A stretch of DNA of 33,530 bases from Butyriboletus loyo (Eukaryota > Basidiomycota > Agaricomycetes > Boletales > Boletaceae). The DNA lies in the NCBI GenBank assembly GCA_038093515.1, contig JBBPSI010000254.1, positions 1 to 33,530 on the forward strand. Direction: 5' to 3'. The notes below the pieces were generated by a model. The model saw only the letters and a program-made list of their open reading frames with translations, searched no databases and was not told the origin of the DNA. A program made the translations under genes and the position numbers. Positions 1 through 33,530 of this stretch are shown in pieces (the stretch's first letter is position 1; every line of letters begins with the position of its first letter).

Positions 1-826
1 TGAGCATTGCTCCTATTGCTCTCCCATTCATAGACTGTAAGTGGCTGGATTTGGAATGAGAATGGTACTGATAAGCATTGCTCCTATTGCTCTCCCATTC
101 ATAGGCTGTAAGTGGCTGGATTTGGAATGAGAATGGTGCTGATGAGCATTGCTCCTATTGCTCTCCCATTCATAGTATGTAAGTGGCTGGATTTGGAATG
201 AGAATGGTGCTGATGAGCATTGCTCCTATTGCTCTCCCATTCATAGGCTGTAAGTGGCTGGATTTGGAAACGAGGAATTTACATCGGAGCAAGCATTGCT
301 CCTATTGCTCTCCCATTCATAGGGGTCGTAAGTGGCTGATTTGGAATGAGAATGGTGCTGATGAGCATTGCTCCTATCGCTCTCCCATTCATAGGCTGTA
401 AGTGGGTGGATTTGGAATAGAATGGTGCTATTGGTATTGCTCCCTGGCTGTTTCCTCCCATTCAGGGCTGTAAGGGCTGGATTTGGAAATGAGAATGGTG
501 TCACTTGAAGCATTGCTCCTATTGCTCTCCCATTCATAGACTGTAAGTGGCTGGATTTGGAATGAGAATGGTGCTGATGAGCATTGCTCCTATTGCTCTC
601 CCATTCATAGCATGTAAGTGGCTGGATTTGGAATAAGAATGGTGCTGATGAGCATCCCTCCTGCTCCTCTCCCTGGATAGCAAGTAAGTGATGTAATATG
701 GATTTGAAAGTGCTGTTAATGAGCTTCCTTCCTACTCTTCCATTGATAGAATGTAAGTGATCTGATGTGGATTTAAAATGAAAATTCTGCTAACAAGTAT
801 TCTCCATGCTGCTCTTTCTTTGGCAG
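1..826 (+). repeat. Tandem ~71-bp repeat of intron plus microexon units
   Basis: About twelve head-to-tail units. The first nine are close to identical (period 71, 71, 71, 76, 72, then 71 again) and those after about 650 diverge steadily. Each unit holds GTAAGT, a GCTGAT that fits the fungal branch-point consensus, a pyrimidine-rich stretch and CATAG, so the repeated unit is a whole intron plus a tiny exon. The window opens in mid-unit, so the array extends to the left. It is not a CRISPR array: no short conserved repeat alternates with unique spacers. Confidence 0.9.
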
Positions 827-1971
827 CATGTATGTGGTCTAATATGAACTCCTGGCCAGAGGCTGTTGCTGATTTGGTTCTGTCCTGTCTGCTTCTATGG
901 CCATTTGGATGCTAGTTTGTGAGTATCTTTGTATGCATGTGAAAATGTTGATTGCCAATTAATTCATGTTTGTTCCTTTTCTTGCTTTCTGGTTAACAGG
1001 AAGTGAGTCATTGACCTGACATTGGAGAAAGAATACAACTTATTTGCTAAATTTACTCTTCCTTCCAGGAGGTACACCACATGATATGTTGTTACAATGT
1101 GTATTACTAATATATGCAACCTCTCATGTTTTCTTTCAAATAGAATGTAAGTGATTTCATTTAGAATTGAAATCTTCATTCTGCTCATGAAATTTATTTC
1201 ATTTCAAAATTTAATATAACCCTATCATTTCATAACTTCATATACTTACATAGCTGGTGAGTATTATCTTGCTACTGTAATAGTTATCATCAGCTATGGA
1301 TTGATATTCCTATAGGATGTAAGTTTATTCTTCCATGCAATATTATCTACATTTATGTATGCTTTATCCACATTTAGAAGGTAAGATATCTATGTGCTCA
1401 TTTAAATTTGTACTCATAATTTGACTAGAGAGTCAGTTTTCAATTTGAAGATCTTTATACTGCTATTGATGTCATGCAGATTGTCACCAACCCTCAGTCC
1501 TCCCTGGTAAATCATTATCATTTGATTATACTATGTATTTCCTACAACAATTTCATCCATTTCAGAGTTCCCTTCAACCAACAGAGGCAAAGACCATGGT
1601 ATGTATGTGCAATCATGGAAATATATTTATTCTATTAACTCTTTATGTATTTCAGCTCAACAAGAGAACCAACACTGAGCTGAGAGAGATTCTGCAACAT
1701 GGCATTGGTAGGTTAATCCATTTTGAATTTTCATAACTTAAGTATTTTTATAGACTGTGTACTACTTCTTCAGTATTCCTTCATTCTGGTCCAAAACAAA
1801 TCTGAAAATCCCTTTGCCTTAGCAGAAGAAAGGTATACAGCATCTGGAATATCTGCCCAGATATCAAAGACACTGGATGAGATCTTATCCAAACATTTTG
1901 CCACCAAATCTATAGATGAAAAGGTGGACCTTGTCATGGACATAATCATGCAGCACCCTTTGTGTAGGTAG
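34..1971 (+). CDS. 3' part of a gene built from tandem 3-nt microexons (unknown function)
   Basis: Partial gene, 5' end outside the window. Nineteen candidate microexons lie between AG and GT at 34, 105, 176, 247, 323 (5 nt), 395, 466 (4 nt), 540, 611, 681, 750, 827, 916, 1000, 1069, 1144, 1254, 1316 and 1378; a possible twentieth is AGA at 1429. Introns are 59-107 nt. Ordinary exons follow: 1480-1506, 1566-1598, 1656-1707 and 1754-1971. The 27- and 33-nt exons are whole codons, and only phase 0 stays open through to the TAG at 1969. All microexons read as sense codons, including the 5+3+4 nt group, which restores frame. An alternative end splices ACT (1754-1756) as another microexon and resumes at 1823, also in frame. 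The C-terminal part is hydrophilic and contains SKTLDEILSKHF; I do not recognise a family. Splicing is inferred from sequence only. Confidence 0.7.
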
Positions 1972-2209
1972 TGAAGTGACACAACTTTCTACATACTAAC
2001 TTGTCTTGTAGGATAGGCTGCATAGCTAAAATGCTATGACTTGTAGAATTTCTTATGATTTACCCCATGCATTCTTTCTCTTTTCCCACATCTGTACTGA
2101 TAGTCTGGCCTGACCCAGAATCCTCCTTTTCTTTCTGTTTTTCCACAAAGTCCAACCTTTGTCACTTCCAAAGCATTCCTCAAAGCTCTTTAACATTCTG
2201 TCACATGTC

Positions 2210-2579
2210 ATTTCCCAGCCAATCACATATTTTCCTCCACAATCATATGATAGGCTGATTTCCCCTTTTGTTCATATCCTCTTTGGTCTGTGCAGTCTAT
2301 CTACATATAAAAACCCCTCATAGACTACTTGTAATCCCAAGCCAGATCTACTTGGGAATACATCCTTTTCTTGAACTCCTCTTGCATCTGTCATTCTAGA
2401 GACTCTATCCTTCTTTGATTTAAATCCTTCCTAGAAGGTTGAGCTGTGACTAACACTCAGAATGAACCTTTCACTCTGGTGATCCAAATCCTCCTCAAGG
2501 TTAAGTATATATCTTCATACTCATACTTAAAACCTGCTATCCAAGTCTATGCTTGTCCCCATCCAGGCTCAGCATAACA
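2210..2579 (+). repeat. Decayed solo LTR related to the LTRs of elements 2 and 3
   Basis: Keeps the order seen in the LTRs at 20729-21215 and 28030-28519: a TTGGTCTGTGCA stretch, a TATA box (TATAAAAA at 2306), CCAGATCTACTTGGGAATAC about 35 bp later, and near the end CCAAGTCTATGCTTGT followed by a terminal TAACA. The left end is too decayed to place, and no target duplication is visible. The rest of 1972-2897 shows nothing I can name. Confidence 0.4.
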
Positions 2580-2897
2580 TAATTAAGCTTAGCTTGGGGT
2601 GGTGACACTGCACGTACCTCGATGCCAAAGAGATGTCACATGTTTTGTGCTGGTTTTGCGATTGTCACACTGCAAGATACAAATATAATGTCTCAATCTT
2701 GTCCCCACATATTCCTTTAGAGAAGTTTGGTTTTCGAGTGAGATGCACTTACTAGCAATTACATTACAGACCCTCCAGAACTGCAGGATAACTTGTGCAA
2801 CATAGGTTAAGGAACATCAGTGCAGAAGTGCTATTCGATATAATAGCATGGCACTTTTTCAAGTTGCATTGATAGCGGCTGCCTGATGGAAATACAA

Positions 2898-3239
2898 TCA
2901 ATTGATTCCCCTCACATCAGGCAACACTTGTTGGATCATCTCAGAAAGTAGTTCATCAAGGCTCCCTGTGAAAATCTTCTGCTTGAGAACTCGAAGCCTG
3001 GAAAGCAAAGTATGACCTACCTTGTCTCGTTCCCCTTGCGTCGTAAGTATGGCGGTCAATAATTTGGTCCTTGTGCCATTCTTGATCTTGGATAAGCTTG
3101 TCGATGAAGGTCGCTCCTCTGGACCTGTGATCGTCAGTTTGTCATCAGGTGGGGCAGCTTTAGTGCAGCATTTGGACTTTGAGGTGCGGTCCTTGGCAAC
3201 AGCCTGGAGGAGGACGGACGGGCATTCGTCTACAAGCAT
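2898..3239 (-). CDS. Hypothetical protein ORF (weak)
   Basis: A 113-codon minus-strand frame with coding-like composition, hydrophilic and rich in K, S and T, ending in a leucine-rich stretch (SLDELLSEMIQQVLPDV). An intron-like stretch (GTTAAT ... CTTGTAG) sits just upstream on the same strand, ending at about 3229, so this could be the last exon of a spliced gene whose earlier exons I cannot place. No family recognised. A 198-codon frame on the other strand overlaps it, so the strand choice is itself uncertain. Confidence 0.3.
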   Translation of the reverse strand: MLVDECPSVLLQAVAKDRTSKSKCCTKAAPPDDKLTITGPEERPSSTSLSKIKNGTRTKLLTAILTTQGERDKVGHTLLSRLRVLKQKIFTGSLDELLSEMIQQVLPDVRGIN

Positions 3240-4294
3240 TGCAGAAATAAGCTCACAGAAAGAAGCGCAGGTGTCTCAAATAATTAACCTAGTTGTTGAT
3301 AGCATGCATGAATCACTCATCACGATGTTCACTCAATTTCTTTGTCATCGCAAGCGGGAGCAACAACCCAGTACTGAAGAATGGCATTGTCACCATCAAA
3401 CACACACCTGCAAGCATTTATGTCGGGCCCACCTATATTGCTTCTTCTTCTCCATTGAATTCTCCACAAAATGGATTATCGAAACGTGCTCCTCTTCTTC
3501 CATGCCAAGAAGTAAGAAGGTATGGAGCAGTCGGGGCTCCACCGGCCGCCGCGTTGTTGCTAAGGGAGTGTTTTGGCATGTACACATGGCTCATTGCGTG
3601 ATGTGTACGCGAATTTGAGACCAGGAGAGTACGAGTCGGTCACTGGGCATGGACATGAAAATTGGCATGACGCGCTTGAGTTCAGCGACTTTGGCAAGAT
3701 TGAGCGCAAGTTGGGTATGTCAATCAACCTGAAGCGTTGGCGATACACATTCGTAATCAAAAGCCCTCCACAGAGGAGCGTATCACTGGAAAGGTGGTCA
3801 TCGAATTCTTTCGCAAAGATATAGATATAAACGCAAGGACAGCGTCAAGAGCCTGAGCCATTGAATGGTGCAACACCGTGGGAACATGCCAGATTCAGGT
3901 GGCTATCTACACACCACCACGTTCTGCCCAATGTCCTTCCGGGAACTATGCACACACCTTGGCGATCTTCGAGCGGAATGCTTTAGGATCATCAAAATGC
4001 GGAACCTCGACTTTCACTCACGTCCCATTCTGCAAACATAGCCGAACTTGGGGCTCAACTACAAGACGTAGCCGACCCATCATCCAATCAGAACTCTCAA
4101 ATAACCTGCGGTAGAGTAGTCAAGCGATAACGTTACGCCATGCCTTTGCAGATGCCTGGAAACACTCGAGTCTCGGGCGGATCAGCCGGTCTAATCCCCA
4201 TACAAGTGACAGCATCAGACTGTCAATTCTATCTGTGTGAAAATACCCTTCAAAACTCTGCGTAGCGTCTATTCCAGGAGCGCAACTTGATACC
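3240..4294. other. Intergenic stretch without a recognised gene
   Basis: Holds only short open stretches on the plus strand (3573-3824 and 3878-4114) with no recognisable domain. The right end should contain the promoter and 5' UTR of the MFS gene at 4295; no clear TATA box is seen. Confidence 0.4.
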
Positions 4295-6420
4295 ATGACT
4301 ACTGAAGAGAGCCCTTTGCTGGGAGACCAGCTTCACCCCGACGCGGACCCCGCGCGGCGCGCTCTCCCCACCGAGGATGTTTACAATCGCTTCAGCCGTG
4401 AACAGAAGCGAGTGATCCTTGCTATTGTGTCCCTCACAGGACTCGTTCCCAGTGCGTCTTACATTTTAATTCGACTTGTTTTGCGTTCGAATTCATTCTC
4501 GACCAGTGTTCGTCGGTGGCTGCTTTGTCCCGTCCATACCTCAAATCTCCATTGACCTCGATGCGACACCCGCCTCTGTGAGGTATGTCATTCAACGTAT
4601 ACCGTCACTTCTGCATCTTAAAGCTGGGTCCCCAGTCTAGGTGTAAGCCTGTCCGTGTTCGCAAGTGCCATTAGTGTCATGCTCTGGTCTGCATACACTT
4701 CGTACTGTAGGTCTTCACACGCCTTCTGTACCTCAGACATGCTTGTTGACTAATTCTACCGGTGAGATGGCCGACGGGTGATATACCTCTGTGGAATGCC
4801 CTTTACAATTATCGGTAGTTTCGCTGTCGCAGCGTCTACTGATATATACAGTCTGCTCTTCTGGCGCTTTGTACAGACATTTGGTTGTTCTGGCGGTTAT
4901 GCTCTGGGAGCCGCCACCATCGGGGATATCTACAGAGTGGAAGAACGTGGGACTGCCATGGGCACTTTCCTTGGTGTGAGTCTACTCGCTATCATGGTTT
5001 GTCGTGGACGATACCAGCGTTTATCACCCAGGCCACATTATTTGGACTCGCCATTGCACCACCCATCGGAGGTAAGTCGTCACCCTATTGTCCATTGTTT
5101 CTGATGGATGTTTGATCCTCGTACGGTTATTCAGGTGCCTTGGCTGAGTACTGGTCCTGGCGCGGTTTCCAAGCTGCACTGGGCGTGTGGGGTGTCGTAC
5201 AGTTGTTGTTGCTCGCTTTCTTCTTTCCCGAAACTGCTCACCCAGGTTCGCGAGGTATTGATAAAGAGCGGGGTCCAAAGAAGCTGTTCGTGTTCATCAA
5301 CCCGTTCCGCTGCCTAACTTTCCTACGGTGCCCCAACATCATGGCGATCGTACGTACTTGTCACCTGGTGAATTTTGCCACTTGCGTAGTGTCCTGATTG
5401 GTCTATCTAGACATTGGCGAATACCTTTGCACTCATCTCGGACTTTGGTATGTTCCATGGACGTACATCTAACTGATAGTCACCCACTGACATTCGGGAG
5501 CCGGCAGTACTATTGATTCCCATTGCATATACCATTGTACGTACGCAAAAGGCTTTACATATGTGTCTCCCGCTGACTTGTTCGAAGGGAGCTAAATGTG
5601 GAATTCCAAGCGAAGGCATGATCGGCGTGCTTTTCCTCCCAAATGGTCTTGGCAACTTTGGTACGTCCTCCCGGTCTTACCGGATGTCATATCCTCCTTA
5701 CATGTACAGTCGGGGCCCCGATTGCCGGGCGTATCTCCGATGCGGTGGTGAGACGTGCGAAGGAAGAGCGCAAGGGTATATGGGTCCCAGAAGATCGCCT
5801 TCGTGCGGTGTGGCTCGGGGGGCTCGTGCTTATACCTGTCTCTGTCACGCTGGCCGGCTTCACGACGGCGTACGTCGATGGCACGGTCGGTCTGGTGATC
5901 AACCTCGTGTGCTTCTTCACCAATGGCATGGGCGTAAGTCGCTTCTCGGAAATGTCTGGCCCTGACGGAGCATTCATCAGGTGGATATGGTACTCACGCC
6001 GATTGGAGCTTATACCGTCGATGTTATGCCCTCTCGGAGTGCCGAGGTCGCGGCCGCTATCGCGTGAGTCTCTGTTCTATCCAAGCACGTGCTCTCGGTG
6101 ATCGATGGGTCATTTGTTTGTGTCGTTTCATTATATCAGGCCTCTCCGATCACTGTTGCTTGCGCCTGTATCTGCATTGTTGATACCCTCCGTCGAAACC
6201 ATCGGTGTCGCTGCGACCAATAGTATCTCAGGCATCTTGGTCTTGCTCGGATATTTGTATGTGCCTCGTGGTCGCTTGTGAGCGTGGATGTTGACGAGTG
6301 ACCAGCCTGATTTGGCTCACGATTCGATATGGTGCGCAGATGCGCGCATACGTCGACGTCGGATTCCCCAATTTCGACAATCAACCTTTGATCGGCGACG
6401 ATACCACGGTTCAGGATTGA
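4295..6420 (+). CDS. MFS transporter, DHA1-like, 13 exons
   Basis: Exons 4295-4451, 4507-4582, 4636-4706, 4767-4975, 5032-5071, 5135-5349, 5411-5447, 5508-5536, 5588-5660, 5710-5933, 5981-6063, 6140-6256 and 6306-6420 sum to 1446 nt (481 aa plus TGA). Every junction is GT-AG, phases agree, and introns are 47-76 nt. Family signs in order: an acidic N-tail with SPLLGDQ; GGCFVPSIPQISIDL in helix 1; YYGRRVIY, the GRR signature of the helix 2-3 loop (about residues 101-108); GGYALGAATIGDIYRVEERG in the helix 4-5 region; LAIAPPIGG in helix 5; APIAGRISDAV in the loop after helix 8; and a C-terminal MRAYVDVGF. Fungal members of this group are proton-coupled plasma-membrane exporters of drugs, polyamines or organic acids; the substrate here cannot be told. 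The 482-codon length is normal and nothing looks broken. Exons 5, 7 and 8 are only 40, 37 and 29 nt. It appears to be the only intact ordinary host gene in the window. Confidence 0.92.
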
Positions 6421-6995
6421 ATGCAACAGACTTGGAATGTTTTAGGGGAACCCCTTGGAAGGGTAGATTTTGTGTCTCGTGTAAACACTTGTAAACTTCA
6501 TTCTCTGTCACTCCCTTGGAGTTGATAGTCTGCGCTAGGGTCATGCCTAGTTTGCAAAGAGCGACTTTGGGACCCCCAAATCCTGTTGGCTGAGCTATTC
6601 TCAAACCGTAGTCCCTGTGGTAACATGGGAGGTAGAACCCAGAAAAATATTTCAAAATTTGTCAACTAGTAGTTAAAAAGTTTTTGCCTGTAACTGTCCA
6701 TTACCAGACTAAACTTCATTGGAGATACTACCTCCATTTGAAGAAATATTTTTTACGTTCCACTTGTTGTAGAGTCCCCCAGAGTCACCTTGGAAGATAG
6801 GAGACAGTAAGGGTCTTTATACCTCGTAGCTTTCCTTTTTGTTTTTTGCCAAAGAAGCCGGTTCAGCCGAAGAAAAAGGTTGCCAAAGAAGATTCAAGAA
6901 TCACCCCTTTCCCTCCGCCCCCAACTTCTTAATTTCCGCTTATCAAACTGGGTTCCGAATACTCTACGGATTTCCCAGATGACAACCAAAAGAGG
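6421..6995. other. Intergenic stretch
   Basis: 3' flank of the MFS gene followed by the presumed leader of the gag fragment. No gene or repeat recognised. Confidence 0.4.
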
Positions 6996-7468
6996 ATGTC
7001 CGATCCTGGTCCATCTTACGCTCCTGCTCCTGTCGACTATGTCCCTGCCGCCCCCACCTACGACGATCAAACATTGCGTGCCCTCTTCGCGCAGTGGTTG
7101 GAAAAGGATACCCAAGGAGGAATTTCAAAGAAGGTTGCTGACCCAGGAGAATGGGACGGTGACAGAGAAAAGTTCCACCATTGGTGGACCTCCCTCAAAG
7201 TCTGGGTGTCCGTCAACACCTGGAAATCAGACAAGCTCCGTACGGTGGCTGTTCTTAGCCACATTAAGGGCAAAGGCCAGGACTTTTCTCAGCTCGTCCT
7301 GGAGGATTACGTTGTGGAGGAAGAAAGATACATAGATCCTCTCGACAGATCCAAAAGAAAAAAGAAGGATCTGGCATGGCCAGCATGGGACTACCTTCAG
7401 GCCATGATCAGGGGCCACTTCCAGATCAATGTGCTAAGTCACCAAGCACTAAGGAAATTGGCCGCCCT
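6996..7468 (+). pseudogene. Gag N-terminal fragment of a different Ty3-type element, cut by element 1
   Basis: An open frame from ATG 6996 runs straight into the 5' LTR of element 1 and is lost there. It begins with a proline/tyrosine-rich stretch, then FAQWLEKDTQG, WDGDREKFHHWWTSLKVWV and a basic DRSKRKKKDLAWP patch. The tryptophan-rich block, a helix-rich segment and a following YLQAMIRGHFQI fit a retrotransposon Gag capsid domain. It does not resemble the Gag of element 1 closely. The missing C-terminal half is not found on the far side of element 1. Gag identity is inferred from composition and context. Confidence 0.55.
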
Positions 7469-7894
7469 TGTTACGGTAGTGGTATACTTTTTCCATCCAC
7501 TACCACTCGGACTACTTCATTCGCCTAGCTTACAGCTAGTTCCCTTTGAACGGTACCAACCGTTCTAGCTTAGTCATCACTTCCCGCGCACGGACGCACT
7601 TTCCCTCACACTCCGGAATCTTCTGGAATGTTCCTTCCGTACTTGTACTTTCCTTCTCGCGTCTCGATTAGGAACACGGTCTGTGCGCAGACCCCAGTAG
7701 TATAAAGGCTCGGCCTTTCCACCATGTACATTATCTAGTTCTACGCAGCTTCCTGCTAGCAATTAGTATCACTTCCAGACTCTTAGTGTGCGCACTAAGA
7801 CATAGTCTGAGACCCAGCTCAGAAACGCTTAACGAGTCTCGAGGCCACTCCAGAGTGCCTCCTCGCTGTTCAATTGTTAGCGCCCAGCGTAACA
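7469..7894 (+). repeat. 5' LTR of element 1
   Basis: 426 bp, TGTTAC ... GTAACA. Contains the promoter for the element transcript. Matches 14165-14590 with two substitutions, one of them CG in this copy against TG in the other. Confidence 0.97.
7701..7742 (+). promoter_or_regulatory. LTR TATA box and inferred transcript start
   Basis: TATAAAGG at 7701 is followed 32 bp later by ATCTAGTTCT (7733-7742), which is exactly complementary to the primer site at 7897-7906. In the Tf1 mechanism the first bases of the transcript prime reverse transcription, so the start is inferred at about 7733. Confidence 0.65.
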
Positions 7895-7896
7895 AA

Positions 7897-7906
7897 AGAA
7901 CTAGAT
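7897..7906 (+). other. Self-priming primer-binding site of element 1
   Basis: AGAACTAGAT lies 2 nt after the end of the 5' LTR. It is a perfect 10-nt reverse complement of ATCTAGTTCT at the inferred transcript start. No TGG-type tRNA 3'-end match follows the LTR. This is the arrangement of Tf1-type self-priming. Confidence 0.7.
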
Positions 7907-8294
7907 CTTCCTCTCGCTTCTGCTCTTCAGCAGTAAAGCCGCCCCACCCTCGCCCAACATTTCCATCCAACGTCCCAGACGCGTCGGTCGTTCTTTCCGC
8001 GTTCCCTCTCCCGAACCGGAACCCATCGTCGTCGACAACCCATCGCCGCCACACTCTCCCGCCCCGCCAGACCCTGAACCCCAGTTTTCCCCTCTGCCCC
8101 AGCTAGACCCCGAACCCTCTTATCAACCCGAGGACCAGGGTCAAGGGCAGGAAAACGAACCGGAACCCAGCGACGACGGTTATCAAAGCGATTGGCTTGA
8201 CAGAACCCCCCACGTTTCCCCACACAACTCCCGTTCCCCCTCTCCTCCGTACTTTCCGCCCGCAGACCCCTCTGACGACGAAGACAACGACGAG

Positions 8295-9290
8295 ATGTCC
8301 GACAAAGGAAAGATCGTCCCCAAAGACTTCTCTGGGCTCAACGAAGACGCCTCACGATGGCTCCTCGCCATGCGTACCTACTTCGCCGCCAACCAAAATG
8401 CATTCCCCGACGACGAGTCCAAAATCAACGCCCTCCTCATGAAAATGAGCGAAGGGAAAGGCAAGACGTTTTCCGAAGGCTGGATGGGCCTTCTCCTAGA
8501 TGGAAACCCTACTCCACGACAAAGGGAGTTCACTACCGTCTGCGAAGATTTTCACAGAGTCTTCCACCCCTTCGACGTAGGAGAGAGCGCTCGCATCGAC
8601 CTGGGAAACTTAAACCAGAATAGAGCCAACAAAAAGGACGGCTACGACACGTACGTCACCGAATTCCAGCTGCTCGCTGCCAAGTCCGGAATCATAGATG
8701 AGAAAGCGCTCATCGAGTGGTTCATTCGCGGTCTCGACCCCCGCCTCGCCGAGTCTGTCCTCTCGTGCGAGAAGCCCCCTACCACGCTTGCCGGATGGGC
8801 AGAGAAAACATCCGCATTCCATGCGCAACACAAGCGCATCGACGACCTCCGCGCCGGAAAACGATACATCCCCACGTTCTCCTCTTCCTCCAAACCCTCG
8901 TCTAACCGAAGGGACCCCAATGCGATGGACGTCGACGCCGTCCGACTTACTCCTGTGCAACGTGCGGAGTACATGAAGCAGAACAAATGCTTCGTATGCC
9001 ACCAAGTCGGATGCCGCTCGAACAACCATCCTCGTTCCCCACGCAATGGACAAAGTCCCAGAGGACCGCCCTCTCGCCCCCCTCGCAACCCTCAGCGCGC
9101 ACGCGCCGCCGTCGTCACGCAACCTGAGCCCAAGCCCTCCCCACTCGTCGACTACCTGTCCGAGTTAAAGGGTCGAGGCACCCAGCAAGAAGATGTCTTG
9201 AACGTCCTCAAGGCATGCTTCAACGAAGACGAAGAAAAGCTGCCCGTCGCAGCAACCAAGGTGGCCGAAGAATGGCCAAAGGATTTTTAG
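8295..9290 (+). CDS. gag: Gag of element 1
   Basis: 331 aa, structural protein that forms the retrotransposon particle and packages its RNA. The ATG is the first ATG after the inferred transcript start. Residues ~1-170 form a Gag capsid region (DFSGLNEDASRWLLAMRTYF, FIRGLDPRLAESVL); a basic proline-rich tail follows. The zinc-knuckle-like motif at residues 232-245 is CFVCHQVGCRSNNH, that is CX2CX4CX4H, with the last Cys and His exchanged relative to the usual CX2CX4HX4C. The same frame stays open upstream back to a TAG at 7902, about 130 codons without any ATG, so the true protein may be longer. It ends with GATTTTTAG, the probable slippage site into pol. Confidence 0.92.
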   Translation: MSDKGKIVPKDFSGLNEDASRWLLAMRTYFAANQNAFPDDESKINALLMKMSEGKGKTFSEGWMGLLLDGNPTPRQREFTTVCEDFHRVFHPFDVGESARIDLGNLNQNRANKKDGYDTYVTEFQLLAAKSGIIDEKALIEWFIRGLDPRLAESVLSCEKPPTTLAGWAEKTSAFHAQHKRIDDLRAGKRYIPTFSSSSKPSSNRRDPNAMDVDAVRLTPVQRAEYMKQNKCFVCHQVGCRSNNHPRSPRNGQSPRGPPSRPPRNPQRARAAVVTQPEPKPSPLVDYLSELKGRGTQQEDVLNVLKACFNEDEEKLPVAATKVAEEWPKDF

Positions 9291-12200
9291 AAAGGAGGGA
9301 AGTTTCGACGTCTTCGCCTCCTCTTGTAATCGCCCCTGTAGTTTTATCGAATCCCAATGCGCAATCAATTCGAGTCCCAGTGTCATTATTCGCGCATAAA
9401 GGGGGACAAATCGTCGACACATTCGCCCTGGTGGACAGCGGCGCTAGCGGATGCTTCATAGATCGGGATCTAGTGAAGCAAAAGAAACTGCCGATGGAAC
9501 GGCTACCCAAACCACTAAGTGCCCAGAACGTGGACGGGTCAAACAACCAAGGAGGAGTCATACGACACAAGGTCACCCTCTCCATCAGAGTTGGAGAAAC
9601 CGAGGAGGAACGGAGCTTCCTAGTCCTCAATATAGGAAAAGAAAACATGATCCTAGGATTACCGTGGCTACGAGAAGCAAACCCGGTAATAGATTGGGCC
9701 ACTGGCCACATCGATCTCCCGGATCAAATCAAGAAGCCCCGACACGACTCCCCTCGGGCAATCGCTCAACGGTACCTGGTACGGTACCTTGACTTGGACC
9801 CAGACTCCAAGATCGCCAAGCTCTGGAAGAAGCGAGTGGACGCTTCAGCACGGGACGCCTACCCTATCAGAAAGGCAACTATCGCAACTGAGATTGCCGC
9901 CCAAGCCGTCAAGGAGAAAGCAGTTCTCCCAACCCCGTTCAAGTCCTTCGCGGACGTTTTTGACAAGAAAAACACTGAGGAACTACCCCCGTCCCGATCT
10001 TTCGATCACGCCATTGACCTCGACAAAGACTTTGTCCCAAAAGTCGCCAAGGTCTATCCCTTGAACCCGAAAGAGTCGGAAGCCTGCAAAGCTTTCGTCG
10101 AAGAACATCTCAAATCGGGGAAGATCACCCCCTCGAAGTCTCCTCAGGCTGCCCCCTTCTTCTTCGTATCAAAGAAGGACGGTTCTCTACGCCCCTGTCA
10201 GGACTATAGGTACCTGAACTCGCATACGGTCAAAAACGCCTACCCTCTCCCCCTCATCTCCGACCTCGTCGACCGTCTCAAAGGGTCCAAAATCTTCACA
10301 AAGATGGATATCCGCTGGGGATACAATAACGTCCTCATCAAGCCGAACGACCGCTGGAAGGCGGCCTTCATCACTCCCCAAGGGTTATTCGAACCCACCG
10401 TGATGTTCTTTGGCCTCTGTAACTCCCCAGCAACGTTCCAGGCTTTGATGGACCATATCTTCGGAGATCTCATGGCAGAAGGATGGTTGATCATTTACAT
10501 GGACGACCTTCTCATCCATTCTGCCACGCCTGCGGAACACGAGGCCCGCACGATCCGCGTTTTGGAGAGACTCAGGGAACACAAACTCTTCCTCAAACTC
10601 GAAAAGTGTTCGTTCGACGCCGAGGAAGTCGAATACCTCGGGATGATGGTCCGAGAGGGACAGGTCAAGATGGACCCGACCAAGTTGAAAGCCATTCGCG
10701 AATGGAACCCCCCGACCTCTGTAAAGGCTGTCAGGTCCTTCATAGGTTTTTGCAATTTCTATCGGAGATTTATCCAGGACTTCTCCCACATCGCAAAACC
10801 CCTCCACGACCTAACCAAGAAGAACTCCCCATGGGCATGGACCCCGGCCTGTGAACAGGCGTTCCAAGCAATCAAGCAGTCGTTCCTACGACAACCTGTC
10901 CTCTCCATGCCCGATGTCACCAAACCGTTCGCCGTCATGACAGACGCCTCACTTACTGCTACTGGAGCGGTGCTTATGCAAAAGGACGTTAACGGCGACC
11001 TCCACCCCTGTGCCTATCTCTCCAAGACGCTCTCGCCAGCCGAGCGCAATTATGATATCTATGATCGTGAACTCCTCGCGGTCATTCACGCATTGGAAGA
11101 GTGGCGACATTACCTGCGAGGTACTGGTCACCAGGTCGAGATTCTCACCGACCATAAGAATCTCACATACTTTCGCCAACCGAATAAGTTGTCTCGTCGA
11201 CAAGCACGTTGGCTCATGTTCTTGCAGGATTTCGACCTGCACTTTCATCACATCCCCGGAACTCAGATGGGCCCCGCAGACGCCCTGTCTCGCCGCGACG
11301 ACGTTGACACTTCCGCCGACAACCAGGAAGTGACTCTCCTCCCAGAAAACCTCTTTGCTCGAAAAATCGACGTCGCCCTCGCAGAGAAAATCGCTGCCTC
11401 CACCCCCAGCGACCCCATGATTAAGAGGTGCATGCAGGCTCTCTATGAGGATTCACCTCTTTTCCCCAAGATGAATGCTGGCGATTGGGACTTTGACGGG
11501 AAAGAATTGTACTTCCGCAAGAAGCGGTATATTCCCGAGGCCGCGCGTGTCGACCTCATCCGATCCTTGCACGAGAGTCCTGCTGGTGGTCACGGTGGTA
11601 TCTTCCGCACCCAGAACATGGTGCAACGAGATTATTGGTGGCCCGGTATGGCTAATTTAGTCCGCCGTTTCGTCTCAGGGTGTGCTGTATGTCAAGCGCA
11701 CAAGGTCAATACCCATCCCACCGTGCCCCCTCTCACTCCCTTAACCAGCGTGGCCTCTCGCCCCTTTGAACAAGTATCAGTTGACCTCATCACCGGCCTT
11801 CCTCCCTCGTTGGGATATGATTCAGTCATGGTCGTGGTAGACCATGGGCTTACGAAGGGGGTAATTTATTCCCCTTGCAACAAGGACATTGATGCGGCAG
11901 GAGTTGCCAAGTTGTTTTTCAAAACAGTTTTCCTTCGTTTTGGACTACACTCTCGCTGCATCTCTGATCGTGGCCCCCAATTCGCGTCCGCCTTCGCTAG
12001 AGAACTTGCAAGGCTCTTAGATTACGACCTCGCTCTCTCCTCCGCGTACCACCCACAGACCGATGGAGAGACGGAACGAGTCAATCAAGAGCTAGAAACG
12101 TACCTCCGGATCTTCTGCGATGGCCACCCGGAACGATGGGCCGAACTCCTCCCTATGGCCGAATTCTCCCATAATTCCATGACTCACTCGTCAACCAACA

Positions 12201-12832
12201 TGACGCCCTTCTCCCTGATGGTCGGCTATGAGCCGAGGTCTTACCCCCCAATTGGAAAGACTTTCCTCCCCGCCCTCGAGTCCAGACTCTCGGAGCTCAC
12301 GGGAGCCCGAACGGAGGCTCTAGAAGCCCACGAAAAAGCACGTCGGTTGATGAAGGAACGGATCTCATCTAAGTTCCGCCCATGGAAGACAGGCGATAAG
12401 GTTTGGCTCGAAGGACGCAACCTTCGACTCAGGTACCCGTCCAAGAAGCTCGCCCCAAGAAGGGAAGGACCGTTCGAGATCGCACAGGTTATATCCCCTG
12501 TGGCGTACAGACTCCGATTGCCACCGACATGGAAGATCCATGACGTCTTCCATGCGTCGCTCCTCACCCCTTATCGTGAAACCGCGGAACATGGTCCGAA
12601 TTTCACAAACCCTCCTCCGGAAGAAATAGACGGAGATGAAGAGTACGAGATCGATCGGATCTTGTCCCATCGCGGCTCGAAGGGACGCCGTCAGTTCCTT
12701 GTGTCCTGGAAAGGATATTCCGCAGCAGAGAACACCTGGGAACCAAACGGGAACCTGGTCCATGCGCAGGCCCTGCTCAAGGCTTATAAACTGCGCCACC
12801 CCAAGGACTTTCCCTCCCCATCTTCGCAGTAA
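9215..12832 (+). CDS. pol: Pol polyprotein of element 1 (PR-RT-RNaseH-IN-chromodomain)
   Basis: Open frame of 1205 codons in the -1 frame relative to gag, overlapping its last 76 nt. It is probably made as a Gag-Pol fusion by frameshifting near 9284 rather than from the ATG at 9215. Protease: VDSGASGCF at residue 73 and LGLPWL near 147. Reverse transcriptase: FFGLCNSPATFQ and YMDD at about 428-431. RNase H: TDAS at 576-579 and [10 protein letters not shown]. Integrase: HHCC zinc domain (His 786, Cys pair near 825) and D857, D918, E954, the D,D35E spacing. A GPY/F-type module (REGPFEIAQVISPVAYRL) and a chromodomain (about 1140-1195, with FLVSWKGYSAAENTWEP) close it. Chromodomains of this type direct integration to heterochromatin in related elements. 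No stop or frameshift is present. Confidence 0.96.
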   Translation: MLQRRRRKAARRSNQGGRRMAKGFLERREVSTSSPPLVIAPVVLSNPNAQSIRVPVSLFAHKGGQIVDTFALVDSGASGCFIDRDLVKQKKLPMERLPKPLSAQNVDGSNNQGGVIRHKVTLSIRVGETEEERSFLVLNIGKENMILGLPWLREANPVIDWATGHIDLPDQIKKPRHDSPRAIAQRYLVRYLDLDPDSKIAKLWKKRVDASARDAYPIRKATIATEIAAQAVKEKAVLPTPFKSFADVFDKKNTEELPPSRSFDHAIDLDKDFVPKVAKVYPLNPKESEACKAFVEEHLKSGKITPSKSPQAAPFFFVSKKDGSLRPCQDYRYLNSHTVKNAYPLPLISDLVDRLKGSKIFTKMDIRWGYNNVLIKPNDRWKAAFITPQGLFEPTVMFFGLCNSPATFQALMDHIFGDLMAEGWLIIYMDDLLIHSATPAEHEARTIRVLERLREHKLFLKLEKCSFDAEEVEYLGMMVREGQVKMDPTKLKAIREWNPPTSVKAVRSFIGFCNFYRRFIQDFSHIAKPLHDLTKKNSPWAWTPACEQAFQAIKQSFLRQPVLSMPDVTKPFAVMTDASLTATGAVLMQKDVNGDLHPCAYLSKTLSPAERNYDIYDRELLAVIHALEEWRHYLRGTGHQVEILTDHKNLTYFRQPNKLSRRQARWLMFLQDFDLHFHHIPGTQMGPADALSRRDDVDTSADNQEVTLLPENLFARKIDVALAEKIAASTPSDPMIKRCMQALYEDSPLFPKMNAGDWDFDGKELYFRKKRYIPEAARVDLIRSLHESPAGGHGGIFRTQNMVQRDYWWPGMANLVRRFVSGCAVCQAHKVNTHPTVPPLTPLTSVASRPFEQVSVDLITGLPPSLGYDSVMVVVDHGLTKGVIYSPCNKDIDAAGVAKLFFKTVFLRFGLHSRCISDRGPQFASAFARELARLLDYDLALSSAYHPQTDGETERVNQELETYLRIFCDGHPERWAELLPMAEFSHNSMTHSSTNMTPFSLMVGYEPRSYPPIGKTFLPALESRLSELTGARTEALEAHEKARRLMKERISSKFRPWKTGDKVWLEGRNLRLRYPSKKLAPRREGPFEIAQVISPVAYRLRLPPTWKIHDVFHASLLTPYRETAEHGPNFTNPPPEEIDGDEEYEIDRILSHRGSKGRRQFLVSWKGYSAAENTWEPNGNLVHAQALLKAYKLRHPKDFPSPSSQ
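9283..9322 (+). promoter_or_regulatory. Probable -1 frameshift site and hairpin at the gag-pol junction
   Basis: The gag frame ends GAT TTT TAG. A Phe tRNA on TTT (9285-9287) can re-pair one base back on TTT (9284-9286), after which TTA GAA opens the pol frame. Two nt after the stop, AGGAGG plus GAAG (9293-9302) can pair with CTTC and CCTCCT (9312-9322), a 10-bp stem with one bulged G and a 9-nt loop. GGATTTTTAGAA recurs at the same place in elements 2 and 3. Confidence 0.6.
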
Positions 12833-12841
12833 CACTCGAAA

Positions 12842-14113
12842 ATGTCCATTTCCCCAGTCGAAAACAACGCCTCCTCTGCTGCCAACAACGACAATGAGAA
12901 CCTTCCCCTTCCGCCGCAACCTCCCGTCCGCTCTTCGCGCCTCCCAGTATCCTCCCGCCGCGTACTGTACGCCGCCGTCCTAGAAAACCCTGTCGCCACC
13001 TACGCCTTGGAGCAACGTATGGACTTTACCGGAGACTATGTCCTCCGCACACTCGCTTCCCTCTACCGCTCCTACGCCCTCGCCCGCACCGTTCACACCC
13101 GTCTGTGCCCAGACAACCAACCACCCGTCTATGCCGCCGCCCTTGAGTCCTCCTTGATGGAGGCTAGGGGCTACACCCTCGATATCCTCCACGCCGAAGG
13201 ATTCGGTTATGTGGTTGATCAGCTCCTGCCAGGTATTCTGGCCCCAGTCCTTCGCCCTATTCTCATCGCGCTTGCTCCTAGGGAGCGGCAATTCTACCTT
13301 CACTCCGCCGACCGCATCGGCTACCTCCGTCCCATGGCTCGCGGCCCCAATCCAGTGCCTCGTCCTCCCCCGGCAAGATCTCCTTCGCCTGTACCTGTTC
13401 CAGCGCCATCCGTCCGAAACTCTCCTGCAACCACGTTGGTAGCAGACACGTCTCGCGAGACTACAGGAGAATCCTTAGAGTCCTTTCGGACCGATGTCGA
13501 CGAGCCCCAGGTCGCTCGTCGACACTCCCCCCTACCGCCTCGTACAGTGCGTCGCCAACCTCGCCAGGCGCTACTCCAGGCCGGAGCTATCCCCGGATCA
13601 GTCACTCTCACCGCCGCAGGACGAAGAATCGCCAATAGAGCAGTCCGTTCCGTCACCCCCCAACCGTCTACCCGACGAGGCACGCCTGCCATCCAGCTCA
13701 TCCCCCACGTCACCACCACCACCGCTACAGCTGGTAGCTCTAATGACTCTTCGTACGGACCCCCGCCCCCCTACCTCTCTGGTCGGGGCACTCGTAATTC
13801 CCCTATCATCGTCGACGATCGATCACCTGACCCCAGCACGAGCGCTGCTCGACCTCGCCTCGTCCGCCCGCAGCTCTGCTTTGAGTGCGGGACCGCCGGT
13901 CACTTTCGCCGGGAATGCCCCAACTACGCATGTCCCTTCTGTCATCGGATCGCCCCTGGTCATATACAGGAGTTTTGTCCAGAGCGCATCTGCGGCCTAT
14001 GTGGAGCCGTTGGCCACATCGTCGCCAACTGCACGTTCCGGGACGACGCGTGGGCAGACCTCCCTGCCGACGATCCTTACGACTACGACTTCAACGAGGG
14101 ATCGTCTCAATGA
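12842..14113 (+). CDS. ORF3 of element 1: triple zinc-knuckle protein in the env position
   Basis: 423 aa, starting 9 nt after the pol stop and in the same frame as pol, so reinitiation or stop readthrough could express it. Residues ~40-150 are helical and partly hydrophobic (LRTLASLYRSYALAR, GFGYVVDQLLPGILAPVLRP). Residues ~165-340 are proline-, serine- and arginine-rich and look disordered. Three zinc knuckles end it: CFECGTAGHFRREC (346-359), CPFCHRIAPGHIQEFC (364-379, CX2CX6HX4C) and CGLCGAVGHIVANC (384-397), then an acidic tail. No signal peptide or clear envelope-type membrane anchor, so it is not an Env protein. A homologous decayed ORF occupies the same place in element 2. Likely nucleic-acid binding; its role in the cycle is unknown. 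Confidence 0.85.
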   Translation: MSISPVENNASSAANNDNENLPLPPQPPVRSSRLPVSSRRVLYAAVLENPVATYALEQRMDFTGDYVLRTLASLYRSYALARTVHTRLCPDNQPPVYAAALESSLMEARGYTLDILHAEGFGYVVDQLLPGILAPVLRPILIALAPRERQFYLHSADRIGYLRPMARGPNPVPRPPPARSPSPVPVPAPSVRNSPATTLVADTSRETTGESLESFRTDVDEPQVARRHSPLPPRTVRRQPRQALLQAGAIPGSVTLTAAGRRIANRAVRSVTPQPSTRRGTPAIQLIPHVTTTTATAGSSNDSSYGPPPPYLSGRGTRNSPIIVDDRSPDPSTSAARPRLVRPQLCFECGTAGHFRRECPNYACPFCHRIAPGHIQEFCPERICGLCGAVGHIVANCTFRDDAWADLPADDPYDYDFNEGSSQ

Positions 14114-14151
14114 GGGGAGCTTTCAAGTAGTGGAGTCGGAGTCTCCACCAT

Positions 14152-14161
14152 GGGAAGGGGG
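14152..14161 (+). other. Polypurine tract of element 1
   Basis: GGGAAGGGGG three nt before the 3' LTR, the expected primer for plus-strand DNA synthesis. Element 2 has AAAGGGGGGG followed by the same TAA before its LTR. Confidence 0.85.
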
Positions 14162-14164
14162 TAA

Positions 14165-14590
14165 TGTTACGGTAGTGGTATACTTTTTCCATCCACTACC
14201 ACTTGGACTACTTCATTCGCCTAGCTTACAGCTAGTTCCCTTTGAACGGTACCAACCGTTCTAGCTTAGTCATCACTTCCCGCGCACGGACGCACTTTCC
14301 CTCACACTCCGGAATCTTCTGGAATGTTCCTTCCGTACTTGTACTTTCCTTCTCGCGTCTCGATTAGGAACACGGTCTGTGCGCAGACCCCAGTAGTATA
14401 AAGGCTCGGCCTTTCCACCATGTACTTTATCTAGTTCTACGCAGCTTCCTGCTAGCAATTAGTATCACTTCCAGACTCTTAGTGTGCGCACTAAGACATA
14501 GTCTGAGACCCAGCTCAGAAACGCTTAACGAGTCTCGAGGCCACTCCAGAGTGCCTCCTCGCTGTTCAATTGTTAGCGCCCAGCGTAACA
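14165..14590 (+). repeat. 3' LTR of element 1
   Basis: 426 bp, near-identical to 7469-7894. It also carries the TATA box and ATCTAGTTCT. Confidence 0.97.
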
Positions 14591-15484
14591 AAGACATGGT
14601 GAAGAAGAGATGAGGTGGATGGATGGAGGGATGGAGTGGTGTACAGGAGAAAGGAAGGAAAGCGCAGACAATCAGCGATCAGCAAGTTTTTGTTTGCGCA
14701 TGTGTTGCCACACCACTTACATCAGCATCACGTGACTGACTGAGGACAGTCAGAATCAAAGACCCCCATGGATGTGGAGAACGCATATCCTCTAGGTCGC
14801 AAATCACTCCTTTTCCTTGAAATTCAGCACTTACATGCAGCGCAAATAACCACTCTGCAACTATCTCTACTTCCATTCCTTTCCATATTGAGTTCCATCC
14901 TATTCCAATGTTTCTGTGCTCATCAAAGTTCTGTGTCAAGGTTCTGTGTGTCTGGAAAGTGTTCACAGGTAGGTTCCTTTTTATTTGATCTTGTACTTAT
15001 TATTTCCATTCAATTTCTATGGCAACTGCTATGATTATATACATTCTGTCAACAATTTGCTTGATGTTTGTACTTAGTTTTCACTTATCCTTAGTGTTTC
15101 AAGTCTTGGGAAATGCCCAGACTATAAAAAGGTTGTAACTATGATCTAAAATACCACTTTTCAACTCTCCTGCCTCTGTGTGCGATTGTCTAGTCACCCA
15201 CCACCATAGTTCCTCGATCTTCAAGCCATAGCCAACAGATTCCATCCATCCTCTTGCAATTCTGAGTCCTCTCCAGTCCGTTCCATAGTGGAGGAAGTTC
15301 GGAATATCAGGTTTTCTGTAAAGACATTAGTGGAAATGACCTTCCCTGGTGTTCCTCTCTTCATTGCCTCTCTACCTCTCTTTGGGGTCGATCATATCGC
15401 ACCCGTTTCTGTATTTCTTGCTTTTGATTGGATTGAGTTCTTCCTGTAGCAGGATTCTTCACTCTGAGTCCCGTCTTGCATCAT
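14591..15484. other. Spacer between elements 1 and 2
   Basis: No recognised gene. It contains a purine-rich GGATG-type run (14610-14640), a CACGTG palindrome at about 14727 and a TATA-like CTATAAAAAGG near 15122 that could mark an old promoter. A 38-codon hydrophobic ORF starts at 15336 but nothing supports it as a gene. It does not continue the gag fragment that precedes element 1. Confidence 0.4.
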
Positions 15485-15489
15485 TCACT

Positions 15490-16017
15490 GCCGCTTCACG
15501 ATCAGAACTAACTGAAGACATGGCCCTCATCAAGTTCTTCTCCAGAGGACTCAACGCTTCTCTCACCCGCCGAATTTACGGCATGGATACTCCCCCAACC
15601 ACGATGGCAGGATGGTACAAACAAGCCATCCATTTCAAAACACAATGGGACAAAGCCGACGCAGTTATCTCTTGATCCTCCCACAAAGAACCATTGCGCC
15701 CGATGCACTACAATCCACCTCGAAAGGAGAAAGAACACGACTACATGGATGTCAATTCCATCCGACTATCTAAAGAACAAGTCGAAGAACATCAACGAAA
15801 AGGAAAATGCTTCAATTGCCATGAAGCAGGACACCTATCTCAGAACTACCCAAAGAAGAAAGAAAAAGGACCTGAGAAGAAGGTGAGGAGAGCAGAGAAA
15901 GAGGCCCCCAGGCTGGTTGAAGTAGAAAGCAACAATGAAGAGGACGAAGAAATCCTGCAAATTGGCAAGATTTCCACTCTTAAAGACCTTCTCACCAACT
16001 GGGAAGAGGATTTTTAG
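15490..16017 (+). pseudogene. gag: Gag C-terminal half of element 2
   Basis: Frame with one TGA (15673) and no frameshift. Contains FFSRGLNASLTRRIYGMD, homologous to FIRGLDPRLAES of element 1, a YMDVNSIRLSKEQVEEH stretch, and the zinc knuckle CFNCHEAGHLSQNY, where the last Cys is Tyr. Element 3 keeps Cys there. The charged tail ends at GGATTTTTAG, as in element 1. Confidence 0.88.
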
Positions 16018-19000
16018 AACGGAGGCCTCAATCGACACGAGTCCCCTCCCATTCCATATCATGTGCCCCTGTAATACTAGCTGACTTAGAGAAATGCTCA
16101 ATAAAAGTCTCAGCTCAGTTAATCAATCCAAATAAAGCGCTAAAAATTGTTGAAACCTCCACCCTCATTGACTCTGGAGCAGATGTCTCATGCATTGACT
16201 GGGACTTCATCAAAAAACATCAACTACCTCGAGAATGACTCCCCACCCCCATTCCTGTATGAAATGTCAATCAAACAAGAAACAAAAATGGCGACATCTG
16301 ATTCACCACCTCCCTCTATGTCAAAATAGGAGATGTGGTACAGAAAACAAAATTCTATGTCATGCATTGTGGCAAAGAAAACACTTTCAATCAGGCTCCC
16401 CTGGTTGAAAGCAAGCAACCCCATCATTGACTGGAAAAAGCAGACCATTACCATCAATGAATCAAAAGACAAATCCCTAGACCTATATTTCTCACATACG
16501 TCGAAACAAGGGACCTATCTCTCAAAGAACTCAAAACCAGAAAAGAAGTTCAACATTCCTGGACATATCAACATCGACTATGTTCAACAAGAAAAGATCT
16601 TCGACTTCTGCAAGTACCAACTCCCCAAAGCATTCACAGAAAAGGCCAAACAACAATACTCTCTCAATCAAGTACTTAAGAAATGTGTTTGGTACTTTCC
16701 AAATACCCCTGAGGCAAAACAAATTCGTGCCTTCACCACCTCCACAAAAATAGCACAGGAAGCTGAACGAAACAAACTAAAGCCAACCCTTCTGAAAGAG
16801 TATGAAGAATTCAGTGAAATCTTCGCAAAAGAAGCCACATATCATGTACCCCCAGCCTGACCATATGACCATGTGATCCACCTCAATGAAACATTTGTCC
16901 CGAAAGTCTCAAAGATCTATCCATTGAACCTGGAAGAGAGAAAGGCAACAGAAGACTTTTTAGAAGAAAACCTGTGAACAGGAAAAATCCAACCCTCTAA
17001 ATCCCCACAAGAATCACCCTTCTTTTTCATCAAAAAGAAGGATGGAGGACTTCACCCCTGCCAAGATTACAGATATGTTAATGAACATACAATCAAAGAT
17101 GCATACCCCCTTCCCCTAATATCCAACCTCGTTGATAAACTTAAAGATGCCAAGGTCTTTACCAAGTTTGACGTTCGATGGGGATACAACAACGTACAAA
17201 TCAAGAATGGAGACCAATGGAAAGCCGCCTTCATCACACACAAAGGACTCTTTGAACCAACAGTAATGTTTTTTGGACTGTCCAACTCTCCTCCCACATT
17301 CCAAAGGTTTATGAATGACTCATTCAGGAACCTCATCGCAGAAGGATGGCTTGTCATTTACATGGATGACATCCTCATCTTCTCCCCTGACAAAGAAACC
17401 CATCGGGAAAGAACCTGACAAGTCCTCCAACAAATGAAGGAACTTGATCTATGTCTCAAACTAGAAAAATGCAATTTCACCACAAAGGAAGTTGAATACC
17501 TTGGAATGATCATTACACCAGGACAGGTAGCAATGGACCCAGTAAAGTTGAAAGGAATTTCGGAATGGCCAACACCCCAAAAGGTCAAAGATGTGTGATC
17601 CTTCCTTGGATTCACCAACTTCTATCAACAATTTATTCCCCATTATTCTGATATTGCCCGACTTCTCCTGGATTTGACAAAGATGACGCAAGCATGGGAA
17701 TGGCTCGAACGTCAACAAATTGCCTTCACCACCCTCAAGAATATATTCCTCTTGGAACCAGTCCTCACCATGCCTGACCTAGCCAGACCCTTCACAATAA
17801 CCACTGATGCTTCAAAACACGCCTCAGGAGGAGTCCTTTTGCAGACTGATGCCAATGGAGAATGGTACCCCTGTGCCTATCTTTCTCAAACCTTCTCCCC
17901 AGCTGAACGAAACTATGATATCTATGATTGAGAACTCCTTGCAGTAATCAGAGCCCTGAAAACATGGTGCCACTATCTCCAAGGATCTCAATACCCAGTA
18001 AATGTCTTTACCGATCACAAGAACCTTACATACTTCCAACAACTGCAGAAGCTGAATCGATGTCAAGCACAATGGCTTCTAGACCTTGTGGACTTTGATC
18101 TAAAGATGACCCATGTACCAGGAAAGGATCTCAGCCCCTGATGCGTTATCTTGACGACCCGACCTCATCCCTTCCACTGACACTGATAATGATGATGTCA
18201 CCCTCCTTTCCACCACCCTCTTTGCCAACCTCATCGACACTGAACTACGAGATCACATCTCTTCATCCTCCTCTTCTGACCCCCTTGTCCTCGATTCCCT
18301 CCAAGCAATGGAAGGAACAATTCCCCAGAAATTCAGATCTTGACTTTCTGATTGGAAATTTGACACCAGCATCCTTATGTATCAAGAGCGGGTCTACATC
18401 CCTGCAGACCTTCGCAAAACTGTGCTTGAACAACACCATGACCACCTGACAGCAGGCCATCCAGGATACCTGAAAACCCGTCAACTGGTCACTTCTGAAT
18501 GCTGGTGGCCTGGTCTTGCCACTTTCATCCGAAAATATGTTGAAGGATGCGCAACCTGTCAACAGAACAAAGCCAATACTCACCCAACGACCCCCCCCTT
18601 GACTCCAATCCCCTCCTCTGCCTTGCAGCCATTCCAACAGATCTCCTGCAATCTCATCACCGATCTCCCTCCGACAGCCAATGGCTTTGATACCCTATTG
18701 GTTGTGGTCGACCATGGGCTTACTAAGGGGGTAATTCTATGCCCTACCAAGAAAACCGTGGACTCCTCGGGAATTGCTTCTCTCTTTTTATTGAAAGTAT
18801 ATGCCAGATTTGGATTATATGACAAAATAATCTCTGACAGAGGTCCTCAGTTTGCCTCTGCTTTTGCAAAAGAACTCGGAAAGATCCTAGGGTACAACCT
18901 CTCCCTCTCAACAGCATACCACCCCCAGACGGATGGAGAAACAGAGAGGGTTAACCAGGAAGTTGAAATATACCTTCGCATCTTTTGCGGAAATAACCCA

Positions 19001-19699
19001 TCCACCTGGGCAGATAACATCACCCATGCCGAATTTACACACAATCACCGCCCCCATTCGGTCACAGGGAAATCTCTGTTCTTCTTAATGATGGGATATG
19101 AACCCCGTCCTTTTCCCACCATTATCTCTGAAACGAACCTTCCAGCTGTCGAAGAACGTTTGAAACAACTCACAGCAGCACAAAGTGAAGCACTAGCAGC
19201 CCATGCCCTTGCCCAACAGACGATGAAATCTCGAAACACATGCTCCTTCTCTCCCTTCTCAAAAGGTGATAAAGTTTGGCTAGAAGCAAGAAACCTTCAT
19301 TGACAAATTGAGAACCCAAAATTTGCCCCAAAGAGAGAAGGCCCATTCGTTATCATCAACACCCTATCCCCTATCACATACAAGCTCCGACTCCCCAAAA
19401 CATGGAAGATTCACGATGTATTCCATGCTTCCCTCTTATTGCCCTATCGTGAAAATGACATTCATGGCCCGAATTTCCCTAAACCACCCCCTGACCTTAT
19501 CGGTGGAGAAAAAGAGTTTGAAGTAGAAGCCATTTTACGACACAAAGGACCTCCCAATTGCCGCCAGTTCCTGATCAAATGGAAAGGATATCCCACTGCT
19601 GACAACTCATGGGGATCCGAAAAGAACCTCAACAATGCCAAACAGTTGTTGAAAGATTATATTAAGGACCACCTCCATGATTTCCCCCCTTCTCAGTGA
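16011..19699 (+). pseudogene. pol: Pol of element 2, broken
   Basis: Entered by the same -1 shift at TTTTTAG as in element 1. Protease LIDSGADVSCID, reverse transcriptase with an intact YMDD (about 17361), RNase H (TTDASKHASGG; LTYFQQ), integrase HHCC (AGHPGYLKTRQLV, GCATCQQNK) and core (SDRGPQFASAF, YHPQTDGETERVNQE), and chromodomain (FLIKWKGYPTADNSW) can all be followed. Eleven in-frame TGA codons sit at 16236, 16260, 16299, 16858, 16975, 17416, 17596, 17929, 18152, 18341 and 19301. Two frameshifts move the frame near 16390 and 18140. The first integrase aspartate reads Asn (SCNLITDLPP), a change that fits CGAT to CAAT. Confidence 0.93.
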
Positions 19700-19724
19700 A
19701 CCACCACCTGCTAAACAAACAAAT

Positions 19725-20693
19725 ATGGCCCAGGAAAATCACCCATACACTTGTCGCCTCCATGAACCCTCCGATGATGATACCCTCCACCTCCTTGCTC
19801 TGATGTTACAAGACTCTGGACTATCTCGAGACATAGACTTCAGCCTAGATTCTTTGTCCCCTCTTGATGCTCTTCGCCTGGCCTTCCTGCAAGCCAGACA
19901 TTTCAATCTCTTTATCGACCACTTAGCCAACCTACCCCATGCTCACCCCCCCAATTTCATTGTATCCCTCATGCGCCACTCACAGGTCGACCTAGAAACA
20001 CAACTCCTTGTTGCTATGAACCAGTTAGGCATGTCCAACTTTGTACAAGAAATTGATGAACAAGTCAGACCACCTCGACCCCTCCTCCAATGACTATCCT
20101 CATCTCCCCTCCCTCGTCTGAATGCCTCCATCGACACTCCTGCCTGATGTGAACACCCTATCCACTCAACTGAACCTACTATAGGACACCCTCTGTCCGA
20201 CAATGAATCAATCACCTTGACAGCGGAGGAAATCCAAGCAATCGAAGAAGTGGAAAGGACTTTCATCCCAGCAGAACGAGAACATCAAAGGGTACGCAAC
20301 AATGCCCCTCTTCCTTGCTCCTACCCTCTCTACCACGACACTTGCTTTACCTGCTGACGCCTCAGACATACTCGCATCAATTGTACCCTTTACCAATGTC
20401 CTTTCTGCCTCCAATCCTCCCCTGGCCATCCCCAGTCGTGTTGCCCACAAAGGAGACGTTCCAACCCCTCCTCCCAATCTTCTAGTAGGTCCTCCAGATC
20501 ATCGCACCACCACCCTCCTCGCCCACTATACAGCCCTTCCCTAACACGTGCCATTTGCCAAAGCCAAGAGGAACACCTACAGGAACATCAAGAGCATGGA
20601 GAGGTCTGCCCTCACAAAGGAGACAATGTCATTGACGATGTTGGCTATGCTAACATCACAGGATCCCCAGTCTTCGGGTCCATGGACTTTTAG
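19725..20693 (+). pseudogene. ORF3 of element 2, broken by three TGA codons
   Basis: Begins 25 nt after the pol stop, in a different frame from pol. The N-terminal domain aligns with ORF3 of element 1 in spacing: LRLAFLQARHFNLFIDHL, then a PP pair, then LGMSNFVQEIDEQV facing EGFGYVVDQL. The frame continues past TGA codons at 20091, 20145 and 20355 to zinc knuckles. The first is CX2CX4HX4C with the third TGA inside it; the second is CPFCLQSSPGHPQSCC, matching CPFCHRIAPGH of element 1 including the CX2CX6H spacing. It ends in MDF and TAG. No frameshift occurs over 323 codons, so this was a real protein. Confidence 0.82.
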
Positions 20694-20715
20694 GAAGTAT
20701 GATGACTTCCAATGT

Positions 20716-20725
20716 AAAGGGGGGG
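20716..20725 (+). other. Polypurine tract of element 2
   Basis: AAAGGGGGGG, then TAA, then the LTR, the same arrangement as in element 1. Confidence 0.8.
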
Positions 20726-20728
20726 TAA

Positions 20729-21215
20729 TGTTACAATTCATTCTTTTCTTTTCTACTTAAGCATATCTCATGATAGCTTATCCCTTAGCCAACTCAACTT
20801 GGAATATCCTTCTTTTCTTTGTAGATAGTGAGATCCAACTCTTGATCTATCACTTCTCTTTAAGGTAGTCCCATGGAATATTCCATGACCTTCTATTGTA
20901 TGACTTCCCTTCGCCCAATGGCAATTCTCCTCTATATTGTACGATAGCCATCTTTCCTTTTCTATCCTTGGTCCGTGTGCATTCTCCTGTACTATAATAT
21001 GACGAGATCTAGCTACATTGTACTCTAAGCTAGATCTACTTGGAATCACAATCAATATCCTTGTCCTCTCGTCTCTAGTAGTGAGTTGTCTTCCTTCAAT
21101 CAGAACACCAGATAAATCCTTTGTCTTGAAGGTTAGACTTAACGTCTAGAAGAACTCTTGAGTCCCAGAACTACATCCAAGTCTATGCTTGTACTTACCC
21201 AGTCCAAGTGTAACA
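20729..21215 (+). repeat. 3' LTR of element 2
   Basis: 487 bp, TGTTAC ... GTAACA, homologous over its length to the 5' LTR of element 3. Contains TATAATA near 20995 and TAAGCTAGATCT (21026-21037), the sequence that in element 3 pairs with the primer site. Confidence 0.9.
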
Positions 21216-21222
21216 CAAAGTC

Positions 21223-21620
21223 CTGGCAGAGTTTATAGATTTTAGCAAAGTACCTTGGTCCCTTAACTGTTTCCAGCAAACAAGACAAGTGGTTAAAGCT
21301 AAGGGATCTTAGCCCAAACCACAAGCCTTTATATATTGTACAAGACAGCGCACAGACCAAGCTGTGCATGTGATAAGCTACTACACATGGTTAGACTAAG
21401 AAGCCAACAGCAATCAGAAAGAAGAGAAGCAAACAGAGATTAAGTACATGAGGTATGATGTCATAGTCTAGATTGATGATGTCATGGCCTGGTCTGGACC
21501 ATTACATCATAGGCTCTGTCTAGACCCTGATCACATGTGCTGTCCCACAATCACATGCACTGAGTCACATAACCTTTGAAAGTGAAAGGTGAAGTCCAAA
21601 AGCATGGAAATAATATAGTA
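21223..21620 (+). repeat. LTR family X, copy 1 (both ends missing)
   Basis: Matches the complete X copy at 21819-22302 from CTGGCA to ATATAGTA, including TTTATATATTGTACAAG and the GATGTCAT/GGTCTGGACCATTACATCAT blocks. The first ~85 and last ~8 bp are absent. It begins just after the LTR of element 2, at a shared ACACAAAG, suggesting a recombination joint. Confidence 0.85.
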
Positions 21621-21818
21621 CATCCTCAAACACCCCAATGAACCAAGAGGCATCCTTAGTGTCCTTGAGCTTTGCTGAACATATGTGTAAGCAGAGTTTG
21701 TACTGAGAGAGAAGGTCATTGCAGGTGTAATGGAGAGCAAGGTAGTCTCAATGCTGATGAGCAGTAAAATAATTATCCAAGAGGTTTGTGATGATGGTGG
21801 TGATTTTGTGATTGATAA
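21621..21818. other. Segment between two X LTRs
   Basis: 198 bp flanked by X LTRs in the same orientation, so possibly a remnant of an X element's internal region. On the minus strand it has a coding-like stretch of about 38 codons (with KLKDTKDASWFIGVFEDV) that I do not recognise. Confidence 0.35.
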
Positions 21819-22302
21819 TGTTACAACCACAGGAGTAATCCCAACAGAATGTATCACAAGCGGTTCACTACAAGTTGCAGCTCTACACAAAGAGCTGGCA
21901 AAGGTTTATAGAATGTAGCAGAGTACCTTAGTCCCTCAACTGTTTCCAGCGATCAAGACAAGTGGTTCAAGCTAAGGAATCTTAGCTCAAACCACAAGCC
22001 TTTATATATTGTACAAGATGGCACACAGACCAAGCTATGCATGTGATAAACTACTATACATGGTTAGACTAGGAAGCCTACAGCAATCAAAAAGGAAGGG
22101 AAGTAAACAGAGATTAAATACATGAGGTATGATGTCATATTCTAGACTGATGATGTCATGGGCTGGTCTGGACCATTACATCATAGGCTCTGTCTAGATT
22201 CTGATTACATGTATAATCCCACAATCACATGCACTGAGTCATGTGACCTTTGAAAGTGAAAGATGAAGTCTGAAAATGTGGAAATAATATAGTATTATAA
22301 CA
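21819..22302 (+). repeat. LTR family X, copy 2 (full length)
   Basis: 484 bp, TGTTACAACC ... TTATAACA. Carries TTTATATATTGTAC as probable TATA region. Flanks (GATAA and CTGCT) do not form a target duplication. Confidence 0.85.
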
Positions 22303-22389
22303 CTGCTCCCAAAATCAATTGGGATTTCTCTGATGATGATGAACCCCCCCTCAAGTGAAAGTGTTTGAGACACTCCTGTAACAATGAGC

Positions 22390-22550
22390 TAATCATGCCC
22401 TCTGCCCCTGGCACAAGCCATGAGTGGGATACAGAGGATTTCATTGATGTATATGGTTCCATTGGGCAGCCCTCTGACAATGATGATGGTTTCCCATCAA
22501 TGGCCAGGGCATATCTTCCAGAAGATTTGCCCAATATCAACATGAGGTTA
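22390..22550 (+). pseudogene. Exon-like coding scrap, unknown protein
   Basis: About 54 open codons with strongly protein-like content (SHEWDTEDFIDVYGSIGQPS, then YLPEDLPNINMR), followed at about 22548 by GTTAGT and an AG (TCTTCAG) some 45 nt later, as in a fungal intron. No family recognised and no continuation found. It could be the internal coding part of an X element or captured host sequence. Confidence 0.4.
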
Positions 22551-22657
22551 GTACCATTTTGATCAACTCTAGACACATGCTCACAATCTTCAGTCAACTC
22601 CTACTTCTGTGATGATCCCATAGTTTGTAGTATGGTAGAATCAGTGCTTGTAGTACA

Positions 22658-22761
22658 CATATTAGAATTATATAATATACTGATTACATAACATGTGTAG
22701 TCAGACCATATATGTACTTCAAACTCAGCTTATCTGAGTTCTAATCAATCTTGTTCTTACA
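22658..22761 (+). repeat. Short dispersed repeat, copy 1 (possible copia-type LTR)
   Basis: ATATTAGAATTATATAATA ... TTGTTCTTACA, about 104 bp, repeated at 26010-26110, where it directly follows a copia protease fragment. Size and ends suit a small copia LTR but this is inferred. Confidence 0.5.
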
Positions 22762-22780
22762 TCATGTCATGTACTAGAGC

Positions 22781-23070
22781 TGTTGTGATTACTAGAGCAT
22801 AAACTCCAATCAATGCCACAAGCAGTTCCACTGAGGTTGCAGGACTACACGGATACTGGTGATGATAAGAGTAATAGCTGTTTGCCTTAGTTCCTCAACT
22901 GTTTCCAGTGAACAAGACAAGTGGTTAAAGCTAAGGGATCTTAGCCTGAACTACAAGCCTTTATATATTGTACAGAATGGCACACAGACCAAGCTGTGCA
23001 TGTGACAAACTGCTATACATGGTTAGACTAAGAAGCCAATGGTGATCAGAAAGAAGAGAAGTAAATGGAG
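22781..23070 (+). repeat. LTR family X, copy 3 (left part)
   Basis: Begins TGTTGTGATTACTAG and matches the X copy at 27726 closely, through TTTATATATTGTACAG and AAGAAGAGAAGTAAATGGAG. It stops about 12 bp before Tc1 copy 1, and the rest of the LTR is not found beyond it. Confidence 0.8.
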
Positions 23071-23082
23071 ATTAGTTATGTA

Positions 23083-24636
23083 CAGTGGCTCAAAAAACTG
23101 TCCGATGTTTGCATATTTTACATTAAATATCACTCAATGCAATAGCCCCAGCTCCTAACCCTATGTGGTGGGTGTATGAAATATGGTACCTACCCTTGGC
23201 CTTCTATTGGCCAAGGAATCAGGTAATATGGATAAGGTTTGATGGAATGTCAGCTATTCTAAAACGACACATCATGCGGACAGTTTTTTGACTTTAAGTT
23301 TTGATCACATATATTAGACCCTAGATGCTGTAATATCATTACATACATCCATCAAGGGTCCTATTATGTCACCTTTATGTAACTGAGTATCAGCCAACAT
23401 ATATAAACCCCATCCTCCTATGTTTACTTTCTCACCATCACCATGAAATCCATTTCCACCTCTCTAAGACAAAATATTATCTCTCTCTCCTCTCTTGACC
23501 TTTCAACTAGGAAGATTGCCTCCCAAACTGGCCTAGAAAAGTCTACTGTGGCTAGGGTACTCCAAGAGATCCAACCTGACAAGGAGAAGCTTCATGCTGG
23601 CTGTCTGTCTAAGCTTACTCCCATCAACAAATGTGCTATTGTCCAGCAAATCATTACTGGCAAGGCCAAAAATGCAGTCCAGGCTACAAATTTCATCAAT
23701 TCCATCATTGAACCTCCAATCCCCTCACATACAGTGAGAAAGGACCTCAAGGAGGGTGCATTTAAAGGCTGTGATGAAGAAGAGGAAATGTCTTCTTCCA
23801 ATTAGCCCTAGAAAAAGATGATTTTCCTTTTCTCTCAAGTATCAATAAGGGCTGGAAGAGGATTATTTGGTTGGATGAGACCAAAATAAATAGAATTGGG
23901 TCAGATGGACAGGAGTGTATGTGTGGAAAAAGAAGAGAGAGGGCCTAACTGCCAGAGAGGTTAAAGGTACAGTCAAGTTTGGAGCAAGTTTCCTAATGGT
24001 ATAGGGGGCTTTAAGTGAGGTTGAGGGGAGGATGGATGGTGAACAGTATGTGTAAATTCTAGAGGAAGAATTGCTATAACACATGGAGAAATCTGGAATT
24101 TCTCAACATGATATCATTTTTCAGCAGAATAATGATCCCAAACATACCTCCAAAAGAGCCCAGAATTGGTTTGAGGAGCAAGGAATCAAGCTTCTGGATT
24201 GGCCTGCACAATCTTCAGACCCCAACCCCATTGAACACACTTGGAATCACCTCAAACAATGTCTCTCAGCTTATAATAGTGCTCCTACAGGAGTTAATTG
24301 ATTATGGGAAAGGGTGGTGGTAGAGTGGGGGAATATTTCTGTGGAACAGTGTCACAAATGGATAGAAAGCATGCCTAGAAGAGTTGAAGCAGTTATCAAG
24401 GCCAAGAGAGCTCATACCAAATACTAGATAGTTGGATTTTGCATGACCTGTCATTTTAAAATAGCTGGCATTCCATCAAACCTTATCCATATTACCTGGT
24501 TCCTGGGCCAATAGAAGGCCAATGGTAGGTACCATATTTCATACACCCACCACCTAGGGTTAGGATCAGGGGTTATTGCATTGAGTGATATTTAATGTAA
24601 AATATGCAAACATGCAGACAGTTTTTTGAGCCACTG
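23083..24636 (+). mobile_element. Tc1/mariner copy 1
   Basis: 1554 bp flanked by TA on both sides (23081-23082 and 24637-24638). Ends CAGTGGCTCAAAAAACTGTC and its inverse, with inverted repeats that can be followed for about 200 bp. Near 23273-23292 an internal, inverted copy of the terminal motif occurs. The matching inner site on the right has been deleted in this copy but is present in copy 2 (33184-33203). Confidence 0.93.
23443..24427 (+). pseudogene. Tc1-type transposase, broken
   Basis: The N-terminal 120 codons are open and give a helix-turn-helix domain (LDLSTRKIASQTGLEKSTVA). A shift near 23765 and further damage follow, but the catalytic domain can be traced: WLDETKINRIGSDGQE around the first Asp; FQQNNDPKHTSKRAQNWFEE, where the second catalytic Asp (QDND in the family) reads Asn; and SSDPNPIEHTWNHL with the Glu intact. 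The C-terminus (MPRRVEAVIKAKRAHTKY) is typical of fungal Tc1-like proteins. Stop codons interrupt it after PTGVN, and the Asp to Asn change alone should abolish activity. Confidence 0.9.
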
Positions 24637-24638
24637 TA

Positions 24639-24757
24639 GATGCCGCTGTTCCTGCAGCGGAGTGCAGGATGTGGCAGGAGCAATATTGGCAGGCATTAAA
24701 TTCTGGTTTGACTGATCCTTCTGCCATGGATGTATTTCTAATCAAAATGAACAAAGG
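24639..24757 (+). pseudogene. Exon-like coding scrap, unknown protein
   Basis: About 39 open codons starting right at the TA next to Tc1 copy 1 (with CRMWQEQYWQALNSGLTDPS and MDVFLIKMNK), ending at AAAG|GTTGGT with a TTGCAG about 40 nt on. Looks like an exon that lost its neighbours. Not recognised. Confidence 0.4.
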
Positions 24758-24829
24758 TTGGTTTCTCTGTAGCTGAATGCATTTCATCTTGCAGCACTAA
24801 GCTATCCACTAGCCAAAACCATCCATAGA

Positions 24830-25171
24830 GTTGAATTGGACCTGCTAGCCAAGCATCAGGATAGGCCAACAGCTTCGTGGGGCACAGCAACCTGGCTTTC
24901 CTGTGGGCTCCATATTGAGGAATTGCAAGTTATAATTATCAAAGACAGCCATACATATGGGCCGCACGCAACAGAGGTCCAGCTATTGGCTGGAGGGAGC
25001 TTGGAAGGGCAACCACCTAGAGACTTCTGGAAGGAGGAGCAATGCTTGGAGCAAAGTCTGGATATAGTGCTAACATGGATACCAGCAGAGAGTGAAATTG
25101 ATTGGCAGATAGGCCAGAATCTAGTGAAGAGAGAATATACTTGGTTTTAGCAGAGGAGAGAGCTTTCATGA
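24830..25171 (-). pseudogene. Tc1-type transposase N-terminal remnant (second family)
   Basis: On the minus strand from ATG at 25171: TKYILSSLDSGLSANQ, then after one frameshift SLSAGIHVSTISRLCSKHC and GGCPSKLPPANSW. This is the Tc1 helix-turn-helix layout with the GG.PSKL linker. The catalytic half is not found. The plus-strand frame across it is antisense. Confidence 0.65.
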
Positions 25172-25308
25172 TTACTGAAGATGTTGGGGGGTGAGGTACC
25201 AGCCCAGAGGTCTTTATATATAATATAGTCACATGACTTTATTGATTTGTACAGTGGCTGTGCTGAATTTCAACAGAATCATGTGACTTTATACTTTTCT
25301 GAATGGCA

Positions 25309-25506
25309 GGGACAAAACTATTGCAATGAGTGTGTCTGACCAAAATAGATGTATCTTAGCCAGAAATGGGAGATTACATAATATTATTGCACCATGTTAA
25401 AGCCAATATGTAAGGGCATATTTATGAGTTTATCAAATTTACCTCCTGAGATATATCTTAATCAATCCAAATGTGCAAAACATTGCAATAGTTTTGTCCC
25501 TCACTG
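25309..25506. mobile_element. MITE-like element with Tc1-type ends
   Basis: About 198 bp with perfect 20-bp inverted repeats, GGGACAAAACTATTGCAATG at 25309-25328 and its complement at 25481-25500. The right end continues TCACTG then TA; the left outer bases are altered (GGCA). Non-coding. Ends of the CAGTGAGGGAC type are shared by fungal Tc1-like elements. Confidence 0.65.
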
Positions 25507-25507
25507 T

Positions 25508-25737
25508 AAGACGGTCCTTATGGCCTGTCTTGTTTCTTTAGATCTTTCAGTTCTTTCATCACTACTGTGATGTCTCTAAGTTGAGCCTTGCTCCTTATAT
25601 GTAACTCTCATACTCTTGAAGTATCCCCTGTTTGTGATACACACTCTGATATTATCAGTGAGTCTTTCCACTGATAGGTTTACCCTTGCATCCTTCATTG
25701 CCCTTGGTGCACCTGCTCAGACTTTACCAATTCTGAA
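25508..25737 (+). repeat. Left arm of a long inverted repeat
   Basis: About 230 bp nearly complementary to 26521-26733; for example AGGTTTACCCTTGCATCCTT here and its inverse near 26570. The outer edge is the right end of the MITE-like element. Confidence 0.88.
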
Positions 25738-25832
25738 ACTGCTGACTCTCCTGCAGTCAATACTGCCCCTGCCTGCCAATGCAACCTTTCCTGTGCTGCA
25801 ATAGGTGGACCCTCTCTCTCTGTGAAGTTGCT

Positions 25833-26006
25833 TATCATCTCTCATCATCATCCCCTGCCACCATCCCTGACTCAGGCATGACTTCCCACCTCATCAAAGA
25901 CTGTGTCTACTTCTTGGACTTTGCAAATGAGCATCATCCCCCTGTTAAAACTGCCAATCATGGTAAACTGGTCACCATCAGGCATGGAACCTGCATTGTT
26001 TGTTGA
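25833..26006 (+). pseudogene. Ty1/copia-type protease fragment
   Basis: PDSGMTSHLIKDCVYF followed by PVKTANHGKLVTIRHGTC has the layout of copia proteases (DSGATSHM...DR..F, then the spacer and GKGT-like turn). The Asp-Ser-Gly triad is kept. Only about 55 codons survive before a TGA, then the short dispersed repeat follows. Confidence 0.6.
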
Positions 26007-26009
26007 ATG

Positions 26010-26110
26010 TATATTAGTATTAATATACTGATTACATAATGTGTGTAGTCAGTCAGTATATGTACTTTGAACTCAGCTTATCTGAGTTCTAATCAATCTT
26101 GTTCTTATAC
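26010..26110 (+). repeat. Short dispersed repeat, copy 2
   Basis: Second copy of the repeat at 22658-22761 (ATACTGATTACATAA, AACTCAGCTTATCTGAGTTC, AATCAATCTTGTTCTTA). Confidence 0.6.
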
Positions 26111-26520
26111 TACAACATGCACCAGCAAGTCCCTAACAACCAACCAGTGAGTACTTTTGGTACATCCTCATCTACATAGCACCCTTTCTACAGGTTATGA
26201 GCCTGCTAGTGCAGTTGTAAATGACTCACACAGTGGAGTCTCTCAATGCCAAGGTTAATTGATTGCTGCTTGCTGTGCTTCAAGCATGCTGATCATACCA
26301 GCTCACTTTTATCTTTTGGTTGTTTTCCTCCAGACTCCATTATGATGTGGAGAGATTGTTGTAATGTGCTTTCAGCACTCCAACTTAATCCTTCTGCAGA
26401 TTTTGGAGAATGAGCTCATGTTGGGACTTTGCATTTCTGATTTGATTTGCATCCCCCATAGATTCTCTACAGTAAAATGTCTCCCTTATCCAAGACTGGC
26501 TCCACTGTCCCTATCTTCAT
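26111..26520. other. Spacer inside the inverted repeat
   Basis: No domain recognised. Some GT/AG intron-like pairs occur (for instance GTGAGT near 26151), but no reading frame supports them. Confidence 0.3.
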
Positions 26521-26733
26521 TTCAGAATTGGTAAAGTCTGAACAGGTGCACCAAGGGCAATGAAGGATGCAAGGGTAAACCTATCAGTGGAAAGACTCAC
26601 TGATAATATCAGAGTGTGTATCACAAACAGGGATACTTGAAAAGTATAAGGAACAAGGCTCAACTTAGAGATATCACAGTAGTGTTGAAAGAACTAAATG
26701 AACTAAAGAGAGACAAGCCATAAGGGCTGTCTT
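26521..26733 (-). repeat. Right arm of the long inverted repeat
   Basis: Inverse of 25508-25737. The sequence continues for ~200 bp as AT-rich DNA with a GTGATGTCAT block resembling LTR family X in layout, so the arms may be LTR segments of another element in opposite orientations. Confidence 0.85.
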
Positions 26734-26938
26734 ATATACAATACAGGAGTGTCTGTACTTGTGTACTATATAGTACCTATATAAGGTATAGTATATATCA
26801 CATGACAATATATTAGAGATAAGAGATAAGGCTAAGTATATTGTCCAATAGCATAAGTAGAGGTATATGTAATGTGACAAGCATAACTGAGACTAGACTA
26901 TGATATTATAGTGATGTCATATGGTTCTAGACCATTAT

Positions 26939-27340
26939 TGTTATGATTTCCCCTTTCCTGCCTTTTCCCTATGGACTACCCTTTAGCCCAAGGTTCCACC
27001 TCCTATTCAATAAGCAGTTTAACTGCTTCACTTAGCCATTCTTGCCCCCATTCAGACACTATTTCTACTTCTCTCTAGATTATTCTAGAGTCATATCCCT
27101 TTCTGATCAGTTGACTGATAATGCCTCTACCTGACTTGTTATGACTCCTCTTGCCTCTTGTAGGCATGGTCTGTGCATGGGTCCCAATAGTATAAATATA
27201 GTGACCTCAAAAACCCTTTCCATGTTGGCAATAAATATAGTAAATGAAGTGTACTGCCATGCAGTGTGAGAATATCACTTAGCATTGGTGGAGTCATAAA
27301 TAGTACTCGCTCTTGGCTACAAGAGTGCTCCCTGGGTCAT
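26939..27340 (+). repeat. Old LTR related to that of element 1
   Basis: TGTTATGATTTCCCC start, GGTCTGTGCATGGGTCCCAATAGTATAAATA facing GGTCTGTGCGCAGACCCCAGTAGTATAAAGG of element 1, then ATATCACTTAGCA and AAGAGTGCTCCCTGGGTC facing ATCACTTCCAGA and AGAGTGCCTCCTCGCTGTTC. All CpG are gone except one. The right end is uncertain. Confidence 0.45.
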
Positions 27341-27549
27341 GTGATTTAATTCACATGGCATGAGGATATGGATATTTTAAAACAGAAATACCATGGAAAG
27401 AGTTTTTGCACTTTTGAATTGATGACTAGGATCTTGGTCAAAACATGGAATAGTTGGTGTGGTTTGTTAGTACAAACTGATATATACATGTAAATAGTAT
27501 GTCTGAGTTTAAAAAAGTTCACACACTTCTCAATTCTCAACCACCATCA

Positions 27550-27725
27550 TGATTAGATCTCTTTCTCTTACTCAACAAAACATCATTCTCTCTATGCTTG
27601 ATGCTGGCCATTGCAAAGAAAATTGGTGTCACCCCTTCTGCTATATCCAAACTTTGCTCCAAGAAGTGTTGTACCTTCCAAAAGCTGTTGGAGGTCATCC
27701 TTCCAAGCTTTCTCCTACCAGTATG
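27550..27725 (+). pseudogene. Tc1-type transposase N-terminal fragment (third copy)
   Basis: LTQQNIILSMLDAGH, then one frame over KKIGVTPSAISKLCSKKCC, and again one frame over a GGHPSKLSPT linker. It is cut by the X LTR that starts at 27726. Close to the minus-strand remnant at 24830-25171 in layout. Confidence 0.65.
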
Positions 27726-28028
27726 TGTTGTAATCACTAGAGTGTGAACTCCAAACAATGCCACAAGTGGTTCCACTCAAGTTGCAGGACTACACAAGTC
27801 CTGGTGATGATAAGAGTAATGGCTGTTGCCTTAGTCCCTCAACTATTTCCAGCAAACAAGACAAGTGGTTAAAGCTAAGGGAACTTAGCCTAAACCATGA
27901 GCCTTTATATATTGTACAAAACAGCACACAGACCAAGCTGTGTAGGTGACAAAATACTAATGGATAGACTAAGAAACAGATGGTGATCAGAAAGAAGAGA
28001 AGTAAATGGAGATTAAGTACATGAGGTA
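27726..28028 (+). repeat. LTR family X, copy 4, interrupted by element 3
   Basis: TGTTGTAATCACTAG start, same subfamily as copy 3. Runs to TACATGAGGTA, where other X copies continue with TGATGTCAT but this one meets the LTR of element 3. Confidence 0.85.
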
Positions 28029-28029
28029 A

Positions 28030-28519
28030 TGTTATGATTCATTTCTTGTTACCTTGTCACTTAAGCATATCTCATGATAGCTTATCCATTAGCCGATCCA
28101 ACTCGGATCTTTCCTTCTTCATCTTAAACAACAAGATCCAACTCTCAATTTGTTGTTTCCTATTCAAGGTAGTTACATGGAATGTTCCATGACCTTCTAT
28201 CATATGACTTCCCTTCTGCCAATGACAATTCTCTTCCATATTGTATGATAGCCACCTTTTCTCTTTTATTCTTGGTCTGTGCACATCTCCCTGTACTATA
28301 ATACAATGAGGCCTAGCTACTCTGTACTCTAAGCTAGATCTACTTGGAATCATCATTGATATCCTTGTCTTCTTGTCTCTGGTAGCAAGTCATCTTTCTT
28401 CAACCAGAACACCAGATAAATCCTTTATTTCAAAGGTTAGACTTAATGTCTAAAAGAACCATTAAGTCAAGAACCTTCATCCAAGTCTACACTTGTACTC
28501 ACCAAGTCCAAGTGTAACA
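28030..28519 (+). repeat. 5' LTR of element 3
   Basis: 490 bp, TGTTATG ... GTAACA, homologous to 20729-21215. TATAATA at 28297 lies 33 bp before the inferred transcript start at 28330. Confidence 0.9.
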
Positions 28520-28521
28520 AA

Positions 28522-28533
28522 AGATCTAGCTTA
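28522..28533 (+). other. Self-priming primer-binding site of element 3
   Basis: AGATCTAGCTTA, 2 nt after the LTR, is a perfect 12-nt reverse complement of TAAGCTAGATCT at 28330-28341 in the LTR. Spacing to the LTR end and to the TATA box matches element 1, although the pairing sequence is different. Confidence 0.7.
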
Positions 28534-28877
28534 TCTCAAAGAATAACCACCATCACTGTGGCCCTACCTCCACCATTCAACCCTACCCAAAGAAACCCTT
28601 TGTTGGTCTCTCCTCATCCAGAAAACCCACTTGCCTCCACCCTAGAACCCCACCTCCTGTTATTGCCTCAGAACCAGAACCCCCCAAATCAGCTGAATTG
28701 GAGATAGAAACAGATGTCCACCTTACAGACAAAGAATCAAAGCTTGAAAATGAAGAAAGCACACAAGAACTCTCTAAATCCCTCTCTGACCTTTTCATTC
28801 CACAATCTCCCTCTTCTCCTTCTGAACCACCCTCTCCTACATCCAGTCCTTCACCTGTCAGCTTTAGAAACCCCAGA

Positions 28878-29804
28878 ATGTTGACCTCCAAACTGACAGA
28901 GCTTAAGATAGGCTTATCAGAAGATTACAACAGAAACTATGACAAATTGAACCCATGGCTCTTATTCGTCAAATTGTACCTTCTTATCAATGAAGAACTA
29001 TATGATACAGACAACAAGAAAATCGCCTTTGCCCTCTTGTACATGAAGAAGGGCATAGCATACAAATGGGTGACAATCTTTAGAGACACTGCTCTAAATA
29101 GAGCCTCCCTCTCCTTCAGAAAATGGAGTGACTTTGAGAAGGTCTTCAAAGGAAACTTTGAACACACAGACACAAAAGGAATGGTGATAGCCAAGCTCAC
29201 CACCTTAAAGATAGGAGGAAAGAATAAGAAAGCAGAGAAGATGGACTTAGAAGAATATCTCACTGAGTTTCAGGCCACTGCTGCATGATCTGAACTGACT
29301 GAAGATGCAGCCCTCATCAAGTTCTTCTCCAGAGGACTAAATGCATCTCTCACCCACCAAATCTATGGCATGGACACTCCCCCAACCACAATAGGAGGAT
29401 GGTACAAACAAGCCACCCACTCCAAAACCCAATGGGACAAAGCTGATACAATCATGTCTTGCTCTTGCCATAAGGAACCCTCCTGCCCCACACACTCTAC
29501 TCCCCCTTGAAAGGAGAAAGAACCTGATTACATGAACATTGATTCTGTGTGACTTTCAAAGGAACACATTGAAGAACACTGATGAAAGGGCAAATGCTTC
29601 AATTGTCATGAAGCAGAACACTTATCCCAGAATTGCCCAAAGAAGAAAGGAAAAGGACCTGAGAAGAAGGTGAGGAGAGTGGAGAAAGAGGTCCACAGGT
29701 TGGTCAAAGTAGAAAGTGATGATGAAGAGGACAAAGAAGCCCTACAAATCAGCAAAACTTCAACTCTCAATGACCTTCTCACCAACTGGAAAGTGGATTT
29801 TTAG
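28878..29804 (+). pseudogene. gag: Gag of element 3, broken
   Basis: The first in-frame ATG (28878) corresponds to the start used in element 1; the frame is also open upstream to a TAG in the primer site, with no in-frame ATG but proline-rich coding-like content (TPPPVIASEPEPPKS). Capsid part with NPWLLFVKLYLLINEELY and YKWVTIFRDTALNRASLSF. TGA codons at 29286 and later sit opposite CGA in element 2. Zinc knuckle CFNCHEAEHLSQNC is complete. It ends at GGATTTTTAG. Confidence 0.88.
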
Positions 29805-31527
29805 AACAGAGGTCTCAATCAATGCAAGTCCTCTTCCATTCCATATCATGCACTCCTGTAATACAAGCTGACTCAGAGAAATGTTCAATAAAAGTCTCAG
29901 CCCAGTTGATCAACCTGAATGAAGCGCTAAAAATCATCAAAACCTCCGCCCTCATTGACACCAGTGCAGATGTCTCATGCATTGACTGGGACTTCATCAA
30001 AAAACACTAACTCCTATGAGAACAACTCCCCACCCCCATCCCTGTATGAAATGTTGATCAAACAAGAAACAAAACTGGTGACATCTGATTCACCACTTCT
30101 CTCTACTTCAAAATAGGAGACATAGTATAGAAAACAAAGTTCTATGTCATGCACTGTGGAAAAGAAAATGTAATCCTCAGACTTCCCTGGTTGAAAGCGA
30201 CCAATCCTGTCATCAATTGGAAAAAGAAGACTATCACCATTGATGAGTCAAAAGATAAATCCCTGGACCTATATTTCTCGCATACATCAAAATGAGGAAC
30301 TTATCTTTCAAAGAACTCGAGATCAGAAAAGAAGTTCAATATCCCAGGACATATCAACATTGACTATGTTCAACAGGAAAAGATCTTCAACTTCTGCAAC
30401 TACCAACCCCCTGAAATATTTACACACAAAGCCAAGAAACAATACTCTCTCAACTGAGTATTCAAGAAATGTGTTCAGTACTTTCCAAACACCCCTGAAG
30501 CAAAACAGATCTGTGCCTTTACCACATCCACAAAACTAGCACAAGAAGCAGAACAAAGCAAAATAAAACCAACCCTCCCAAAAGAATATGAGGAATTCAA
30601 GGAGATCTTTGCAAAAGAGGCCACTGATCATGTACTCCCATCTTGACCATATGATCATGCAATCAACCTTAATGAAACCTTCATCCCAAAAGTCTCCAAA
30701 ATCTACCCCTTAAACTCCAAAGAGAGAAAGGCAATGGAAGGCTTTCTAGAAGAAAATCTTCAAACTGGAAAAATCTGACCCTCTAAATCCCCACAAGTGT
30801 CAGCCTTCTTTTTCATCAAAAAGAAGGACAGAGGACTTCATCCTTGTCAAGATTACAGATACATTAATGAACATATGGTCAAAGATATATATCCTCTTCC
30901 TCTAATATCTGACCTTGTTGATAAACTGAAAGATACTAAAGTCTTCACAAAGTTTTATGTTCAATGGGGATACAACAACATACAAATAAAAGATGGAGAT
31001 CAATGGAAAGCTGCCTTTATCACACACAAAGAATGCTTTGAACCAACAGTAATGTTCTTTGGACTTTCCAACTCCCCCTCTACATTCCAAGGATTTATGA
31101 ATGACTTGTTCAGGGACCTCATCACACAATGATGGCTTATTATTTACATGGACAACATCCTTATCTTCTCCCCTGATGAAGAAACTCATCAGGAACAAAC
31201 TCAACAAGTCCTCCAATGAATGAAGGAACTCGATCTGTCTCAAATTAGAAAAATACAACTTTGCCACAAAAGAAGTTGAATATCTTGGAATGATTATCAA
31301 ACCAGGACAAGTAGTGATGGATCCAGTAAAGTTGAAAGGAATTTCAGAATGGCCAACACCCCAAAAGGTCAAAGATATGTGATCTTTCCTAGGATTTGCC
31401 AATTTCTATTGACACTTTATTCTCCACTACTCTGACATTGCCTGACCCCTCCTAGATTTGACGAAGAAGACTCAAGCATGGGAATGGCTTGAACACCAAC
31501 AAACTGCCTTCACAACCCTCAAGAATA
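29798..31527 (+). pseudogene. pol: Pol of element 3, broken and cut by Tc1 copy 2
   Basis: Protease reads LIDTSADVSCID (the DSG triad altered), reverse transcriptase reads YMDN instead of YMDD, both explained by CG to CA changes when compared with element 2 or the family. FFGLSNSPSTFQGF and the following thumb/connection region can be traced. Numerous TGA, one TAA (30008) and one TAG (30127). It stops in the RNase H region at the Tc1 insertion. Confidence 0.9.
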
Positions 31528-31888
31528 CAGTGGCTCAAAAAACTGTCTGCATGTTTGAATGTTTTACATTAAATATCACTCAATGAAATAACCCCTGATC
31601 CTGACCCTATGTGGTGGGTATATGAAATATGGTACCAGCTCTTGGCCATCTATTGGCCCAGGAATCAGGTAATATGGATGAGGTTTGATGGAATGTCAGC
31701 TATCTTAAGATGACAGGTCATGCAGACAGTTTTTTGACTTTAAGTTTTGATCACATATATTAGACCCTAGATGCTGTAATATCATCATATACATCCATCA
31801 AGGGTTCTATTATGTCACCTTTATGTAACTGAGTGTCAGCCAACATATATAAACCCCATCCTCCTATGTTTACTTTCTCACCATCACC

Positions 31889-33168
31889 ATGAAATCCATT
31901 TCCATCTCTCTAAGACAAAATATTATCTCTTCCTCTCTTGACCTTTCAACTAGGAAGATTGCCTCCCAAACTGGCCTAGGGAAGTCTACTGTGGCTAGGA
32001 TACTCCAAGAGATCCAACCTGACAAGGAGAAGCTTCATGCTGGCCATTCTTCTAAGCTTACTCCTACCAACAAATATGCTATTGTCCAGCAAATCATTAC
32101 TGGCAAGGCCAAAAATGCAGTCCAGGCTACAAATTCCATCAATTCTATCATTGAACCTCCCATACAGTGAGAAAAGACCTCAAGGAAGGTGTATTTAAAG
32201 GCTGTGATGAAGAAGAAGAAATGTATTCTTCCAATCTGTGCTAGAAAAAGATGATTTGCCTTTGCTCTCAAGTATCAATAAGGACTGGAAGAGGATTATT
32301 TGGTTGAATGAGACCAAAATAAATAGAATTGGGTCAGATGGACAGGAGTGTATGTGTGGAAAAAGAAGAGAGAGGGCCTAACTGCCAGAGAGGTTAAAGG
32401 TACAGTCAAGTTTGGAGCAAGTTTCCTAATGGTATTGGGGGCTTTAATTGAGGTTGAGGGGAGGATAGATGGTGAACAGTATGTGTAAATTCTAGAGGAA
32501 GAATTGCTATAACACACGGAGAAATCTGGAATTTCTCAACATGATATCATTTTTCAGCAGAATAATAACCCCAAGTGTTAAGAAAGCAACAAAGGGACTA
32601 AGCCACACTGAATACAATCCACAGGTGGTTCCACTTCAGTTGCAGCACTTACACCAAGCACTGGCAAGTATAAGAGAAAGAGCTATGACCTTAATTCTCA
32701 ACTGTTACCAGTGAATAGACAAGTGGTTAAAGCTAGGGAATCCTAGCCCAAACCACAAGCCTTATATATTACTGGGAACTGTGCACAGACCAAGCAGTGC
32801 GTGAGACTAACTACTATACAAGAATATACAAGTAGAAGTACAGGGTCAATGGAGATTAAATAGAAGCAATGGCGATCAAAAAGAAGAGAAGACAAACAGA
32901 GATTAAATATATGAGGCATGATGTCATAGAGTCTGGGTCAGTCTGGACCATGATGTCATATGCTTAGTCAGCCTTTGGTCACATATATAATCCCACGATC
33001 ATGTGTACTAAGTCACATGACCTTTGAAACCGAAATGATGAAGTCCAAATGCAAAAGTTTGTTATAAGATATATAATTATAACATCAAGTATACCTCTAG
33101 CAGAGCCCAAAGATGGTTTGAGGAGATTGGCCTGCACAATCTCCAGACCCATACCAAATACTAGATAG
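31889..33168 (+). pseudogene. Tc1-type transposase of copy 2, broken and interrupted
   Basis: The N-terminal ~90 codons are open and nearly identical to copy 1, including the helix-turn-helix. The catalytic part is shifted, then interrupted by the solo LTR just after the QNN-type site, and resumes at about 33090. A deletion next to the resumed part removes the NPIEH block and so the catalytic Glu. Confidence 0.88.
32576..33084 (+). repeat. LTR family X, copy 5: solo LTR with target duplication
   Basis: 509 bp, TGTTAAGAAAG ... TTATAACA, flanked by CCAAG (32571-32575) and TCAAG (33085-33089), a 5-bp duplication with one C/T difference. Copy 1 of the Tc1 element shows the uninterrupted site. 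This fixes the true ends of family X. Confidence 0.9.
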
Positions 33169-33396
33169 TTGGATTTTTGTAAAGTCAAAAAACTGTCTGC
33201 ATGACCTGTTATTTTAAAATAGCTGACATTACATCAAACATTATTCATATTACCTGATTCCTGGGCCAATAGAAGGCCAAGAGTGGGTATCTTATTTCAT
33301 ACACCCACTGCCTAGGGTTAGAATCAGAGGTTATTGCATTGAGTGATATTTAATGTAAAACATGCAAACATGCAGACAGTTTTTTGAGCCACTGTA

Positions 33397-33530
33397 CATA
33401 CAGTAGTTTATCACATGCACAGCTTGGTCTATGTGCCATTCTGTACAATATATAAAAGCTTGTGGTTCCTTAGCTTTAACCACTTGTCTTGATTGTTGGA
33501 AACAGTCGAGGGACTAAGGTCACAGCTTCT
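33397..33530 (-). repeat. LTR family X, copy 6 (inverted, cut by window end)
   Basis: Reads as the complement of the X central region: TTTATATATTGTACAGAATGG, GGTTAAAGCTAAGGAACCACAAG and GACTGTTTCCAACAATCAAG on the minus strand. Continues beyond the window. Confidence 0.85.

What the first reader, a model, noticed from the sequence alone, without database searches (positions are those of the whole stretch)
34..1506. A gene region made of about twenty consecutive 3-nt exons
Seen directly: at 17 of 19 sites in a row the pattern is (C/T)AG, exactly 3 nt, GT, separated by 59-107 nt of intron-like sequence with branch-point-like CTRAY and pyrimidine tracts. From position ~830 rightward the intervening sequences no longer resemble each other, yet AG-NNN-GT persists at 827, 916, 1000, 1069, 1144, 1254, 1316 and 1378. 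Chance or simple repeat expansion does not explain conserved 3-nt spacing in diverged copies; selection on splicing and reading frame does. The array leads in frame into ordinary exons. Long runs of single-codon exons are to my knowledge very unusual; the nearest analogue I know is the micro-exon genes of schistosomes, which have longer symmetric exons. Whether this is new for fungi I cannot tell.
Basis: partly seen in the sequence, partly recalled or inferred. Interest (0 to 1): 0.92.

Follow-up and report, generated by a model that had tools for sequence, protein, structure and literature searches.

The report
Hypervariable single-codon exon arrays in mushroom
In a bolete-like mushroom, a family of GTP-binding proteins appears to build a highly variable stretch of its sequence from dozens of three-letter exons, each coding one amino acid and each separated by its own intron, which looks like a new way for a gene to diversify one residue at a time.

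Summary
In detail: 17 of 19 sites in window 34-1380 are AG-3 nt-GT. They belong to a GTPase gene family with about 17 array pieces in this genome. With exon lengths of 1-12 nt allowed, an unbiased chain over 17 sequences (two overlapping) of 512 exons as exactly 3 nt; controls are flat. Paralog L012 reads in frame, without internal stops, through 7 ordinary exons, 41 single-codon exons and 4 ordinary exons, with 51 of 51 introns GT-AG. Named relatives among the best 120 protein hits are Boletales.

Unexpected: codon positions 1 and 2 of the central exons are hypervariable while position 3 and the introns are nearly fixed. Of 103 unit pairs with no difference in 128 flanking bases, 83 carry different codons. 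One exact 72-nt intron occurs 25 times beside many different codons. Ordinary exons show purifying selection.

Best reading: an exon-intron minisatellite of single-codon exons that recombines without losing frame and encodes a hypervariable linker, probably a recognition surface. No RNA of this species was available. Ten open-access literature searches listed no comparable description.

The parts
34..36 (+). 3-nt exon ACT (T)
   Evidence: AG-NNN-GT chain
105..107 (+). 3-nt exon GCT (A)
176..178 (+). 3-nt exon TAT (Y)
247..249 (+). 3-nt exon GCT (A)
323..327 (+). aberrant 5-nt exon GGGTC; with 466-469 it sums to 9 nt
395..397 (+). 3-nt exon GCT
466..469 (+). aberrant 4-nt exon GGCT; together with 323-327 it leaves the frame unchanged
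540..542 (+). 3-nt exon ACT (T)
611..613 (+). 3-nt exon CAT (H)
681..683 (+). 3-nt exon CAA (Q)
750..752 (+). 3-nt exon AAT (N)
827..829 (+). 3-nt exon CAT (H)
916..918 (+). 3-nt exon TTT (F), same codon in 9 aligned loci
1000..1002 (+). 3-nt exon GAA (E); GCA, GAA or ACA in the 9 loci
1069..1071 (+). 3-nt exon GAG (E); GAG, AGG or AAG in the 9 loci
1144..1146 (+). 3-nt exon AAT (N), same codon in 9 loci; L017 has a GC donor here
1254..1256 (+). 3-nt exon CTG (L), same codon in 9 loci
1316..1318 (+). 3-nt exon GAT (D), same codon in 9 loci
1378..1380 (+). 3-nt exon AAG (K); AAG, GAG or AGG in the 9 loci
1429..1431 (+). possible further 3-nt exon AGA with weak donor GTCAGT, unsettled
   Evidence: AGA or AGT with the same donor in 9 of 11 sequences
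1480..1506 (+). ordinary exon IVTNPQSSL, phase 0
1566..1598 (+). ordinary exon SSLQPTEAKTM, phase 0
1656..1707 (+). ordinary exon LNKRTNTELREILQHGI(D)
1754..1971 (+). last exon, C-terminal domain ..YSFILVQNKSENPFALAEERY..QHPLCR and stop; similar in the longer Boletales homologs
1..778 (+). tandem exon-intron minisatellite, period 69-71 nt

Best explanation
The window holds the 3' part of one member of a multigene family of P-loop GTPases in a Boletales fungus. Between the GTPase part (ending ..WFPHTK) and a C-terminal domain, the gene is a head-to-tail array of units of about 75 nt: one 3-nt exon in phase 0 plus one intron of 49-109 nt. Each unit adds exactly one residue to the protein. Microexons at both ends of the array (GL(G)(R)EKFLIQDDF on the 5' side, AQEDFARNLD(R/K/E) on the 3' side) are largely shared between paralogs. 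The central ones are hypervariable at codon positions 1 and 2 and mostly NNT, which can never be a stop codon. The near-identical introns act as recombination substrate and splicing frame: unequal exchange adds, deletes and shuffles single residues without touching the frame, while diversifying selection keeps codons different. The product is a GTPase carrying a linker whose sequence and length differ between copies, most likely a recognition surface (allorecognition or defence type). Shown by computation: array, 3-nt length, phase, paralogs, hypervariability, purifying selection on two ordinary exons. Inferred: that the spliceosome includes every unit in this species, that selection rather than a targeted mutator makes the diversity, and the recognition role.
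For: Unbiased chain: 493 of 512 exons are 3 nt over 17 sequences; reverse-complement control 6 of 83, shuffled control 23 of 292. L012: 371 codons in 7 ordinary 5' exons, 41 microexons, 4 ordinary 3' exons, 520 residues, no internal stop, 51 of 51 introns GT-AG. Pfam MMR_HSR1 24.9 bits, cut-off 21.9. Introns: 450 examined, 41 different lengths, GTAAGT in 339, CTRAY in 333. L017 has AAT|GCAAGT where the other 8 loci have AAT|GT; GC is a known minor donor (recalled). Hypervariability: position entropies 1.58 and 1.77 bits against 0.07 for position 3 in 118 core units chosen from 384 by flank similarity; 83 of 103 pairs with identical 128-nt flanks differ in codon, position 3 differs in 0 of 1287 pairs with up to six flank differences; one exact intron 25 times in 5 loci with 8 codons before and 6 after. 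Ordinary exons: pN/pS 0.40 (last exon, 9 loci) and 0.55 (a GTPase exon, 8 loci). Homologs on short contigs (P0003: 438 aa on 1529 nt; P0004, P0009, P0059, P0060 similar) have open frames across positions where this genome has ordinary introns, so they are probably cDNA (inference). They carry differing peptides between WFPH and the C-terminal domain, and P0003 reads FANLDR-AVIPSS where L012 reads FARNLDR-VVTNPQSS.
Against: No RNA from this species. Skipping the whole array as one long intron would also stay in frame. Units that would shift the frame if included occur in L010 (2 nt), L011 (1 nt), L013 (1 nt), L017 (2 nt, next to sequence that looks unrelated) and L021 (5 nt); L011 also has a TAG in a GTPase exon. 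Several arrays run into contig ends (window, C158, C75, C395, C111, C152, C233), so unit order and number may be misassembled. Codon positions 1 and 2 differ more (16% and 18%) than introns (9.9%) even in the 3' part of the array, because 3 of the 7 codons there vary, so purifying selection on codons is seen only at the other four. Position 3 is more constant than the introns, which protein-level selection alone does not fully predict. 117 of 450 introns lack CTRAY.
Confidence: 0.8

Rival explanations
1. One long intron with decoys: the array is a minisatellite inside a single long intron whose repeated unit happens to contain AG-NNN-GT; the mRNA joins WFPHTK directly to VVTNPQ.
For: Joining the flanking exons directly also keeps the frame (lengths). 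Some annotated Pisolithus homologs lack a linker (P0077, P0083, P0094), although these are gene predictions.
Against: Exactly 3 nt is kept in units with only 57-69% intron identity; splice-site columns are more conserved than introns; no stops in 474 units; codon-like pattern of variability; probable cDNA homologs carry linker residues, and P0003 resembles the shared 3' microexons.
Confidence: 0.08
2. Targeted diversification: a mutator or template-switch process writes new dinucleotides specifically at positions 1-2 of each unit during array expansion, with little role for selection.
For: Codons differ between units whose 128 flanking nt are identical (83 of 103); position 3 is frozen (0 of 1287 pairs).
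Against: Codon use is non-random at residue level: TCT, ACT, TGT and AGT are absent among 118 core units while GCT, GAT, CAT and CCT dominate; ACT, TCT and TGT do occur outside that core set. Four of seven units at the 3' end keep the same codon in nine loci. A run P P G F occurs twice in L013 with its codons kept, but an ungapped comparison of the two blocks gave 65 and 112 differences in 450 nt for two registers, so a recent block duplication is not shown.
Confidence: 0.1
3. Introner-like insertion: copies of a mobile intron were inserted at every codon boundary of an ordinary coding stretch, so the introns are alike because they are recent and the codons differ because they are the old coding sequence.
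For: Near-identical introns next to different codons.
Against: Insertions exactly every 3 nt and always phase 0 are not expected. The 52 DNA matches of window 1-1000 (the window itself included) lie on 15 contigs, all with pieces of these arrays. The 3' microexons share positions between diverged subfamilies. Chain length differs between paralogs, 40 to 58 units among L010, L011, L012, L013, L014 and L022, the unsettled last unit included where called.
Confidence: 0.04
4. Decaying pseudogene family in which former exons are drifting.
For: Several copies look broken: frame-shifting units, a stop in L011, and two halves about 8 kb apart on C8.
Against: L012 is fully open; pN/pS below 1 in two ordinary exons; no stop codons in the arrays.
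Confidence: 0.04

Closest known systems
Micro-exon genes (MEGs) of schistosomes
   Same: Runs of very short in-frame exons; proteins at the host-parasite interface that evolve fast (title and start of abstract of PMC4350168 in the listing; a term search in it found nothing; exon sizes recalled).
   Different: Here nearly every array exon is one codon, the units are tandem exon-intron repeats, the protein is a GTPase with a charged N-terminus, and the organism is a fungus.
Aphid bicycle and megacycle genes
   Same: Many small exons of one phase, more than 100 microexons in megacycle (passages of PMC9168663).
   Different: Bicycle internal exons are phase 2; single-codon exons or near-identical introns are not mentioned in the passages seen.
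Podospora anserina hnwd (het-d, het-e, het-r) genes
   Same: Fungal STAND NTPase proteins whose repeat arrays recombine, change number and evolve in concert, giving variable recognition (abstract and outline of PMC2873952).
   Different: There the repeat is a coding WD repeat (unit length recalled as about 42 residues); here the coding part is 3 nt and about 96% of the unit is intron.
PRDM9 zinc-finger minisatellite
   Same: Near-identical repeats with hypervariability at few codons (search listing only; residue positions recalled).
   Different: No introns inside the array; several variable codons per 84-nt coding repeat (recalled).
Single 3-nt microexons (RPS24) and fungal microexons (Trichoderma Xlr2)
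   Same: Exons of 3-30 nt can be spliced in (listing; passages of PMC11121469).
   Different: Single or few cassette exons, not arrays of dozens. The Trichoderma paper says that knowledge of microexons in fungi is relatively limited (passage).
G-domain (MMR_HSR1-type) proteins of Boletales
   Same: Sequence homology of the GTPase part and, in the longer members, of the C-terminal domain.
   Different: 87 of 122 held homologs with a WFP-H/K/N/Y/F motif end within 30 residues after it; whether they have arrays could not be seen, as only their proteins were available.

Membership tests
MMR_HSR1-type GTPase family (PF01926) | Profile match above the gathering score | tested here: met
   L012: 24.9 bits against 21.9; the window copy lacks this part (contig start)
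MMR_HSR1-type GTPase family (PF01926) | P-loop GxxxxGKT | tested here: met
   GRANAGKT invariant in the 18 aligned proteins
Schistosome MEG | Runs of tiny exons with lengths divisible by three | tested here: met
   493 of 512 exons are 3 nt
Schistosome MEG | Signal peptide, secreted product | tested here: inconclusive
   L012 starts MKALKQRIRRLQSG, charged by eye; no predictor was run
Schistosome MEG | Homology to MEG proteins | tested here: not met
   Among the 120 listed of 467 homologs, those with an organism named are fungi of genera placed in Boletales; Butyriboletus, Leucogyrophana, Chiua and Pisolithus were looked up, the others are recalled
hnwd-like recognition genes | Tandem repeats homogenised in sequence with hypervariable codons | tested here: met
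hnwd-like recognition genes | NACHT and WD40 domains | tested here: not met
   Neither is reported for either part of L012 at E up to 1
hnwd-like recognition genes | Controls incompatibility between strains | not testable with these tools
   needs genetics
Introner elements | Near-identical introns in many unrelated genes | tested here: not met
   The 52 matches of window 1-1000 lie on 15 contigs, all with pieces of these arrays (repeats are lower bounds there). The listings of array motifs were cut within C149; up to there they name only C6, C8, C46, C75, C111 and C149
Spliceosomal microexons | Inclusion in mature mRNA | not testable with these tools
   No RNA of this species; only indirect support from homologs on short contigs

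The most novel reading that the evidence does not exclude
A codon-by-codon diversity generator: because every exon is one in-frame codon, any subset of the central units (up to some tens per gene) can be skipped or rearranged without loss of frame, and NNT codons cannot become stops by changes at positions 1-2. One gene could therefore yield very many linker sequences, by splicing within one individual as well as by recombination between generations, working as a hypervariable recognition repertoire for a mushroom.
Probability: 0.2. Interest if true: 0.97.

Novelty: categorically new. Interest (0 to 1): 0.92.

Why it matters
It would be an extreme case for exon definition: dozens of consecutive one-codon exons in one transcript, which tests how a spliceosome can use sites 3 nt apart. 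It would also be a gene architecture in which introns are the repeat and the recombination substrate and the exon is the variable letter, so that residues are gained, lost and shuffled one at a time. 87 of 122 held homologs with the WFP motif end within 30 residues after it, as expected if gene callers stop at such an array, so a hypervariable gene family may have been overlooked in Boletales (inference).

Tried and rejected
A region-limited homolog search with array plus C-terminus (residues 360-520 of L012) found nothing. Distant GTPase loci of the same genome (C20, C31, C218, C209, C385) were fetched to look for a one-exon form of the linker; no run of AG-NNN-GT units is seen in them, the homologs matched mainly their GTPase part, and they did not inform. 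The fold comparison of a homolog model (P0003, mean pLDDT 78.3) gave only weak matches, the best by E-value a bacterial dynamin-like protein with TMq 0.30; nothing is built on it. A first attempt to join L012 exons was off by one at the end of exon 6 and by two at the start of exon 7 and gave a broken frame; the corrected chain was run.

The last unit of seven chains (AGT, for example L012 5051) has an unusual donor, GTCAGT. It is counted among the 493 but left out of the L012 gene model; the window counterpart at 1429 lay outside the span given to the chain (1-1400). One search found it in 9 of 11 sequences (not in L022, L023), so it is unsettled rather than rejected. L015 overlaps L016 and was left out. 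L023 shares 1454 identical nt with L024: it is counted and left out of the counts. The chain for L024 runs past the true array after about 4200 and adds spurious exons to the 512 (25 of 35 are 3 nt there). One search counted unit pairs across all loci, so they are not independent; no p-value is given. Whether other gene families have such arrays was checked only by two genome-wide patterns whose listings were cut. The idea that neutral point mutation explains the codons was dropped.

Full report
The observation. The window is the first 33.5 kb of contig C254 of a 30.3-Mb genome. The left part is a 71-nt tandem repeat, so 3-nt spacing there could be simple inheritance. In the diverged part, 780-1400, a relaxed pattern still matches 8 times against a shuffle mean of 0.5 and a maximum of 4. 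A twentieth unit at 1429-1431 with a weak donor is possible.

Paralogs. Searching the genome with window 1-1000 gives 52 matches, the window itself included, on 15 contigs, the others at 66-92% identity. I fetched 17 regions and later 10 more. With a strict pattern and exon lengths 0-12, 3 nt is the most frequent length in each of the 18 sequences examined, in L021 only narrowly (6 against 5). A dynamic-programming chain that treats lengths 1-12 alike, run on 17 sequences, of 512 exons as 3 nt, against 6 of 83 on the reverse complement and 23 of 292 after shuffling. L023 and L024 overlap by 1454 identical bases, and the tail of the L024 chain is spurious, so the numbers are approximate. Genome-wide, three-fold AG-NNN-GT motifs occur 231 times against 11 for the pattern read backwards.

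Gene model. In paralog L012 (contig C159) seven ordinary exons from an ATG encode 371 residues with an MMR_HSR1-type GTPase match (24.9 bits, cut-off 21.9). This is followed by 41 three-nt exons read as GLGEKFLIQDDFRIYHRYHAAPYPAAAARHAQEDFARNLDR, and four ordinary exons. The whole chain is 520 residues without internal stop, and 51 of 51 introns are GT-AG. The introns of the array are phase 0, so each exon is one codon. In the window the same four 3' exons lie at 1480-1506, 1566-1598, 1656-1707 and 1754-1971. The window copy has 5-nt and 4-nt units that together keep the frame.

Conservation of the sites. Over the last seven exons of the called array in nine loci, splice-site columns differ in 4.1% of comparisons, other intron columns in 9.9%, and gaps touch 64 of 415 intron columns but 0 of 21 exon columns. 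Exon position 3 differs in 0 of 252 comparisons, but positions 1 and 2 differ in 16% and 18%, because three of the seven codons vary (A/E/T, R/K/E, R/K/E) while TTT, AAT, CTG and GAT do not vary. Between L012 and the distant subfamily L022 the introns are 57-69% identical (shuffled 50%), differ in length, and all 7 exons stay 3 nt. One paralog uses a GC donor where the others use GT. None of 474 three-nt exons is a stop, 11.8 expected under independence of positions. Of 450 introns, 339 start GTAAGT and 333 contain CTRAY.

Hypervariable codons. Among 439 strict units, pairs with at least 94% identical flanks (3685 pairs) differ at codon positions 1 and 2 in 57% and 59% of cases, at position 3 in 1.4%, and at flanking positions in 2.9% on average, 21% at most. 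In 118 core units, chosen from 384 by flank similarity, the two highest-entropy columns of 55 are codon positions 1 and 2 (1.58 and 1.77 bits); position 3 has 0.07. With 64 nt on each side compared, 83 of 103 pairs without any flanking difference have different codons; over 1287 pairs with up to six flanking differences position 3 never differs. One exact 72-nt intron occurs 25 times in 5 loci, preceded by 8 and followed by 6 different codons. Pairs are not independent, so no p-value is given. Codon use in the core set is GCT 26, GAT 19, CAT 17, CCT 15, TAT 11, CGT 10, CTT 7 and others below 4 of 118, with TCT, ACT, TGT and AGT absent, though ACT, TCT and TGT occur outside it, ACT twice in the window. 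Ordinary exons show the opposite: pooled pN/pS 0.40 for the last exon in nine loci and 0.55 for a GTPase exon in eight. Window and contig C158 align at 97.4% over 6457 nt; pairing their units by order from the 3' end (by hand), 8 of 19 codons differ, 7 of them among the 11 units at 34-752. One of these, CAA against CAT, is a position-3 difference.

Relatives. The best protein match is a Butyriboletus model (67% identity), followed by Imleria, Chiua, Boletus, Rhizopogon, Pisolithus and Suillus, so the host is a Boletales fungus, probably near Boletaceae (inference; four genera looked up). The Butyriboletus model ends 14 residues after WFPHT. 87 of 122 held homologs with a WFP-H/K/N/Y/F motif end within 30 residues after it, many Suillus ones in similar tails such as VRRRLIQSDD, as expected if gene callers run into the first array intron (inference). 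A Pisolithus model (P0132) repeats a stretch of at least 14 residues at a distance of 28 residues in its tail, as a read-through of tandem introns would give (inference; in the 181 proteins held, this and an unrelated repeat in P0059 were the only ones reported). Homologs on contigs little longer than their reading frames (P0003, P0004, P0009, P0059, P0060) are probably spliced transcripts; between WFPH and the C-terminal domain they carry short, mutually different peptides, and P0003 resembles the 3' microexons (FANLDR against FARNLDR). This is the nearest thing to RNA evidence, and it comes from other species whose exon structure is unknown.

Mechanism. The simplest account has three steps: tandem units recombine unequally, introns are homogenised, and diversifying selection keeps the codons different. 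A similar logic is described for the hnwd genes of Podospora (abstract and outline of PMC2873952 seen) and for PRDM9 (listing only). The frame cannot be lost when a whole unit is gained or lost, because each adds 3 nt, and NNT codons cannot become stops by change at positions 1-2. A recognition role is inferred from the pattern only. A targeted mutator is not excluded.

Results against. Frame-shifting units exist in L010, L011, L013, L017 and L021, and L011 carries a stop in a GTPase exon; these copies may be dead or may skip the unit. Arrays of the window, C158, C75, C395, C111, C152 and C233 run into contig ends, so their order and length are uncertain. The near absence of position-3 change is stronger than neutral expectation and suggests a splicing constraint as well. 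The whole array could be skipped in frame.

Literature. Only the open-access library was searched. PMC11121469 (passages) says that the characterisation of microexons in fungi is relatively limited.

Noticed in passing
window 8295-12832: Open reading frames of a Ty3-type retrotransposon (gag match PF03732; long pol-like ORF 9215-12832) lie downstream of the gene.
   Followed up: no
window 6996-7568 and 13494-14264: Two ORFs share the same C-terminal peptide (VTVVVYFFHPLPLGLLHSPSLQLVPFERYQPF), perhaps the two LTRs of that element.
   Followed up: no
window 16333-19303: Pieces of a second retrotransposon-like element (ORFs, by eye).
   Followed up: no
L017 and L018 (contig C8): A 5' half and a 3' half of an array gene lie about 8 kb apart on the same strand, as if an insertion had split the array.
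   Followed up: partly
L016 around 2472-2650 and L021 around 1094-1270: Both arrays are preceded by the same pair of pattern hits 174-175 nt apart (TGC, CCT), perhaps the same mobile element next to two arrays.
   Followed up: no
L024 reverse complement 2741-4194 and L023 1-1454: 1454 identical bases: contigs C75 and C395 probably overlap and were not joined.
   Followed up: no
L022, L024 (contigs C6, C75/C395): A second subfamily whose array codons often end in A (CAA, GAA, GGA, AGA) as well as T (TTT, CTT).
   Followed up: partly
L012 about 1785-1978: A possible further microexon (AG-AGA-GTATGT) and a zero-length AG-GT site lie in the intron before the first called array exon (by eye).
   Followed up: no
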